From contig NZ_CP109327.1 of NCBI RefSeq assembly GCF_035918155.1, forward strand, positions 2,356,001 to 2,420,000: 64,000 bases of DNA, given 5' to 3'. This stretch comes from Streptomyces sp. NBC_01591. Its GTDB lineage: Bacteria; Actinomycetota; Actinomycetes; Streptomycetales; Streptomycetaceae. Below are positions 1 through 64,000 of the stretch, in pieces. Each line of letters begins with the position of its first letter. Positions within the stretch are counted from its first letter, which is position 1. The translations under genes and the position numbers were made by a program. Under the pieces are notes generated by a model, which did no database searches, was not told the origin of the DNA, and was given only the letters and a program-made list of their open reading frames with translations.

Positions 1-4
1 TCTG

Positions 5-1066
5 ATGCGGACGGCGCTCACGGACCTCGTCGGCATCCGCCACCCCATCGTCCAGACCGGCATGGGCTGGGTCGCGGGCCCCCGTCTGGTCTCCGCCACG
101 GCCCGGGCGGGCGCACTCGGCATCCTGGCCTCCGCGACGATGACCACCCAGCAGCTGCGGGCAGCGGTGCGGGAGGTCAGGTCCCGTACGGACGAGCCGT
201 TCGGCGTCAATCTGCGCGCCGACGCGGGCGACGCGCGCGAGCGGGTACGGATCATCGTCGACGAGGGGGTGAAGGTCGCGTCCTTCGCGCTGGCCCCCTC
301 GAAGGAGCTCATCGCCGAGCTGAAGGACGCGGGTGTGGTCGTGATCCCGTCGGTCGGCGCCAGGCGTCACGCCGAGAAGGTCGCGGCATGGGGCGCGGAC
401 GCGGTGATCGTGCAGGGCGGCGAAGGCGGCGGGCACACCGGCGAGGTGGCGACCAGCGTGCTGCTGCCCCAGGTGGTCGACGCCGTGGACATCCCGGTGG
501 TCGCGGCGGGCGGCTTCCACGACGGCCGGGGCCTGGTCGCGGCGCTGGCGTACGGGGCGGCGGGCATCGCGATGGGTACCCGGTTCCTGCTGACGTCGGA
601 CTCGACCGTGCCGGACGCGGTGAAGGCCCGGTATCTGGCGGCGGGCGTCAAGGACATCACGGTCACCAGGGCGGTGGACGGGCTCCCGCACCGGATGCTG
701 CGTACGGAGATGGTCGCCGCGCTGGAGAACGCGGGCCGGGTCCGGGCGTTGACCCGGGCGGTGCGCCGGGCGGCGGGCTTCCGGCGGATCTCCGGGACGG
801 GCTGGTCCCGGATGGTGCGTGACGGTCTCGCGATGAAGCACGGCAAGGACCTGTCGTGGAGCCAGGTCCTGCTGGCGGCCAACACACCGATGCTCCTGAA
901 GGCGTCCATGGTCGACGGCCGGACGGATCTGGGGGTGATGGCATCGGGCCAGGTGGCGGGCCTGATCGAGGATCTGCCCAGCTGCGCGGAGCTGGTGGAA
1001 CGGGTGATGGCCGAGGCCCATGAGGCGCTGGGCGCGGTGACGCGCGCCATGGGCGCGGAGGTGTAG
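5..1066 (+). CDS. ipdC: IpdC-like NAD(P)H-dependent flavin oxidoreductase (nitronate monooxygenase fold)
   Basis: A 353-aa TIM-barrel flavoenzyme of the nitronate monooxygenase/2-nitropropane dioxygenase superfamily. The N-terminus has the family's HPIVQTGMGWVAG FMN-site segment (about residues 13-25). A glycine-rich QGGEGGGHTG segment follows at about residue 139, and PVVAAGGF then MGTRFLLTSDST complete the FMN phosphate site. Overall it closely resembles, from memory, mycobacterial IpdC (Rv3553), which acts in opening of the steroid C/D rings, rather than true nitronate monooxygenases. The presence of FadA6-, KstR2- and IpdF-like genes 2.5-5 kb away supports that reading. The start is the ATG at position 5, so its ribosome site lies outside the window. 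It is probably the end of an operon that begins to the left. The automatic label would be nitronate monooxygenase; IpdC is my inference. Confidence 0.82.
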   Translation: MRTALTDLVGIRHPIVQTGMGWVAGPRLVSATARAGALGILASATMTTQQLRAAVREVRSRTDEPFGVNLRADAGDARERVRIIVDEGVKVASFALAPSKELIAELKDAGVVVIPSVGARRHAEKVAAWGADAVIVQGGEGGGHTGEVATSVLLPQVVDAVDIPVVAAGGFHDGRGLVAALAYGAAGIAMGTRFLLTSDSTVPDAVKARYLAAGVKDITVTRAVDGLPHRMLRTEMVAALENAGRVRALTRAVRRAAGFRRISGTGWSRMVRDGLAMKHGKDLSWSQVLLAANTPMLLKASMVDGRTDLGVMASGQVAGLIEDLPSCAELVERVMAEAHEALGAVTRAMGAEV

Positions 1067-1086
1067 CTGCGGGTGCGGACAGGCGA

Positions 1087-1114
1087 GGGGCGCCCTGATC
1101 TCTCCGGGCGCCCC
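1087..1114 (+). terminator. Intrinsic-type terminator hairpin after ipdC
   Basis: A 9-bp perfect G+C stem (1087-1095 with 1106-1114) encloses a 10-nt loop, 20 bases after the ipdC stop. There is no clear U tract, as is usual in Streptomyces. Confidence 0.55.
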
Positions 1115-1123
1115 CGGGGCCTC

Positions 1124-1151
1124 TCGTTTGGATCAGGCCTGATCCAAACGA
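1124..1151. terminator. 28-bp perfect palindrome between convergent genes
   Basis: Positions 1124-1151 form a perfect palindrome centred on AGGCCT with arms reading TTTGGATC. It lies between the ends of the rightward ipdC and the leftward helicase gene, so it can act as a bidirectional terminator. A palindrome with no loop could also be a protein-binding site, but its place between two stop codons favours termination. Confidence 0.6.
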
Positions 1152-1181
1152 AAGACCCTCGCCGCGTGTCGGTGCGTACGG

Positions 1182-2846
1182 CTACGCGGCCCTGCGGCCG
1201 CGTCCCACCGCCGCGCCGCCGCGTCCGGCTCCGGAGCGCCCGGCACCGGCTCCGCGCGACTCGCCGTTGCCACGGCCGCCGCCCGAGCCCGCGCTGCGGG
1301 CAGCGCCGCCCGTACCCGCGGTGCGGGAGGCGCCGCCCGTGCCGCGGGCCTCGCCGCCGCCCTGTCCGGCACCACCGCGACGGCCCCGGCCGCGGCTGCC
1401 CGAGCGGAAGCCGGTGCCGCCCGCCGCGGCCCCGCCCGACCGCGTGCGCTGCTTCGGCGGGGTCGGCTGCGGGACCTCGACGACGATCGCGACACCGGAC
1501 GGCTCACGGGCCCCGGTGATCCGGGTGAGCTCCTCGTCGCTGGACTTGATCCGGGTGGTCTTCGGGGCGATGCCCGCGTCGGCCATCAGCCGGGTCATGT
1601 CCCGCTTCTCCTCGGGCAGCACCAGGGTGACGACGCTGCCGGACTCCCCGGCGCGCGCGGTGCGCCCGCCGCGGTGGAGGTAGTCCTTGTGGTCGGTCGG
1701 CGGGTCCACGTTCACGACCAGGTCGAGGTCGTCGACGTGGATGCCGCGAGCCGCCACGTTCGTCGCCACGAGCGCGGTGACCTGGCCGTTCTTGAACTGG
1801 TCCAGGGTCCGGTTGCGCTGCGGCTGCGAGCGCCCGCCGTGCAGGGCGGCGGCCCGTACGCCGCTGGCGAGCAGCCGCTTGGCGAACCGGTCGGCGGCAC
1901 GCTTGGTGTCGACGAACATGATCACCCGGCCGTCGCGGGCGGCGATCTTCGTGGCGACGGCCTTCTTGTCGGTCTCGTCGATCACATGGAGCACGTGGTG
2001 CTCCATGGTGGTGACGGCGCCGGCGGACGGATCGACCGAGTGCACGACGGGGTCGGTCAGGAACATCTTGACCAGCCGGTCGATGTTCTTGTCGAGCGTC
2101 GCGGAGAACAGCATCCGCTGGCCGTCCGGCTCGACCTGCTTGAGCAGGGCGACGACCTGCGGCATGAAGCCCATGTCGGCCATCTGGTCGGCCTCGTCGA
2201 GGACGGTGATGGCGACCTGGTCGAGGCGGCAGTCGCCGCGCTCGATGAGGTCCTTCAGCCGTCCGGGCGTGGCGACGAGCACCTCGGCGCCGCGGCGGAG
2301 CGTGCCGGACTGCTTGGTGATCGACATGCCGCCGACGACGGTGGCCAGGCGCAGGTTCACGGACGTCGCGTACGGCGTCAGCGCGTCGGTGACCTGCTGG
2401 GCGAGCTCGCGGGTCGGGACGAGGACGAGCGCCAGCGGCGCCTTCGGCTCGGCGCGCCGTCCGGCGGTGCGGGCCAGCAGGGCGAGGCCGAAGGCGAGGG
2501 TCTTGCCGGAGCCGGTGCGGCCGCGGCCGAGGATGTCCCGGCCGGCGAGCGAGTTCGGCAGGGTGGCGCCCTGGATCGGGAACGGATCGGTGACGCCCTG
2601 CGCGGCAAGGGTCTTCAGCAGGGCTGCGGGCATGTCCAGCTCGGCGAACGCCTCTACGGCGGGCAGTGCGGGGGTCATGGTTTCCGGCAGGGCGAATTCG
2701 CCCTGCGGCGGCGTGGCCCTGCGACGGGGCGACGCCTTGCCGGATCCCTTGCCGGAACCCTTAGCGGTTGCCTTTGCCGGGGCCGTGCCGCGCCCCCTCG
2801 ACGGGCGGTTGCGGGCGGGTCGGTCCTGGCGTTCGGAGCGGGTCAT
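1182..2846 (-). CDS. DEAD-box ATP-dependent RNA helicase
   Basis: A 554-aa DEAD-box helicase. A basic, Gly/Ser-rich N-terminal tail (about 50 residues) precedes a Q motif, Walker A GRTGSGKT, PTRELA, TPGR, the DEAD box (VLDEAD), SAT, and in domain 2 the HRGGRTAR arginine-finger motif. The last ~100 residues are an RGG-like Arg/Gly-rich tail typical of RNA-binding cold-shock helicases. The start is the ATG at 2846, preceded by AGGAGGG at proper spacing; an upstream in-frame extension lacks family similarity. Its likely role is unwinding of structured RNA in ribosome assembly or mRNA turnover. The next gene upstream on the same strand is a cold-shock protein, which suggests a shared low-temperature role, although a terminator-like hairpin separates them. 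Confidence 0.93.
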   Translation of the reverse strand: MTRSERQDRPARNRPSRGRGTAPAKATAKGSGKGSGKASPRRRATPPQGEFALPETMTPALPAVEAFAELDMPAALLKTLAAQGVTDPFPIQGATLPNSLAGRDILGRGRTGSGKTLAFGLALLARTAGRRAEPKAPLALVLVPTRELAQQVTDALTPYATSVNLRLATVVGGMSITKQSGTLRRGAEVLVATPGRLKDLIERGDCRLDQVAITVLDEADQMADMGFMPQVVALLKQVEPDGQRMLFSATLDKNIDRLVKMFLTDPVVHSVDPSAGAVTTMEHHVLHVIDETDKKAVATKIAARDGRVIMFVDTKRAADRFAKRLLASGVRAAALHGGRSQPQRNRTLDQFKNGQVTALVATNVAARGIHVDDLDLVVNVDPPTDHKDYLHRGGRTARAGESGSVVTLVLPEEKRDMTRLMADAGIAPKTTRIKSSDEELTRITGAREPSGVAIVVEVPQPTPPKQRTRSGGAAAGGTGFRSGSRGRGRRGGAGQGGGEARGTGGASRTAGTGGAARSAGSGGGRGNGESRGAGAGRSGAGRGGAAVGRGRRAA

Positions 2847-2992
2847 ACGGAATTGCCCTCCTGGGGGATTCCTGAGGAGTCCTGGGGATTCCTGAGAACT
2901 GCGTGGGACTGCGGGGAACTGCGGTGGGCTGCCGGGGCGCCGTGGGCGGGCGCGCTTGTTCCGGCATGTCCCGGGGACAGCACAAACCGGGA

Positions 2993-3013
2993 CCCGCACC
3001 TTCACGGTGCGGG
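2993..3013 (-). terminator. Terminator hairpin after the cold-shock gene
   Basis: An 8-bp stem (2993-3000 with 3006-3013) with a 5-nt loop, flanked by further GG/CC pairs. It lies 28 bases past the cold-shock stop codon in the direction of transcription and is followed by a short GGTTTGTG stretch. Confidence 0.6.
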
Positions 3014-3041
3014 CCCCGGCTGCGAGGTACGCGTCCGGCAA

Positions 3042-3245
3042 TTAGGCCGGGACGATGTTCTCCGCCTGCGGGCCCTTCTGGCCCTGCGTGACGTCGAAGG
3101 AGACCTTCTGGCCCTCCTGGAGCTCACGGAAGCCCGAGGTGGCGATGTTGGAGTAGTGGGCGAAGACGTCGGCGCCGCCGCCGTCCTGCTCGATGAAGCC
3201 GAAGCCCTTTTCCGAGTTGAACCACTTCACGGTTCCAGTAGCCAT
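3042..3245 (-). CDS. Cold-shock domain protein (CspA family)
   Basis: A 67-aa single cold-shock domain, the full family length. The RNP1-like KGFGFI (about residues 13-18) and RNP2-like DVFAHY (about 26-31) motifs are intact. It binds single-stranded RNA/DNA as an RNA chaperone. The strong site TTTTAGGAGAATGAC precedes the ATG. The gene has a long AT-richer leader (about 3246-3400) containing a hairpin with a T-rich tail, the arrangement expected for post-transcriptional control of csp genes. It is monocistronic by the flanking terminator signals. Which Streptomyces csp paralogue this is cannot be told from the sequence alone. Confidence 0.96.
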
Positions 3246-3343
3246 GTCATTCTCCTAAAAGAGGTGCAGTGCCGGAAATCCGCACTTTACGAATTTCAAG
3301 TCGCCGCATTGAGCCCCATCCGGAGAAAGCCGGAAAACAATAA

Positions 3344-3374
3344 TGCGCCTGAGGAAGCATTCCCGTCAGGCGCA
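3344..3374 (-). promoter_or_regulatory. Terminator-like hairpin in the cold-shock gene leader
   Basis: TGCGCCTGA (9 nt) pairs perfectly with TCAGGCGCA across a 13-nt loop. Read on the minus strand it is followed directly by TTATTGTTTTCC, so it looks like an intrinsic terminator about 100 nt upstream of the cold-shock start codon. It may be a conditional terminator or thermosensing leader, or the 5' end of the transcript. The surrounding 337-base gap (3246-3582) otherwise holds only the leader, the ribosome site and the thiolase terminator. Confidence 0.45.
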
Positions 3375-3512
3375 CATAAAGTTCATGGGTACCAAAACTG
3401 CAACTCGGCAACCGTAGCACGTTCCGTCGGTCCGCGGTGGGAACACGCCGCGCGGCCGGTCGGCGGTCTTTGGCCCGGGCCCTTGCGGTAACTGGCCGGG
3501 AGGGGTTCGAAA

Positions 3513-3560
3513 GGCCGCCGGAATCCTTGTCGCGACGGGTGTCGGAGCGGCCCGGCGGCC
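3513..3560 (-). terminator. Terminator-like hairpin after the thiolase gene
   Basis: A 9-bp stem (3513-3521 with 3552-3560) with a 30-nt loop, 23 bases past the thiolase stop and followed on the minus strand by TTTCGAACCCC. The large loop lowers confidence. Confidence 0.4.
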
Positions 3561-3582
3561 GTGGTTCGGGACGGATCGGCGC

Positions 3583-4740
3583 TCAGAGCCGTTCGATGAT
3601 CGTCACGTTCGCCTGGCCGCCGCCCTCGCACATGGTCTGCAGCCCGTAGCGGCCGCCGGTGCGTTCCAGTTCGTGCAGGAGTGTCGTCATCAATTTCGCT
3701 CCGGTTGCGCCGAGCGGGTGACCGAGGGCGATCCCGCCGCCGTTGACGTTGACCCGGTCGGGGTCGGCCCCGGTCTCCTTCAGCCAGGCCAGGACGACGG
3801 GGGCGAATGCCTCGTTGATCTCGACCAGGTCGATGTCGTCAATGGTCATTCCGGCTTTCTCGAGCGCGTACACGGTGGCCGGGATGGGTGCCGACAGCAT
3901 GCGGATCGGGTCCTCGCCGCGTACCGAGAGGTGGTGGACGCGGGCGCGCGGGGTGAGGCCGTGCTCGGCCACGGCGCGCTCGGAGGCGATGAGCACGGCG
4001 GCGGCGCCGTCGGAGATCTGCGAGGAGCACGCGGCGGTGATCGTGCCGCCGTCCAGGACCGGCTTCAGCGCCGCCATCTTCTCCAGGGTGGTGTCGCGGC
4101 GCGGCCCCTCGTCGGTGGTGACGTCGCCGAGGGCGACGGTCTCGCGGGCGAAGCGGCCCTCGTCGATGGCGCGGATCGCGCGCCGGTGGGAGCGGAGCGC
4201 GAACTCCTCCATGTCCAGGCGGCCGATGCCCCACTTCTCGGCGATCAGTTGGGCGCCGTGGAACTGGTTGACCGGTGCGTCGCCGTACCGGGCGTGCCAG
4301 CCTTCGCTGCCCGCGTACGGGCCCTGCGTCAGCCCGAGGGGTTCGGCGGCCTGGCGGGAGGCGAAGGCGATGGGGATCTGCGTCATGGACTGGGTGCCGC
4401 CCGCGACGACCAGGTCCTGGGTGCCGGAGAGGACGCCCTGGGCGGCGAAGTGCAGGGCCTGCTGGGAGGAGCCGCACTGCCGGTCGATGGTCACGCCGGG
4501 GACCTCCTCGGGCAGTCCGGCCGCCAGCCAGCAGGTGCGGGCGATGTCACCGGCCTGCGGTCCGACGGTGTCGAGGCAGCCGAAGACCACGTCCTCCACG
4601 GCGGCCGGATCGATCCCGGTCCGTTCGACGAGGGCCTTGAGGACATGGGCGCCGAGGTCGGCGGGGTGGACGGCGCCGAGGCCGCCCCCGCGTCGGCCGA
4701 CCGGGGTGCGTACCGCTTCGACTATGTATGCCTCGGCCAT
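3583..4740 (-). CDS. fadA6: FadA6-like acetyl-CoA acyltransferase (thiolase)
   Basis: A 385-aa thiolase of normal family length. The acyl-accepting Cys is C89 (DRQCGSSQQ), the catalytic His H341 (GHPLGATGA) and the second Cys C371 (MCEGGGQAN). It cleaves a beta-ketoacyl-CoA. From memory it matches mycobacterial FadA6 (Rv3556c) almost motif for motif, including the C-terminus NVTIIERL. FadA6 acts late in steroid C/D-ring (HIP) degradation. The start is the ATG at 4740 with AAGGAG upstream. It is the last gene of a leftward operon ipdF-like, kstR2-like, fadA6, 31 bases after the regulator. It could also be called a general acetyl-CoA acetyltransferase; the neighbours favour the steroid role. 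Confidence 0.9.
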   Translation of the reverse strand: MAEAYIVEAVRTPVGRRGGGLGAVHPADLGAHVLKALVERTGIDPAAVEDVVFGCLDTVGPQAGDIARTCWLAAGLPEEVPGVTIDRQCGSSQQALHFAAQGVLSGTQDLVVAGGTQSMTQIPIAFASRQAAEPLGLTQGPYAGSEGWHARYGDAPVNQFHGAQLIAEKWGIGRLDMEEFALRSHRRAIRAIDEGRFARETVALGDVTTDEGPRRDTTLEKMAALKPVLDGGTITAACSSQISDGAAAVLIASERAVAEHGLTPRARVHHLSVRGEDPIRMLSAPIPATVYALEKAGMTIDDIDLVEINEAFAPVVLAWLKETGADPDRVNVNGGGIALGHPLGATGAKLMTTLLHELERTGGRYGLQTMCEGGGQANVTIIERL

Positions 4741-4771
4741 GACTGCTGCTCCTTGGTGAGCGCGGGTGGGG

Positions 4772-5383
4772 TCAGGTGTCGAGGGCGATGCCGTCCAGGA
4801 CCATCGAGAGGTACTGGCGGGCGATCTCCTCGGGGCTGTGCAGTCCGCCCGGCCGGTACCAGGACGCGGCGACCCAGACGGTGTCGCGGACGAAGCGGTA
4901 GGTGAGGCGGATGTCGAGGTCGGCGCGGAAGCTGTGGTCGGCGACGCCGCGTTCCAGCGTGCCGAGCCAGGCCTTCTCGAACTTCTGCTGGGAGTCGGCG
5001 AGGTACTGGAAGCGCGGCTGCGCGGCCAGATGCCTGGACTCCTTCTGGTAGATGGCGACCGCGGCACGGTGCCGGTCGATCTCCCGGAAGGACTCGGTGA
5101 CGAGCGCCTCGATGGTCTGCCTGGGGGGCAGCCCGGCGGCGAGCACCGTGTCGTACCCCGCCCAGAGTTCGGTGAGGAAGGTCGAGAGGATCTCGTCGAT
5201 CATCGATTCCTTGGAATCGAAGTGGTAGTAGAGGCTGCCCGCGAGCATCCCGGCCTCGTCCGCGATCCTGCGGACGGTGGTGGCGTTGTATCCCTGGGCG
5301 GCGAAGACCTCGGCCGCGGTGGCGAGCAGTTCACGGCGCCGCTCGGGCGAGGGGGTCACCTGGGGCTTCTTCTTGGTAGGCAC
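4772..5383 (-). CDS. kstR2: TetR-family repressor, KstR2-like
   Basis: A 203-aa TetR regulator. The N-terminal helix-turn-helix (about residues 17-60) includes the recognition-helix segment RRIADEAG and the characteristic LYYHFDSKESM. The C-terminal ligand domain is of normal size. The start is GTG at 5383 with GGAG nine bases upstream. It lies between the IpdF-like reductase and the FadA6-like thiolase, the same order as kstR2 (Rv3557c) with fadA6 and Rv3559c in Mycobacterium tuberculosis. A near-perfect KstR2 operator lies upstream of the operon at 6285-6298. In mycobacteria KstR2 is a repressor relieved by HIP-CoA; the same ligand here is inferred. Confidence 0.85.
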   Translation of the reverse strand: MPTKKKPQVTPSPERRRELLATAAEVFAAQGYNATTVRRIADEAGMLAGSLYYHFDSKESMIDEILSTFLTELWAGYDTVLAAGLPPRQTIEALVTESFREIDRHRAAVAIYQKESRHLAAQPRFQYLADSQQKFEKAWLGTLERGVADHSFRADLDIRLTYRFVRDTVWVAASWYRPGGLHSPEEIARQYLSMVLDGIALDT

Positions 5384-5437
5384 CCGACCATTCTCCGCCC
5401 GGCGGCCGCCGTCGCGGATGCCCCGGCCGTCGCACGG

Positions 5438-6220
5438 TCAGGCACGCTGACTGCTTACGGAGACGACCTCGCCGGTCAGGTACGAGGAGTAGTCGCTGGC
5501 GAGGAAGACGATGACGTTGGCGACCTCCCACGGCTCGGCGTACCGGCCGAAGGCCTCCTTCGCGGTCAGTTCGTCGAGCAGTTCGGCGGAGGTGACCTTC
5601 ACCAGGTGCGGGTGCATGGCGAGGCTGGGCGCGACGGCGTTGACGCGTACGCCGTACTCGGCGGCCTCTATCGCGGCGCACCGGGTGAGCGCCATGACGC
5701 CCGCCTTCGCGGCGGCGTAGTGCGCCTGGCCGCTCTGGGCGCGCCAGCCGACGACGGAGGCGTTGTTGACGACGATGCCGCCGCGGCCCGCCGCCTTGAG
5801 GGAGCGCAGGGCGGCCCGGGTGCAGCGGAAGGTGCCGTTCAGGGTGACGTCGAGGACCTTGGTCCACTGTTCGTCGGTCATCTCGGTGAGTTCGGCGGTG
5901 CCGCCGAGTCCGGCGTTGTTGACGACGATGTCGAGGCCGCCGTGGGTCCGTTCGGCGAGTTCGAAGAGGGCCCGGACCTGGGTCTCGTCGGTGACGTCGC
6001 AGGGCAGTGCGGCGACGCGGTCCGCGCCGAACTCCTCGGCGAAGGCCTGCTCGGTCTCCTTCAGCCGGCGGGCGTGCGCGTCGCCGATGACGATGCGGGC
6101 GCCCTCCTCCAGGAATCGGCGGGCGGTGGCGCCGCCGATGCCGGCGCCCGCGGCCGCGGTGACGACGGCGGTGCGGCCGGCCAGCAGCCCGTGCCCGGAT
6201 ACGTACTGCGGTGCGCTCAC
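5438..6220 (-). CDS. ipdF: Short-chain dehydrogenase/reductase, IpdF-like
   Basis: A 260-aa classical SDR. The Rossmann nucleotide motif TAAAGAGIGG (about residues 21-30), NNAG (101-104), the catalytic Ser S155, and Tyr Y168 with Lys K172 (YAAAK) are all present. The C-terminus SSYLTGEVVSV resembles, from memory, Rv3559c/IpdF, which reduces or oxidises a hydroxy intermediate in HIP-CoA breakdown. The GTG start at 6220 follows GAGGAGG with good spacing. It is the first gene of the leftward ipdF-kstR2-fadA6 operon and is divergent from the enoyl-CoA hydratase, sharing one operator region. The exact substrate is inferred. Confidence 0.85.
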   Translation of the reverse strand: MSAPQYVSGHGLLAGRTAVVTAAAGAGIGGATARRFLEEGARIVIGDAHARRLKETEQAFAEEFGADRVAALPCDVTDETQVRALFELAERTHGGLDIVVNNAGLGGTAELTEMTDEQWTKVLDVTLNGTFRCTRAALRSLKAAGRGGIVVNNASVVGWRAQSGQAHYAAAKAGVMALTRCAAIEAAEYGVRVNAVAPSLAMHPHLVKVTSAELLDELTAKEAFGRYAEPWEVANVIVFLASDYSSYLTGEVVSVSSQRA

Positions 6221-6281
6221 GCCCGTACCTCCTCGGTCCCGGCCCTTCGGATCCTCGACGGTGCTCGTGCCCGTACGTTAA

Positions 6282-6301
6282 CCTACCAAACACTTGTTAG
6301 G
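6282..6301. promoter_or_regulatory. KstR2-type operator in the divergent promoter
   Basis: ACCAAACACTTGTT at 6285-6298 matches the known KstR2 box AnCAAGnnCTTGnT with one mismatch. The dyad extends outward to CCTA...TAGG over 6282-6301. It sits 13 bases before the ATG of the rightward enoyl-CoA hydratase, touching its ribosome site, and 62 bases from the leftward ipdF-like start, so one site can repress both operons. Confidence 0.75.
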
Positions 6302-6314
6302 GAAGGATGAGCCG

Positions 6315-7190
6315 ATGCCCTCTGCCCATGACCCCTCCGCCGCCGGCCACCGGGACGGCCCGGTGCTGTACGAGCGCCGCGGCCCGGTCGCGTACATCAC
6401 CCTGAACCGCCCGCGCTACCGCAACGCCCAGAACTCGGCCATGACCTACGCCCTGGACGACGCGTTCTACCGGGCCGCCGAGGACTCCGAAGTCAAGGTG
6501 GCCGTGCTGGCGGGCGCCGGGGAGCACTTCTCGGCGGGCCATGACATCGGCACGCCCGAGCGCGACGCGCATCTGCCCTTCGAGCGCAGGGCGGGCCTGT
6601 GGTGGGACCACTCCGACAAGACCGGCGCGGAGAGCCGCTTCGCCCGCGAGTCGGAGGTCTATCTGGGCATGTGCCGGCGGTGGCGCGAGCTGCCGAAGCC
6701 GGTCATCGCCTCCGTCCAGGGCGCGTGCGTGGCCGGCGGGCTGATGCTCGCCTGGATCTGCGACCTGATCGTGGCGAGCGAGGACGCCTTCTTCGCCGAT
6801 CCGGTGGTGCGGATGGGCATCCCCGGTGTCGAGTACTTCGCCCACCCGTGGGTGATGCCGCCCCGGATCGCGAAGGAGTTCCTGTACACCGGCGACCGGA
6901 TGAGCGCCCGCCGGGCGTACGAGGTCGGCATGGTGAACAAGGTGGTGGAACGCGGCGAACTCGCCGATTCCACACATGAGTTGGCGCTGCGGATCGCCGC
7001 GATGCCGCGGCTCGGGCTGGCCCTCACCAAGCGCGCGGTCAATCAGGCCGAGGACCTCCAGGGGATGCACACCGGGATGGACTCCGTCTTCGGGCTGCAC
7101 CACCTCGCCCATGCGCACAACGCCGAGACGGCGGCGGACCCGCTCGGCGGCATGGACATCGCCGCGATGAAGAAGAAGGCGGACGGCTGA
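6315..7190 (+). CDS. Enoyl-CoA hydratase/isomerase family protein
   Basis: A 291-aa crotonase-fold enzyme. The oxyanion-hole segments GEHFSAGHDI (about residue 67) and GACVAGGLML (about residue 130) are present. A longer insert than usual (about 75-115, Trp-rich) separates them, as in EchA13-type proteins. The ATG at 6315 follows GGAAGG by 8 bases; an upstream in-frame TTG at 6294 has no ribosome site and falls inside the operator. It begins a rightward operon with two acyl-CoA dehydrogenases (TGATG coupling to the next gene). It probably hydrates an enoyl-CoA formed by those dehydrogenases; whether the substrate is a steroid fragment is inferred from the KstR2 box. Confidence 0.88.
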   Translation: MPSAHDPSAAGHRDGPVLYERRGPVAYITLNRPRYRNAQNSAMTYALDDAFYRAAEDSEVKVAVLAGAGEHFSAGHDIGTPERDAHLPFERRAGLWWDHSDKTGAESRFARESEVYLGMCRRWRELPKPVIASVQGACVAGGLMLAWICDLIVASEDAFFADPVVRMGIPGVEYFAHPWVMPPRIAKEFLYTGDRMSARRAYEVGMVNKVVERGELADSTHELALRIAAMPRLGLALTKRAVNQAEDLQGMHTGMDSVFGLHHLAHAHNAETAADPLGGMDIAAMKKKADG

Positions 7191-8335
7191 TGGATCTGTC
7201 GTGCACGGAACAGGAGGCGGCGTTCCGGGCCGAGGCGCGCAGGTGGCTGCGGGCCAACGTACCCGCCGCTCCGCTGCCGTCGCTGGAGACCGCCGCGGGC
7301 TTCGCCGCGCACCGGGAGTGGGAGGCGAGGCTGTACGCGGACCGCTGGTCGGTCGTCTCCTGGCCGGCCGAGTACGGCGGCCGGGGCGTCGACATCTTCC
7401 GGTGGCTGATCTTCGAGGAGGAGTACTACGCGGCGGGCGGCCCCGGCCGGGTCTCGCAGAACGGCATCAACCTCCTCGCCCCGACGCTCTTCGACCACGC
7501 CACGGACGAGCAGCGGGCCCGGGTCCTGCCGTCGATGGCGAGCGGTGAGGTGATCTGGGCGCAGGCGTGGTCCGAGCCGGAGTCGGGTTCGGACCTGGCC
7601 TCGCTGCGTTCGCGGGCGGTGCGCACGGACGGCGGCTGGCTGCTCTCGGGGCAGAAGACCTGGTCGTCCCGGGCCGCCTTCGCGGACCGGGCGTTCGGCA
7701 TCTTCCGCACGGATCCCGGGGCGGCGAAGCCGCACCACGGGCTGACGTATCTGATGTTCGACCTGTCGGCGCCGGGGGTCTCGGTCCGGCCCATCGGGCG
7801 GCTCGACGGCAAGCCGGCCTTCGCCGAGCTGTTCCTGGACGAGGTGTTCGTACCGGACGAGGACGTCATCGGGGAGCCCGGCCAGGGCTGGCGTATCGCC
7901 ATGTCGACAACGGGCAACGAGCGGGGGCTGACGCTCCGCTCCCCCGGCCGTTTCCTGGCCGCCGCCGACCGGCTGGCCGTGCTGTGGCGGACCCACGGCG
8001 ACCCGTCGGACACGGCGATGCGGGACCGGGTGGCGGACGCGGTGATCGGAGCGCGCGCGTATCAGCTCTTCACCGCCGCCAACGCGTCCCGCTTCGCCGC
8101 CGGGGCGACCATCGGCGCGGAGTCCAGTCTGAACAAGGTGTTCTGGTCCGAGTACGACATCGCGCTGCACGAGAGCGCACTCGATCTGCTGGGCCCGGAC
8201 GCGGAACTCGCCGAATCCGAGTGGGCCGAGGGGTATGTCTTCTCCCTCGCGGGCCCCATCTACGCCGGCACGAACGAGATCCAGCGCGACATCATCGCCG
8301 AGCGGCTGCTCGGCCTGCCGAAGGGACGGCGCTGA
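7190..8335 (+). CDS. Acyl-CoA dehydrogenase, catalytic-type subunit
   Basis: A 381-aa FAD-dependent acyl-CoA dehydrogenase. It has the FAD-contact segment AQAWSEPESGSDLA (about residue 124) and the C-terminal YAGTNEIQRDII signature. E244, in GNERG, occupies the place used as catalytic base in FadE26-type (ChsE) enzymes. In mycobacterial sterol catabolism such proteins pair with a shorter partner to form alpha2beta2 enzymes. The next gene is exactly such a shorter protein, overlapping by one base (TGATG). The start overlaps the hydratase stop by one base. It probably desaturates a CoA thioester of a steroid ring fragment or side chain. It is not clearly FadE30 itself. Confidence 0.9.
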   Translation: MDLSCTEQEAAFRAEARRWLRANVPAAPLPSLETAAGFAAHREWEARLYADRWSVVSWPAEYGGRGVDIFRWLIFEEEYYAAGGPGRVSQNGINLLAPTLFDHATDEQRARVLPSMASGEVIWAQAWSEPESGSDLASLRSRAVRTDGGWLLSGQKTWSSRAAFADRAFGIFRTDPGAAKPHHGLTYLMFDLSAPGVSVRPIGRLDGKPAFAELFLDEVFVPDEDVIGEPGQGWRIAMSTTGNERGLTLRSPGRFLAAADRLAVLWRTHGDPSDTAMRDRVADAVIGARAYQLFTAANASRFAAGATIGAESSLNKVFWSEYDIALHESALDLLGPDAELAESEWAEGYVFSLAGPIYAGTNEIQRDIIAERLLGLPKGRR

Positions 8336-9372
8336 TGCGTTTCCTCCTCGACGACGAGCAGCGGGAGTTCGCCCGCTCGCTGGATGCGATGCTGACCGCC
8401 TCGGACACGCCGTCGGTGGTACGGGCCTGGGCCGCCGGGGACCACGGACCCGGCATGGACCTGTGGGCGCGGCTGGCGGGAGCGGGCGTCTTCGCCCTCG
8501 CGGTACCGGAGGTGTACGAGGGTGTCGGCCCGCTGCCGGTCGAACTCGCGGTCGCCTTCACCGAGTTGGGGCGCCATGCGGTGCCGGGGCCGGTGGTGGA
8601 GACGGTCGCGGCCGCGGTGCTGCTGGCGGACGTGGGCGGCCCGGTGGCCAAGGAGTGGCTGCCCGGGCTGGCGTCGGGCGCGGCGTCGGCGACGCTCCGG
8701 ATGGACGGGTACGGGCCGTACGCGCTGGACGCGGACGCCGTGGACGCGGTGTTCACGGTGACCGGTGACGAGCTGCGGCTCGCGCCCGGGCCCGGCGCGC
8801 TCAGCGTGTCGTCCGACCCGGCCCGGCGGCTGTGGCGCCCCGGGCCGGGCGGGGAACTGCTCGCATCGGGGGCCCGGGTGCCGGAGGCGGCGGTACGGGC
8901 CGCTCGGTGGGCGGCGTTCGCGACGGCCGCACAGGCTCTCGGCACGGGCGAGGCGCTGCTGCGGACCACGGTCGAATACGTGAAGCAGCGCACCCAGTTC
9001 GGTACGGCCATCGGCTCCTTCCAGGCGGTGAAGCACCGGCTGGCGGACACCCTGATCGGGCTGGAGTTCGCCCGTCCGCTGCTGTACGGAGCGGCGCTCG
9101 CGCTCGCCGGGGACGCGCCGGACGCCGGTGCGCAGGTGGCGGCGGCCAAGGTGACGGCGGGCGGGGCGGGGTACGCGGCGGCCGGGGCGGCGTTGCAGTT
9201 GCACGGTGCGGTGGGGTACACGCAGGAGCTGGACCTGGCGCTGTGGCTGCGGAAGGCACGGCCGCTGCGGGACGCGTGGGGGACGCCGGGGGCGTGCCGG
9301 GCGCGGGTGCTCGCCGACGGGCCGGCCGCACCCGCCGCCCGGCACCCCGGGTCAGGTGGTTTCGCTCAGTGA
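8335..9372 (+). CDS. Acyl-CoA dehydrogenase, smaller partner subunit
   Basis: A 345-aa acyl-CoA dehydrogenase-like protein starting MRFLLDDEQREF. It keeps the C-terminal FAD-domain segment QRTQFGTAIGSFQAVKHRLAD and the LHGAVGYTQE segment. The middle beta-domain (about 110-190) is short and lacks the SEPGAGSD-type FAD motif. These are traits of the beta subunits in FadE26/27- and FadE28/29-type alpha2beta2 enzymes, so it most likely works with the preceding gene. Its 3' end overlaps the end of the convergent flavin-binding gene by 21 bases. Activity alone is doubtful. Confidence 0.87.
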   Translation: MRFLLDDEQREFARSLDAMLTASDTPSVVRAWAAGDHGPGMDLWARLAGAGVFALAVPEVYEGVGPLPVELAVAFTELGRHAVPGPVVETVAAAVLLADVGGPVAKEWLPGLASGAASATLRMDGYGPYALDADAVDAVFTVTGDELRLAPGPGALSVSSDPARRLWRPGPGGELLASGARVPEAAVRAARWAAFATAAQALGTGEALLRTTVEYVKQRTQFGTAIGSFQAVKHRLADTLIGLEFARPLLYGAALALAGDAPDAGAQVAAAKVTAGGAGYAAAGAALQLHGAVGYTQELDLALWLRKARPLRDAWGTPGACRARVLADGPAAPAARHPGSGGFAQ

Positions 9373-9858
9373 GCTGTCGTCGTTGCCCCTCCGGAAGCTG
9401 CGCAGCGGGTGACCGGGGCGCCATGCCTGGATGACCATGGTGTCGCCGCCTTCGAGCCCGGTGCGTACCACCTCGGTCAGCTCCGCCCGGAAGAGGTGGA
9501 AGGGTTCCGGCGGCTTCACCTCCTCGATGAAGCGGGCCAGCACGGCGGGGTCGGTCACCTCCACCGCGCGGCCGGAGATCCGGACGTCGCCGTCGGCCAT
9601 CTCGGCGTCCGGTCCGGGGTTGGCCTGCACCGCGAACCGCGGATCGCGCATCAGGTCCAGCGCCTTGCGCGAGTTCGGCATCATGCCGAGCCACATCTCA
9701 CCGAAGCGGAAGTCCACCTCCAGCCCGGTCACGCGAGGCGATCCGTCCTTGCGCAGGGTCGCCAGGACGTGGTGCTTGTACAGCTGGAAGCGGGTCCGGA
9801 CGGTGTCGGCGAAGGCCGGCTCCGCCGACCGGAAATCTTCCCAGGAGCTCGATGTCAT
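9352..9858 (-). CDS. Pyridoxamine 5'-phosphate oxidase family (split beta-barrel flavin-binding) protein
   Basis: A 168-aa protein of the PNPOx-like FMN/F420-binding split-barrel family. Features include LATLRKDGSPRVTGLE (about 32-47), WLGMMPNSRKALDLMRDPRFAV and a C-terminal VIQAWRPG. Members are small flavin- or F420-dependent reductases, or heme-degrading relatives; the substrate cannot be told from sequence. The ATG at 9858 has only a weak ribosome site. Its last 21 bases overlap the convergent acyl-CoA dehydrogenase gene. It is probably not part of the steroid operon, being on the other strand. Confidence 0.8.
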   Translation of the reverse strand: MTSSSWEDFRSAEPAFADTVRTRFQLYKHHVLATLRKDGSPRVTGLEVDFRFGEMWLGMMPNSRKALDLMRDPRFAVQANPGPDAEMADGDVRISGRAVEVTDPAVLARFIEEVKPPEPFHLFRAELTEVVRTGLEGGDTMVIQAWRPGHPLRSFRRGNDDSSLSETT

Positions 9859-9952
9859 GCGTCCATGGAACCCTGGAAACCCGACATCTTCTGTCGTGAT
9901 TTCCCGGCCCGCGCCGACTCGTCCACCCTTCGGTTCATCCGGCCCGTCCGCC

Positions 9953-10516
9953 TCATCCCTCCGACAGGGTGACCAGCAGCGCCCATCCGTGGGTCCGGAG
10001 CACTTCCGGCGAGTCGCCCCGCTTCAACAGCGCGTCGTAGCGGTCGAGTTCGAGGTCCGAGCCGTCGAGCACCGCGCCGTCCTCCAGCGCGATGGCCAGC
10101 ACCGCCCCGCCCGGGGGCGCCGACAGCCTGACGGTGCCGCGCACCACCGCGACCGCCGCGCTCGTCCGCCCCCTGCGGCACATCACATTGAGGTTCACGA
10201 CCGGGCCGCCGAGCAGTGTGCCGTCGGTCTCCAGGTCACCGGGGAAGTCGTGCGGCCAGTACGGCTCGTCGACGATGTGGTGCTCACCGCCCACCATGAG
10301 GTCCATGCCGGCGCCCTCGACCACGGTCAGGGTGCGGTCGACGCCGGGGAACGTGGAGAACGGCCCGTCCTCGGACACCTCGGCGAGGCTGACCCGCCAG
10401 TCGAAGGCGCCCAGCGGCGCGCCCTCGGGGTACGCCGCGATCTCCCGGGTGACTCCCCCACCGTTCTTCCAGGGCGTGGCCGTACGGTCCGCCGCCCGCA
10501 GCACCCGGGCCGTCAC
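9953..10516 (-). CDS. HutD/Ves family cupin-like protein
   Basis: A 187-aa HutD/Ves protein with the family hallmark PWKNGGGVTREIA near residue 15, followed by FDWRVSLAEV and FPGVDRTL. HutD is a bicupin fold linked to histidine utilisation and Ves to cold tolerance; the molecular function is not settled. The GTG at 10516 overlaps the stop of the VWA gene (GTGA), so the two are translationally coupled. No hut genes are nearby, so the histidine link is not supported by context here. Confidence 0.82.
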   Translation of the reverse strand: MTARVLRAADRTATPWKNGGGVTREIAAYPEGAPLGAFDWRVSLAEVSEDGPFSTFPGVDRTLTVVEGAGMDLMVGGEHHIVDEPYWPHDFPGDLETDGTLLGGPVVNLNVMCRRGRTSAAVAVVRGTVRLSAPPGGAVLAIALEDGAVLDGSDLELDRYDALLKRGDSPEVLRTHGWALLVTLSEG

Positions 10517-11259
10517 TTGACGATCCCCTGGGCCCTGGCCGCGGCCAGCCACTGCGGGAATTCGGCGATGAGCCGGTCGTACAGCTCGGCGTCCGGGACC
10601 TTGCGCGGGTCGAGTCCGGCGTGGAAGAAGCCCGCGTTGTCGACTGCCCGCTTGGCGGGTACGGCCAGTTCGTCGAGCTTGCGCAGGAAGTCGAACTGGC
10701 TGCTCCGCTTGTTGCCGAAGCCGATGAACTGCCAGAACAGGGGCAGTTTCGCCGCCTTGCAGAGATAGCGTTCCGCCGCGTGCTTGCTGATCGGGCCGCC
10801 GTCGGTCTGGAAGACGACCAGCGCGGGCGCGGTGGAGCCGCTGTCGAGGTAGTGGTCGATGACGGCGTCCATGGCCAGGTGGTAGCTGGTCTTCCCCATG
10901 TGCCCGAGGCCGGCCACGATCGCGTCGACCCGGCCGCGGTGGTCGTCCAGGGCGATGTCGGTGACGGCGTCGACCTCCGTGGAGAACAGGACGAGGGGGA
11001 TGCGGCCATCGTCGTCCAGATGGGCCGAGAGCCCCAGCACCCGGTCCGCCAGGGCCTGGACGCTGCCGTCCTTGTAGTACTCCCGCATGGAGCCGGAGTA
11101 GTCGAGCACCAGATAGACCGCGGCACGCTCGCCGCTCATACGGTGCTTCGTCAACGAGACCGAGGCGCTCTTGTAGAGGCTGACCAGCGCGGGCGCGCTC
11201 TCCTCGATCTTGCGGAGGCTGATGGCCGGACCTGGTGCGGCGGCGGGCGAGCCGGCCAT
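10513..11259 (-). CDS. VWA-domain protein (TerF/TerY-like)
   Basis: A 248-aa von Willebrand factor A domain protein. The MIDAS motif DYSGSM (DxSxS) is at about residues 53-58. GKTSYHLAMDAV supplies the third MIDAS residue and FQTDGGP the downstream Asp. It resembles the VWA domain of TerF-type tellurite/phage-resistance proteins but has no TerD domain here. It is probably a cytoplasmic metal-dependent protein-protein binding module. The ATG is preceded by CGGAGAAACAGC. It is coupled to hutD downstream and divergent from the rhomboid gene. Confidence 0.84.
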   Translation of the reverse strand: MAGSPAAAPGPAISLRKIEESAPALVSLYKSASVSLTKHRMSGERAAVYLVLDYSGSMREYYKDGSVQALADRVLGLSAHLDDDGRIPLVLFSTEVDAVTDIALDDHRGRVDAIVAGLGHMGKTSYHLAMDAVIDHYLDSGSTAPALVVFQTDGGPISKHAAERYLCKAAKLPLFWQFIGFGNKRSSQFDFLRKLDELAVPAKRAVDNAGFFHAGLDPRKVPDAELYDRLIAEFPQWLAAARAQGIVK

Positions 11260-11408
11260 GCTGTTTCTCCGATCCTCGGCGTGTCAGACGTGCCAGAACC
11301 CTGAGCGTAAGCCACCCGGGCATGCCCCGGCCGGGCGGTGTTCGCTATGTTGATCTGCCGCCGTCCCCACCGGCCGCTCGTGTCCGCTCACCCGTGAAGG
11401 AGCCTGCC

Positions 11409-12332
11409 GTGGAGGCCGCGGTCACCACCTGTTATCGCCATCCGTCCTACGAGACGTATGTGAGCTGCACCCGCTGCGAACGCTTCATCTGCCCCGAATG
11501 CATGCGCGAGGCCGCCGTCGGCCACCACTGCGTGGAGTGCGTGAAGGAGGGGCAGCGCTCGATCCGGCAGGCGCGCACGGTGTTCGGCGGTGCGGTCCCG
11601 CGGAGCGCGGTGCCGATCGTCACGTATGTGCTGATGGGTCTCAACATCGCGGCGTATCTGGGCGAGTTGGTCCGTCCGGGGATCGTCGACCGGTTCGCGA
11701 TGCTCGGTGCGGGGCTGAACGGCCCGGACGGAGGCCATTACGTCTACGAGGCCGGGGGCTTCCCCGGCTTCGATGTGATCGGTGTGGTGGGCGGTGAGTG
11801 GTACCGGCTGCTGACCGGGGCCTTCCTGCATCTCCCGCCGGGCGGATCGTCCTTCGGTTCGCTGCCGTTCGGGGTGCTGCACATCCTCTTCAACATGTAC
11901 GCACTGTGGAACCTGGGCCGGGTGGTGGAGGAGCAGCTGGGCCGGGCCCGTTATCTCGCGCTGTATCTGCTGTCCGCGCTGGGCAGTTCGGTGCTGGTCT
12001 ATCTGATCGCGCCGTTCGACGGCACGGTGGGCGCCTCGGGTGCGATCTTCGGTCTCGGGGCGGCGTTCTACGTCATCAACCGGCGTCTGGGCCGCGACAT
12101 GCGGGCGGTGAACCGGTTCATGGCCGGTTTCCTGATCTGGATGCTGATCTCGGCCGGATTCGCCTCGTGGCAGGGCCACTTGGGCGGGCTCCTGACGGGC
12201 GGTCTCGTCACCGTCGCGTACGCCTACGCCCCGGCGAAGCGCCGTACGACGGTCCAGGCCGCCGCGGGTGTGGTGCTGTTCGCCGTGCTGGTGCTGCTGG
12301 TGGTGCTCAAGACGTCCGCGCTGACGGGCTGA
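11409..12332 (+). CDS. Rhomboid-family intramembrane serine protease with N-terminal zinc finger
   Basis: A 307-aa membrane protease. The N-terminal ~45 residues form a B-box-like zinc-binding region (CYRHP...CTRCERFICPECM...HHCVEC). Six or more membrane segments follow. The catalytic Ser is S210 in GASGAIFG and the His is H257 in QGHLGG. The HILFNMYALWNLG segment carries the family HxxxN signature. The GTG at 11409 is chosen because GAAGGAG sits just upstream; an earlier in-frame extension is unlike the family. It is divergent from the VWA gene. Substrates are unknown. Confidence 0.92.
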   Translation: MEAAVTTCYRHPSYETYVSCTRCERFICPECMREAAVGHHCVECVKEGQRSIRQARTVFGGAVPRSAVPIVTYVLMGLNIAAYLGELVRPGIVDRFAMLGAGLNGPDGGHYVYEAGGFPGFDVIGVVGGEWYRLLTGAFLHLPPGGSSFGSLPFGVLHILFNMYALWNLGRVVEEQLGRARYLALYLLSALGSSVLVYLIAPFDGTVGASGAIFGLGAAFYVINRRLGRDMRAVNRFMAGFLIWMLISAGFASWQGHLGGLLTGGLVTVAYAYAPAKRRTTVQAAAGVVLFAVLVLLVVLKTSALTG

Positions 12333-12365
12333 GCCGGGGCCGGTCCGGCCGGTCCCGGACGCGCC

Positions 12366-12409
12366 GCGGCGCCTGCCGAATCGTCCGGTCGGGGACGGGC
12401 AGGCGCCGC
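12366..12409. terminator. Bidirectional terminator between the rhomboid gene and gltD
   Basis: A 12-bp perfect stem (12366-12377 with 12398-12409) encloses a 20-nt loop. It lies between the two convergent stop codons. Confidence 0.7.
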
Positions 12410-12453
12410 GTTCAGTTCCGCACGCCGTTGTGCGGGACATCTGTGTGCCGTGA

Positions 12454-13983
12454 TCAGACCATCAGTGAACGGTCCGTCGGGCGGATCGGGGCCGGCAGGG
12501 CGCTGGCTCCGGTCAGGTAGCGGTCCACCCCGCGTGCCGCGGAGCGGCCCTCGGCGATGGCCCACACGATGAGGGACTGGCCGCGGCCGGCGTCACCGGC
12601 GACGAAGACTCCGTCGACGTTGGTGGCGTACTCCGCGTCGCGCGCGACGTTGCCGCGCTCGTCGAGCTCCAGGGCGAACTGCTGGACCAGACCGTTGGCC
12701 TGGTCGGTGCCGGTGAAGCCCATGGCGAGGGTGACCAGCTGTGCGGGGATCCTCCGCTCGGTGCCGGGCTTCTGCGCCGGCTTGCCGTCCTTGAACTCCA
12801 CCTCGACCAGGTGCAGTGCCTGGACGTTGCCGTCCTCGTCGCCTTCGAAGTGGGTGGTGGAGACGGAGTAGACCCGTCCCTCCTCGCCCGCCTTCGGGCA
12901 GGAGGGTCCCTCGTCCGGATCGGCGCCCTTCCTCTTCTGAGCCAGGTACGTGGTCTCCTCGTGCGCAGAGGTGACCTTGTAGAGCATGGGGAACGTCGGC
13001 CAGGGCTGGTTGGCGTTCCGGTCCTCGCCCGGCCTGGGCATGATCTCCAGCTGGGTGACGGAGAGCGCGCCCTGGCGGTGGGCGGTGCCGACGCAGTCGG
13101 CGCCGGTGTCGCCGCCGCCGATCACGACGACGTGCTTGCCCTCGGCGGTGATCGGGGAGACCGTCAGGTCGCCCTCCTGCACCTTGTTGGCCAGCGGCAG
13201 GTACTCCATGGCGAAGTGCACGCCGTTCAGCTCACGGCCCGGGACGGGCAGATCGCGCGAGACGGTGGCACCCGCGGCGATGACGACCGCGTCGTACCGG
13301 CGGCGGAGCTTGGCGGCGTCGATGTCCTTGCCGATCTCCGTCTCGGTGCGGAACTTGGTGCCTTCCGCGCGCATCTGCTCGATGCGGCGGTTGATGTGCG
13401 ACTTCTCCATCTTGAACTCGGGGATGCCGTACCGGAGAAGGCCTCCGATGCGGTCGGCGCGCTCGTAGACGGCGACGGTGTGGCCGGCCCGGGTCAGCTG
13501 CTGGGCGGCGGCGAGACCGGCCGGACCCGAGCCGATCACGGCGACGGTCTTGCCGGAGAGCCGCTCGGGCGGCTGCGGGGTGACGTCACCGTTGCCCCAC
13601 GCCTTGTCGATGATGGAGACCTCGACGTTCTTGATGGTGACGGCCGGCTGGTTGATGCCGAGCACGCACGCCGACTCGCACGGGGCCGGGCAGAGCCGCC
13701 CGGTGAACTCCGGGAAGTTGTTCGTGGCGTGCAGGCGCTCGGACGCGGCCGACCAGTCCTCGCGGTAGGCGTAGTCGTTCCACTCGGGGATGAGGTTTCC
13801 GAGCGGACAGCCGTTGTGGCAGAACGGGATGCCGCAGTCCATGCAGCGGCCGGCCTGCTTGCTGATGATCGGGAGCAGCGAGCCCGGAACGTAGACCTCG
13901 TTCCAGTCCTTGACGCGCTCGCCGACGGGGCGGGTCTCGGCGACCTCGCGCCCGGTGGTCAGGAAGCCCTTGGGGTCAGCCAT
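12454..13983 (-). CDS. gltD: Glutamate synthase small (beta) subunit
   Basis: A 509-aa NADPH-oxidising subunit of glutamate synthase. The N-terminal Cys-rich segment ([17 protein letters not shown], about 47-63) and [10 protein letters not shown] (about 98-107) bind the 4Fe-4S clusters. [17 protein letters not shown] (about 147-163) is the FAD-binding motif and [15 protein letters not shown] the NADPH motif. The C-terminus has [18 protein letters not shown]. It passes electrons from NADPH to GltB for glutamate formation from glutamine and 2-oxoglutarate. The ATG overlaps the end of gltB by 8 bases, so both are made from one message. Confidence 0.97.
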
Positions 13984-16900
13984 TGGTCGCCGCCTCCATC
14001 ATCTTCTCGGTGGTCTCCTGCTCGGAGAGACCGGCGAGCTCAGCGGCGTCCTTGGCGGCGAGCACTGCCTTGTAGGTGGACGGGATGATCTTGCTGAAGC
14101 GGGCCACCGCGGTGTCCCACTCGGCAAGCAGCTTCTCGGCGACCGTGGATCCGGTCTCCTCCTGGTGGCGGCGCACCACGTCGTGCAGCCACTGCTTGTC
14201 GGTGTCGGAGGGGGCCTCGATGGCACCGAGGTTGCCGACGTTGACGTTGTCGCGGTTCAGGTCGATGACGTAGGCGACACCGCCCGACATGCCCGCGGCG
14301 AAGTTGCGTCCGGTCTCGCCGAGGACGACGGCGTGGCCGCCGGTCATGTACTCGCAGCCGTGGTCGCCCACGCCTTCCGAGACGACCGTCGCGCCGGAGT
14401 TGCGGACGCAGAACCGCTCACCGGTGCGGCCGCGCAGGAACAGCTCGCCGCCGGTGGCGCCGTAGGCGATGGTGTTGCCCGCGATGGTGGAGTACTCGGC
14501 GAGGTGGTCGGCGCCGCGGTCCGGGCGGACGACGACCCGGCCGCCGGAGAGGCCCTTGCCGACGTAGTCGTTGGCGTCGCCCTCCAGGCGCAGCGTCACA
14601 CCGCTCGGTACGAACGCGCCGAAGGACTGGCCCGCGGAGCCGGTGAAGGTGATGTCGATGGTGTCCTGCGGCAGACCGGTGCCGCCGAACTTCTTCGTCA
14701 CCTCGTGGCCGAGCATGGTGCCGACGGTCCGGTTGATATTGCGGATCGCGACCTGGGCCCGGACCGGCTGGGCGGTCTCGGCGCTGTCCGCGTTCAGGGC
14801 GTCGGCGGCGAGCCTGATCAGCTCGTTGTCGAGGGCCTTGGCGAGACCGTGGTCCTGCTCGGTCCGCTGGTGGCGGACCGCGCCCTCGGGCAGCTCGGGG
14901 ACGTGGAACAGCGGCTTCAGGTCGAGGCCCTGTGCCTTCCAGTGCTTGATCGCACGGTCGGTGTCGAGCAGCTCGGCGTGGCCGACGGCCTCTTCGATCG
15001 TACGGAAGCCGAGTTCGGCGAGGATCTCGCGGACTTCCTGGGCGATGAACTCGAAGAAGTTGACGACGTACTCGGCCTTGCCGGAGAACCGGTCGCGCAG
15101 GACCGGGTTCTGGGTGGCGATGCCGACCGGGCAGGTGTCCAGGTGACAGACGCGCATCATGACGCAGCCGGAGACGACGAGCGGCGCGGTCGCGAAACCG
15201 AACTCCTCGGCGCCCAGCAGCGCGGCGATGATCACGTCGCGGCCGGTCTTCAGCTGACCGTCGGTCTGCACGACGATGCGGTCGCGCAGGCCGTTGAGCA
15301 GCAGGGTCTGCTGGGTCTCGGCGAGGCCGAGCTCCCAGGGGCCGCCCGCGTGCTTCAGGGAGGTGAGCGGGGAGGCGCCCGTTCCGCCGTCGTGGCCGGA
15401 GATCAGGACGACGTCCGCGTGCGCCTTGGAGACACCGGCGGCGACCGTGCCGACGCCGACCTCGGAGACCAGCTTCACGTGGATGCGGGCCGCCGGGTTG
15501 GCGTTCTTGAGGTCGTGGATCAGCTGAGCCAGGTCCTCGATGGAGTAGATGTCGTGGTGCGGCGGCGGGGAGATCAGGCCGACGCCCGGGGTGGAGTGCC
15601 GCGTCTTCGCGACCCACGGGTAGACCTTGTGGCCGGGCAGCTGGCCGCCCTCGCCGGGCTTGGCGCCCTGCGCCATCTTGATCTGGATGTCGTCCGCGTT
15701 GACCAGGTACTCGCTGGTCACACCGAAGCGGCCGGAGGCGACCTGCTTGATGGACGAGCGGCGCGCCGGGTCGTAGAGCCGGTCGGCGTCCTCGCCGCCC
15801 TCACCGGTGTTGGACTTGCCGCCCAGCTGGTTCATGGCGATGGCGAGGGTCTCGTGCGCCTCGCGGGAGATCGAGCCGTACGACATGGCGCCGGTGGAGA
15901 AGCGCTTGACGATGTCGGAGACGGACTCGACCTCGTCGATGGAGATCGGCTCGCGGTCCGACGTGAAGCCGAACAGGCCGCGGAGCGTCATCAGCCGCTC
16001 GGACTGCTCGTTCACCCGGTCCGTGTACTTCTTGAAGATGTCGTAGCGCTTGTTGCGTGTGGCGTGCTGGAGGCGGAAGACCGTCTCCGGGTCGAACAGG
16101 TGCGGCTCGCCCTCGCGGCGCCACTGGTACTCGCCGCCGATCTCCAGCGCGCGGTGCGAGGCGGAGATGCCGGAGGCGGGGTAGCCCTTGGCGTGCCGGG
16201 CGGCGACCTCCTTGGCGATGACCTCGAGGCCGGCGCCGCCGATCTTGGTGGCGGTGCCGTTGAAGTACTTGGCGACGAATTCCTCGTCCAGGCCGACGGC
16301 CTCGAAGACCTGGGCGCCCCGGTAGGAGGCGACCGTCGAGATGCCCATCTTGGACATGACCTTCAGGACGCCCTTGCCGAGCGCGTAGATCAGGTTCCGG
16401 ATGGCCTTCTCGGGCTCGATGCCCTCGATGAACGTACCGGCGCGGACCAGGTCCTCGACGGACTCCATCGCGAGGTACGGGTTGACCGCGGCGGCTCCGT
16501 AGCCGATGAGCAGCGCGACGTGGTGGACCTCGCGGACGTCCCCGGCCTCGACCAGCAGACCCACCTGGGTGCGCTGCTTGGTCCGGATGAGGTGGTGGTG
16601 GACGGCCGAGGTGAGCAGCAGCGACGGGATCGGCGCGTGCTCGGCGTCGGAGTGCCGGTCGGACAGGACGACCAGACGGGCGCCGTCCTCTATGGCGGCG
16701 TCGACCTCGGCGCAGATCTGCTCGATCCGCGCGGCGAGGGCTTCGCCGCCGCCGCCGACCCGGTAGAGACCGGAGAGCGTGGCGGCCTTCATGCCCGGCA
16801 TGTCGCCGTCGGCGTTGATGTGTATCAGCTTGGCGAGCTCGTCGTTGTCGATCACCGGGAACGGCAGCGTGACGCTGCGGCACGACGCGGCGGTCGGCTC

Positions 16901-18535
16901 CAGCAGGTTGCCCTGCGGGCCGAGCGTGGAGCGCAGCGAGGTGACGAGCTCCTCGCGGATGGCGTCCAGCGGCGGGTTGGTGACCTGCGCGAACAGCTGG
17001 GTGAAGTAGTCGAAGAGCAGCCGGGGGCGCTCGGACAGTGCGGCGATCGGCGAGTCCGTACCCATGGAGCCGAGCGGCTCGCCCGCGGTGCGGGCCATCG
17101 GCGCGAGGATGACGCGGAGCTCTTCCTCGGTGTAGCCGAAGGTCTGCTGGCGGCGGGTGACGGAGGCGTGCGTGTGCACGATGTGCTCCCGCTCTGGGAG
17201 GTCCTCCAGCTCGATCTCGCCGGTCTCCAGCCATTCCTGGTACGGGTTCTCGGCGGCGAGGGACGCCTTGATCTCGTCGTCCTCGATGATGCGGTGCTCG
17301 GCGGTGTCGACGAGGAACATCTTGCCGGGCTGGAGGCGGCCCTTGCGGACGACCTTCGCGGGGTCGATGTCCAGGACACCCACCTCGGAGGAGAGCACGA
17401 CGAGACCGTCGTCGGTGACCCAGTAGCGGCCGGGGCGCAGACCGTTGCGGTCCAGGACCGCGCCGACCTGGGTGCCGTCGGTGAAGGTGACGCAGGCCGG
17501 GCCGTCCCAGGGCTCCATCATCGTGGAGTGGTACTGGTAGAAGGCGCGCCGGGTCGGGTCCATCGAGTCGTGGTTCTCCCACGCCTCGGGAACCATCATC
17601 AGCACCGAGTGCGGCAGCGAGCGGCCGCCGAGGTGGAGTAGCTCCAGGACCTCGTCGAAGGAGGCGGAGTCGGAGGCGTCGGGGGTGCAGACGGGGAAGA
17701 TCCGGTCGAGCTGCTCCGTACCGAAGAGGGTGGACGCGAGCTGGGACTCGCGGGCCTTCATCCAGTTGCGGTTGCCCTTGACCGTGTTGATCTCGCCGTT
17801 GTGCGCGACGAAGCGGTACGGGTGGGCGAGCGGCCAGCTCGGGAAGGTGTTGGTGGAGAACCGCGAGTGGACCAGGGCGACCGCGGTGGCGCAGCGGCGG
17901 TCGGAGAGGTCCGGGAAGAACGGCTCCAGCTGCCCGGTGGTGAGCATGCCCTTGTAGACGATCGTGCGGGCGGAGAGCGAGGGGAAGTACACCCCGGCCT
18001 CCCGCTCGGCGCGCTTGCGCAGCACGAAGGCCTTGCGGTCGAGGGCGATGCCGGTGTTCTCGCCGTCCGCGACGAAGAGCTGGCGGAACTCGGGCATGGT
18101 GGTGCGGGCGCCGTTGCCGAGGATGCCGGGGGTGACGGGGACCTGGCGCCAGCCGAGGACCTTGAGGCCCTCCTCCGTGGAGATCTTCTCCAGCTTGCGG
18201 ACGGCCTCGGTGGAGTCGTCGGCGGGCAGGAAGGCGATTCCGACGGCGTAGGCGCCGGCCTCGGGGAGGTCGAAGGCGGCCTCTTCGCGCAGGAAGGCGT
18301 CCGGAACCTGGAGGAGGATCCCGGCGCCGTCGCCGGAGTCCGGCTCGGATCCGGTGGCACCGCGGTGTTCGAGATTGCGCAGTACGGTCAGCGCCTGCTC
18401 GACCAGCTCATGGCTGGCCACACCGGTCAGAGTGGCCACGAACCCGACACCGCAGGCGTCGTGCTCGTTACGGGGGTCGTACATCCCCTGCTGGGCGGGG
18501 CGACCGTCCATGGGCGACCAGGCGTCGGAACGCAT
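13976..18535 (-). CDS. gltB: Glutamate synthase large (alpha) subunit
   Basis: A 1519-aa subunit of normal length. The N-terminal class II amidotransferase domain has its nucleophile at C28 (HDACGVGF), so about 27 residues should be removed. A central domain and the FMN-binding synthase domain follow, with the 3Fe-4S cysteines in [21 protein letters not shown]-terminal GXGXG beta-helix region ends the protein. It forms glutamate by ammonia transfer to 2-oxoglutarate. The ATG at 18535 has GGGAG five bases upstream. It is the first gene of gltB-gltD; the long upstream region holds a GlnR-like site. Confidence 0.98.
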
Positions 18536-18965
18536 TGGCTCTCCCGTCGTCGTCGTGGCATATGCAGTGCCGAGGGACGACGTTGGCCCTCTGCGAAATT
18601 TCGTGCAGGTTACATGATGGGGCGCTTCTCAAGAAGCGGATAGTTCGTTCCAACATACGGACACCGCCCGAGGCGGTGGGGTGGGTCGCAGTCGGAGATC
18701 GGCGCCCGAGGGGGACCGCAGAGAGCAGGCGTCGTTGCCTGCGGTGTCTACGGCTTGCCCGGTGGCAAAGGAAATGAAACCGCCGGGTAACGGCTACTTA
18801 TGTGTAGCCCTGCATAGGGACTCATTTTACGCCCGCGGGAACCGTTCCGCCCAGTGGCAGCCACCAAGACGTACGTCACACGGATGGCGGACACGTTACG
18901 GGCAGGCGCCCCCGCCCGCGGGTGCACCTGCCCGGACCTTCGAACCTGCGGACCCTCGAATGGGG
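18536..18965 (-). promoter_or_regulatory. gltB upstream/leader region
   Basis: A 430-base gap without a credible gene. It contains the palindrome CGAAATTTCG at 18594-18603, a near-palindrome CGCTTCT-CA-AGAAGCG at 18623-18638, and a GAAAC/GTAAC pair (separate entry). The outer part is the 3' flank of the VIT1-like gene. No clear -35/-10 pair could be fixed by eye. Confidence 0.4.
18776..18791. promoter_or_regulatory. GlnR-box-like site upstream of gltB
   Basis: GAAAC-CGCCGG-GTAAC matches the b- and a-half-sites of the actinobacterial GlnR box (GaAAc and gTnAc spaced by 6). It is about 240 bases before the gltB start. The outer half-sites of a full four-part box are not conserved, so affinity may be low. 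Confidence 0.35.
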
Positions 18966-19700
18966 TCAGCTCCCGACGGCCACGCCGAACAGCGTGCCCA
19001 GACCGTAGGTGATGGCCGCCGCGGCCCCGCCCAGCACCAGCTGACGCAGCCCGCTGTACAGCCAGCTGCGGGCCGTCACCCTGGCCACCACCGCACCGCA
19101 GGCGAACAGCCCGGCCAGCGCGAGCAGCACGGCCGGCCACAGCGCGCTCGCGCCGAGCAGATACGGCAGCACGGGCAGCAGGGCACCCAGCGCGAACGCG
19201 CCGAACGACGAGACCGCGGCGACGAGCGGCGAGGGCAGATCGCCCGGGTCGATGCCCAGCTCCTCGCGGGCGTGTATCTCCAGGGCCTGCTCCGGGTCGC
19301 GCGAGAGCTGCCGCGCCACCTCACGGGCGAGCCCGGGCTCGACGCCGCGGGACTCGTAGAGTTCGGCGAGCTCCCGCTCCTCGTCCTTGGGGTGCTTGCG
19401 CAACTCCCGCCGCTCCACGTCGAGTTCGGCCTCGACGAGCTCCCGCTGCGAGGCCACGGAGGTGTATTCGCCGGCCGCCATGGAGAACGCACCGGCGGCC
19501 AGACCCGCCAGACCGGTGATCACGATCGTCTGCTGGGAGACCGAACCGCCCGCGACACCGGTCATCAGCGCGAGGTTGGAGACCAGCCCGTCCATGGCAC
19601 CGAACACCGCCGGACGCAGCCAGCCGCCGTTCACATCACGGTGGGTGTGGTTGTCGCGGTGTGCCTCGTGCAGTACGGCGTCGGTCTCGATGATGGACAC
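18966..19700 (-). CDS. VIT1/CCC1-type transporter (iron/manganese)
   Basis: A 244-aa membrane protein of the VIT1/CCC1 family. The first membrane helix carries the hallmark FGAMDGLVSNLALMTG (about 33-48), then GAFSMAAGEYTSVASQRELVEAE. A cytoplasmic metal-binding segment rich in Glu (about 90-150) precedes three further C-terminal helices. Family members move Fe2+ or Mn2+ out of the cytosol. The GTG at 19700 follows GGGGAGAGCT; further upstream codons are in frame but unlike the family. A strong 18-bp-arm hairpin lies about 90 bases before the start and could be a control element. Confidence 0.88.
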   Translation of the reverse strand: MSIIETDAVLHEAHRDNHTHRDVNGGWLRPAVFGAMDGLVSNLALMTGVAGGSVSQQTIVITGLAGLAAGAFSMAAGEYTSVASQRELVEAELDVERRELRKHPKDEERELAELYESRGVEPGLAREVARQLSRDPEQALEIHAREELGIDPGDLPSPLVAAVSSFGAFALGALLPVLPYLLGASALWPAVLLALAGLFACGAVVARVTARSWLYSGLRQLVLGGAAAAITYGLGTLFGVAVGS

Positions 19701-19789
19701 AGCTCTCCCCTTCTCCGGCAGCGGAATCCACTCGCTCCGCCCCCGCTCGACACCATCGAAAGTACGCACGAAAAACGGTCCCCGCCAGC

Positions 19790-19841
19790 AAGGCAGGCCG
19801 TACTTACCACCCTCCGTGAGGAAGTAAGTACGGCCTGCCTT
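19790..19841. repeat. Hairpin with 18-bp perfect arms in a divergent promoter region
   Basis: Positions 19790-19807 are the exact reverse complement of 19824-19841, with a 16-nt loop. Arms read AAGGCAGGCCGTACTTAC. It is 90 bases upstream of the VIT1-like gene (minus) and 122 bases upstream of the ADP-ribosylglycohydrolase operon (plus). No U tract directly follows on either strand (GTTTTT appears about 13 nt later on the minus strand). It may be an RNA leader structure, a terminator of upstream minus-strand transcripts, or a protein-binding site. Confidence 0.6.
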
Positions 19842-19963
19842 CCTGCTTCTGACCCGTCATCCGACTGGCCCTTTTGTTGCGACTGTCGGCCTTTGTCGGG
19901 GCTCCGCGTGGGACAGATCGAGGAGTACGAGAACTGGCTCGGTGCGAGCGAAGGGTCGGCGCG

Positions 19964-22522
19964 ATGGAGTTGATCGCAGGAAATCCGGCAGAGCCGCGGA
20001 CCGGCGGCGCGGAAACCGGGGTGCCTGGCGGCGCGGGCCGGGGCGAGGTGCCCTGGGGAAGCCTGGTCGACCGGGCCCGCGGCTCCCTGCTCGGTCTCGC
20101 CGTCGGGGACGCGCTGGGGGCACCGGCGGAGAATCTGCGGCCGTCCGAGATCCGGCGCCGCTGGGGCCGGATCGAGGGCTTCGTGAGCGACGACCCCGCG
20201 GGCACCGACGACACCGAGTACGCGATCTTCTCCGGGCTGCTGCTCGCCCGGCACGGTTCCGCGCTGACCGTCACCCATGTGGAGCGGGCCTGGCATCTGT
20301 GGATCGCCGATCTCGACGAGGGGCCGTTCCGCGGTGCCGGGTTCAGCGAGCGGGGAACGCTGGAGAATCTGCGCCGGGGGCTCGCCGCCCCGATCTCCGC
20401 CCAGCACCGGCACGCCTGGAGCGACGGCCTGGCGATGCGGGCGGCGCCGTTCGGTGTCTTCGCGGCCGGCCGGCCGGACGAGGCGGCGCGGCTGGTCGCG
20501 GTGGACGGGCGGGTCAGCCATGACGGGGAAGGCATCTACGGCGGCCAGGCGGTGGCGGCCGGGGTGGCCGCCGCGATGGTAGGAGCCGGGGTCGCGTCGG
20601 TGATCGCCGCCGCGCTGTCGGTCGTCCCGATGGACTCCTGGACGGCGCGTTCGCTGCGGCGCGCGGTGGCGGCCGCGCAGCGCGGCTACCCCGACCGGCT
20701 CACCATGGAGCGCGCGGTGCGCTCCGCGGTGGTGGTCGGCGGCTACCCGTGGACGGACCTGGCACCCGAGGCGGTGGGCCTGGCCTTCGGCGCGTTCGCG
20801 GCGGCGCGCGGCGACTTCCGTACGGCGGTGCTGACGGCGGTCAACATGGGCCGCGACGCGGACACCACGGCGGCGGTGGCCGGGGCCCTGGCCGGCGCCC
20901 TGCACGGGGCGTCCGCGATTCCGCGGCGCTGGGGGGACGCCATCGGCCCGGTCCGGGGCAGCTGCCTGCCGACGATGCGGGGACACCACGTCCTGGACAT
21001 CGCGGAGTTGCTCACTCCGGACGAGACGGACGACGCGGGCCGGGCGGGCAAGGTGCACACGCCGCACGCGGACGTCACAACGCGCGACGGCGACGACGAG
21101 GGCCCGGCCCGGCACCGTTCGCACACAGATGCGGACGCGCGGCACACGCCGCCCGCGGACGCGGCGGCCCAGCGCCCTTCGCCTACGGACGCGGGCGCAC
21201 GACACGCACCGCCCGCGGACGCGGGCGAGACCCGGAACGATCCCCGTACGGAGGCCGACACGCCCCCGCGCGACACCCCCCGCACCCCCGCCTCCCCCGC
21301 CGCCCGTCTCCGTACCCGTCCCGCCGTCGGGCACCGGGCCCGGATCGAGGGGCTGTTGCTCGGACTCGCCTCCGGGGACGCCGCCGGATGGCCCGCCGCA
21401 CGGCACCGGGCGGCCCGGATGCCCGAGTGGACCCGGCGTCTCACCCGGGAGCTCGACACCTTCGCCGAGCAGAACGCCACCACCACGCTGCCCGTCCCCA
21501 TCGCGCTCAACCAGCCGCCCGAACCGTTGCGGCTGGGGCCCTCCGACGACGCCGAATGGGCGGCCTTCGCCGCCGGGACCGTACTCACATCGGCGGCCGG
21601 TCCGCTGCACGGGCTCTCCTCCGAACGCCGGATGCGGGCCGCCGTCGACGTCGCCTGGAACGCCCTGGCCGCCGAGGTCGCCGCGGCTGCCGCCCGTGCC
21701 CCCGAGGTCGAGTCCGCGGTGCTCCCGCTGCGTGCCCGGATCTCGGTACGGGCCGGGCTCGGCAATCTCGCCGCCGGGCTGCGCCCGCCCGCCACCGGCC
21801 ACGACAACCCGCACTACTTCGACGACGCGGCCTGCGTACGGGCCGCCGTGCTCGCCGTCGCACACCCCGCGGACCCGGCCGCCGCCGCCGACCTCGCCGA
21901 GTTCGACGCCCGCTACACGCAGGACGGCGACGGGGTGCACGGTGCCCGCGCGATGGCGGCGGCGATCGCCGAGGCGCTGGGCGGCGCGGACGTGGACACC
22001 GCGGTCAACGCCGCGCTCGCACAGCTCCCCGACGGCACGGAGATCGCCCGCAACGCCGCCCACGCCGTCCGGATCGCCCGTGACTTCGTCGGAGAGGCGG
22101 CGGGCGCCTTCGCCCTCGTACCGGTGCTGGAGCATCAGATCGTCGACCATGTCTACAGCTACGGGATCGCCGCCGCCGAGACCGTCCCGGTCGCCCTCGC
22201 CCTGGCCACCGCCGCCCGCGGGCAGATCGCCCAGGCCGTACCCGCGGCGGCGTGCCTGTCGCGGGTGGCCGACTCGGCGCCCGCCCTGGCCGGCGCGCTG
22301 ACCGGTGCGCTCGGCGGTATCGGCGCCGTCCCGGACGGCTGGCGCGAGGCCTGCCGCACCCTCGCGGGCTGTGCGCTGCCCCGCCTCGCGGGGACCGATC
22401 TCATCGAACTCGCCGGGCTGCTGGCAGACACGGAACCGAAGCCCATGGGTGGACAATCCGGACATGACATCCATGACGCCCACGCTGTCCGGGGCCGGAC
22501 CCACGACACTCACACTCGATGA
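19964..22522 (+). CDS. Tandem two-domain ADP-ribosylglycohydrolase
   Basis: An 852-aa fusion of two ADP-ribosylglycohydrolase (ARH/DraG) domains. Domain 1 (about 25-345) has GDALG, the metal-binding T81-D82-D83 and D298/D300 in GRDADT, so it should be active. A Pro/Ala/Asp-rich linker (about 355-440) contains repeated PPADA units. Domain 2 (about 450-840) keeps GDAAG and S527-D528-D529, but the equivalent of GRDADT reads SRVADS (V768 in place of a metal-binding Asp), so it looks degenerate. The ATG at 19964 was chosen at the start of the homologous region. Its 3' end overlaps the next gene by 59 bases. It is the first gene of a six-gene operon. Confidence 0.87.
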   Translation: MELIAGNPAEPRTGGAETGVPGGAGRGEVPWGSLVDRARGSLLGLAVGDALGAPAENLRPSEIRRRWGRIEGFVSDDPAGTDDTEYAIFSGLLLARHGSALTVTHVERAWHLWIADLDEGPFRGAGFSERGTLENLRRGLAAPISAQHRHAWSDGLAMRAAPFGVFAAGRPDEAARLVAVDGRVSHDGEGIYGGQAVAAGVAAAMVGAGVASVIAAALSVVPMDSWTARSLRRAVAAAQRGYPDRLTMERAVRSAVVVGGYPWTDLAPEAVGLAFGAFAAARGDFRTAVLTAVNMGRDADTTAAVAGALAGALHGASAIPRRWGDAIGPVRGSCLPTMRGHHVLDIAELLTPDETDDAGRAGKVHTPHADVTTRDGDDEGPARHRSHTDADARHTPPADAAAQRPSPTDAGARHAPPADAGETRNDPRTEADTPPRDTPRTPASPAARLRTRPAVGHRARIEGLLLGLASGDAAGWPAARHRAARMPEWTRRLTRELDTFAEQNATTTLPVPIALNQPPEPLRLGPSDDAEWAAFAAGTVLTSAAGPLHGLSSERRMRAAVDVAWNALAAEVAAAAARAPEVESAVLPLRARISVRAGLGNLAAGLRPPATGHDNPHYFDDAACVRAAVLAVAHPADPAAAADLAEFDARYTQDGDGVHGARAMAAAIAEALGGADVDTAVNAALAQLPDGTEIARNAAHAVRIARDFVGEAAGAFALVPVLEHQIVDHVYSYGIAAAETVPVALALATAARGQIAQAVPAAACLSRVADSAPALAGALTGALGGIGAVPDGWREACRTLAGCALPRLAGTDLIELAGLLADTEPKPMGGQSGHDIHDAHAVRGRTHDTHTR

Positions 22523-23651
22523 ACGGATCACGGGCGCACTCGTCGGCGCCGCGGTCGGCGACGCCCTCGGCGGTCCGGTGGAGGGCCGGTCCCCCGAGCA
22601 GATCGTGGCCCGCCACGGCGGGCGGATCGACGGCATCGTGGGCCCGTGGGACGGCCAGAACTGGCGCACCGCGCGCCCCATCGCCCCGTATCACAAGGGC
22701 GACGGGCACATCACCGACGACACCTTGATGACCCATGCGCTGGTGCGGGTGTACGGCGCCGTGCGCGACCATCTCGACGCCTACGCGGTCGCCGGTCATC
22801 TCGTGCCCGAGCTGATCGCCACCCCCCGCTGGATCCCGGAGCTGGAGGCCGAGGCACTGCCGCTCCAGCGGATCTTCCTCGCCGAGAAGTGGATCGTCGC
22901 CCGGCTGCACTACGGCCATGTCGATCCGCGCGAGGCGGGCACCGGGAACATCGTCAACTGCGGTGCGGCGATGTACATGGCCCCGGTCGGCCTGGTCAAC
23001 GCCGCCCACCCGGAGGCCGCGTACGCCGAGGCGCTGGATGTCGCCGGTGCCCACCAGTCGAGTTACGGAAGGGAGGCGGCCGGGGTCTTCGCGGCGGCCG
23101 TCGCCGCCGCCTGCGCTCCGGGCGCGACACCCTCCGGCGTCGTCGACACCTGTCTGTCGCTCGCCAGGGACGGCACCCGGTCGGCGATCGAGGCGGTCTG
23201 CGAAGTGGCCGCCCGGTACAGCGACTTCGAGTCGGCGCTGACCCCGCTGCGTACCGCCGTCGCCCCCTTCGACACGGTCGGCCCCGACTACCGCGCCCCG
23301 TCCCTCGGCGCGCGCAGGCCGTCCCGGCTGCATGCCATCGAGGAGCTCCCGATCGCGCTCGGGATGCTGCTCGTCGCGGACGGCGACTACCGGCACGCGG
23401 TCCTCGGCTCGGTCAACTACGGCCGGGACTGCGACTCGATCGCCACGATGAGCGGCGCCGTCGCGGGGGCGCTCCACGGCGAACAGGCGATCCCCGCCGC
23501 CTGGGTGAAAACGGTCGCCGAGGCCAGCCGCCTCGATCTGCACGCACCCGCACGGACCCTGGCGGACATCGCCCGCGAGGTGTTCGTACGGGACACGGCC
23601 CGGCGCCGCGCGCACGAGTCGGCGTTCGCCGCACTGGCGGGCACGCCATGA
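22464..23651 (+). CDS. ADP-ribosylglycohydrolase family protein
   Basis: A 395-aa single-domain ARH/DraG-fold enzyme. VGDALGGPVEG (about 32-42), T84-D85-D86-T87 and G320-R321-D322-C323-D324-S325 supply the full binuclear metal site. The family removes ADP-ribose from proteins or cleaves related N-glycosides. It starts inside the end of the preceding two-domain gene; the ATG at 22464 or another at 22473 is possible, and neither has a clear ribosome site, so coupling is likely. Its stop overlaps the next start (ATGA). Confidence 0.9.
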   Translation: MTSMTPTLSGAGPTTLTLDERITGALVGAAVGDALGGPVEGRSPEQIVARHGGRIDGIVGPWDGQNWRTARPIAPYHKGDGHITDDTLMTHALVRVYGAVRDHLDAYAVAGHLVPELIATPRWIPELEAEALPLQRIFLAEKWIVARLHYGHVDPREAGTGNIVNCGAAMYMAPVGLVNAAHPEAAYAEALDVAGAHQSSYGREAAGVFAAAVAAACAPGATPSGVVDTCLSLARDGTRSAIEAVCEVAARYSDFESALTPLRTAVAPFDTVGPDYRAPSLGARRPSRLHAIEELPIALGMLLVADGDYRHAVLGSVNYGRDCDSIATMSGAVAGALHGEQAIPAAWVKTVAEASRLDLHAPARTLADIAREVFVRDTARRRAHESAFAALAGTP

Positions 23652-25021
23652 CCGTACGGGTGACATGGGTGCAGCCCGAGGACCTCGTCGGGCACGAGCT
23701 GCGCCAGGCGGCCGAGGACGGGCGGGACGCACGTGCCATCGCACGCCGGTGGTACGAGGCGGGCGGCGCCCCCGCCCCGGAGCGCGCGGGCGCGTCCAGC
23801 CCGCCGGCCCCGGAGCTGCGCGCGCTCGCCGAGCGGCTGCTCGATGAACTCGCCCTGCAGGACTCGCCGTTGGAGGTGGACGAGCCGACGGAGCTGGCCG
23901 CGATCCGGGCCGCGTGCCCGGACTGGCCGGCGCCCCGCACCGGTTCGCCGTCGGTGAGCCGGGACCGGCTGCACGCCGCCTGGCTGGGCCGGGCGGCCGG
24001 CTGCCTGCTCGGCAAGCCCGTCGAGAAGCTGCCGCTGGACGGCATCCGCGCCCTGGCCCGCGCCACCGGCAACTGGCCGCTCAACACGTGGTTCACCGCC
24101 GAGAACCTGCCCGCCCCACTGGCCGCCACCTACCCCTGGAACCGTCGCTCCGCGCCCAATTCGCTGGCCGAGAACATCGACGGCATGCCCGAGGACGACG
24201 ACCTCAACTACCCCTTGCTCACTGTGGTGTTGCTCCAGCGGTACGGTCCGTCGTTCACCACCGGCGATCTCGCCGGGCTCTGGCTCGACGAGCTCCCGGC
24301 AGGCCGGACGTTCACCGCCGAGCGGGTCGCGTACCGCAATCTGCTGGACGGCATCGAGCCCCCGCACACCGCCAGGTACCGCAACCCGTTCCGGGAGTGG
24401 ATCGGCGCGCAGATCCGGGCCGATGTGCATGGCTGGACCCATCCGGGCGACCCGGCGGCCGCGGCGGAACAGGCACATCGGGACGCCGTCCTCAGCCACA
24501 CCGCCAACGGGGTGTACGGGGCGATGTTCACCGCCGCGGCGCTCGCCGAGGCGGCCGGGGGCGGGAGCGATGTGCACGGGTGTCTGGCCGCCGGGCTGCG
24601 CGTCGTCCCGCCGCGTTCACGGTTCGCGCACGCGGTGCTCTTCGGTGTCGCGGCGGCCCGCGGCGGCGCCGGTTTCGACGCGGTGGCCGACCGGCTGCAC
24701 GCCGAGTACGGCGATTACCACTGGGTCCATGTGCTGCCCAACGCCGCTCTGCTCGCCGCCGCCCTCACCCATGCCGACGGCGACTTCTCGCACTCCATCT
24801 GCCGTGCGGTGTCGGGCGGCTGGGACACCGACTCCAACGGTGCGACCGCCGGTTCGCTCGCCGGGCTGCTGGCCGGGGCCCCTTCGCTGCTGCCCGACCG
24901 CTGGACCACCCCGCTGAAGAACCGCCTCGCCTCGTCCGTCCCCGGTTTCGACTCCATCGGCTTCGACGAACTCGCCGAACAGACCCACCGGCTCACCCAG
25001 AAGGAGGCACTGTGCCCATGA
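23648..25021 (+). CDS. ADP-ribosylglycohydrolase family protein with N-terminal extension
   Basis: A 457-aa ARH/DraG-fold protein. An N-terminal ~105-residue extension (MTVRVTWVQPEDLVGHELRQ...) precedes the catalytic domain. The metal ligands are E182-D183-D184-D185 (variant of TDDT) and W392-D393-T394-D395 in GGWDTDSNG. The variant TDDT motif and the extension set it apart from its two neighbours, suggesting a different substrate. It is coupled on both sides by ATGA overlaps, to the preceding ARH gene and to the ribokinase. The substrate is unknown. Confidence 0.9.
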   Translation: MTVRVTWVQPEDLVGHELRQAAEDGRDARAIARRWYEAGGAPAPERAGASSPPAPELRALAERLLDELALQDSPLEVDEPTELAAIRAACPDWPAPRTGSPSVSRDRLHAAWLGRAAGCLLGKPVEKLPLDGIRALARATGNWPLNTWFTAENLPAPLAATYPWNRRSAPNSLAENIDGMPEDDDLNYPLLTVVLLQRYGPSFTTGDLAGLWLDELPAGRTFTAERVAYRNLLDGIEPPHTARYRNPFREWIGAQIRADVHGWTHPGDPAAAAEQAHRDAVLSHTANGVYGAMFTAAALAEAAGGGSDVHGCLAAGLRVVPPRSRFAHAVLFGVAAARGGAGFDAVADRLHAEYGDYHWVHVLPNAALLAAALTHADGDFSHSICRAVSGGWDTDSNGATAGSLAGLLAGAPSLLPDRWTTPLKNRLASSVPGFDSIGFDELAEQTHRLTQKEALCP

Positions 25022-25902
25022 CCGGCATCGCGGTGCTCGGCAGCACCAATATGGACCTCGTCGCATACGTCGCACGGGCCCCGGAGCGCGGAGAGACCGT
25101 CACCGGGCGGGAGTTCCGCACCGTCCCGGGTGGCAAGGGCGCCAACCAGGCAGTCGCCGCCGCCCGCGCGGGCGGCGATGTGATGATGATCGGCGCGGTG
25201 GGCGACGACGAGTACGGCGCCCGGCTCCGGACCGGCCTGGAGCACGCGGGCGTCGACACCGATCTGCTGCACACCGCCGAGGGCCCCAGCGGTACCGCGC
25301 ACGTCGTCGTCGACGACACGGGGGCCAACTCCATCGTGGTGGTCCCCGGCGCCAACGGCACCGTCACCGCCCTCGGCCCCGGCGAGATGGCCGCCATCGC
25401 CGGAGCCGATCTGCTGCTCCTGCAGCTGGAGCTGCCGCTGTCCGCGGTGATCGAGGGCGCACGGGTGGCCCACGCCCAGGGTGTCCGGACCATCCTCACC
25501 CCGTCCCCCGTGCAGCCCCTGCCGGCCGAACTCCTCGACTGCGTCGACCTGTTGATCCCCAACGAACACGAGGCGGCCGCGCTCTCCGGCTTCACCGACC
25601 CCCATGCGGCGGCGCAGTACCTGCTCAGCCAGGTCCCCGCGGTCGTCATCACGCTCGGCTCGAAGGGCTGCCTGTACGCGGCCAGGGGCGGCGACCCCGT
25701 CCTCTTCCCCGCCCCCGAGGTCACCGCCGTCGACACCACGGGGGCGGGTGACACCTTCGTCGGCACGCTCGCCGTCGCGCTCGGCGAACGACGGCCCGTA
25801 CCGGAGTCGCTGGCCTGGGCGTCCTCGGCCGCCGCGCTCTGCGTACAGCGGCCGGGCGCCTCGACCTCCATGCCGTACCGCACCGAGATCGACGCAGCGT
25901 GA
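25018..25902 (+). CDS. rbsK: Ribokinase (PfkB family)
   Basis: A 294-aa PfkB sugar kinase. The N-terminal GSTNMDLV and PGGKGANQAVAAARAG (about 38-53) form the substrate site; DTTGAGDTFVG (about 238-248) contains the catalytic Asp and anion hole. It most resembles ribokinases, which phosphorylate D-ribose to ribose 5-phosphate. Its place directly after three glycohydrolases that release ribosyl groups fits a salvage role. AAGGAGG lies 10 bases before the ATG; a GTG two codons earlier is possible. It overlaps its neighbours by 4 bases on both sides. Confidence 0.88.
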   Translation: MTGIAVLGSTNMDLVAYVARAPERGETVTGREFRTVPGGKGANQAVAAARAGGDVMMIGAVGDDEYGARLRTGLEHAGVDTDLLHTAEGPSGTAHVVVDDTGANSIVVVPGANGTVTALGPGEMAAIAGADLLLLQLELPLSAVIEGARVAHAQGVRTILTPSPVQPLPAELLDCVDLLIPNEHEAAALSGFTDPHAAAQYLLSQVPAVVITLGSKGCLYAARGGDPVLFPAPEVTAVDTTGAGDTFVGTLAVALGERRPVPESLAWASSAAALCVQRPGASTSMPYRTEIDAA

Positions 25903-27098
25903 AGGCGCCCGCGCAGGCCCCCCTGACCGGGCTGCGGGTCATCGACCTCGCCACGCTCTTCGCCGGTCCGCTCTCCGCCACCATGCTCGGCGACTTCGGC
26001 GCCGAGGTGATCAAGGTCGAGCATCCGAGCAGGCCCGACCCCTCGCGCGGGCACGGCCCCACGAAGGACGGTGTCGGCCTGTGGTGGAAGCTGCTCGGCC
26101 GCAACAAGCGCAATCTGACCCTCGATCTGTCCACTCCCGGCGGCCGCGGCCTCCTGCTCCGGCTGGCCGCCGAAACCGATGTAATCATCGAGAACTTCCG
26201 GCCCGGGACGCTGGAGCGCTGGGGGCTCGGCTGGACGGAGCTGCACGCGGCCAACCCCCGGCTGGTCCTGGTCAGGGTCACCGGATTCGGGCAGTTCGGC
26301 CCGTACGCGCACCGCCCCGGCTTCGGCACCCTGGCCGAGGCGATGAGCGGGTTCGCCGCGATCACCGGGGAGCCGGACGGGCCGCCCACACTGCCGCCGT
26401 TCGGGCTCGCCGACTCGATCGCGGCGCTGGCCACCGCGTACGCCGTGATGGCCGCGCTCGCCGGACGCGAGCGCACCGGTCAGGGGCAGATCGTCGACAT
26501 GGCGATCATCGAGCCGATCCTGACCGTGCTCGGACCGCAGCCCATCTGGTACGACCAGCTCGGCTACGTACAGCCGCGCACCGGCAACCGCTCCCGGAAC
26601 AACGCCCCGCGCAACACCTACCGCACCTCGGACGGGCACTGGGTCGCGGTCTCCACCTCCGCGCAGTCGATCGCCGAACGGGTGATGCGCCTGGTCGGCC
26701 GGGCGGAGCTGATCGACGAACCCTGGTTCGCCGTCGGCACCACCCGCGCCGAGCACGCCGACGAGCTCGACGAGGCGGTCGGCAACTGGATCGCCCGGCA
26801 CACCCGTGAGGAGGCGGTCTCGGCCTTCGAGAAGGCGGAGGCGGCCATCGCGCCGATCCACGACGTCCGGGACGTGATGGAGGACCCGCAGTACCGGGCC
26901 CTGGACTCCGTCACCGAGGTCGACGACCCGGAGCTGGGGCCGCTACGGATGCAGAACGTGCTGTTCCGTCTCTCGGCGACACCGGGCGCGATCCGCTGGG
27001 CGGGCCGGCCGCACGGCGCGGACACCGAGGAGATCCTCACCGGACTGGGTCTGTCGGGCTCCGAGATCGCGGCACTGCGGGCGGAGCACGTGCTGTGA
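25899..27098 (+). CDS. Class III (CaiB/BaiF) CoA-transferase
   Basis: A 399-aa family III CoA-transferase. It begins LTGLRVIDLATLFAGPLSATMLGDFGAEVIKVEHP, typical of the family, then NKRNLTLDLSTPGGR and ENFRPGTLERWG. The catalytic Asp is probably the one in FGLADSIAAL (near residue 171). It moves CoA between carboxylic acids. GTGA overlap couples it to the ribokinase and to the CitE-like lyase. A CaiB-CitE pair typically activates a hydroxy acid as its CoA thioester and then cleaves it; the acid here is unknown. Confidence 0.88.
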   Translation: MKAPAQAPLTGLRVIDLATLFAGPLSATMLGDFGAEVIKVEHPSRPDPSRGHGPTKDGVGLWWKLLGRNKRNLTLDLSTPGGRGLLLRLAAETDVIIENFRPGTLERWGLGWTELHAANPRLVLVRVTGFGQFGPYAHRPGFGTLAEAMSGFAAITGEPDGPPTLPPFGLADSIAALATAYAVMAALAGRERTGQGQIVDMAIIEPILTVLGPQPIWYDQLGYVQPRTGNRSRNNAPRNTYRTSDGHWVAVSTSAQSIAERVMRLVGRAELIDEPWFAVGTTRAEHADELDEAVGNWIARHTREEAVSAFEKAEAAIAPIHDVRDVMEDPQYRALDSVTEVDDPELGPLRMQNVLFRLSATPGAIRWAGRPHGADTEEILTGLGLSGSEIAALRAEHVL

Positions 27099-27901
27099 CG
27101 GCGGCGGTCCCGCTCACCTGGCTGTACGTCCCCGGGGACCGGCCGGAGGTGGTGCGCAAGGCGCGGGATTCGGGCGCGGACGTGGTGATCGTGGATCTGG
27201 AGGACGCGGTCGCGCCGGACCGCAAGGAGTACGCGCGCTCCGCCACCGCCGAGCTGCTGTCCGAAGCGGCCGGGGAGGCGGCCGTGCCGATCCATGTCCG
27301 GGTCCACACCGAGGCGGACGTCCTCGCCCTGGCCGGGCTGCCGGGGCTCGCCGAGCTCCGGCTGCCCAAGATCACGCATGCGGCGTCCGTCCACCACATC
27401 GCGGCCGTGGCTCCGGGCGTCGCCCTCTGTCCGCTGCTGGAGTCGGCGCTCGGCATCGAGCACGCGTACTCGGTCGCCGCCTCCCATCCCCAGGTGCGCT
27501 CCATCGCCCTGGGCGAGGCGGACCTCCGGGCCGATCTGGGGGTACGGGACGACATCGGGCTCGACTGGTCGCGCAGCCGGGTGGTGGTCGCCGCCCGCGC
27601 GGCCGGACTCGCCCCGCCCACCCAGTCGGTGTTCCCGGACGTCCGGGACCTGGACGGCCTGTGGGCGTCCTGCGCACACGGCCGTGCGCTGGGCTTTCTG
27701 GGCCGGGCGGCGATCCATCCCCGCCAGCTCCCGGTCATCGAGCGGGCGTTCCGCCCGACGCCACAGGAGATCGAGGCGGCGGCGGAGATCGTTGCGGCGG
27801 CCGTGGCGGACGAGGGCGCGCTGGCCCTGCCGGACGGCCGGTTCGTCGACGCGGCGGTGGTGGCCTCGGCCCGCAGGACGCTGGCCCTGGCGGGCGGCTG
27901 A
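27095..27901 (+). CDS. CitE-like HpcH/HpaI-family CoA-ester lyase
   Basis: A 268-aa CitE-type lyase/aldolase. LYVPGDRPEVVRKA is at the N-terminus, VIVDLEDAVAP (about 29-39) carries the Mg ligands, LPKITHA follows, then LCPLLESALGIEHA (metal-binding Glu) and LGEADLRADLG. The C-terminal GRAAIHPRQL is also typical. It should cleave a beta-hydroxyacyl-CoA to acetyl-CoA (or relative) and an oxo acid. It is the last gene of the six-gene operon and is followed by a strong terminator. Confidence 0.88.
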   Translation: MTAAVPLTWLYVPGDRPEVVRKARDSGADVVIVDLEDAVAPDRKEYARSATAELLSEAAGEAAVPIHVRVHTEADVLALAGLPGLAELRLPKITHAASVHHIAAVAPGVALCPLLESALGIEHAYSVAASHPQVRSIALGEADLRADLGVRDDIGLDWSRSRVVVAARAAGLAPPTQSVFPDVRDLDGLWASCAHGRALGFLGRAAIHPRQLPVIERAFRPTPQEIEAAAEIVAAAVADEGALALPDGRFVDAAVVASARRTLALAGG

Positions 27902-27909
27902 GAGCACAC

Positions 27910-27942
27910 GTGGGGCCCCGGACCAGCGGTCCGGGGCCCCAC
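27910..27942. terminator. Strong terminator after the ARH-ribokinase-lyase operon
   Basis: A 15-bp perfect stem (27910-27924 with 27928-27942) with a 3-nt loop, nine bases after the lyase stop and 17 bases before the convergent lgt end. It can serve both directions. Confidence 0.8.
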
Positions 27943-27959
27943 GCACGGATTCACACGGC

Positions 27960-28979
27960 TCAGCCGTTCTTCGCCACTCCCGTGGTGCCGTTCTTCTCCG
28001 GTGTCCGGGTGGCGCTGTCGTCGGAGTCGTCGGCGCGCTCGGCGTCACCGTCGGCCTTCGGACCCTTGTCCGCGCCGCCCTTGGCGTCCTTGGCGTCCTT
28101 GGCGTCCTTGGCGTCCTCGACACCCTCGGCGTCGCTCGCGCCCTTGCCGTCCGCCGCTTCCTCCGCGGCGCCCGGCTCCACGATCTCCTCGCGCCCCGGC
28201 CGTACCTTCGCCGAGATCACGATGTACGCCACCGCCAGCACGAACACGATCAGCGCGGTCCACACGTTCAGGCGCAGGCCCAGGATGTGGTGGGCCTCGT
28301 CGACCCGCATGTACTCGATCCAGCCCCGCCCTGCGCAGTACGCGGCGACGTACAGGGCGAACGCCCGGCCGTGTCCGAGCTTGAAGCGGCGGTCCGCCCA
28401 GATCACCAGCACGGCTACACCGATGCACCACAGCGACTCGTAGAGGAACGTCGGGTGGTAGGTGCCGGCGACCCGGTTGGGGCCCTCGCTGATCTCCAGC
28501 GCCCACGGCAGATCGGTCTGCTTGCCGTACAGCTCCTGGTTGAACCAGTTTCCCCAGCGGCCGCAGGCCTGGGCCAGGGCGATGCCGGGGGCGAGCGCGT
28601 CGGCCCAGGCGGGCAGCGGGATCCCGCGGCGGCGGCAGCCGATCCAGGCGCCGACGGCACCGAGCGCGATCGCGCCCCAGATGCCGAGGCCGCCCTCCCA
28701 GATCTTGAAGGCGTCGACCCAGTTCTCACCCTCGCTGAAGTACAGCTGGTAGTCGGTGATGACGTGGTAGAGCCGGCCACCGACGAGACCGAAGGGCACG
28801 GCCCAGACGGCGATGTCGGCAACGGTGCCGGATCTGCCTCCGCGGGCGACCCAGCGCTTGTTGCCGAACCAGACGGCGACGAAGACACCGATGATGATGC
28901 AGAACGCGTAGCCGCGGAGCGGGATCGGGCCGAGATCGATCACGCCGGTCGACGGGCTGGGAATGAAGGCAAGGTCCAT
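27960..28979 (-). CDS. lgt: Prolipoprotein diacylglyceryl transferase
   Basis: A 339-aa inner-membrane enzyme that attaches diacylglycerol to the lipobox Cys of lipoproteins. Seven membrane helices are visible. Signature segments include LVGGRLYHVI, the catalytic-loop segment ACGRWGNWFNQELYG (the Lgt signature, about 136-150) and YHPTFLYES. The C-terminal ~75 residues are a cytoplasmic acidic/Lys-rich tail with a repeated DAK motif, absent from most Lgt proteins. The ATG at 28979 was chosen; a hairpin lies 23 bases upstream. It follows the DsbA-like gene in the trp block. Confidence 0.96.
   Translation of the reverse strand: MDLAFIPSPSTGVIDLGPIPLRGYAFCIIIGVFVAVWFGNKRWVARGGRSGTVADIAVWAVPFGLVGGRLYHVITDYQLYFSEGENWVDAFKIWEGGLGIWGAIALGAVGAWIGCRRRGIPLPAWADALAPGIALAQACGRWGNWFNQELYGKQTDLPWALEISEGPNRVAGTYHPTFLYESLWCIGVAVLVIWADRRFKLGHGRAFALYVAAYCAGRGWIEYMRVDEAHHILGLRLNVWTALIVFVLAVAYIVISAKVRPGREEIVEPGAAEEAADGKGASDAEGVEDAKDAKDAKDAKGGADKGPKADGDAERADDSDDSATRTPEKNGTTGVAKNG
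28079..28114. repeat. 9-bp minisatellite within lgt
   Basis: Four exact tandem copies of CCTTGGCGT encode the DAK repeats in the Lgt tail. Copy number could vary by slippage without breaking the frame. Confidence 0.85.
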
Positions 28980-29001
28980 GGCAGGGTCGACGCTACCTTG
29001 C

Positions 29002-29028
29002 CGGGTGGGGCGTACGGCAACCCACCCG
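29002..29028 (-). terminator. Hairpin between the DsbA-like gene and lgt
   Basis: CGGGTGGG (29002-29009) pairs with CCCACCCG (29021-29028) across 11 nt. It is 60 bases after the DsbA-like stop and 22 bases before the lgt start, so it may attenuate read-through. Confidence 0.45.
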
Positions 29029-29088
29029 ACAACGTCTGGGTAACGGGCAGGTCATCGATTCCCCTGCCGGACTCCGCCCGGGGACCGG

Positions 29089-29916
29089 TCAGGAACCCGA
29101 CGGGGCCGGGGTGACCATGCCCGGCTTCTTGCCCTTGTTGGCCTCGGCCACCCACTTCTTGAGGTTCGCCACGGTGATCGGCTCGTTCCCCTTCTTCGGG
29201 AAGATCGATTCCCCGTTGAGCAGGGCGGTCGGTGTGCCCTGGAATCCGCCGTTCTGGAACGCCGTATTGGACTTCTGGACCCAGGCGTCGTGCTTGCCGT
29301 CGTTCACACAGCTGCGGAAATCGGGGGTGTCGAGCCCCGGGACCTTCCCCGAGAGCTCGATCAGCTTGGCGTTGTCACCGAAGGCGTCGTCGGCCTCCTG
29401 CGGCTGGTTGCGGTAGAGCACGTCGTGGTAGGCGGGGAACTTGCCGACGTCCTGTGCGCAGGCCGCCGCGTTGGCCGCCCGCAGCGAGCCGCTGCCGCCG
29501 AGATTGCCGTCGATGATCGTGGCGAGGTGGTACTCGGCCTTGATCTGCCCGGTCTTCTCCAACTGGTGGATCGCGTCGCGAAACGCGTTCTCGAACTGGG
29601 CGCAGACCGGGCAGCGGAAGTCCTCCCAGATGGTGAGCGTGGACGGGGCGTCGTCCGCGCCGACCTGGATGGCCAGGCTGTCCTTCCCGGTCGCGCCGGA
29701 CGGGGCGGCGACTGGGCCCCCCGCCTCGCTCTTGTCACCCTTGCCGCCCGAATTCGCGGCGATCAGGCCGACGACGGCGGCCAGCGCCAGCACACCCACC
29801 ACCGCACTGGCGACGATCAGCGTGCGCCTGCGGCGCTCGCTCGCCCTCTGGCGCTCGCGCTGCTGTACGAGCCGGTCTCGCGCGGCCCTTTTTCCCTGTT
29901 CGTTCTTCTCGCTCAC
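29089..29916 (-). CDS. Membrane-anchored DsbA-family thioredoxin-fold protein
   Basis: A 275-aa protein. An N-terminal basic cytoplasmic segment (about 1-32) precedes one membrane helix (about 33-53) and a Gly/Ser/Ala-rich linker. An extracytoplasmic DsbA-type thioredoxin fold follows, with the active site FRCPVCAQFE. The cis-Pro loop reads GTPTALLNG. It is likely a disulfide oxidoreductase or isomerase for secreted proteins. The GTG at 29916 starts VSEKNEQGKRAARDR, matching the second DsbA-like protein at 60.7 kb. The ribosome site is weak. It lies between trpA and lgt but a terminator separates it from trpA. Confidence 0.88.
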   Translation of the reverse strand: MSEKNEQGKRAARDRLVQQRERQRASERRRRTLIVASAVVGVLALAAVVGLIAANSGGKGDKSEAGGPVAAPSGATGKDSLAIQVGADDAPSTLTIWEDFRCPVCAQFENAFRDAIHQLEKTGQIKAEYHLATIIDGNLGGSGSLRAANAAACAQDVGKFPAYHDVLYRNQPQEADDAFGDNAKLIELSGKVPGLDTPDFRSCVNDGKHDAWVQKSNTAFQNGGFQGTPTALLNGESIFPKKGNEPITVANLKKWVAEANKGKKPGMVTPAPSGS

Positions 29917-29930
29917 ACCCGCAGCAACGA

Positions 29931-29960
29931 ACCGGGGAGGCACGTGCGTGCCTCCCCGGT
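29931..29960 (-). terminator. trp operon terminator
   Basis: A 14-bp perfect stem (29931-29944 with 29947-29960) with a 2-nt loop, 30 bases past the trpA stop. It lies only 14 bases before the DsbA-like start codon. Confidence 0.75.
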
Positions 29961-29990
29961 CCAGGTCCACCCGTTTGGGTTACACCCGAT

Positions 29991-30799
29991 TCAACGCTTT
30001 CGAACGCCTTCGGCGAGTCCGCCCGCCAGGGAGCGGACGGCGGCCAGGCCGGCCGCCTCGTCGGGGGCGTCCAGCATCGCCTTGACGAAGGCTGAGCCGA
30101 CGATCACCCCGTCGGCGAAGCCGGCGACCTCGGCGGCCTGCCGGGCGTTGGAGACGCCCAGGCCGACGCAGACCGGCAGGTCGGTCGTGGCGCGGGTGCG
30201 CCGGACCAGGTCCTGGGCCTGCTCGCCGACCGACTCACGGGTGCCGGTGACACCCATCAGCGAGGCCGCGTAGACGAAGCCGGAGCCGACCGCGGTGATG
30301 GTGGCGAGGCGCTCGTCCTTGCTGCTCGGCGCGACGACGAAGACGGTCGCGAGACCGTGCTTGTCGGCGTGCTCGCGCCACAGCGCGGACTCCTGGACCG
30401 GCAGGTCCGGCAGGATGCACCCGGCGCCGCCCGCCTCGGCGAGCTCGGCGGTGAAGCGCTCGACGCCGTACCGGTCGATCGGGTTCCAGTACGTCATGAC
30501 GAGGATCGGGACACCGGTCGCCTTGTACGCCTCACGGACCGTGCGCATCACGTCGGCGATCTTCACACCGCCGCGCAGGGCGATGTCGTCGGCGGTCTGG
30601 ATGACCGGTCCGTCGAGCACCGGGTCGCTGTGCGGCAGCCCCACCTCGACGACGTCCGCACCGCCCGCCACGACCGCCTTCACGGCCTCGATCGCGCCGT
30701 CGACGGTCGGGAACCCGGCCGGGAGGTACGCGATGAGCGCGGCCCTGTCCTCCGCCTTCGCCTTCGCGAGGGAGGAACTCAACAACTCCACATTGCCGC

Positions 30800-30803
<4 letters not shown>
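29991..30803 (-). CDS. trpA: Tryptophan synthase alpha subunit
   Basis: A 270-aa TIM-barrel subunit that splits indole-3-glycerol phosphate to indole and glyceraldehyde 3-phosphate. Catalytic residues are visible: the Glu in [19 protein letters not shown] and the Asp in [10 protein letters not shown]. The phosphate site [10 protein letters not shown] and GSAFVK are at the C-terminus. The GTG start overlaps the trpB stop (GTGA). It is the last gene of trpC-trpM-trpB-trpA and is followed by a strong hairpin. Confidence 0.97.
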
Positions 30804-32080
<1,277 letters not shown>

Positions 32081-32213
32081 CCGACGTGCTCCTCGACATC
32101 GCAATGGGTGGGTTCGCCGTATGCGCCATGAGCGGAGCGCCGCCCGACCGGGGTGGTCGGACGGTGCGGTCGTACGTACGACAGGAGTGGTGCGGTACGT
32201 CGGCCGGGGCTCG

Positions 32214-32375
32214 CTACAGCGCGGACCCCGTGCGCCATCGCATGCCGTTGACCTGGCCGGGCTCGTCGCCGATCACGTACCGCACCCGTCGGCCGTGCAC
32301 ACGGCGCGCAGGGGCGCGGCAGCCGCGGGGGCGGCAGCCGCGTGCCAGCGGGGCGTGCGGGACCCGGACCGTCAT
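32214..32375 (-). CDS. trpM: TrpM-like small tryptophan-biosynthesis modulator
   Basis: A 53-aa basic, Cys-containing protein with the segments [16 protein letters not shown] and [16 protein letters not shown]. It sits between trpC and trpB, where S. coelicolor has trpM, a small protein reported to modulate tryptophan synthesis and development. I assign it by position and remembered similarity. The ATG at 32375 has a poor ribosome site; an in-frame GTG at 32432, five bases after the trpC stop, would give 72 aa with coupling to trpC. Its biochemical action is unknown. Confidence 0.7.
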
Positions 32376-32437
32376 TCCGGTGAGGCGCAGGCCTCGCCGG
32401 CGACGGGACGCGGGACGTTCGGCGGACACCGGTCGGG

Positions 32438-33247
32438 TCAGCTCCGTCCGTGCCGGAGGGCCGGGTGGGCGCCGGCGGCGACCAGGTCGGCGACGGCGAC
32501 CCGCGGGTCGCGGCCGGTGACCAGGGACTCGCCCACGAGCACCGCGTCGGCGCCCGCGTTGGCGTACGCGATCAGGTCGTGCGGGCCGCGGACACCGGAC
32601 TCGGCGACCTTGACGATGTGGTTGGGGATCTCGGGGGCGACGCGCTCGAAGGTGGTGCGGTCGACCTTGAGGTCCTTCAGGTTGCGCGCGTTGACACCGA
32701 TGACCTTCGCCCCGGCGTCCACGGCACGCTCCGCCTCCTCCTCGTCGTGCACCTCGACCAGCGGCGTCAGGCCGATGGACTCGGCGCGCTCGATCAGGGA
32801 GACCAGGGCCTCCTGGTCGAGGGCGGCGACGATCAGCAGGGCGAGGTCGGCGCCGTAGGCGCGGGCCTCCCAGAGCTGGTACGAGGTGACGATGAAGTCC
32901 TTGCGCAGGACCGGGATGTCGACCTTGGCGCGGACGGCCTCCAGGTCGGCGAGCGAACCGCCGAAGCGGCGCTCCTCGGTGAGGACCGAGATGACGGACG
33001 CGCCGCCCGCCTCGTAGTCCGCGGCGAGCGCGGCCGGGTCGGCGATCGCGGCCAGGGCACCCTTGGACGGGCTGGAACGCTTGACCTCGCAGATGACGGT
33101 GACGCCCTCGCCGCGCAGGGCGGCGACCCCGTCCTTGGCCCCCGGAGCGCGCGCGGCGCGTTCCTTCAGCTCGTCGAGGCTGACACGCGCCTGCCGCTCT
33201 GCGAGGTCGGCGCGTACGCCGTCGATGATCTCGTCGAGCACACTCAC
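32438..33247 (-). CDS. trpC: Indole-3-glycerol phosphate synthase
   Basis: A 269-aa TIM-barrel enzyme converting CdRP to indole-3-glycerol phosphate. It starts [14 protein letters not shown] as in actinobacterial TrpC. The signature [11 protein letters not shown] (catalytic Lys), [15 protein letters not shown] and VAESGV are all present. The GTG at 33247 was preferred to an in-frame ATG at 33298, because the family starts there and GGGGG lies upstream. It is the first gene of trpC-trpM-trpB-trpA; the upstream 126-base gap carries an imperfect inverted repeat. Confidence 0.97.
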
Positions 33248-33292
33248 GCGAGCGGCCCCCTTTCGGGACGGTGATGATGAGGCAACAGGATC

Positions 33293-33359
33293 GGACATTC
33301 AGCCATATCAATGCTATCCGCAGGAGGGCGACTGGCTCGAATCCGGCTGATGAATGTCC
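33293..33359 (-). promoter_or_regulatory. Imperfect inverted repeat in the trpC upstream region
   Basis: GGACATTCAGCC (33293-33304) is the inverse of GGCTGA-tga-ATGTCC (33345-33359), 12 pairs with a 3-base bulge and a 40-nt loop. It lies 46-112 bases before the trpC start and may be a leader structure or operator. No leader peptide with Trp codons was found beside it. Confidence 0.3.
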
Positions 33360-33373
33360 CACTACCTGGGCAT

Positions 33374-33883
33374 TCAAGGCGCCAGAACCGAACCGATCGG
33401 TAGATTCCGAACCACCGAGAAGATCAGCAGCACGGCCCCGATCCCCCACCAGACGGCGGGTTTCGCCGCGATGCTCATGGGCCTGCCCCGGGCGGCGCGG
33501 ACCGTCCAGACCGTCCAGAGGACGGCGAAGACCGCGTAGCCGACGACGGCGAGCGCGTTGGAACCGAGGGCGGCGGCGATGTCGCCGTGCGCGACGGCGT
33601 GGGCGCTGCGCAGTCCGCCGCAGCCCGGGCAGTAGAGCCCGGTGAACCGGAGCAGCGGGCAGAGCGGGTAGTGGCCGGGCTGGTTGGGGTCGACGGCACC
33701 GACGTAGCCGAACGTCCCGACGACGACGGCCATGACGCCCACCGGTGTGGCCAGCCGCCGGACGCGCGAGGCGGGTACGGGGGGTACGGGGGCCGGGGGG
33801 AAGACCGGCGGGGACGGGCGGCCGGGACCGGGCCCGGAGGCCGGGGCCGGCACTGCGGCGGCGGGGGTAGGCGATGCGTCCAC
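33374..33883 (-). CDS. DUF2752 membrane protein
   Basis: A 169-aa protein. A Pro/Ala-rich cytoplasmic N-terminus (about 1-42) precedes three predicted membrane helices. The DUF2752 hallmark PLCPLLRFTGLYCPGCGGLRSAHAV is present in the middle (CPGCGGLR core). Function is unknown. The GTG at 33883 has only a weak ribosome site. The gene lies in the actinobacterial trp neighbourhood between trpE and trpC, where such membrane proteins are conserved by position. Confidence 0.85.
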   Translation of the reverse strand: MDASPTPAAAVPAPASGPGPGRPSPPVFPPAPVPPVPASRVRRLATPVGVMAVVVGTFGYVGAVDPNQPGHYPLCPLLRFTGLYCPGCGGLRSAHAVAHGDIAAALGSNALAVVGYAVFAVLWTVWTVRAARGRPMSIAAKPAVWWGIGAVLLIFSVVRNLPIGSVLAP

Positions 33884-33963
33884 CCGGTGATTGTCCCCGC
33901 TGACGCGGAAAGGCGCAGCCCGGGCCGGGCTGCGCCTCGCATTCGTACGGGTGCCGCGTGGCG

Positions 33964-34212
33964 TCAGGAGACCTGGGCCTCTGCGGCGCGGGCCCGGGCC
34001 GCAGCCATCTCCGCCGACTCCTTCGGCATGCCGAGGCCCGCGGCCTTCATCCCGAGGCCGACGACGCCGCCGAGGAGGACAATGGCGATTCCGGCCCAGA
34101 AGCCGACGACGTTGGCCGCGACCATGAAGACGCCTGCGACGCAGAAGCCGATGAAGGAGATGATGACACCGGTCCAGGCGGCCGGGGTGTGTCCGTGGCT
34201 GCTGCCCGCCAT
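33964..34212 (-). CDS. HGxxPAAW-family small membrane protein
   Basis: An 82-aa protein with the N-terminal motif HGHTPAAW that defines the family. Two membrane helices (about 14-33 and 39-58) and a cytoplasmic Ala/Glu-rich tail follow. AAGGAGCAACTC precedes the ATG. It is a typical trp-locus gene in actinobacteria; a role in tryptophan metabolism has not been shown as far as I know. Direct repeats of GCGCTGTTGGT occur just upstream (34233-34243 and 34266-34276). Confidence 0.87.
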   Translation of the reverse strand: MAGSSHGHTPAAWTGVIISFIGFCVAGVFMVAANVVGFWAGIAIVLLGGVVGLGMKAAGLGMPKESAEMAAARARAAEAQVS

Positions 34213-34344
34213 GAGTTGCTCCTTGTTGGTGATGCGCTGTTGGTATCGCTGTACGCAAAGCTGGTGGCGCTGTTGGTGCCGCTGTGCTGAAAGCTCGGTT
34301 TCATTGTCCCGTACGTGCGCGGCCGGACGTGACCTGGGGGTCTC

Positions 34345-34998
34345 CTAGCGCGTCGGGTCCTCGCCGCGGTCCAGGGCCTTCCAGAGGTCCTCGGGCCGGT
34401 CCGGGTCGGGGGCGGTGCGGGCGGCCTTGCGGGGGCGGGGGGTGCCGTCCCGTTCGTACCGTCCCGACATGGTGGGCCAGAGCTTTCCGTAGCGCAGGGC
34501 GAGCAGCCCGGCGAGCAGGATCAGCAGGCCGCCGGCCGCGGTGACGTAGGGCCACGCGGTGTGGGCGAGCGCGTCGATGGTCGCCGAGGTGTCACCGGTC
34601 GACCGGGCCGCCATCTCGTCGAGCGCCGCGCTGTCGGAGGCGCCGAGGCAGGCGCTCAGTCCGGCGCCGAGGCCACTGAGGGCGAGGAGCCCGGCGACGA
34701 TCAGCCGGGAGGCCCCGCGGACCGCGAAGACGGCGACGAGTGCGGCCAGGCCGACTATGGCGAGGGCCGCCGGGAGGCCGGTGACGTCCTGGCCGTCGGC
34801 GGTCAGCGGCAGCGAGCCGCCGCCGACGGACGCCCGGCCCTCGGCCCAGGTCTGGGTGGAGGCGAGCAGGACGACGGTGGCACCCGCCGCGCCGAGGAGC
34901 AGTCCGGAGGCCAGGCTGCGGCGGCTTCCCGGGGTGTCGGACGGGGCGGCGGCTCGGGCACGGGGCTGGGGTACGGGGACAGCACTCACGTACTCCAC
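34345..34998 (-). CDS. Trp-operon-associated membrane protein (TIGR02234 type)
   Basis: A 217-aa membrane protein with four predicted helices and a charged C-terminal tail ending RPEDLWKALDRGEDPTR. The segment STQTWAEG in the first loop and the later WPYVTAAGG match the trp-operon-associated family. Function is unknown. Start is uncertain: GTG at 34998 (MEYVSAV) or GTG at 34989. A 160-bp inverted repeat separates it from trpE, the preceding gene on the strand. Confidence 0.85.
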   Translation of the reverse strand: MEYVSAVPVPQPRARAAAPSDTPGSRRSLASGLLLGAAGATVVLLASTQTWAEGRASVGGGSLPLTADGQDVTGLPAALAIVGLAALVAVFAVRGASRLIVAGLLALSGLGAGLSACLGASDSAALDEMAARSTGDTSATIDALAHTAWPYVTAAGGLLILLAGLLALRYGKLWPTMSGRYERDGTPRPRKAARTAPDPDRPEDLWKALDRGEDPTR

Positions 34999-35014
34999 TA
35001 TCCCCTACGGCCTC

Positions 35015-35174
35015 AGACCGGCCGGCAATCGGGGGGCGGCGTCACGGGGCTGGGTGCGTGCATCTGCGGCGTTGTCGTCAATCAACAACGCTCCGCGTTG
35101 CCTCGATCCTCCGCCTTGCAGCTGCACGCACCCAGCCCCGCTCCCTCTCCCACCCCCCGATTGCCGGTCGGTCT
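35015..35174. repeat. 160-bp inverted-repeat element between trpE and its downstream gene
   Basis: Outer arms 35015-35036 and 35153-35174 match at 21 of 22 positions; inner arms 35046-35066 and 35119-35139 at 20 of 21. The central ~50 bases hold a further small stem (GCGTTG/CAACGC). The right edge touches the trpE stop codon. It looks like a MITE-type or repeated palindromic element; it could also terminate trpE transcription. Confidence 0.75.
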
Positions 35175-36667
35175 CAGTCGCCGCGGAGCCGGTTGGCCGT
35201 ATGCACCGCGCGGAGCACCGCCGCGGCCTTGTTGCGGCATTCGGTGTCCTCGGCGACCGGGTCGGAGTCGGCGACGACGCCCGCTCCGGCCTGGACGTAC
35301 GCCGTGCCGTCGCGGAGCAGGGCGGTGCGGATGGCGATGGCGGTGTCGGAGTCCCCGGCGAAGTCGAGATAGCCGACGCAGCCTCCGTACAGTCCGCGGC
35401 GGGTCGGTTCGAGCTCCTCGATGATCTGCATCGCGCGGGGCTTGGGGGCGCCGGAGAGGGTGCCCGCGGGGAAGCACGCGGTGAGGACGTCGAAGGCGGT
35501 GCGGCCCTCGGCGACGCGGCCGGTGACGGTGGAGACGATGTGCATCACGTGCGAGTACCGCTCGATCGACATGAAGTCGACGACCTCGACGGTCCCGGGT
35601 GCGCAGACCCGTCCCAGGTCGTTGCGGCCGAGGTCGACCAGCATCAGGTGCTCGGCGCGTTCCTTCGGGTCGGCGAGGAGTTCGTCGGCGAGCGCCTGGT
35701 CCTCCTGCGGGGTGGCGCCGCGGTGCCTGGTGCCGGCGATCGGGTGGACCATGGCGCGTCCGTCCTCGACCTTGACGAGGGCCTCCGGGCTGGATCCGGC
35801 GACGTCGAAGCCGTCGAACCGGAAGAGGTACATGTACGGCGACGGGTTGGTGGCGCGCAGTACCCGGTAGACGTCCAACGCGCTTGCCGTGCACGGGGTT
35901 TCGAAGCGCTGGGAGGGGACGACCTGGAAGGCCTCGCCGGCCCTGATGCGTTCCTTCACGTCCTCGACGGCGTCCTGGTACGCCTCGCCGCCCCACAGCG
36001 CGGTGTACGGGGGCAGCTCGGACGGCGGGAGGGCGACGGGGGCGTTCTCGACGGGGCGGGAGAGGTCCCGTTCCATGGCGTCGAGACGCGCGACGGCGTC
36101 CGCGTACGCCTCGTCGACGCCGGTCGTCAGGTCGTTGTGGTTGATCGCGTTGGCGATCAGGAGGACGCTGCCGTCCCAGTGGTCGAGCACGGCCAGGTCC
36201 GAGGTGAGCAGCATCGTCAGCTCGGGGACGTGCAGGTCGTCCTCGGCGCTGTCGCCGATCTTCTCCAGGCGGCGCACGATGTCGTAGCCGAGGTAGCCGA
36301 CCATGCCGCCGGTGAACGGGGGCAGTCCGTCGTCGACGACCAGGTCGTGCGGGGTGTGCAGGGTCTCGATGGTGGCGCGCAGGGCGTCCAGCGGGTCGCC
36401 GTCGACGGGGACGCCGACGGGCGGGACGCCCAGCCAGTGGGCCTGTCCGTCGCGTGCGGTGAGGGTGGCGGCGCTGCGTACCCCGATGAAGGAGTAGCGC
36501 GACCAGGTGCGGCCGTTCTCCGCGGATTCCAGGAGGAAGGTGCCGCTGCGCTCGCCCGCGAGTTTGCGGTAGAGCCCGACGGGGGTGTCGCCGTCCGCGA
36601 GGAGCCTGCGGCTGACGGGGATGACGCGCCGGTCGACGGCAAGTTTGCGGAAGGTATCGAGATCCAT
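35174..36667 (-). CDS. trpE: Anthranilate synthase component I
   Basis: A 497-aa chorismate-using subunit of anthranilate synthase. The N-terminal region has the feedback-inhibition motif LLESAENGR. The C-terminal catalytic domain has [45 protein letters not shown] and [13 protein letters not shown]. It needs a TrpG glutaminase partner, which is not in this window. The ATG at 36667 lies 13 bases after the hisI stop, so the two are probably cotranscribed. The 160-bp inverted repeat follows directly. Confidence 0.97.
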
Positions 36668-36680
36668 GGCGGCTGGCCCT

Positions 36681-37064
36681 TTACTGCGCGAGCGGGAGGA
36701 CGTCGGCGTCGAAGCAGGTGCGGTCGCCGGTGTGGCAGGCGGCACCCGTCTGGTCGACCCTGACGAGGACGGTGTCGGCGTCACAGTCGAGGGCGACGGA
36801 CTTGACCTGCTGGATGTGGCCCGAGGTGTCGCCCTTGACCCAGTACTCCTGGCGGCTGCGGGACCAGTAGGTGCAGCGGCCGGTAATGAGGGTGCGGTGC
36901 AGGGCCTCGTCGTCCATCCAGCCGAGCATCAGCACCTCGCCGGTGTCGTACTGCTGGGCGATGGCCGGGACGAGTCCGTCGGCACCTCGCTTGAGTCGGG
37001 CCGCGATGGCCGGGTCGAGGTTGCCGGACGGCGGCGGAGTGCTGGGCGTGGGCGCGCTGGTCAT
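36681..37064 (-). CDS. hisI: Phosphoribosyl-AMP cyclohydrolase
   Basis: A 127-aa single-function HisI (no HisE fusion). [35 protein letters not shown], the Asp pair in DCDADTVLV and the Cys ligands in [10 protein letters not shown] are intact. It opens the adenine ring of phosphoribosyl-AMP, step 3 of histidine synthesis. It lies apart from the his operon, just upstream of trpE. A CACAAT hexamer six bases before the ATG and no ribosome site suggest a leaderless message. Confidence 0.97.
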
Positions 37065-37148
37065 GCGCCCATTGTGCCGTGGTCGCGGGGGCGTTTCCGT
37101 GCGGCGTCCACTGGGCGGACCGCGTTCGGCGGTCGTACGCTGGCGACC

Positions 37149-37781
37149 ATGTCGACCCATGCGAAGCGTGAACGTCTTCTGCTCGCCGACCTGTTGGAGG
37201 CGGCGGGACCGGAGGCCCCTACCCTGTGCCACGGCTGGACGACCCGGGACCTGGCCGCCCATGTGGTGGTCCGGGAGCGCCGGCCCGACGCGGCGGGCGG
37301 GATTCTGCTGGGCGCGCTGAAGAACCGGCTCGAACGGGTGCAGGCCGAATTCGCCGCGAAGCCCTACGAGGAGCTGATCCAGCTGATCCGTACCGGGCCG
37401 CCGAGGTTCTCCCCGTACGCCGTGAAGCAGGTGGACGAGGCCGCCAACACCGTCGAGTTCTACATCCACGCGGAGGATGTCCGCCGGGCCCAGCCGGACT
37501 GGTCGCGGCGCGAGCTGGACCCGGTGTTCGCCGATCTGCTGTGGTCGCGCGCCGAGAAGACGGCCCGGCTGCTGGGCCGCAGGTCCCCGGTGGGTCTGGT
37601 GCTGCGCCGTCCGGACGGCCAGACGGCGGTGGCGCACAAGGGCACCCCGGTGGTGACGGTCACCGGCGAGCCGGGCGAGCTGCTGCTCTTCGCGTTCGGA
37701 CGGCAGGACGCGGCGACGGTGGGCCTGGAGGGCGACAAGGAGGCGGTGGACCGGCTGCACACGGCGGAGCTGGGGATGTAG
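37149..37781 (+). CDS. TIGR03085-type DinB/mycothiol-like metal-binding protein
   Basis: A 210-aa protein of the mycothiol-dependent maleylpyruvate-isomerase-like N-terminal (DinB-2) superfamily. [24 protein letters not shown] (HGWT...DLAxHVVxRERRPD core) and [17 protein letters not shown] supply likely metal-binding His residues. Function is unknown. TACGCT lies seven bases before the ATG with no ribosome site, so it is probably leaderless. It is divergent from hisI and convergent with the MFS gene. Confidence 0.84.
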
Positions 37782-37797
37782 GGCGTACGGGGCGGAA

Positions 37798-39048
37798 TCA
37801 GCGCGGGAGTTCCGCGCGGCGCAGCCGGGTGAAGGCCAGGCCCGTCGCCGCCCCGAGCGCGCACACCGCGGCGCTGGTGACGAAGACCGGGCCGGTCCCC
37901 CAGGCGGCGACGGCGGCTCCCGTGACCGGGTAGCTGAGCGGGGCGATCGCGTGGGTGAAGAGCGTCGTGACCGAGGTGACCCGGCCGAGGTAGGCGGGCT
38001 CGGTGACGGTCTGGATCAGGGCGCCGCACAGGGAGCCGCCGAGGCCGGCGAAGAGCCCGACACAGACCGCCACGGCGGCGGCGAGGGCCACCGAGGGAAC
38101 GTAGGCCAGGGCGCCGATGGCGACCGCGCCGGCCAGCACCGTCAGACACATCACCAGCCCCGCGCGCGGCACCCGGCCGCGTACGGCGAGCAGCAGAGCC
38201 GACGCACCGGCGCCGATCCCGAACGCGGCGACGACCCAGCCCATGCCCGGGGCGCCCCAGTCGCGCTGCCGGGCGAGCAGGATCAGTCCGAGGTTGAGCG
38301 GCCCGACGAAGCCCAGCTCGCTGACGGCGACGACGAGCACCATTGGGCCGAGCAACGGGTGGCGGCGGATGTGGCGCAGGCCGTCGGCCAGGTCGTGCCA
38401 GGCGGTGCCGGACCGTTCGGCGGCTTCCTGGGCGGGCAGCGGGCTGATCCGCAGCGACAGGAGCAGCGGCAGCGACACGGCGAAGAGCACTCCGGCCGCG
38501 GCGAACGCGAGTGTGGGTCCGCCGAGGGCCACCGCGACGCCGCCGAGCGGGGCGCCGACGACGTTGGCGGTACGGACGGAGAGCCCGCGCAGGCCCTGGA
38601 CGCGGGCCAGCTGTCCGTCGGTGGTGATCCGGGGCGGCAGGGCGCCGACGGCGGGCAGGAAGAGGGCGTCGACCACACCGAAGACGAGCGCGACGGCGAT
38701 CAGCATCCACAGGGCGAGCGAGGTGAGCAGCAGGGCGCCGGCCAGGCCGAGGACGACCAGGCAGCGGGCGGCGTCGCTGCCGATGACGACGCGACGCGGT
38801 CCGATCCGGTCGGCAAGCACTCCCCCGCCGAGCATCAGCACGGCCCGGGGTATGGAGCCGACGGCGAGGACGATCCCGGTCTGGGCGTCGCTGCCGGTGC
38901 GGGCGGCGGCCCAGGCGAGCGCCATGTAGTAGACGCTGTCGCCGATCATCGAGGCGGTGTGGGCGCCGAGCCAGCGCAGGACGTTGCCGTCGCGGTGGGC
39001 GGGGCGTTCGGCGGCCGGGGCGGGCGTTCCGGTGTCGGTGACGGTCAT
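37798..39048 (-). CDS. Major facilitator superfamily exporter
   Basis: A 416-aa, 12-helix MFS transporter of the MFS_3/enterobactin-exporter type. The loop [19 protein letters not shown] (about 73-91) is the family A-motif. It probably exports a small molecule or drug. It lies 25 bases after the ArsR-type regulator on the same strand and is probably controlled by it. The substrate is unknown. Confidence 0.88.
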
Positions 39049-39073
39049 GGGGTCGGCCTCCCGGGACGGCGGG

Positions 39074-39661
39074 TCAGGTGCGGAACGGGAATGTGTACAG
39101 GTGCACGGCGACGTTCTCGCGGCCTTCCGTGTCCCCGGCCTCTTCGCGGGCGCGGCCGAGTTCCTCGTACCGGTCGACCGCCTCGTGCATCTCGCGGCTG
39201 AGCGCGGAGAGCTCCTCGGCGGTGAGCCGGGCCAGGTACTCGGAGCTGGAGGCGGCGCTGCGCCACTCCAGCGGCCAGCTCGGGGCCGAGTCGAGGTAGC
39301 GGCGGTACAGCTCGATGTGCTGGTCGAAGGAGAGCCGGCCGACGGCGGCGTGTGTGGCGGCCGTCTCGGGCGCGTCGGTGAAGTCCTCTTCGCGGAAACT
39401 CAATCCCTTCGAGGCGGGCTGCCACCAGCGTTCACGGCCGTCCGTCCCCTGCTGCTCGGCCTCCTCGATCAGGCCGTGGTCGGCGAGCTTGCGCAGGTGG
39501 TAGCTGACCAGCGAGACCGCCTCGTCGACCTGCTCGGCCAGTTGGGACGCGGTGGCCTTACGGGCGATGTAGAGCGCCCGGTAGAGCTTCATCCGCAGGG
39601 GGTGTCCGAACGCCTTCAGGGTCTCCAGGTCCGAGACCCGGCGTGATTCCTTGCTTGCCAT
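39074..39661 (-). CDS. ArsR-type winged-helix regulator
   Basis: A 195-aa regulator. The N-terminal winged helix has DLETLKAFGHPLRMKLYRAL, ATASQLAEQVDEAVSLVSYHLRKLADHGLIEE (recognition helix VSLVSYHLRKL). The C-terminal ~110 residues are longer than in metal-sensing ArsR proteins and carry no Cys metal site, so a small-molecule ligand is more likely. The ATG at 39661 has no ribosome site but is placed exactly at the predicted transcription start. It probably represses itself and the downstream MFS exporter through the dyad at 39690-39711. Confidence 0.9.
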   Translation of the reverse strand: MASKESRRVSDLETLKAFGHPLRMKLYRALYIARKATASQLAEQVDEAVSLVSYHLRKLADHGLIEEAEQQGTDGRERWWQPASKGLSFREEDFTDAPETAATHAAVGRLSFDQHIELYRRYLDSAPSWPLEWRSAASSSEYLARLTAEELSALSREMHEAVDRYEELGRAREEAGDTEGRENVAVHLYTFPFRT

Positions 39662-39668
39662 GTCCCAG

Positions 39669-39697
39669 ACCATAGATGGAAAAGAAAACTTGCGCAA
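39669..39697 (-). promoter_or_regulatory. Leaderless promoter of the ArsR-type gene
   Basis: -35 TTGCGC (39697-39692) and -10 TATGGT (39674-39669) are spaced by 17 bases on the minus strand. The start point is expected at 39662-39661, the first base of the ATG. Confidence 0.6.
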
Positions 39698-39711
39698 TCT
39701 TTATTGCGCAA
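39690..39711. promoter_or_regulatory. Operator dyad TTGCGCAAT-n4-ATTGCGCAA
   Basis: A perfect 9-bp inverted repeat with a 4-base centre overlaps the -35 element of the ArsR-type gene. AT-rich dyads of this layout are usual for ArsR-type repressors. Confidence 0.65.
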
Positions 39712-39773
39712 TAAAAGCTGCGGGATCCCTGACGGTGGGAAAGACACCCGGACAGCGGAATAGACAGCGGAAA

Positions 39774-39823
39774 AGCCCGTCGCCGGGCGGAGCCGATGGA
39801 TCGGCTCCGCCCGGCGACGGGCT
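39774..39823 (-). terminator. his operon terminator
   Basis: A 24-bp perfect stem (39774-39797 with 39800-39823) with a 2-nt loop, 16 bases after hisF. Read on the minus strand it is followed at once by TTTTCC, a good intrinsic terminator. Confidence 0.88.
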
Positions 39824-39839
39824 CGGTGAGTGCTGCGGG

Positions 39840-40595
39840 TCAGCGGACCGGGTGTCCGGCCTCCCTGAGCGCGTTCTTGACCTCGGAGATCCGCAGATCG
39901 CCGAAGTGGAAGACGGACGCGGCGAGCACCGCGTCGGCGCCCGCCTCGATGGCGGGCGCGAAGTCCGCGAGCCGGCCGGCGCCGCCGGAGGCGATGACGG
40001 GGACGGTCACGTGCTTGCGTACCGCCGTGATCATCTCGGTGTCGTAGCCGTCCTTGGTGCCGTCCGCGTCCATCGAGTTGAGCAGGATCTCGCCCGCGCC
40101 CAGCTCGGCGGCCCGGTGCGCCCATTCGACGGCGTCGATGCCGGTGCCCTTGCGGCCGCCGTGCGTGGTGACCTCGAAGGTGCCCGCGGGGGTGCGCCGG
40201 GCGTCCACGGAGAGCACCAGAACCTGGCGGCCGAAGCGCTCGGCGATCTCCCGGATGAGGTCGGGGCGGGCGATGGCGGCGGTGTTGACGCCGACCTTGT
40301 CCGCGCCGGCCCGCAGCAGCTTGTCGACGTCGTCGGCGGTGCGGACGCCGCCGCCGACCGTGAGCGGGATGAACACCTGCTCGGCGGTGCGGCGCACCAC
40401 GTCGTAGGTGGTCTCCCGGTCACCGCTGGACGCGGTGATGTCCAGGAAGGTCAGCTCGTCGGCGCCCTCGGCGTCGTACAGCTTCGCCATCTCGACGGGG
40501 TCGCCCGCGTCGCGCAGGTTCTGGAAGTTGACGCCCTTGACGACCCGGCCGTTGTCGACGTCCAGGCAGGGGATGACGCGTACCGCGAGGCTCAT
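39840..40595 (-). CDS. hisF: Imidazole glycerol phosphate synthase, cyclase subunit
   Basis: A 251-aa TIM barrel. The first catalytic Asp is in [15 protein letters not shown] (D11) and the second in [22 protein letters not shown] and [11 protein letters not shown] bind phosphate. It uses ammonia from HisH to form the imidazole ring, giving IGP and AICAR. The ATG overlaps the RidA stop by 4 bases. It is the last gene of the his operon. Confidence 0.98.
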
Positions 40596-40990
40596 CGCGC
40601 ACCTGCCCGGTAGGCCTCGACCTCGACCTCGACGACCAGGCTCGGGTCCACGAAACCGGACACGATGAGCATCGAGGCGGCGGGGCGTACGTCGTCGAAG
40701 AGCTCCTTGTGGGCGCGGCCGACCTCGTCCACGTCCCGGGCGTGCGTGATGTACATCCGGGTACGGACGACGTCCTCGCGGCCCAGGCCGAACTGCTTCA
40801 GCGCGTCGAAGGCGAACCTGAAGGAGGTGACGGCCTGCTCGTACGGGCCTCCCGCGGAGATCTGGCCGTTCTCCACCGAGGTGCAGCCGGCCACCAGGAC
40901 GAGCCCGTTCGGCAGCTGCACCGCGCGGGAGTAGCCGAACTTCTCCTCCCACGGGCCGCCGGAGGAGACACGGTTGACGGAGTCGCTCAT
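40592..40990 (-). CDS. ridA: RidA-family enamine/imine deaminase
   Basis: A 132-aa RidA (YjgF/YER057c/UK114) protein. [30 protein letters not shown] and the key Arg in [13 protein letters not shown] are visible. The C-terminus has [26 protein letters not shown]. RidA enzymes hydrolyse reactive enamines/imines made by PLP enzymes. It is locked between priA and hisF by ATGA overlaps, so it is made with the histidine enzymes. Why a RidA sits in the pathway is not evident. Confidence 0.93.
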
Positions 40991-41712
40991 CCGGAGACCA
41001 CCTGCAGCGCTTCTTCGAGGGTGAACGCCTTCGCGTACAGCGCCTTGCCGACGATCGCGCCCTCGACGCCGTCCGGGACGAGCGAGGCGATGGCCCGCAG
41101 GTCGTCCAGCGAGGAGACGCCGCCGGAGGCGACGACGGGCCTGTCGGTGGCGGCGCAGACGTTCTTCAGGAGCTCCAGGTTGGGGCCCTGGAGCGTGCCG
41201 TCCTTGGCGATGTCGGTGACGACGTAGCGGGCGCAGCCCTCGGAGTCGAGGCGGGCGAGCGTCTCGTAGAGGTCGCCGCCGTCGCGGGTCCACCCGCGGC
41301 CGCGCAGCGTCGTGCCGCGGACGTCGAGGCCGACGGCGATCTGGTCGCCGTGCTCGGCGATGACCTTGGCGACCCACTCCGGGGTCTCCAGGGCGGCGGT
41401 GCCGAGGTTGACCCGGCGGCAGCCGGTGGCGAGGGCCGCAGCGAGGGAGGCGTCGTCGCGGATGCCGCCGGAGAGCTCGACCTTGATGTCCATGGCGCCG
41501 GCCACCTCGGCGATCAGCGCCCGGTTGTCCCCGGTACCGAAGGCGGCGTCCAGGTCGACGAGGTGCAGCCACTCGGCCCCGGCACGCTGCCAGGCGAGGG
41601 CGGCCTCCAGCGGGGAACCGTAGGAGGTCTCGGAGCCGGACTCGCCATGGACGAGGCGGACGGCCTGGCCGTCGCGGACGTCGACGGCGGGGAGCAGTTC
41701 AAGCTTCGGCAT
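40987..41712 (-). CDS. priA: Phosphoribosyl isomerase A (bifunctional HisA/TrpF)
   Basis: A 241-aa TIM barrel isomerase. The general acid/base Asp residues are D11 ([15 protein letters not shown]) and the Asp of [24 protein letters not shown] and [11 protein letters not shown] bind the phosphates. In Streptomyces and mycobacteria PriA isomerises both ProFAR (histidine) and PRA (tryptophan), replacing TrpF. No trpF is seen in this window, which agrees. It is coupled to hisH (TGATG) and ridA (ATGA). Confidence 0.96.
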
Positions 41713-42353
41713 CAGAGTGTCTCGATCCAGTTGGTCAGCAGCTGGGCGCCGGCATCGCCGGACTTCTCGGGGTGGAACTGGGTGGCCCACAGGGCGCCGT
41801 TCTCCACGGCGGCGACGAACGGCTCGCCGTGGGTGGCCCAGGTGACCCGGGGGGCGCGGATCTTGGGATTGGTGACTTCCAGGCTCCAGTCGTGCACCGC
41901 GTAGGAGTGCACGAAGTAGAACCGGGCCTCGGGGTCGAGACCGGCGAAGAGCTGGGAGTCCTCGGGGGCCCGCACGGTGTTCCAGCCCATGTGCGGGACG
42001 ACCGGGGCCTTCAGCGGGGCGACGGTGCCGGGCCATTCGTCCAGGCCCTCCGTCTCCACGCCGTGCTCGATGCCGCGCTCGAAGAGGATCTGCATACCGA
42101 CGCAGATGCCCATGACGGGGCGGCCGCCGGAGAGCCTGCGTCCGATGATCCATTCGCCGCGGGCCTTCTTCAGCCCCTCCATGCAGGCGGAGAACGCGCC
42201 GACACCGGGCACCAGCAGCCCGTCGGCGTTCATCGCCTTCTCGAAGTCGCGGGTGATCTCCACGTCCGCGCCGACGTGGGCGAGGGCCCGCTCGGCGGAA
42301 CGGACGTTACCGAATCCGTAGTCGAAGACGACGACCTTCTTGTTGTCGCTCAC
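41712..42353 (-). CDS. hisH: Imidazole glycerol phosphate synthase, glutaminase subunit
   Basis: A 213-aa class I amidotransferase. The nucleophile Cys is in [14 protein letters not shown], with the catalytic His and Glu in [15 protein letters not shown] and FYFVHSY are also present. It releases ammonia from glutamine for HisF. The GTG at 42353 follows 10 bases after the small membrane protein. It is coupled to priA. Confidence 0.97.
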
Positions 42354-42363
42354 AGCTCGTTCC

Positions 42364-42527
42364 TCAGTCCCAGAGTCCCTGGATCCGCAGAATGCCTGCC
42401 ACCAGGCACATCACGGAGGCGAGCGAGAGCAGGACGATGACGCCCTTGGGCATCCCCTGCTTCGCGAAGGAATAGACGCCGCCGGCCAGGAAGAGGCCGA
42501 CGACGATCAGGATGGTGTTGAGGCCGG

Positions 42528-42531
<4 letters not shown>
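42364..42531 (-). CDS. 55-aa two-helix membrane protein in the his operon
   Basis: A 55-aa protein ([21 protein letters not shown]...) with two membrane helices (about 4-22 and 30-49) joined by a short basic loop (KQGMPKG). The GTG start overlaps the hisB stop (GTGA) and the stop lies 10 bases before hisH, so it is made with the pathway. I do not recognise a named family. It may aid membrane association, or simply ride in the operon. Confidence 0.85.
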
Positions 42532-45595
<3,064 letters not shown>

Positions 45596-45613
45596 TCAGG
45601 CGTCCGGTCGCCC

Positions 45614-45630
45614 GTATCACTGGCTGATAC
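45614..45630. promoter_or_regulatory. Dyad GTATCA-n5-TGATAC upstream of hisD
   Basis: A perfect 6-bp inverted repeat with a 5-base spacer, in the shared promoter gap between hisD and the divergent membrane-protein gene. A TetR/GntR-type site is possible; the regulator is unknown. Confidence 0.35.
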
Positions 45631-45711
45631 ATGTCCCGGACGTCACTGCTGACCAATAGCGTTCACGGCGTCACCCAGAGGGAAGAACAGCTCCGAGCGG
45701 AAGGGGCACCC

Positions 45712-47313
45712 GTGACCGAGCCGCACGACGGCGATTTTCCGGACGGCCTGAGCGCAGCCGAGCTGGGCATGTGGCAGGCCTTCCGGAACGGCAGCACCTA
45801 CGACCTGCGCGCCCGCGACCCCGCGCGGGACGATCCGTTCGCGCCGCGTGTCTGGGGACCGGAGCGCAGTGTGGACGGGCGCGTCGTCGCCCGGCTGCTG
45901 CTGTCCGGGCCGCCGCCGCGGCCGGGACGGGTGGCCGCGCTGAAGCTCCGGGGCGTGCGGATCACCGGAACTCTCGATCTCGCGGGCGGGCGCGTCGCGC
46001 CGTACGTCGAGATGACCGGCTGCCGCTTCGAGAACGAGGTGGTGCTGCCGGAATGCCACTTCACGACGTTACGGATCGTCGGCTGTGCGATGCCGCGGCT
46101 GGAGGCGGCCCGGCTGCGCACCGAGGGCGATCTGCATCTGCCGCGCTGCCGGATCCCGCGCGGGATCCGGCTCACCGACGCCCAGATCGGCACCGATCTG
46201 CTGATCAACCAGATCGAGATCGGCCCGGACCGGGGCGGGCGCGCACTGGCCGGTGACGGGCTGGCGGTCGCCCAGGATCTGCAGGCGGAGCTGATCGAGG
46301 CGCGCGGCGAGCTGAGTCTGCGCGGGGCGAAGGTCGGCGGTTCGCTGAGCCTGCGCGGCAGCCGGCTGCGGGGCAGGGAGGGGCGGCGCGCGCTGAACGC
46401 CCCTCAGCTGACCGTGGAGCGGACGCTGTACATGAGCGAGGCGTGGGTGAGCGTCGACACCGGGATCCAGGGCACCACTCCCCCGTTCGGCATCGTCATG
46501 GCGTCGACCCCGGCGAGCGGCACGCGTTCGCAGGTCTTCGAGTGCCGCGGCGGGGTGCGCCTGGACGACGGGCGGTTCGGCGACGCGGTCGATCTGCACA
46601 AGGCACGGTTCGTACTGGCCCGGCACGAGGAGCTGTCGCTGCGCCGGATCGTCACCCCGGAGCTGCGGTTCAACGCGGAACGGCCGGAGGAGGGCCGGGT
46701 CGTGCTGAACGGCGCGAAGGTCGTCACGCTGATCGACGTGTCAACCAGCTGGCCGGAGCCCGGCGGGCTGGCGATGGGCGGTTTCGTGTACGAGAACCTC
46801 GTCCCGTACGGGCACTTCCCGCTCTCCCGGCGCCTGGAGTGGGTGGCGGCGGCGACCCCGGAGTACGTACCGGAGCCGTACGAACGCCTCGCGACGGTGC
46901 TGCGCAACTGCGGGGAGGACGCGGACGCCCGGGAGGTGCTGCTGGCCAAGCAGCGGCGGCGGCGCGAGACGCTGCCGCTCGCCGGGAAGCTCTGGGGCTT
47001 CCTCCAGGACTGGACGGTGGCGTACGGCTACCGGCCGGGGCGGGCCGCGGTGTGGATGGCGTTGCTGTGGGCGGCGGGGGCGATGGCCTTCTCCCAGCAC
47101 GTCCCGGCGGCGATCAAACAGGATGAGCATCCGCAGTGGAACCCGGCGCTGTACGCACTGGATCTGCTGATCCCGGTGATCAATCTGGGCCAGGACGGTT
47201 ACTGGCGGATGGAGGGCGGCTGGCAGTGGGCGGCGGCGGTACTGGTCCTGCTGGGCTGGATACTCGCCACGACCGTCGCGGCGGGCGCCTCACGGTTGCT
47301 GCGCCGGGGCTGA
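45712..47313 (+). CDS. Membrane protein with beta-helix-like N-terminal domain
   Basis: A 533-aa protein. About residues 70-330 contain repeated short strands (LKLRGVRITGTLDL, LSLRGAKVGGSLSLRGSRL) resembling a right-handed beta-helix or pentapeptide-like fold. The C-terminal ~90 residues have two membrane helices separated by an AIKQDEHPQWNP loop. Related Streptomyces proteins are often called membrane-associated oxidoreductases, but no cofactor motif is seen. The GTG at 45712 follows GGAAGGGG; an upstream ATG at 45631 has none. It is divergent from hisD. Confidence 0.72.
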   Translation: MTEPHDGDFPDGLSAAELGMWQAFRNGSTYDLRARDPARDDPFAPRVWGPERSVDGRVVARLLLSGPPPRPGRVAALKLRGVRITGTLDLAGGRVAPYVEMTGCRFENEVVLPECHFTTLRIVGCAMPRLEAARLRTEGDLHLPRCRIPRGIRLTDAQIGTDLLINQIEIGPDRGGRALAGDGLAVAQDLQAELIEARGELSLRGAKVGGSLSLRGSRLRGREGRRALNAPQLTVERTLYMSEAWVSVDTGIQGTTPPFGIVMASTPASGTRSQVFECRGGVRLDDGRFGDAVDLHKARFVLARHEELSLRRIVTPELRFNAERPEEGRVVLNGAKVVTLIDVSTSWPEPGGLAMGGFVYENLVPYGHFPLSRRLEWVAAATPEYVPEPYERLATVLRNCGEDADAREVLLAKQRRRRETLPLAGKLWGFLQDWTVAYGYRPGRAAVWMALLWAAGAMAFSQHVPAAIKQDEHPQWNPALYALDLLIPVINLGQDGYWRMEGGWQWAAAVLVLLGWILATTVAAGASRLLRRG

Positions 47314-47354
47314 CCGGAATCGAATCCGGCCACGGCCGACTGGACAACGGGCCG

Positions 47355-47368
47355 TCCGAACGTTCGGA
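47355..47368. promoter_or_regulatory. 14-bp perfect palindrome
   Basis: TCCGAACGTTCGGA lies 42 bases after the preceding stop and 230 bases before the next start. It may be an operator or part of a weak terminator. The rest of this 286-base gap shows only an AT-richer stretch near 47490-47510 with a TTGACC. Confidence 0.3.
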
Positions 47369-47599
47369 ACCCATTCCGCCGAGCGGTCGGCGCGGAGTCC
47401 GTAGGCCGTGGTCGAACGACCGCCCGAGCTGCGGCCGAAGTGTCGTACACCATCGGCCGGAACAGCAGGAACAAGCCAGATTCCGCATTTTCCTTTACTT
47501 TTTCTTGACCCGGTCCAGCACAACCCATTCACTCGGCACCAAAGCTTCACAGCGAGCCTCTGGCGCCGCCCCGACCAGCGCTTTTCAATGGTCTGCACC

Positions 47600-48625
47600 A
47601 TGCCAATCCTTCGTGCTCTGCTCCGTGCCGCGTGCACGATCCGGCGCCCCGTGCAGGGACTCGCCGGACTGCCCGCGGACAACGAGGTGCTGCTCGACGC
47701 CCCCGACGAGCGGCTCTCCCCGGCACTCGTCGCCGCCGCCCTCGGGGAGTACGAACCGGCCGCGAAACTCCTCGCCACCACCCGGGACGGCGCCGAGTGG
47801 GAGAACCGCGACCGCTACCTCGGCCGGCTCGTCACCTTCGCCCGCAGTCGCGACGGCTGGCTGACCGACTGGCTCGCCGCCGCTCCGCACGACCCGGACG
47901 CGCTGCTCGTCAAGGCCGAGCTGGCGGTCCGCCGGGCCTGGGAGTCGCCCGCCCGCGCCGAGCAGCTGCGCGAGGTGGGGCCGCTGATCACGGCGGCGGC
48001 CGAGAGCGATCCGCGCGACCCGGTGCCCTGGCGCCTCGCGCTCGACCACGCACGCGGCACCCATGCCACGCACACCACGTTCGAGGCACTGTGGGAGCAG
48101 GCGATCCAGCGCTCCTCGCACCACTACGGCTGCCATGTCGCGGCGCTGCGGTACCTCTCCGCGGCCTGGTACGGCTCGCACCGCGAGTGCTTCGACTTCG
48201 CCGAGCGGGCCGCCGAGGACTCGCTGCCCAGCTCGCTGGTGCAGGCGCTGCCGCTGCGGGCCGCCTTCGCCCTGCTGATCGAGGGACCCGGCGCGCGGAC
48301 CACCTCGGTGCAGGAGGAACGGATCGACGCGGCGGCGGATCTGGCCATCGCGCTGTCCGCCTCGTTCGGGCCGGGCGATCCCTGGCCCGCCGAGATTCGC
48401 AATCTGCTGGCGTTCGTGCTGGTCACCCGGGGCCGCTGGGACGAGGCGCTGGAACAGTTCCGGCAGATCGGACCCCATGCGGCGTCGTTCCCGTGGTCGT
48501 CAGTCTCCGACGATCCGCTCGGCCGGTTCCTGGAGGCGCGGGACGACACGCGGCTCCGGGTGGCCTGCGCGACGCCGATCCCGGGACGGGCCGACCGGGG
48601 CCGGCCCGGCGGCCATTACGCTTGA
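47600..48625 (+). CDS. Uncharacterised repeat-type (TPR/alpha-helical) protein
   Basis: A 341-aa soluble protein of alternating amphipathic helices (for example DALLVKAELAVRRAW, PWRLALDHARGTHATHTTFEALWEQA). The pattern resembles TPR-like helical repeats. No catalytic motif or signal peptide was seen. The ATG at 47600 (MPILRALLRAA) is one choice; an in-frame ATG at 47588 is another, and neither has a good ribosome site. The following gene begins five bases after its stop. Function is unknown. Confidence 0.7.
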   Translation: MPILRALLRAACTIRRPVQGLAGLPADNEVLLDAPDERLSPALVAAALGEYEPAAKLLATTRDGAEWENRDRYLGRLVTFARSRDGWLTDWLAAAPHDPDALLVKAELAVRRAWESPARAEQLREVGPLITAAAESDPRDPVPWRLALDHARGTHATHTTFEALWEQAIQRSSHHYGCHVAALRYLSAAWYGSHRECFDFAERAAEDSLPSSLVQALPLRAAFALLIEGPGARTTSVQEERIDAAADLAIALSASFGPGDPWPAEIRNLLAFVLVTRGRWDEALEQFRQIGPHAASFPWSSVSDDPLGRFLEARDDTRLRVACATPIPGRADRGRPGGHYA

Positions 48626-48630
48626 CCGTT

Positions 48631-49374
48631 GTGACCACCGCTCGCCTGCCTCTGTTCCCGCTGAACGCGGTGCTGTTCCCCGGCCTTGTGCTGCCACTGA
48701 ACGTCTTCGAGGAGCGATATCGCGCCATGATGCGCGAGCTCCTGAAGACCGACGAGGACGAACCCCGCCGCTTCGCCGTGGTGGCGATCCGCGACGGCCG
48801 CGAGACCGCCCCGACGGGCTCCGGAATGCCCGACGCGGTGAACGTCCCCGCCGAACGCGGTCCTGCGGACGGCTTCGGCCCCGATCCGGTCCAGACCTTC
48901 CACCGGGTCGGCTGCATCGCCGACGCGGCGAAGATCCGGGAACGGCCGGACGGCAGCTTCGAGGTCCTGGCGACCGGCACCACCCGGGTCAAGCTGCTCT
49001 CCGTCGAGGCGAGCGGCCCCTTCCTGACGGCCGAACTCGAAGAGCTGGACGAGGAGATCGGCGAGGAGGCGGGGGCGCTCGCCGAGGGCGTACTGCGGGC
49101 CTTCCGCAGCTACCAGAAGCGACTGGCCGGGGCGAGCGAACGCTCCCTCACGACCGGTGCGGACCTGCCCGACGACCCCTCCGTCGTCTCCTACCTGGTC
49201 GCGGCGGCGGCCGTACTCGACGTACCGGCCAAGCAGCGGCTGCTCCAGGCCCCCGACACCGCGACCCGGCTGCGCGAGGAACTGACGCTGCTGCGCTCCG
49301 AGACCGCCGTCATCCGCCATCTGCCGTCCCTGCCCGCAGTGGATCTGACCCGCGCCCCGACCCACCCCAACTGA
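48631..49374 (+). CDS. Lon-substrate-binding-domain (LON N-terminal-like) protein
   Basis: A 247-aa protein made of a Lon N-terminal substrate-binding domain. LPLFPLNAVLFPGLVLPLNVFEERYRAMM (core LFPLN...P...LPLxVFE) is at the start. DPVQTFHRVGCIADA and GTTRVKLLSV follow, then a helical C-terminus. There is no ATPase or protease domain. It may recognise misfolded proteins or be an adaptor. TACGCT lies eight bases before the GTG with no ribosome site, so it is probably leaderless. Confidence 0.88.
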   Translation: MTTARLPLFPLNAVLFPGLVLPLNVFEERYRAMMRELLKTDEDEPRRFAVVAIRDGRETAPTGSGMPDAVNVPAERGPADGFGPDPVQTFHRVGCIADAAKIRERPDGSFEVLATGTTRVKLLSVEASGPFLTAELEELDEEIGEEAGALAEGVLRAFRSYQKRLAGASERSLTTGADLPDDPSVVSYLVAAAAVLDVPAKQRLLQAPDTATRLREELTLLRSETAVIRHLPSLPAVDLTRAPTHPN

Positions 49375-49403
49375 TCCGACCGACCGACCGAGGACCGCTC
49401 CCC

Positions 49404-49907
49404 GTGGCGAAGAAGCCCAAGAAGCAGCAACAGTCCGGCGGCACTCCGGCAACGGTCGCCCTGACCGCGTCCGGCACGGCGTTCACCGTCCACTCCTACG
49501 ACCACAACCCGGCGTCGGCCTCCTACGGCGAGGAGGCGGCCCAGGCGCTGGGCGTCTCCCCCGACCGGGTCTTCAAGACCCTGGTCGCGGACGTCGACGG
49601 CACCCTGACCGTGGCGGTCGTCCCGGTGGCGGGCACGCTGGACCTCAAGGCCCTGGCCTCCGCGGTGAGCGGCAAGCGGGCCACGATGGCCGACCCGGCA
49701 GCCGCGGAACGCACCACCGGTTACGTGAGGGGCGGCATCTCCCCGCTGGGCCAGCGGAAGCGGCTGCGTACGGTGCTGGACGCCTCGGCGCGCTCCCACG
49801 AGACGATCTGCGTCTCGGCGGGCCGCCGCGGCCTGGAGGTCGAACTCGCCCCGGCGGATCTGGCGTCGTTGACGGGGGCGGTGTTCGCGGAGATCGGCCG
49901 GGGGTAG
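49404..49907 (+). CDS. ybaK: YbaK/EbsC-type aminoacyl-tRNA deacylase
   Basis: A 167-aa YbaK domain protein. FKTLVADVDG (with the catalytic Lys), VAVVPVAGTLDLKALA, GYVRGGISPLGQRKRL and ICVSAGRRGLEVELAPADL match the Cys-tRNA(Pro)/YbaK deacylase family. It frees mischarged tRNA. The basic N-terminal tail (KKPKKQQQ) is an extra. The GTG at 49404 has a weak AGGA upstream. It is 29 bases after the LON-domain gene. Confidence 0.92.
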   Translation: MAKKPKKQQQSGGTPATVALTASGTAFTVHSYDHNPASASYGEEAAQALGVSPDRVFKTLVADVDGTLTVAVVPVAGTLDLKALASAVSGKRATMADPAAAERTTGYVRGGISPLGQRKRLRTVLDASARSHETICVSAGRRGLEVELAPADLASLTGAVFAEIGRG

Positions 49908-49918
49908 ACGGGGCCTCC

Positions 49919-50018
49919 GGCACCTCTCAGCCCGTCCGGCACCTCTCGACCTGCCCTGGCACGTTTCAGATCCGTCCGGGCACGTTTCAGCCTGCCCGGG
50001 CACGTTTCAGCCCGTCCG
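49919..50018. repeat. Five degenerate ~20-bp tandem repeats
   Basis: Units start at 49919, 49938, 49958, 49979 and 49999, each near GGCACGTTTCAGCCCGTCCG. The last unit runs into GCGATTGAGGAC, a tail often seen in Streptomyces intergenic repeats. No spacers, so not CRISPR. It fills the gap between the convergent ybaK and the membrane-protein gene. Confidence 0.8.
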
Positions 50019-50116
50019 GCGATTGAGGACCGGGGTCCGGGGCAGAGACCGGTTCCGGGAAGGGGCGGGTAGGGGACAAGCCCCGCGCAGCGGCCCACCC
50101 ACCCGCACCCGCACAA

Positions 50117-50893
50117 CTACGACTGCACCGGCGCCTCCGGCGCACCCGGCGCACCAGACCCGGGCGCCCCCGGCGCACCCGGAAAGGCCCCCCACTCCGG
50201 CTCCGGATCCCGCGGCCCGAACAGCGCGGTCAGCCCGAGATGGACCGCCATCGCCCCCAGCGGCCAAGCCAGCAGCGCCCCCTTCGCCCGCAGCTGGAGC
50301 GGCGCGTCGAAGACCACGCCCTTGCCGACCGCCCTCGCGTGCGCGACCACGTCCTGGGTCGGCCCGAGCCACACCCCCAGCCGCCAGGCCAGCAGCGAAC
50401 CGAGCAGCCCACCCAGCGCGAGCCCTACCACCAGGGCGATCCCGCCACGCCGCTGGAACCAGAAGAGCAGCGCCGCGGAGAGCGCCCCGAAGGCCAGGGC
50501 CAGCAGCACGAACGTACCGTCGGCGCCGATCGCCTCCTCGCCCTCGCTGTCGCTCAGGAAGACCGCGGTGCTGTCGGAGATCAGCGGAACCTTCGGCGCC
50601 AACCACAGCCAGAGGAGCCCGAGCACGATGCCCGAGAGGGTCACGAGAACGGTGACGATCACGGCCCGCCGCAGATCCGACCGGAGGTCCTTCTCCCCCT
50701 GCGACTCCAGCAGGGTCCCCGGGTAGTACCCACCGGCCCCACCGGCCCCACCGGACCCCCAGAGCCCACCAGACCCACCGGGCCGGCCAGGCCCGCCAGG
50801 CCCGCCGGATCCCCCCGGACCACCCCAGTTCGGCGGGGTCTGCCAGGGATCGTTGGACGAGGGCTGGTGAGGCGGCGTCAGAGGTGCGGTCAC
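50117..50893 (-). CDS. Four-helix membrane protein (DUF2567-like)
   Basis: A 258-aa protein. A long Pro/Gly-rich cytoplasmic N-terminus (about 1-60, GGPGGSGG-type repeats) precedes four membrane helices. A Gly/Ala/Pro-rich C-terminal tail (GAPGAPGSGAPGAPEAP) follows. The helical part resembles DUF2567 proteins of actinobacteria. The GTG at 50893 has a weak ribosome site. Function is unknown. It lies 34 bases after the ABC permease and could be cotranscribed. Confidence 0.72.
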   Translation of the reverse strand: MTAPLTPPHQPSSNDPWQTPPNWGGPGGSGGPGGPGRPGGSGGLWGSGGAGGAGGYYPGTLLESQGEKDLRSDLRRAVIVTVLVTLSGIVLGLLWLWLAPKVPLISDSTAVFLSDSEGEEAIGADGTFVLLALAFGALSAALLFWFQRRGGIALVVGLALGGLLGSLLAWRLGVWLGPTQDVVAHARAVGKGVVFDAPLQLRAKGALLAWPLGAMAVHLGLTALFGPRDPEPEWGAFPGAPGAPGSGAPGAPEAPVQS

Positions 50894-50927
50894 CGTGCCA
50901 TGGTGCCAGGCGCCCCCGCACCGCGCC

Positions 50928-51782
50928 TCACCGGACCGCTGCCCTGCGGTACGCCCAGGTCGCCACGGCCAGCGAGAGGACCCCGACAACGGCGCAGACG
51001 GCGAGGTCCAGCGCGACGACCGCCCAGTCCGGGTGTGCGTCGAAGGACCGCGAGAGCGCCTCGACACCATAGGTCGACGGCAGCAGATCGCGCGCCCAGC
51101 CCACCGGCGCGGGCAGCCGGTCGGCCGGGAGCACACCGAGCAGCAGCGCCGCCGACATGCCCAGCTGCCCGAGCAGCGTGGCCAGCTCCTGCCGGGGCGC
51201 CAGCAGCCCCAGCGCCGCGCCCAGCCCGGCGAGCGCTGCCCCGGAGAGCGGGATGACGGCGACGAGCACCCACAGGTGCGTCAGCGGCAGACCGAACAGC
51301 ACGCTGCCGGTCACGGCCGTGACGATCGTGCCGGGCACGGTGAAGGAGGCGTACGCCCCGGCCGCGCCGAGCACCACCGCGGCGGGCGGCACCGGCAGGG
51401 TGGCGTAGTGGTCGAGCCCGCCGCCGGCCCGCAGCTGCCCGAAGTACTGGGCGAGGAGATTGAGTGCCACGAAGGCCACGACGAGAACGCTGGAGCCGGC
51501 GACGACGGCCCGCGCCTCGGATCCGCCGTCGACGACCCCGCGCATCAGCACCATGATTCCGACGGACTGGAACGTCGCGACGAAGAGCAGTGGGATACGG
51601 GCGACCCGGGCCCTGGACAGCTGGGCCCGGTAGACGGCCGCGAGCGAGGGGAACAACCGGGCCCGCGGCGCGAGCGGCGCGAGCGCCGCCTCCTCATCGC
51701 CGGAGCCCTCGCCGAGGGCACGGCCGTCCTCCGCGGCCCGGACGGGTCCGGTCACCGCTTGCGCGGGAACGATGCTCGTCAC
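50928..51782 (-). CDS. ABC-2 type transporter permease
   Basis: A 284-aa permease with six membrane helices after a ~65-residue cytoplasmic N-terminus. It follows the ATP-binding gene on the strand (67 bases), forming a DrrAB-like exporter. The start is GTG at 51782 with AGGAGC upstream; other upstream codons are possible. The substrate (drug, lipid or peptide) cannot be told. Confidence 0.87.
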   Translation of the reverse strand: MTSIVPAQAVTGPVRAAEDGRALGEGSGDEEAALAPLAPRARLFPSLAAVYRAQLSRARVARIPLLFVATFQSVGIMVLMRGVVDGGSEARAVVAGSSVLVVAFVALNLLAQYFGQLRAGGGLDHYATLPVPPAAVVLGAAGAYASFTVPGTIVTAVTGSVLFGLPLTHLWVLVAVIPLSGAALAGLGAALGLLAPRQELATLLGQLGMSAALLLGVLPADRLPAPVGWARDLLPSTYGVEALSRSFDAHPDWAVVALDLAVCAVVGVLSLAVATWAYRRAAVR

Positions 51783-51849
51783 CTGGCGCTGCTCCTGTTC
51801 GTTCCCTGCCCGGCCGCGCACCCGCACCCGGTCGTCCCGCTCAGCCCGG

Positions 51850-52866
51850 TCATGCCTTCACCAGTCCCTTGGTCGCGTCCCCGCCGAGCGCGAGATAGAC
51901 GTCCTCCAGGCTGGGCGTCGCCAGCGTGAAGTCGTCGAGTGCGGCGAAGGCCGCGCCGCCGGTCACCGCGGCGACCGCCGCCCGCGCCTCGTCGGGACCG
52001 AGCCGCAGCACCCAGCGCCGCCCGGACTCCTGGGCCGAGCCGCGCAGCGCGGCCACTTCGGGTACGTCCAGGGGCGCCCGTTCGCGCCACACCAGCTCGA
52101 CCCGGACCTCGCCCGCGACACGTTCCTTGAGCCCGGTCGGCGTGTCACAGGCGATGACCTTGCCGCGTTCGATCACGGCGACCCGGTCGAGGACCGTCTC
52201 GGCCTCGATGACGTTGTGGGTGACGAGCAGCACCGTCGTGCCGCGCTCGGCCCGGCGCCGGTCCACGGCGGCCCAGACGGCGCGCCGCGCGACCGGGTCC
52301 ATGCCGGTCGTCGGCTCGTCCAGCACCAGCACCGGCCGCTCGCCGACCAGCACGGCGGCGAAGCAGGCGAGCCGCCGCTGTCCGCCGGAGAGCTTCTTCA
52401 GGGGGCGCCCCGCGATCTCGGCGAGGCCCAGTTCGTCGAGCACGGCGTCCCGCTCGGCGCGGGCGTCCGCCGCCGCGAGGCCGCGCAGTCGTCCGGTGGT
52501 CTCGGCGGCGAGCGACACGGTCAGCTCATCGAGGGCGGTGGACTCCTGCCCGAGGTAGCCGATCAGCCGGGAGGCGCGCTCCGGATGCCGTACGAGATCG
52601 TGGCCCAGCACGGTGACGCTGCCTGCGTCGGGGCGCATCAGCCCGGTGAGCTGCCGTACCAGGGTGGACTTCCCGGCGCCGTTGGGGCCGAGGAGGCCGA
52701 AGATCTCGCCGCGCCGCACATCCAGGCTGACCCCGTCGGTGGCGCGCACCTCGGGTGTGGCGGGTGTACCGCGGCGGCCGCGGGCTGCGGGATAGGTCTT
52801 GACCAGATCACGCACCGCGCACACGGTCCCGGTCGCCGGATGCGCCTGTGCTGTGCCCGTACTCAC
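51850..52866 (-). CDS. ABC transporter ATP-binding protein
   Basis: A 338-aa DrrA-type ATPase. Walker A GPNGAGKST (about 60-68), Q-loop GYLGQEST, signature LSGGQRRLACFAAVLVG, Walker B VLVLDEPTTGMD and switch His THNVIEAE are all intact. A C-terminal ~100-residue domain is typical of the ABC-2 exporter group. The GTG at 52866 has no ribosome site; TACCCT eight bases upstream suggests a leaderless message. It pairs with the permease downstream. Confidence 0.92.
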   Translation of the reverse strand: MSTGTAQAHPATGTVCAVRDLVKTYPAARGRRGTPATPEVRATDGVSLDVRRGEIFGLLGPNGAGKSTLVRQLTGLMRPDAGSVTVLGHDLVRHPERASRLIGYLGQESTALDELTVSLAAETTGRLRGLAAADARAERDAVLDELGLAEIAGRPLKKLSGGQRRLACFAAVLVGERPVLVLDEPTTGMDPVARRAVWAAVDRRRAERGTTVLLVTHNVIEAETVLDRVAVIERGKVIACDTPTGLKERVAGEVRVELVWRERAPLDVPEVAALRGSAQESGRRWVLRLGPDEARAAVAAVTGGAAFAALDDFTLATPSLEDVYLALGGDATKGLVKA

Positions 52867-52978
52867 GAGGTATGAGGGTACGGGGTCGGATGCCCCGGAT
52901 TGCGCCCGGGGCCACACCGGCCGGGCCTCGACGCGGCGTTCGGCGACCGGGTCGCCCGCCCGCGGCCCCGCTGTGCCG

Positions 52979-54253
52979 TCAGCCCGCGGACGGGGTCGTC
53001 CGCTCCGCCGCGGGGGTGTGCTCGGCCGCGGCCCGTACATCGATCTCCCGCCAGAATCCCGCCCGGATCGCGTAGCGGTCGTGCTCGTCGATCTGGTCGT
53101 CCTTGTGGGCGAGCAGGCCGAACCGTGCCGCGTAACGCAGCAGCTCGCCGTCGATGCGGTGCGGGATGCGCGGATACATGGTCGACAGCTTCTGCAGATG
53201 GACGGTCTCCGGCAGTCGCTCCATCCAGCGACGGGCGAAGACCTGGCCCACCTCGAAGGGGTCACCGCCGACGGTGGTGATGTCCTCCTCGCGGTCCGCC
53301 CAGCGCTGCTCGGCGCTGGTGAGCTGGGCCAGCGTCGGCAGCGAGGCGGTTTCTGCGGGCTCGCCCAGCGGTCCGCCGCGCTCCGCCCAGCTCTTGTCGG
53401 AGGACCAGCGCAGGGTCGCGCCGGCGGGCGACGGCTGAGGGAGGTGCCGGTCGGGCTGGGCGCCGGGGCCGCGCAGGCTGCCCGCCAGGTCCTTGGGGGT
53501 GGGGACGCCCCTGGCGCCGTGCACGGGCCGGTCGGTGGCGGCACTCGCCTCGGGCGGTGCCGCGGCGCCGTTGGCGGCGGCTGCCGCCTGGGCTTCGGAG
53601 GCCCGCTCGACGGAGGCGGCGAGGGCGGCCTCGGGCAGCGGCGCGGAGAGGATCGCGGCGATCTCCGGGCGGGGCGCGGGCGGCGGGGCGCAGACGCCGC
53701 CGGTCTCCTTGGGCCGTACGGCCTGGGTGATCCAGGCCCGGTCGAGCACCCTTCGTTCGTCGGCCTCGGCCACCAGGTCCTCGGACTGGTTGTAGTCGCC
53801 GTCGGCGGCCTGGACGGCCCACAGATGGACGGCGACGCCGTGCTCCTTGGCGGACATCAGGCCGGGCAGCAGATCGCCGTCGCCGGTCACCAGCACCACG
53901 TCGGAGCAGGCCCGGTTCCTGGCCAGTTCGGTGAGCTCGGCGTGCATCGCGGCGTCGACGCCCTTCTGCGCCCAGCGCCCGTCGCTGCGGGTGAGGGCGC
54001 CGAGCCGGACGGTCACCCGGGGCATCACGCGCAGTCTGCGGTGCTCGGGCTGCGGCACGCGGTCGGGGGCGCCGTCGAACCAGTAGATCCGCAGCAGTGG
54101 CTGCTGCGTATCGGCCTCGGCCCGCTCGCGCAGGCCCCGGATGAGGGCCGCGTGGTCGACCGTGATGCGGGAACGGGCGGGCTCCCCGGCCAGCAGACTC
54201 GCGGCTGCGCCCAGCAAGTACCCGGCGTCCACCAGAACGACGCAACGGTCCAC
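52979..54253 (-). CDS. NYN-domain (PIN-like) putative ribonuclease
   Basis: A 424-aa protein. The N-terminal NYN/PIN-like domain (about 1-175) has the acidic residues CVVLVDAGYLL, KGVDAAMHAEL and VVLVTGDGDLLPGL expected for a metal-dependent nuclease. An Ala/Pro-rich linker (about 205-290) follows. The C-terminal ~130 residues form an OST-HTH-like or winged-helix region (LRYAARFGLL). It probably acts on RNA. The GTG at 54253 is preferred because GAGG lies nine bases upstream. Confidence 0.87.
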   Translation of the reverse strand: MDRCVVLVDAGYLLGAAASLLAGEPARSRITVDHAALIRGLRERAEADTQQPLLRIYWFDGAPDRVPQPEHRRLRVMPRVTVRLGALTRSDGRWAQKGVDAAMHAELTELARNRACSDVVLVTGDGDLLPGLMSAKEHGVAVHLWAVQAADGDYNQSEDLVAEADERRVLDRAWITQAVRPKETGGVCAPPPAPRPEIAAILSAPLPEAALAASVERASEAQAAAAANGAAAPPEASAATDRPVHGARGVPTPKDLAGSLRGPGAQPDRHLPQPSPAGATLRWSSDKSWAERGGPLGEPAETASLPTLAQLTSAEQRWADREEDITTVGGDPFEVGQVFARRWMERLPETVHLQKLSTMYPRIPHRIDGELLRYAARFGLLAHKDDQIDEHDRYAIRAGFWREIDVRAAAEHTPAAERTTPSAG

Positions 54254-54486
54254 GCGATCCACCCTCTTCCGGAAGTTCGGGTGCGGTCTTTGCCAAGGGT
54301 TTCCTTCGAGTCTGCCCGACCGCGCGGGGGTTGACGTCCGGAACTCGATCATCGGCGTGGCGGATCGGGAAAACGACGCATCCCGCCCCCTCACTACGCA
54401 CGGTAATGATCCAACATGCACGGTTTACCCCGCTATGTGAATCTGAACGCGGTCCTGGCCCCGAGAGTCCCCATAGGAGGAACACC

Positions 54487-54666
54487 ATGGCCAAGAACAA
54501 GAACCGCAAGCAGGGCAGCCAGCAGAACCGCGCGTCCGGTCCGGAGCGCGGCGCGGAAGAGGCCAAGACGACCGCGTACGAGTCGCAGATACAGCCTCAG
54601 TCGCAGGCCCAGGGCAGCCCTGCTGATGTTGCCCGTAAGCACCAGCGGCGCTTCGGCCACAACTGA
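54487..54666 (+). CDS. 59-aa hydrophilic Streptomyces protein
   Basis: A 59-aa strongly hydrophilic protein rich in Lys, Gln, Ser and Arg (MAKNKNRKQGSQQNR...ARKHQRRFGHN). A perfect AGGAGG stands seven bases before the ATG and a terminator follows, so it is a real and well-translated gene. Such small hydrophilic proteins are widespread in Streptomyces with unknown role; disorder and RNA binding are possible. It is monocistronic. Confidence 0.87.
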   Translation: MAKNKNRKQGSQQNRASGPERGAEEAKTTAYESQIQPQSQAQGSPADVARKHQRRFGHN

Positions 54667-54703
54667 CCGGAGACTTCTCCGGTCCGGCCTCCGGCCTGAT
54701 GAC

Positions 54704-54742
54704 CGAGAGGGGCGCTCCCGCTTTCGCGGGGCGCCCCTCTCG
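54704..54742. terminator. Bidirectional terminator before the dnaE end
   Basis: A 12-bp stem (54704-54715 with 54731-54742) continues inward as CCCGC/GCGGG. It lies between the convergent small gene and dnaE. Confidence 0.82.
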
Positions 54743-54765
54743 TACGTCTGCGTGGCAGAGCCTGC

Positions 54766-57700
54766 TCAGCCGGCCAGGCAGGACGGGCCGAGCAGCACCT
54801 TCAGGTCACCGAAGAGCGCCGGGTCGGGCTTGACCCGGTGCCGGTCGAGCCGGAGCACCGTGGTCTTGCGGGGACCCTGGAGTCTGATCCGTACCTCGGT
54901 GTCGCCCCGGTGGCTGCTGAGGACCTCGCCGAGGCGGCTGACCATCGGCGGGGTGATCTTGACGGTGGGGATGGTCAGGACCACGGGGGCGTTGGTGCCG
55001 GCCGACGAGATGTCGGGTACCTGCATCTCCATGGCGACCAGCCGGGGCACGTCCTCCCGCTTGTCGAGGCGTCCCTTGACGAAGACGACGGTGTCCTCGA
55101 CGAGCTGGGTGGAGACCAGCTGGTAGGTGGCCGGGAAGAACATGCACTCGATCGAACCGGCCAGGTCCTCGACGGTGGCGATGGCCCAGGCGTTGCCCTG
55201 CTTGGTCATCTTGCGCTGGAGGCCGGAGATGATGCCTCCGACGGTGACGATGGCTCCGTCGGCGTGCTCGCCGCCGGTCAGCTGGGAGATCGAGGAGTCC
55301 GCCTTGTCGGACAGCACGTGTTCCAGACCGAAGAGCGGGTGGTCGGAGACGTACAGCCCGAGCATCTCGCGCTCCTGGGCCAGCAGGTAGGACTTCTCCC
55401 ACTCGATGTCGGAGAACTCCACGTCGAGCCCGAAGCCCGGCTCGTCGCTCTCCTCCTCGCCCATGCCTCCGAAGAGGTCGAACTGCCCTTCGGCCTCCTT
55501 GCGCTTGACCTGCACCACGTTGTCGATCATCGGTTCGTGGTGGGCGACCAGGCCCTTGCGGGTGTGGCCCATCTCGTCGAAGGCGCCGGCCTTGATCAGC
55601 GATTCGACGGTGCGCTTGTTGCAGACGACCGCTTCGACCTTGTCCAGGAAGTCGGGGAAGGTGCTGTACTTCCCCTTCGCCTTGCGGCACCGGATGATCG
55701 AGTCGACGACGTTCTGGCCGACGTTGCGCACGGCGGTGAGGCCGAAGAGGATCACGTCGTCGCCCTGGGCGGCGAAGTTCGACAGGGACTCGTTCACATT
55801 GGGCGGCAGCACCTTGATGCCCATGCGACGGCACTCGTTGAGGTAGACGGCCGACTTGTCCTTGTCGTCCTTGACCGAGGTCAGCAGCGCCGCCATGTAC
55901 TCGGCGGGGTAGTTCGCCTTGAGGTACGCGGTCCAGTAGGTGACCAGGCCGTACGCGGAGGAGTGCGCCTTGTTGAACGCGTAGCCGGCGAACGGGACCA
56001 GCACGTCCCACAGGGCCTTGATCGCGGCGTCGGAGAAGCCCTTCTCCTTGGCCCCCGCCTCGAAGAGGACGAAGTTCTTCGCCAGCTCCTCGGGCTTCTT
56101 CTTGCCCATCACGCGGCGCAGGATGTCGGCCTCGCCGAGCGAGTAGCCGGCGACGATCTGGGCGGCCTTCTGCACCTGCTCCTGGTACACGATCAGGCCG
56201 TAGGTGAGGCCGAGGACCTCCTTGAGGGGCTCCTCCAGCTCCGGGTGGATCGGGGTGATCTCCTGGCGGCCGTTCTTGCGCTCGGCGTAGTTCGTGTGCG
56301 AGTTCATGCCCATCGGGCCCGGCCGGTACAGGGCCGAGACAGCGGAAATGTCCTCGAAGTTGTCGGGCTGCATCTGGCGCAGCAGGGAGCGCATCGGCCC
56401 GCCGTCGAACTGGAACACGCCGAGCGTGTCACCGCGGCAGAGCATCTCGTACGTCTTGGGGTCGTTCAGCGGGAGGCCGAGCAGGTCCAGCTTGACGCCC
56501 TTGTTGGACTCCACCATCTTCACGGCGTCGTCCATGATGGTGAGGTTGCGAAGGCCCAGGAAGTCCATCTTCAGCAGGCCGAGCGACTCGCACTGCGGGT
56601 AGTCCCACTGCGTGATGGTGACGCCGTCGGTGTGCCGCACCCAGATCGGGGCGTGGTCGACGATCGGCTCGCTGGACATGATGACGCCGGCGGCGTGCAC
56701 GCCCATCTGCCGGACCAGGCCCTCGACGCCCTTCGCGGTGTCGATGACCTTCTTGACGTCCGGCTCGTTCTCGTACATCCCCCGGATCTCGCCCGCCTCG
56801 CTGTAGCGCGGGTGCTTGGGGTCGGTGATGCCGTTGAGGTCGATGCCCTTGCCGAGGACGTCGGCGGGCATGGCCTTGGTCAGCCGGTCGCCCATCGCGT
56901 ACGGGTAGCCGAGGACCCGGGCGGAGTCCTTGATGGCGTTCTTCGCCTTGATCTTTCCGTACGTGCCGATCATGGCGACCTTGTCGGCGCCGTACTTCTC
57001 CGTCACGTACCTGATCACTTCGACGCGCCGGCGCTCGTCGAAGTCGATGTCGACATCGGGCATGGAGACGCGCTCGGGGTTGAGGAACCGCTCGAAGATC
57101 AGTCCGTGCTCGATCGGGTCGAGGTCGGTGATGCCCATCGCGTACGCCACGATCGAACCGGCGGCGGAGCCTCGGCCGGGGCCGACCGCGATGCCATTGT
57201 TCTTCGCCCACATGATGAAGTCGGCGACGACCAGGAAGTACCCCGGGAACCCCATCTGGATGATGATGTCCATCTCGTACTCGACCTGCTTCTGCCGGTC
57301 CTCGGGGACGCCGCCCGGGAATCGCCGGTCCATGCCGACGCGGACCTCTTCCTGGAACCAGGTGATCTCCGTGTAGCCGTCCGGGATGTCGAACTTCGGC
57401 ATCAGGTCGCGCTTCTCGAACATGCCGGTGGTGTCGATCTGCTGCGCGACCAGCAGGGTGTTGGCGCAGCCCTCCTGCCAGGCGTCGGAGGAGTCGACGG
57501 CGTACATCTCGTCGGTCGTCTTGAGGTAGTAGCCGGTGCCGTCGAAGCGGAAGCGGTCCGGGTCGGAGAGGTTCTTCCCGGTCTGGATGCAGAGCAGGGC
57601 GTCGTGCGCGGTGGCCTCGTGCGCGTAGGTGTAGTGCGAGTCGTTGGTCACCAGCGGCGGGATGTTCAGCTTCTTGCCGATTTCGAGGAGCCCGTCACGG

Positions 57701-58305
57701 ACCCGGCGCTCGATCTCGATGCCGTGGTCCATCAGCTCCAGGAAGTACTTGCCCTCGCCGAAGATGTCCTTGTAGTCGGAGGCGGCCTGGACCGCCTCGT
57801 CGAACTGGCCGAGCCGCAGCCGGGTCTGCACCTCGCCCGAGGGGCAGCCGGTGGACGCGATCAGGCCCTCGGACCACTGGGCGATGGTCTCCTTGTCCAT
57901 GCGCGGCCACTTCTGCAGCCAGCCCTCGGCGTACGCGTCCGAGGACAGCTTGAAGAGGTTGTGCAGGCCCTTCGCGTTCGACGCCCAGATCGTCTTGTGG
58001 GTGTAACCACCCGAACCCGACACGTCGTCGCGCTTCTGGTGCGGCTGGCCCCACTGGATCTTCCGCTTGTGCTTGCGCGACTCCGGGGCGACGTACGCCT
58101 CGATGCCGATGATCGGCGTGACGCCCGCCTTCTGCGCCGAGTGGAAGAAGTCGTAGGCCCCGTGCAGGTTGCCGTGGTCCGTCATCGCGATGTGCGACAT
58201 GCCCATTTCATTACAGGCAGCGAACATGTCCTTGAGCCGCGCGGCACCGTCCAACAGGGAGTACTGGGTGTGGACGTGAAGGTGCGTGAAGGGCGGCTTG
58301 GTCAC
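54766..58305 (-). CDS. dnaE: DNA polymerase III alpha subunit (replicative DnaE1)
   Basis: A 1179-aa alpha subunit of the usual actinobacterial length. The N-terminal PHP domain starts FTHLHVHTQYSLLDGA. The polymerase catalytic Asp residues lie in SMPDVDIDFDERRR (about residue 410), after GPGRGSAAGS. The tandem helix-hairpin-helix, OB-fold and tau-binding C-terminus follow. No intein is seen. The GTG at 58305 is chosen for its GGAGG nine bases upstream and family start. This is the replicative polymerase and should be essential. Confidence 0.97.
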   Translation of the reverse strand: MTKPPFTHLHVHTQYSLLDGAARLKDMFAACNEMGMSHIAMTDHGNLHGAYDFFHSAQKAGVTPIIGIEAYVAPESRKHKRKIQWGQPHQKRDDVSGSGGYTHKTIWASNAKGLHNLFKLSSDAYAEGWLQKWPRMDKETIAQWSEGLIASTGCPSGEVQTRLRLGQFDEAVQAASDYKDIFGEGKYFLELMDHGIEIERRVRDGLLEIGKKLNIPPLVTNDSHYTYAHEATAHDALLCIQTGKNLSDPDRFRFDGTGYYLKTTDEMYAVDSSDAWQEGCANTLLVAQQIDTTGMFEKRDLMPKFDIPDGYTEITWFQEEVRVGMDRRFPGGVPEDRQKQVEYEMDIIIQMGFPGYFLVVADFIMWAKNNGIAVGPGRGSAAGSIVAYAMGITDLDPIEHGLIFERFLNPERVSMPDVDIDFDERRRVEVIRYVTEKYGADKVAMIGTYGKIKAKNAIKDSARVLGYPYAMGDRLTKAMPADVLGKGIDLNGITDPKHPRYSEAGEIRGMYENEPDVKKVIDTAKGVEGLVRQMGVHAAGVIMSSEPIVDHAPIWVRHTDGVTITQWDYPQCESLGLLKMDFLGLRNLTIMDDAVKMVESNKGVKLDLLGLPLNDPKTYEMLCRGDTLGVFQFDGGPMRSLLRQMQPDNFEDISAVSALYRPGPMGMNSHTNYAERKNGRQEITPIHPELEEPLKEVLGLTYGLIVYQEQVQKAAQIVAGYSLGEADILRRVMGKKKPEELAKNFVLFEAGAKEKGFSDAAIKALWDVLVPFAGYAFNKAHSSAYGLVTYWTAYLKANYPAEYMAALLTSVKDDKDKSAVYLNECRRMGIKVLPPNVNESLSNFAAQGDDVILFGLTAVRNVGQNVVDSIIRCRKAKGKYSTFPDFLDKVEAVVCNKRTVESLIKAGAFDEMGHTRKGLVAHHEPMIDNVVQVKRKEAEGQFDLFGGMGEEESDEPGFGLDVEFSDIEWEKSYLLAQEREMLGLYVSDHPLFGLEHVLSDKADSSISQLTGGEHADGAIVTVGGIISGLQRKMTKQGNAWAIATVEDLAGSIECMFFPATYQLVSTQLVEDTVVFVKGRLDKREDVPRLVAMEMQVPDISSAGTNAPVVLTIPTVKITPPMVSRLGEVLSSHRGDTEVRIRLQGPRKTTVLRLDRHRVKPDPALFGDLKVLLGPSCLAG

Positions 58306-58484
58306 GGCGCTGTGCCTCCGGTGTGCTGGCGCGGCGCGGAGCGCCTCCGTGAGGGGCGGCGGTCGGGCGACGGGCGGGCGATGACGGGCTGGGGGGACAG
58401 CGTGGAAGTCTACGTCTTCGAGGTGACGGACGACGGGCACTCCCGGGTACGGTCGCGCGTTGAAGGGCTGAGCGGCCCGTCCCA

Positions 58485-58510
58485 TTTGTCATGCACGTTT
58501 GTCATGCACG
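58485..58510. repeat. Tandem 13-bp direct repeat
   Basis: Two perfect adjacent copies of TTTGTCATGCACG, 25-50 bases before the DUF2252 start, in the gap divergent to dnaE. It may bind an activator of the DUF2252 gene. Confidence 0.65.
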
Positions 58511-58534
58511 CCAGGTACCAGGAGGCACCCAGAG

Positions 58535-59860
58535 ATGTCGGAAGCGCAGACCGGCGCAGCGCAGCGCGGGGAGCAGATTCTTGAGGTCTTCGACACCGCG
58601 TTCGGGGAGCTGATGGCCGCCGATCCGGCAGCCTTCCGGGTCAAGTTCCGCAAGATGGCCGGCTCGGCGTTCGCCTTCTACCGGGGCACGGCCTGCCTGT
58701 ACTACAGCGACCTCAGCTCGATGAGGACCCCGGACCCCTATCTGGATGAGCGGACCAGCAGGGTATGGGTGCACGGCGATCTGCATGCCGAGAACTTCGG
58801 CACCTACATGGATGCCAACGGCCGCCTCGTCTTCAATGTGAACGACTTCGATGAGGCCTTCGTAGCCCCCTTCACCTGGGACCTCAAGCGGTTCGCCGCC
58901 TCCGTCGCCCTGATCGGGTACGCGAAGGCGCTGAGCGACGACCAGATCACCGAGCTGGTCCGGGTCTACGCGGCGGCCTACCGCGAGCGGATCCACGCCC
59001 TGGCGACGGGCGCGAAGAACGACGAGGTGCCGCCGTTCACGCTGGACACGGCGCAGGGCCCGCTGCTGGACGCGCTGCGCGACGCCCGGTCGCTGACCCG
59101 GTTCTCGCTGCTGGACTCGATGACGGAGATCCGGGACTTCGAGCGCCGGTTCGCGCCGGGCGGCGGCTCGATCGATCTGGACGCGGCGACGCGCTACAAG
59201 GTGCTGGCCGCCTTCGACGGCTATCTGGAGACGCTGCCGGAGTCGAGCCTGACCCGCCCCGACTCGTACCGGGTGAAGGATGTCGTCGGCCGTCGCGGCA
59301 TCGGCATCGGTTCGGCCGGGCTGCCCTCGTACAACATCCTTCTGGAGGGCAACAGCGACGCCCTGGAGAACGATGTGGTGATCTATCTCAAGCAGGCGCA
59401 GACGCCCGCGGTCTCCCGGCACATCACCGACGCGGCCGTGCGCGACTACTTCCAGCACGAGGGCCACCGCACCGTGATCTCGCAGCGCGCCCTGCAGGCG
59501 CACGCCGACCCGTGGCTCGGCTGGACCGAGCTGGACGGGGCGGGGCAGCTGGTCGCCGAGGTTTCTCCGTACGCCGTCGATCTGGACTGGTCCGACATCG
59601 ACGAGCCGGAGGAGATCGCGGCGGTCGTCGCCGATCTGGGCCGGGCGACGGCGACGATGCACTCCGCGGCGGACGACGAGAGCGGCCACTCGCTGGTGCC
59701 GTTCTCCACCGAGCGGGCGATCGACGCGGCGATCGCGGCCGACGAGGAGGGCTTCGCCGATCTGCTGGTGGACTTCGCCCACAGCTACGGCGCCCGGGCC
59801 CGCGCCGACCACCAGATCTTCGTGGATCTCTTCCGCAACGGCCGCATTCCGGGGCTCTAG
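58535..59860 (+). CDS. DUF2252 (kinase-like fold) protein
   Basis: A 441-aa DUF2252 protein. WVHGDLHAENFGTY (about 84-97) and VNDFDEAFVAP resemble the catalytic and metal-binding loops of aminoglycoside-phosphotransferase-like kinases. FYRGTACLYYSDL and YNILLEGN are other conserved segments. Its substrate is unknown. The ATG at 58535 has AGGAGG nine bases upstream. It is divergent from dnaE. Confidence 0.9.
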   Translation: MSEAQTGAAQRGEQILEVFDTAFGELMAADPAAFRVKFRKMAGSAFAFYRGTACLYYSDLSSMRTPDPYLDERTSRVWVHGDLHAENFGTYMDANGRLVFNVNDFDEAFVAPFTWDLKRFAASVALIGYAKALSDDQITELVRVYAAAYRERIHALATGAKNDEVPPFTLDTAQGPLLDALRDARSLTRFSLLDSMTEIRDFERRFAPGGGSIDLDAATRYKVLAAFDGYLETLPESSLTRPDSYRVKDVVGRRGIGIGSAGLPSYNILLEGNSDALENDVVIYLKQAQTPAVSRHITDAAVRDYFQHEGHRTVISQRALQAHADPWLGWTELDGAGQLVAEVSPYAVDLDWSDIDEPEEIAAVVADLGRATATMHSAADDESGHSLVPFSTERAIDAAIAADEEGFADLLVDFAHSYGARARADHQIFVDLFRNGRIPGL

Positions 59861-59901
59861 CCCCTGCGCCCCAGCCCTTTAGGGGTCACTTACAGGTTGG
59901 C

Positions 59902-60639
59902 ATGCGACACTCCTCGGCGATGGACATATCCGGGACGCAGCTCAGAGTCGTTCGCGCGGCGCTTTTCACAGCGCTGGTCGTGACGCTCTCCGCTGCGTCC
60001 CATGTGCTGCTCTCCCAGGTCCCGCTGCCGCTGACCGCCGTCGCCCTGCTGGCCGCCGCGGTCTTCGCCGTGGCGTACGCGCTGGCCGGCCGGGAGCGCG
60101 GCTTCGGGGCGATCGCCGGACTGCTGGTCCCGCTGGAGCTGGCCGCCGACACCGTCTTCACCACCGGTCAGCACGTCTGTTACGGCGCGGCCGGCGGCCC
60201 GATCGCGGGGCCGCTGCGTTCGGTCGGCGTCGATGTGTTGTGCGGCGGCGCGTTCGGCACCGGTGCGGCGCGGGCCGGTGCCGATGTCACCCCGCTCGCC
60301 TCGGTGGCCGACGCCGGACACACCACGGTCGCGCTGCTGGCCTCGCCCGGCCCCGCGGTGCCGTGGCTGCTGCTCGCCGCCCATGTGACGGTCGGCCTGC
60401 TCGCCGCGGCCTGGCTCCGGCGGGGCGAAACCGCGCTGGTCGCCCTGCTGGGTGCGGCCGCCGCCCTGGCGTTCCGGCCGCTGCTGATCGCGGTCGCCGT
60501 GGTCGGTACGGCCCGCCGCTCGGTACGCCGCCGGGTGCGGCCCGCCGGGCACGGCCCGCACCTGCTGGCACACGCCCGTCTGCTCGTGCACTCCGTGGGA
60601 CGGAGGGGACCGCCGCGCTCGGCCTGCGCCATCGCCTGA
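59902..60639 (+). CDS. Integral membrane protein
   Basis: A 245-aa protein with about five hydrophobic segments and a basic C-terminus (RRSVRRRVRPAGH). The Cys in TGQHVCYG and in VLCGGA might pair outside the membrane. Two ATGs fit (59902 and 59920) and neither has a clear ribosome site. It lies 48 bases before the DsbA-like gene and could be its membrane partner. I do not recognise a named family with certainty. Confidence 0.72.
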   Translation: MRHSSAMDISGTQLRVVRAALFTALVVTLSAASHVLLSQVPLPLTAVALLAAAVFAVAYALAGRERGFGAIAGLLVPLELAADTVFTTGQHVCYGAAGGPIAGPLRSVGVDVLCGGAFGTGAARAGADVTPLASVADAGHTTVALLASPGPAVPWLLLAAHVTVGLLAAAWLRRGETALVALLGAAAALAFRPLLIAVAVVGTARRSVRRRVRPAGHGPHLLAHARLLVHSVGRRGPPRSACAIA

Positions 60640-60687
60640 GCACGCACATCCCCGACGACGTACCCCTCACACCATGGAGATACAGAC

Positions 60688-61500
60688 ATGAGCAAGCGCA
60701 ACAGCCAGGCCAACAAGTCGGCGGCCCGCGAGCGGCTGCGCGCCGAGCGCGAGCGCCAGGCCAAGAAGGACAAGGCCCGCCGGCAGATCATCGTCGGCGT
60801 CTCGATCGTCGGCGTCCTGGCGGTCGTGGGCCTCGGCACCTGGGGCTTCATGCAGCTGAACAAGCCGTCCGGCTGGGAGGCGGCCAAGGACGCGAAGGTG
60901 ACCGCGCCCAAGAACACCTCGGGCGAGAACGGCACCAACGTCGTCATCGGCAAGTCGACCGCCAAGAAGACCCTGGAGCTGTACGAGGACTCGCGCTGCC
61001 CGATCTGCGGAACGTTCGAGCAGTCCATCGGCGAGACGGTGCACAAGGACGTCGACGCCGGGAAGTACAAGATCAAGTACATCGGTGCCACGTTCATCGA
61101 CGACATGGCCGGCGGCGAGGGCTCGAAGAACGCGCTGAGCGCGCTCGGCGCCGCGCTCGATGTCAGCCCGGAGGCATTCCTCGACTACAAGGCCGCGCTC
61201 TACTCCGCGAAGTACCACCCGGAGGAGACCGACGACAAGTTCAAGGACGACTCCTACCTGATCAAGATCGCCGACTCGGTGGACGCGCTGAAGGGCAACG
61301 CCGCCTTCCAGAAGAACGTCAAGGACGGCACGTTCGACAGCTGGGCGATGAAGATGTCGGCGGCGTTCGAGGACAGCGGCGTGAAGGGCACCCCGACGCT
61401 GAAGATGGACGGCAAGGCGCTCACCGACGGCCAGAGCGAGAACGCTCCGATGACGGTGGATGCCTTCAACACCGCGATCACGGCCGCGCTGAAGGGCTGA
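60688..61500 (+). CDS. Membrane-anchored DsbA-family thioredoxin-fold protein
   Basis: A 270-aa paralogue of the protein at 29.1-29.9 kb. A basic N-terminus ([23 protein letters not shown]) precedes one membrane helix (about 33-54). The extracytoplasmic DsbA-type fold carries the active site [10 protein letters not shown] and the cis-Pro loop GTPTLKMDG. It is likely a disulfide oxidoreductase for secreted proteins. GGAGATACAG precedes the ATG. A terminator follows. The preceding membrane protein may be functionally linked. Confidence 0.9.
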
Positions 61501-61533
61501 CCGGCCGGCGACATTCCGGCAGCGGCTCCCCGA

Positions 61534-61566
61534 CGGGCAGGCGAACTTCCTTTGTTCGCCTGCCCG
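61534..61566 (+). terminator. Terminator after the second DsbA-like gene
   Basis: A 13-bp perfect stem (61534-61546 with 61554-61566) with a 7-nt loop, 34 bases past the stop. It lies 31 bases before the phoD start. Confidence 0.8.
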
Positions 61567-61597
61567 TTCGGCTTACCGGTCAGTAGGGTGCTGCTCC

Positions 61598-63259
61598 GTG
61601 ACCAGTCGACATCTCTCCTCGCCGCTCGCCGCCCCCAGCCGCCGCACGGTCGTCAAGGCCGCTGCCGCCACCGCCGTCGCCGCTCCCGTGCTGGCCTCCG
61701 CCGCCACCGCACGCGCCGCGGACGGGCCCGCCTTCCTGCACGGCGTCGCCTCCGGCGACCCCCTCCCCGACGGCATCCTTCTCTGGACCCGCGTCACCCC
61801 GACCCCCGACGCGGTGCCCGGTTCGGGCCGCGGCGCCGATACGGCGGTGCGCTGGGAGGTCGCCGAGGACAAGGACTTCGCCCGGGTCGTCGCCCGGGGC
61901 ACGACCGTCGCGAAGGCCGCGTCCGACCACACCGTCAAGGCCGATGTGCGGGGCCTGGCCCCCGCCACCGCGTACTGGTTCCGCTTCTCGGCGGGCGACG
62001 GCACACAGACCGTCTCACCGGCCGGCCGCACCCGGACGGCGCCCGCGGCGGGGGCGGCCACGCCCGGTGTGCGGTTCGGGGTGGTGTCGTGCGCCAACTG
62101 GGAGGCCGGGTACTTCTCCCCGTACCGCCACCTCGCCGCCCGCGCCGACCTCGACGCGGTGCTCCACCTCGGCGACTACATCTACGAGTACGCCTCGGGC
62201 AGTTACCCGGACGCGAAGTACGTCGTACGCCCGCACGAGCCGAAGCACGAGATCCTCACCCTCGCCGACTACCGCACCCGGCACGGCACGTACAAGACGG
62301 ACACCGACCTCCAGACCCTGCACGCCACCCACCCGTTGATCGCGATCTGGGACGACCACGAGTTCGCCAACGACGCCTGGTCGGGCGGGGCCGAGAACCA
62401 CACACCGGGCACGGAGGGCGCCTGGGCGGACCGGGTCGCGGGCGCCAAGCAGGCGTACTTCGAGTGGATGCCGGTCCGCGCCTCCACCGAGGGCACCGTC
62501 TACCGGCGGCTGCGCTTCGGCAACCTGGCCGATCTCCACCTCCTCGATCTGCGCAGCTTCCGCTCCCAGCAGGCGTCGATCGGCAACGGCGCGGTCGACG
62601 ACCCGGAGCGCACCATCACCGGCCGGGCGCAGCTGGACTGGCTGAAGGCGGGACTGGCCGGCTCGGACGCCGCCTGGAAGCTGGTCGGCACATCGGTGAT
62701 GATCTCGCCGGTCGCGTTCGGCTCCGTGCCCGCCCATCTGCTGGAACCGCTGGCCGAGTTGCTGGGGCTGCCCAAGGAGGGCCTCGCCGTCAACGTCGAC
62801 CAGTGGGACGGCTACACGGACGACCGCAAGGAGCTGATCTCGCACCTGCGGGACCGGTCGATCACCAACACGGTCTTCCTGACCGGCGACATCCACATGG
62901 CCTGGGCCAATGACGTACCGGTGAAGGCGGCGACGTATCCGCTCTCCGGCTCGGCCGCCACCGAGTTCGTGGTGACGTCGGTGACCTCGGACAACATCGA
63001 CGACATCCTGCACGTGGCACCGCAGACGGTCTCGGTGGTCGCGGCGGCCGCGGTGAAGGCCGCCAACCGCCATGTGAAGTGGGTGGACATGGACTCGCAC
63101 GGCTACGGCGTCCTCGATGTGACCGCCGAGCGCTCGCAGATGGACTACTACGCGGTCTCCGACCGGACGAAGCGGGACGCGACCTCCGCCTGGACGCGTT
63201 CGTACCGGACGCTCAGCGGGACGCAGAAGGTCGAGCGGGTGGACCGGCCGGTGCGCTGA
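61598..63259 (+). CDS. phoD: Secreted alkaline phosphatase/phosphodiesterase PhoD
   Basis: A 553-aa PhoD-type metallophosphatase. The Tat signal is visible as [29 protein letters not shown] (SRRTVVK core). A PhoD N-terminal domain follows, then [32 protein letters not shown] and LTGDIHMA metal-binding motifs. It releases phosphate from organic phosphoesters outside the cell. The GTG at 61598 lacks a ribosome site; TAGGGT eight bases upstream suggests a leaderless message. The gene is expected to be phosphate-controlled, but a clear PHO box was not found. Confidence 0.94.
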
Positions 63260-63310
63260 GGGATCATTTTCAGCCACTCCCTCATATGTTGACGGTGCAT
63301 TACATCGCTA

Positions 63311-63358
63311 CGGCGGGTGGCGTATCCCATGGCTCGAATGGGGACACACCACCCGCCG
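63311..63358 (+). terminator. Terminator-like hairpin after phoD
   Basis: A 10-bp stem (63311-63320 with 63349-63358); the loop holds a second small stem (TCCCAT/ATGGGA). It is 52 bases past the phoD stop. Confidence 0.55.
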
Positions 63359-63360
63359 GG

Positions 63361-63418
63361 GTAACGCCTACGGTTACGTCGCCGTCTCAAACTCTGGAAC
63401 ACGAAGAAAGATTTCTTC
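63361..63418. promoter_or_regulatory. Two inverted repeats upstream of the metalloprotease gene
   Basis: GTAAC-n7-GTTAC at 63361-63377 and GAAGAAA-GA-TTTCTTC at 63403-63418 lie 130-185 bases before the start. They may be operators; regulators are unknown. The 285-base gap holds no other clear feature. Confidence 0.35.
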
Positions 63419-63544
63419 CGGTTTCCCCCCTTTGGCGAATACCTGATTGGGCCTGATCATTCCTCCTCGGAGGCTGACATGCGCACGTAATCTCCCGGCG
63501 GCGGGTGAGGAAATGCCTCTCCCACACATCCGCAAGGAGTCCCC

Positions 63545-64000
63545 GTGCGCACTCTTGCCCGTATATCGCCGCGTATGCGTAACCGTGCGATCGGCACTGC
63601 CGTTCTGGCCGGAACCCTGGCCCTGGCACCGCTCTCCGCTCCCTCCGGCTCCGCCGCTTCGGCCGCCTCCAGGGTCTCCGCCTCGTCCGCCCAGAAGTGC
63701 GGGGACGACGCGGGCATCAGCGCAACGGCACGGGAGGCCCGCCCCTCGGGCGCCGCCCACGCCGACGACCCCAATGAGCTGACCGCGACCCAGGCCAAGG
63801 CCATGGACGCGCAGTTGAAGCAGAGACTCGCGGACCGCCGGCTCAGCGGCTCCTCGCTCGCCGCGGGCGCGACGATCCCGGTGTACTTCCACGTCGTGCA
63901 CTCCGGGACGACCGGCAAGCTCAGCGCGTCCGCGATCAGCAGCCAGATGAGCGTCCTGAACGCCGCCTACAGCGGACAGGGCTCGGGCAACACGGACTCC
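63545..64000 (+). CDS. Secreted zinc metalloprotease (M43 type), 5' part only
   Basis: The first 152 codons of a gene cut by the window end. GTG at 63545 follows AAGGAG. The N-terminus is a signal peptide (RNRAIGTAVLAGTLALAPL). A pro-region follows, with a Cys in AQKCGDD, and then the start of the mature domain TIPVYFHVVHSG and SASAISSQMSVLNAAY. This pattern matches Streptomyces secreted M43 (pappalysin-like) metalloproteases. The HExxH zinc site should lie just outside the window. Confidence 0.85.
   Translation, partial: MRTLARISPRMRNRAIGTAVLAGTLALAPLSAPSGSAASAASRVSASSAQKCGDDAGISATAREARPSGAAHADDPNELTATQAKAMDAQLKQRLADRRLSGSSLAAGATIPVYFHVVHSGTTGKLSASAISSQMSVLNAAYSGQGSGNTDS

Follow-up and report, generated by a model that had tools for sequence, protein, structure and literature searches.

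A conserved Streptomyces operon combining four ADP-ribosylglycohydrolase domains with a CoA-transferase and lyase pair

Within the window, the whole stretch of 64,000 nucleotides that was analysed, Streptomyces sp. NBC_01591 carries a six-gene operon in which ADP-ribosylglycohydrolase (ARH) genes are followed by a ribokinase gene and by genes predicted to encode a CoA-transferase and a C-C lyase (Table 1). Judged by its gene content and order in related genomes, the operon is real and widely conserved in Streptomyces. We propose, at a confidence just short of even, that it forms a small-molecule catabolic unit for a ribosylated acid, in which the ARH branch and the CoA branch would act on one molecule.

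Table 1. Features of the operon and its 3' end (positions of the window)
Feature	Positions	Strand	Basis
Gene 1, A+B fusion, 852 aa	19964..22522	+	ORF, Pfam
ARH domain A of gene 1, residues 40-322, canonical TDDT and DADT metal motifs	20081..20929	+	PF03747
ARH-like domain B of gene 1, about residues 453-827	21320..22444	+	SDDAEW kept, SRVADSAP altered
Gene 2, ARH, 392 aa, motifs ITDDTLM and GRDCDSI	22473..23651	+	ORF, Pfam
Gene 3, ARH, 457 aa, N-terminal extension of about 100 aa, motifs EDDDLNY and DTDSN	23648..25021	+	
Gene 4, ribokinase	25018..25902	+	TIGR02152, 308.6 bits
Gene 5, class III CoA-transferase, CaiB type	25899..27098	+	PF02515, 410.5 bits
Gene 6, CitE/HpcH-type C-C lyase, nearest named family RipC/Ccl	27095..27901	+	PF03328, 97.3 bits
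Hairpin 3' of gene 6, 15-bp stem and 3-nt loop, before convergent lgt	27910..27942	+	folding

The six ORFs on the + strand (19964-27901) are intact, with no internal stops and a GC3 of 0.90-0.94, and the Pfam profiles matched are ADP_ribosyl_GH for genes 1-3, followed by PfkB, CoA_transf_3 and HpcH_HpaI. The gene row described in a first-pass annotation is thereby borne out, while its count of ARHs and its terminator call had to be corrected: instead of three ARHs there are four ARH domains, since gene 1 has two PF03747 stretches. The 4-base overlaps given there for all junctions after the first were found as four 4-nt overlaps; genes 1 and 2 overlap by 50 nt, assuming the ATG at 22473 as the start of gene 2. 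A start allowing the 4-nt overlap is available in 62/78 related loci for genes 2/3, 60/60 for genes 3/4, 56/60 for genes 4/5 and 77/78 for genes 5/6, and it is possible at the gene 3/gene 5 junction in 14 of 19 kinase-less loci. The operon is flanked by VIT1 and lgt. The 59-nt stretch of the hairpin folds at -40.9 kcal/mol, against an average of -22.4 for shuffled sequences (z -6.1); the annotated 15-bp stem stands, but the hairpin has no U-run and received no entry in an intrinsic-terminator scan, so that it is a probable terminator. As had been stated, neither a regulator nor a transporter gene is among the six genes, and a sigma-70-type promoter scan of 19600-28200 gave no matches. A role as a defence system was rejected, as none of the six proteins matches PADLOC-DB 2.0.0 (E 0.001).

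Among 101 Streptomyces genomes, 68 have all of genes 2, 3, 5 and 6, whereas 25 lack all four and eight have only some of them. Based on the 25 genomes lacking all four genes the operon is not essential. Of the 72 genomes containing both gene 3 and gene 5, 70 have the two side by side on the same strand, which places the CoA pair in the operon core; its order relative to the ARH genes, whose poor conservation had been named as speaking against a common unit, is therefore conserved. For gene 5 the 76 matches were reduced to 74 by setting aside G482 and G479, which contain only copies of 62% and 68%; in four genomes a second copy (67-72%) was likewise set aside. In G369 VIT and lgt lie 0.2-0.3 kb apart with no operon gene in between. 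Among the partial cases, G478 keeps domains A and B and genes 2 and 3 with genes 4-6 missing (L199), G407 has domain B with gene 2, a gene 3 fragment with gene 4, and genes 5 and 6 in three separate places, and the fragmented assemblies of G426 and G473 show genes 5 and 6 without genes 2/3. No description of ARH, ribokinase, CoA-transferase and lyase genes together was found among open-licence PMC papers.

Gene 4 passes the TIGR02152 equivalog cut-off of 299.65 bits. It is lacking in 16 of 67 otherwise complete loci, namely those of 80 loci in which domains A and B and genes 2, 3, 5 and 6 were found; most of the remaining 13 are truncated at contig ends, L107 being a special case. This absence rules out the ribokinase as the core of the operon, and from its distribution it is an optional, dispensable gene, which the CoA pair is not. 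Since the presence of gene 4 changes at least six times on a 78-row tree, and since all three kinase-less genomes tested have another ribokinase-like gene (293.7-294.6 bits, below the same cut-off), this kinase seems exchangeable for another, as one would expect if its substrate is ribose. The operon kinase was furthermore rejected as the genome's sole ribokinase, this being true in only two of seven tested kinase-bearing genomes (G182, G352; E 1e-40).

The CoA-transferase carries Asp172, presumably the nucleophilic Asp of class III CoA-transferases, in all 79 of 79 orthologues, in agreement with its assignment to this class. Its best NCBIfam match is the succinate-glutarate CoA-transferase, below the cut-off, and its PDB matches include the succinate-hydroxymethylglutarate CoA-transferase 9br7. 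The lyase scores 144.3 bits against a cut-off of 375 for the RipC/Ccl citramalyl-CoA lyase (NF038242), and its nearest solved chains are 8khl, 9nzb and 3qll. Both proteins miss all NCBIfam cut-offs and fit no named substrate family.

In a tree sampling ten operon proteins, the operon clade of gene 5 (SH-aLRT 99) nests among other CoA-transferases. Within 8 kb of 26 loci of gene 5 relatives outside the operon (L192 and the more distant loci L180-L189 set aside) we detected genes for a cyclase in 24, MmgE/PrpD in 22, an amidohydrolase in 21 and CitE in 20, and an ARH gene in none. By these neighbourhoods the gene 5 lineage belongs elsewhere to a ring-opening-type operon (allantoinase-like, cyclase, MmgE/PrpD, CitE) without ARH, and the operon analysed here is, by the same comparison, a CoA-cleavage module joined onto ARH genes. 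A search of the NBC_01591 genome for MmgE/PrpD with a single query protein gave no match, which by itself does not establish absence. Neither operon was found described in the open-licence PMC papers considered.

Such an origin would also suit two unrelated modules on one transcript, an ARH/ribokinase salvage and a CaiB-CitE acid degradation without common substrate, which we consider rather unlikely. This explanation would account for the gene 5 relatives without ARH, for the ARH genes of G478 without genes 4-6 and for the separated parts in G407. However, the genes of both modules occur together in 68 genomes and are absent together in 25, with only eight partial cases, and genes 3 and 5, one from each module, have been exchanged jointly in strain NRRL F-5135. 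The native locus of this strain reads A-B-gene 2-gene 4-gene 6, with genes 3 and 5 lost exactly and the overlaps remade, while a different contig carries genes 3 and 5 as a pair, preceded by SBP_bac_1 and BPD_transp_1 genes (L107). This pair has its best match in L077, and among the matches listed the native genes have their highest identities to L071 or L076. As read from these loci, genes 3 and 5 were replaced jointly, and the full gene set is therefore retained across two places.

At L107 gene 3 begins 251 bp past the binding-protein gene; due to this gap the arrangement is better taken as adjacency than as a shared transcript. In two other genomes (L116, L208) a gene 3-like ARH directly follows ROK, SBP and two permease genes, some of them named by eye, so that SBP_bac_1-type ABC importer genes lie near gene 3 or gene 3-like ARHs at three loci in total. 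At L118 a gene 3-like ARH adjoins a ribokinase-like gene. A search for more contexts of gene 3-like ARHs gave one in each of three of 66 genomes of that class; in the third (L209) the contig breaks off within the gene 3-like ARH itself.

These importers, which point to substrates from outside, speak against a recycling of O-acyl-ADP-ribose or other NAD-derived conjugates, in which the ARHs would free an acyl acid and ADP-ribose, and genes 5 and 6 would re-activate and cleave the acid (e.g. of the 3-hydroxy-3-methylglutaryl type). We regard this alternative as distinctly improbable, although a paralogue of gene 3 (47% identical) lies beside NUDIX and SIR2 genes in other genomes, another ARH of NBC_01591 is found in a row with NUDIX-like, AAA_28 and PnuC-like genes (NUDIX and PnuC by eye), and the matches of gene 5 mentioned above would suit such an acid. 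Sirtuin and NUDIX genes are absent among the six genes and the two flanking genes, and the ribokinase needs free ribose, which the release of ADP-ribose does not yield.

With PF03747 scores of 310.1, 170.7 and 156.3 bits for genes 1-3 (gathering score 26.2), and 111.9 bits for domain B by itself, all belong to the ARH superfamily. Domains A and B are fused in 5 of the 67 related loci in which both were found and are encoded by two ORFs in the other 62. GTDDTEY and GRDADTT of domain A are invariant in 67/67 aligned orthologues, and the acidic residues D82, D83, D319 and D321 of gene 2 (78/78) and D183-D185, D393 and D395 of gene 3 (80/80) are all kept; we take these paired acidic motifs to be metal-binding. 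In domain B the first Asp of the third motif, presumably a metal ligand position of the DxDT/S motif, is replaced by Val in 71 and by Leu in one of the 72 aligned rows that have a residue at this position. Domain B thus lacks, according to its alignment, one metal-ligand position and by this motif would fall outside the two-metal ARHs. Since it ranks among the best-conserved parts (median identity 86.7% across 67 loci), random decay was ruled out.

The best solved-structure match of gene 1 is DraG, and the predicted-structure models of gene 3 and domain B match ARH1, ARH3 and DraG, confirming the ARH fold while leaving ADP-ribose and smaller ligands undistinguished. The operon shares with these enzymes the fold and, except in B, the metal motifs, but differs by identities of 14-25% over the structural alignments and by its four divergent domains, one with an altered metal site. 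These matches and the canonical motifs of domain A would also suit an operon that removes ADP-ribose from proteins or nucleic acids and whose other genes are metabolic passengers. This reading seems highly doubtful, since the best scores for DraG (TIGR02662, 71.4/337 bits) and Tri1 (NF041672, 63.9/490 bits) are far below the equivalog cut-offs, no ADP-ribosyltransferase was noticed by eye among the neighbours, and four distinct ARH domains with catabolic enzymes suit, in our judgement, a metabolic role better.

For the proposed joint catabolic pathway we infer the following steps, the substrate and the molecule shared by both branches included. The ARH-fold hydrolases would act on the (ADP-)ribosyl or ribosyl bonds of a conjugate, releasing a second moiety that either is an organic acid already or is turned into one. 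Freed ribose would be phosphorylated by the gene 4 kinase, or by another ribokinase in strains without it, while gene 5 would load the acid with CoA and gene 6 would split the acyl-CoA by retro-Claisen cleavage. By analogy to RipC/Ccl this acyl-CoA would probably be a hydroxy-dicarboxylyl-CoA of the malate/citramalate type, with acetyl-CoA and a keto acid as products. The ribose-salvage part of this reading, contained already in the first-pass annotation, gains from the TIGR02152 assignment and from the gene 3-like ARHs near ribokinase-like (L118) or importer genes; its two-branch part is upheld by the adjacency of CoA pair and ARH genes, but weakened by the dispensable kinase and the gene 5 lineage without ARH elsewhere (0/26). 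We favour the joint pathway because of the 68 full against 25 empty genomes and the adjacency of genes 3 and 5, their joint replacement with retention of the full set, the seemingly replaceable kinase, the importer genes beside gene 3-like ARHs, the nesting of the gene 5 clade in CoA-cleavage loci without ARH, and the VIT-lgt gap of G369 without operon genes. The importer link at only three loci, the split or partial gene sets of G478, G407, G426 and G473, and the lack of a fitting substrate family for genes 5 and 6 weaken it. More specifically, and with little confidence, several ARHs that differ in specificity, among them one whose third motif is remodelled, may act in series on an imported (ADP-)ribosylated hydroxy-dicarboxylic acid, whose aglycone the CaiB-CitE module, common to a ring-opening pathway, would take to acetyl-CoA and a keto acid.

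Similar to the operon, E. coli yegTUV with yegW (GgaR) combines ARH and sugar-kinase genes in a single operon, where the annotated coordinates give overlaps of 4 nt; it differs by its own predicted nucleoside symporter, which has no counterpart among the six genes, a GntR regulator, a single ARH and the absence of CoA-transferase and lyase. YegU shares 28-29% identity with gene 2 and YegV 22% with gene 4. As of 2024, the genes of yegTUV had no clear function assigned (PMC10819704). The staphylococcal ARH-permease-ribokinase cluster SERP2216-2218 likewise pairs an ARH with a ribokinase, but has, as described, its own permease of the cytosine/purine/uracil/allantoin type and no CoA branch (PMC3637587). 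The present operon is an uncharacterised variant of such already known ARH-kinase operons, with the CoA pair added. A further likeness exists to the itaconate/methylsuccinate cluster, whose CoA-transferase and lyase are presumably of the CaiB and CitE types. As described, this cluster of Pseudomonas and Cupriavidus (ich, mcd, mmgE, ict, ccl) joins a CoA-transferase with a citramalyl-CoA lyase and shares its MmgE/PrpD partner with the gene 5 relatives outside the operon, but its pathway is without ARH and requires an itaconyl-CoA hydratase (PMC12290011). None of the six operon genes encodes such a hydratase, which sets the operon apart from this cluster.

ARH proteins are mostly interpreted as removing ADP-ribose from proteins. 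Some are located in metabolic operons to which no substrate has been assigned, e.g. E. coli yegTUV (PMC10819704). Being kept in about two-thirds of the sampled Streptomyces genomes by the count of the four marker genes, the four ARH domains together with the acid-activating and -cleaving pair provide a defined gene set for finding a new ARH substrate. The operon also offers a conserved non-canonical ARH domain (B), and the joint swap of two genes that are not neighbours makes NRRL F-5135 a natural experiment. If ARHs indeed act in series on a ribosylated acid, this would be a direct path from a ribosyl conjugate into CoA chemistry, undescribed in Streptomyces.

The operon comprises a first gene with two fused ADP-ribosylglycohydrolase (ARH, PF03747) domains A and B, two further ARH genes (g2, g3), a ribokinase (g4), a CaiB-type CoA-transferase (g5) and a CitE/HpcH-type lyase (g6), and is flanked by a divergent VIT1-family gene (VIT, PF01988) on one side and a convergent lgt (PF01790) on the other. 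Since gene 1 carries two PF03747 stretches, the operon holds four ARH domains rather than the three proteins counted by the first-pass annotation. The 4-base overlaps reported after the first junction were recovered at junctions 2 to 5, and the first junction overlaps by 50 nt provided that g2 starts at ATG 22473. A terminator with a 15-bp stem had been proposed to close the operon; the hairpin was detected (z -6.1), but it lacks a U-run and was not listed by the terminator scan. Among the matches listed, the closest relatives are Streptomyces, by protein as well as by locus.

Coordinates of the operon and of related features (window positions unless a genome or locus is named)
Feature	Coordinates	Remark
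Window	G000:C1:2356001-2420000	inside a 10.25-Mb genome
Block CCCGCCAGCAAGG-AGGC	19782-19842	upstream of VIT and operon alike
Operon	19964-27901	six ORFs, all intact
Hairpin	27910-27942	
B-g2 in G407	8.84 Mb	
g3 fragment in a chimeric ORF, with g4 behind it, in G407	8.877 Mb	
Same chimeric g3 ORF and kinase of G407, by locus	L196:7174-11543	far from g5-g6
g5-g6 in G407	4.05 Mb	near lgt
g3 paralogue	L112:6944-9400	
Further ARH in the window's genome	L120:6761-10261	

The CCCGCCAGCAAGG-AGGC block is strongly conserved in a 66-row alignment and contains an inverted repeat in its window copy. It is a possible regulatory site, perhaps that of VIT.

In the best 80 loci listed by a contig scan, selected on g3 and typed using the window genes, the order A-B-g2-g3-g4-g5-g6 was found in 51 and the identical order without g4 in 16; the 13 others are mostly interrupted by contig ends. 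An independent sample of 101 genomes of the genus was drawn without regard to g3 (E 1e-100 for g2 and g3, 1e-150 for g5, 1e-70 for g6; g5 counted as copies of at least 78% identity). Here g2 was present in 73 genomes, g3 in 73, g5 in 74 and g6 in 71, all four occurring together in 68, being jointly absent from 25 and partially present in 8. Both g3 and g5 were found in 72 genomes and are adjacent on the same strand in 70, the exceptions being G488, which has them on different contigs, and G407. A phylum-wide draw of 396 genomes included 11 more members of the genus; g3 reached 68-79% identity in nine of these, and its top identity outside the genus was 42%.

The ribokinase is variable. A g2+g5 tree of 78 rows (60 with, 18 without; quick method) requires six or more switches between presence and absence, a count that does not separate gain from loss. 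Judged by distance only, the g3-g5 gap could accommodate the kinase in 58 adjacent cases out of 70 and is too small in 12. The kinase-less genomes G161, G246 and G334 each encode another ribokinase-like protein scoring 293.7-294.6 bits, just under the 299.65 cut-off. Seven genomes carrying the operon kinase were searched for a second ribokinase (E 1e-40): five have one, and none was found in G182 and G352.

Broken and lost copies are evidence against a tight unit. VIT and lgt are separated by 0.2-0.3 kb with no operon gene between them in G369, and by other genes, again without any operon gene, in G171. In G478 (L199) g3 directly adjoins lgt and g4-g6 are gone. The locus of G405 (L198) is decayed, with g3 split in two pieces, g6 partial, and B and g4 absent from the 20 kb examined. 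In G407 a chromosomal rearrangement runs through the operon and has joined the C-terminal portion of g3 with a long, unrelated ORF.

The native locus of strain NRRL F-5135 reads A-B-g2-g4-g6, with overlaps present again at g2/g4 and g4/g6, so that two non-adjacent genes, g3 and g5, are exactly missing. Both lie together on a separate contig behind ABC importer genes, two for SBP_bac_1 binding proteins and four for permeases (two of each confirmed by Pfam), g3 starting 251 bp past the last of them. The g3 and g5 on that contig are of a different lineage, best matching the kinase-less locus L077 (76% and 87%), and the native genes have their top identities with L071 or L076 (82-93%, among the best ten matches by bit score). 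The two-locus pattern may reflect contamination of the assembly; however, contamination leaves the double deletion of g3 and g5 unexplained. On the simplest reading, the strain acquired a foreign g3-g5 pair and lost its native copies. Such a history implies that g3 and g5 function together and also alongside the remaining operon genes.

Domains A and B share a single ORF in the window. Both were found in 67 loci, where they are likewise fused in 5 and encoded by separate ORFs in 62. GTDDTEY and GRDADTT are kept in 67/67 rows of domain A, TDDT and both Asp of GRDCDS in 78/78 of g2, and D183-D185, D393 and D395 (EDDD and DTDS motifs) in 80/80 of g3. Domain B has GPSDDAEW in all 72 rows with letters at that site, and SRVADSAP in place of GRDADTT, with Val in 71 rows and Leu in one at the position of the first Asp, which we take to be a metal ligand. 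Domain B would thus have lost one metal ligand, a conclusion resting on this presumed role. Despite its altered motif it is highly conserved, as median identities to the window over 67 loci are 88.1 (A), 86.7 (B), 82.7 (g2), 77.0 (g3), 86.2 (g5) and 77.2 (g6), with 83.3 for g4 over 51 loci. Its predicted model (mean pLDDT 69.6, moderate confidence) matches ARH3, ARH1 and DraG structures.

ARHs resembling g3 also occur in other settings. The L112 paralogue (46-47% identity, without the N-terminal extension) has NUDIX and SIR2 genes as neighbours, together with a gene that by eye resembles a glycerate kinase; the setting of L114 looks alike by eye. An ARH adjoins a ribokinase-like gene at L118 and directly follows ROK, SBP and two permease genes at L116 and L208 (at L116, ROK and SBP were identified by Pfam; all other neighbours were named by eye). 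A further ARH of the window's own genome (L120) stands in a row with NUDIX-like, AAA_28 (NadR-like by eye) and PnuC-like genes, an arrangement that looks like NAD or nicotinamide-riboside salvage.

In a 45-row tree (quick method; most distant rows on long branches) the ten sampled operon g5 proteins form a single group (SH-aLRT 99) with L177 on the sister side (96), nested in a wider family. Within 8 kb of 26 non-operon g5 relatives, neighbours named from representatives included a PF04199-type cyclase (24), MmgE/PrpD (22) and an allantoinase/dihydropyrimidinase-type amidohydrolase (21; under all NCBIfam cut-offs shown); CitE occurred somewhere in 20/26 stretches and ARH in 0/26. This combination is a widespread actinobacterial operon type (L158-L163, L173, L175, L177, L191, L193-L195 and others), often with IclR and in some cases an FAD reductase and an Asp/Glu/hydantoin-racemase-like gene, and occurs alongside the ARH operon in the Streptomyces genomes G462, G466 and G484. 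It looks like an undescribed ring-opening pathway; in the published itaconate/methylsuccinate cluster (PMC12290011), a CoA-transferase and a lyase likewise occur with MmgE/PrpD.

At NCBIfam cut-offs no operon protein was assigned to DraG, Tri1, RipC or any named CoA-transferase. An ARH with a sugar kinase is already known from yegTUV (PMC10819704) and a staphylococcal cluster (PMC3637587), and the passages cited give no substrate for either. No description of ARH, ribokinase, CoA-transferase and CitE combined was found in the open-licence PMC literature. The ARH/kinase branch and the CoA branch are tied together by their co-retention and the NRRL F-5135 case. Judging from protein families and context, the ARHs would cut a ribosyl bond, the kinase would convert ribose to ribose 5-phosphate, and g5 would turn the leftover acid into a CoA thioester that g6 would split, a scheme we propose tentatively and rate slightly short of an even chance.
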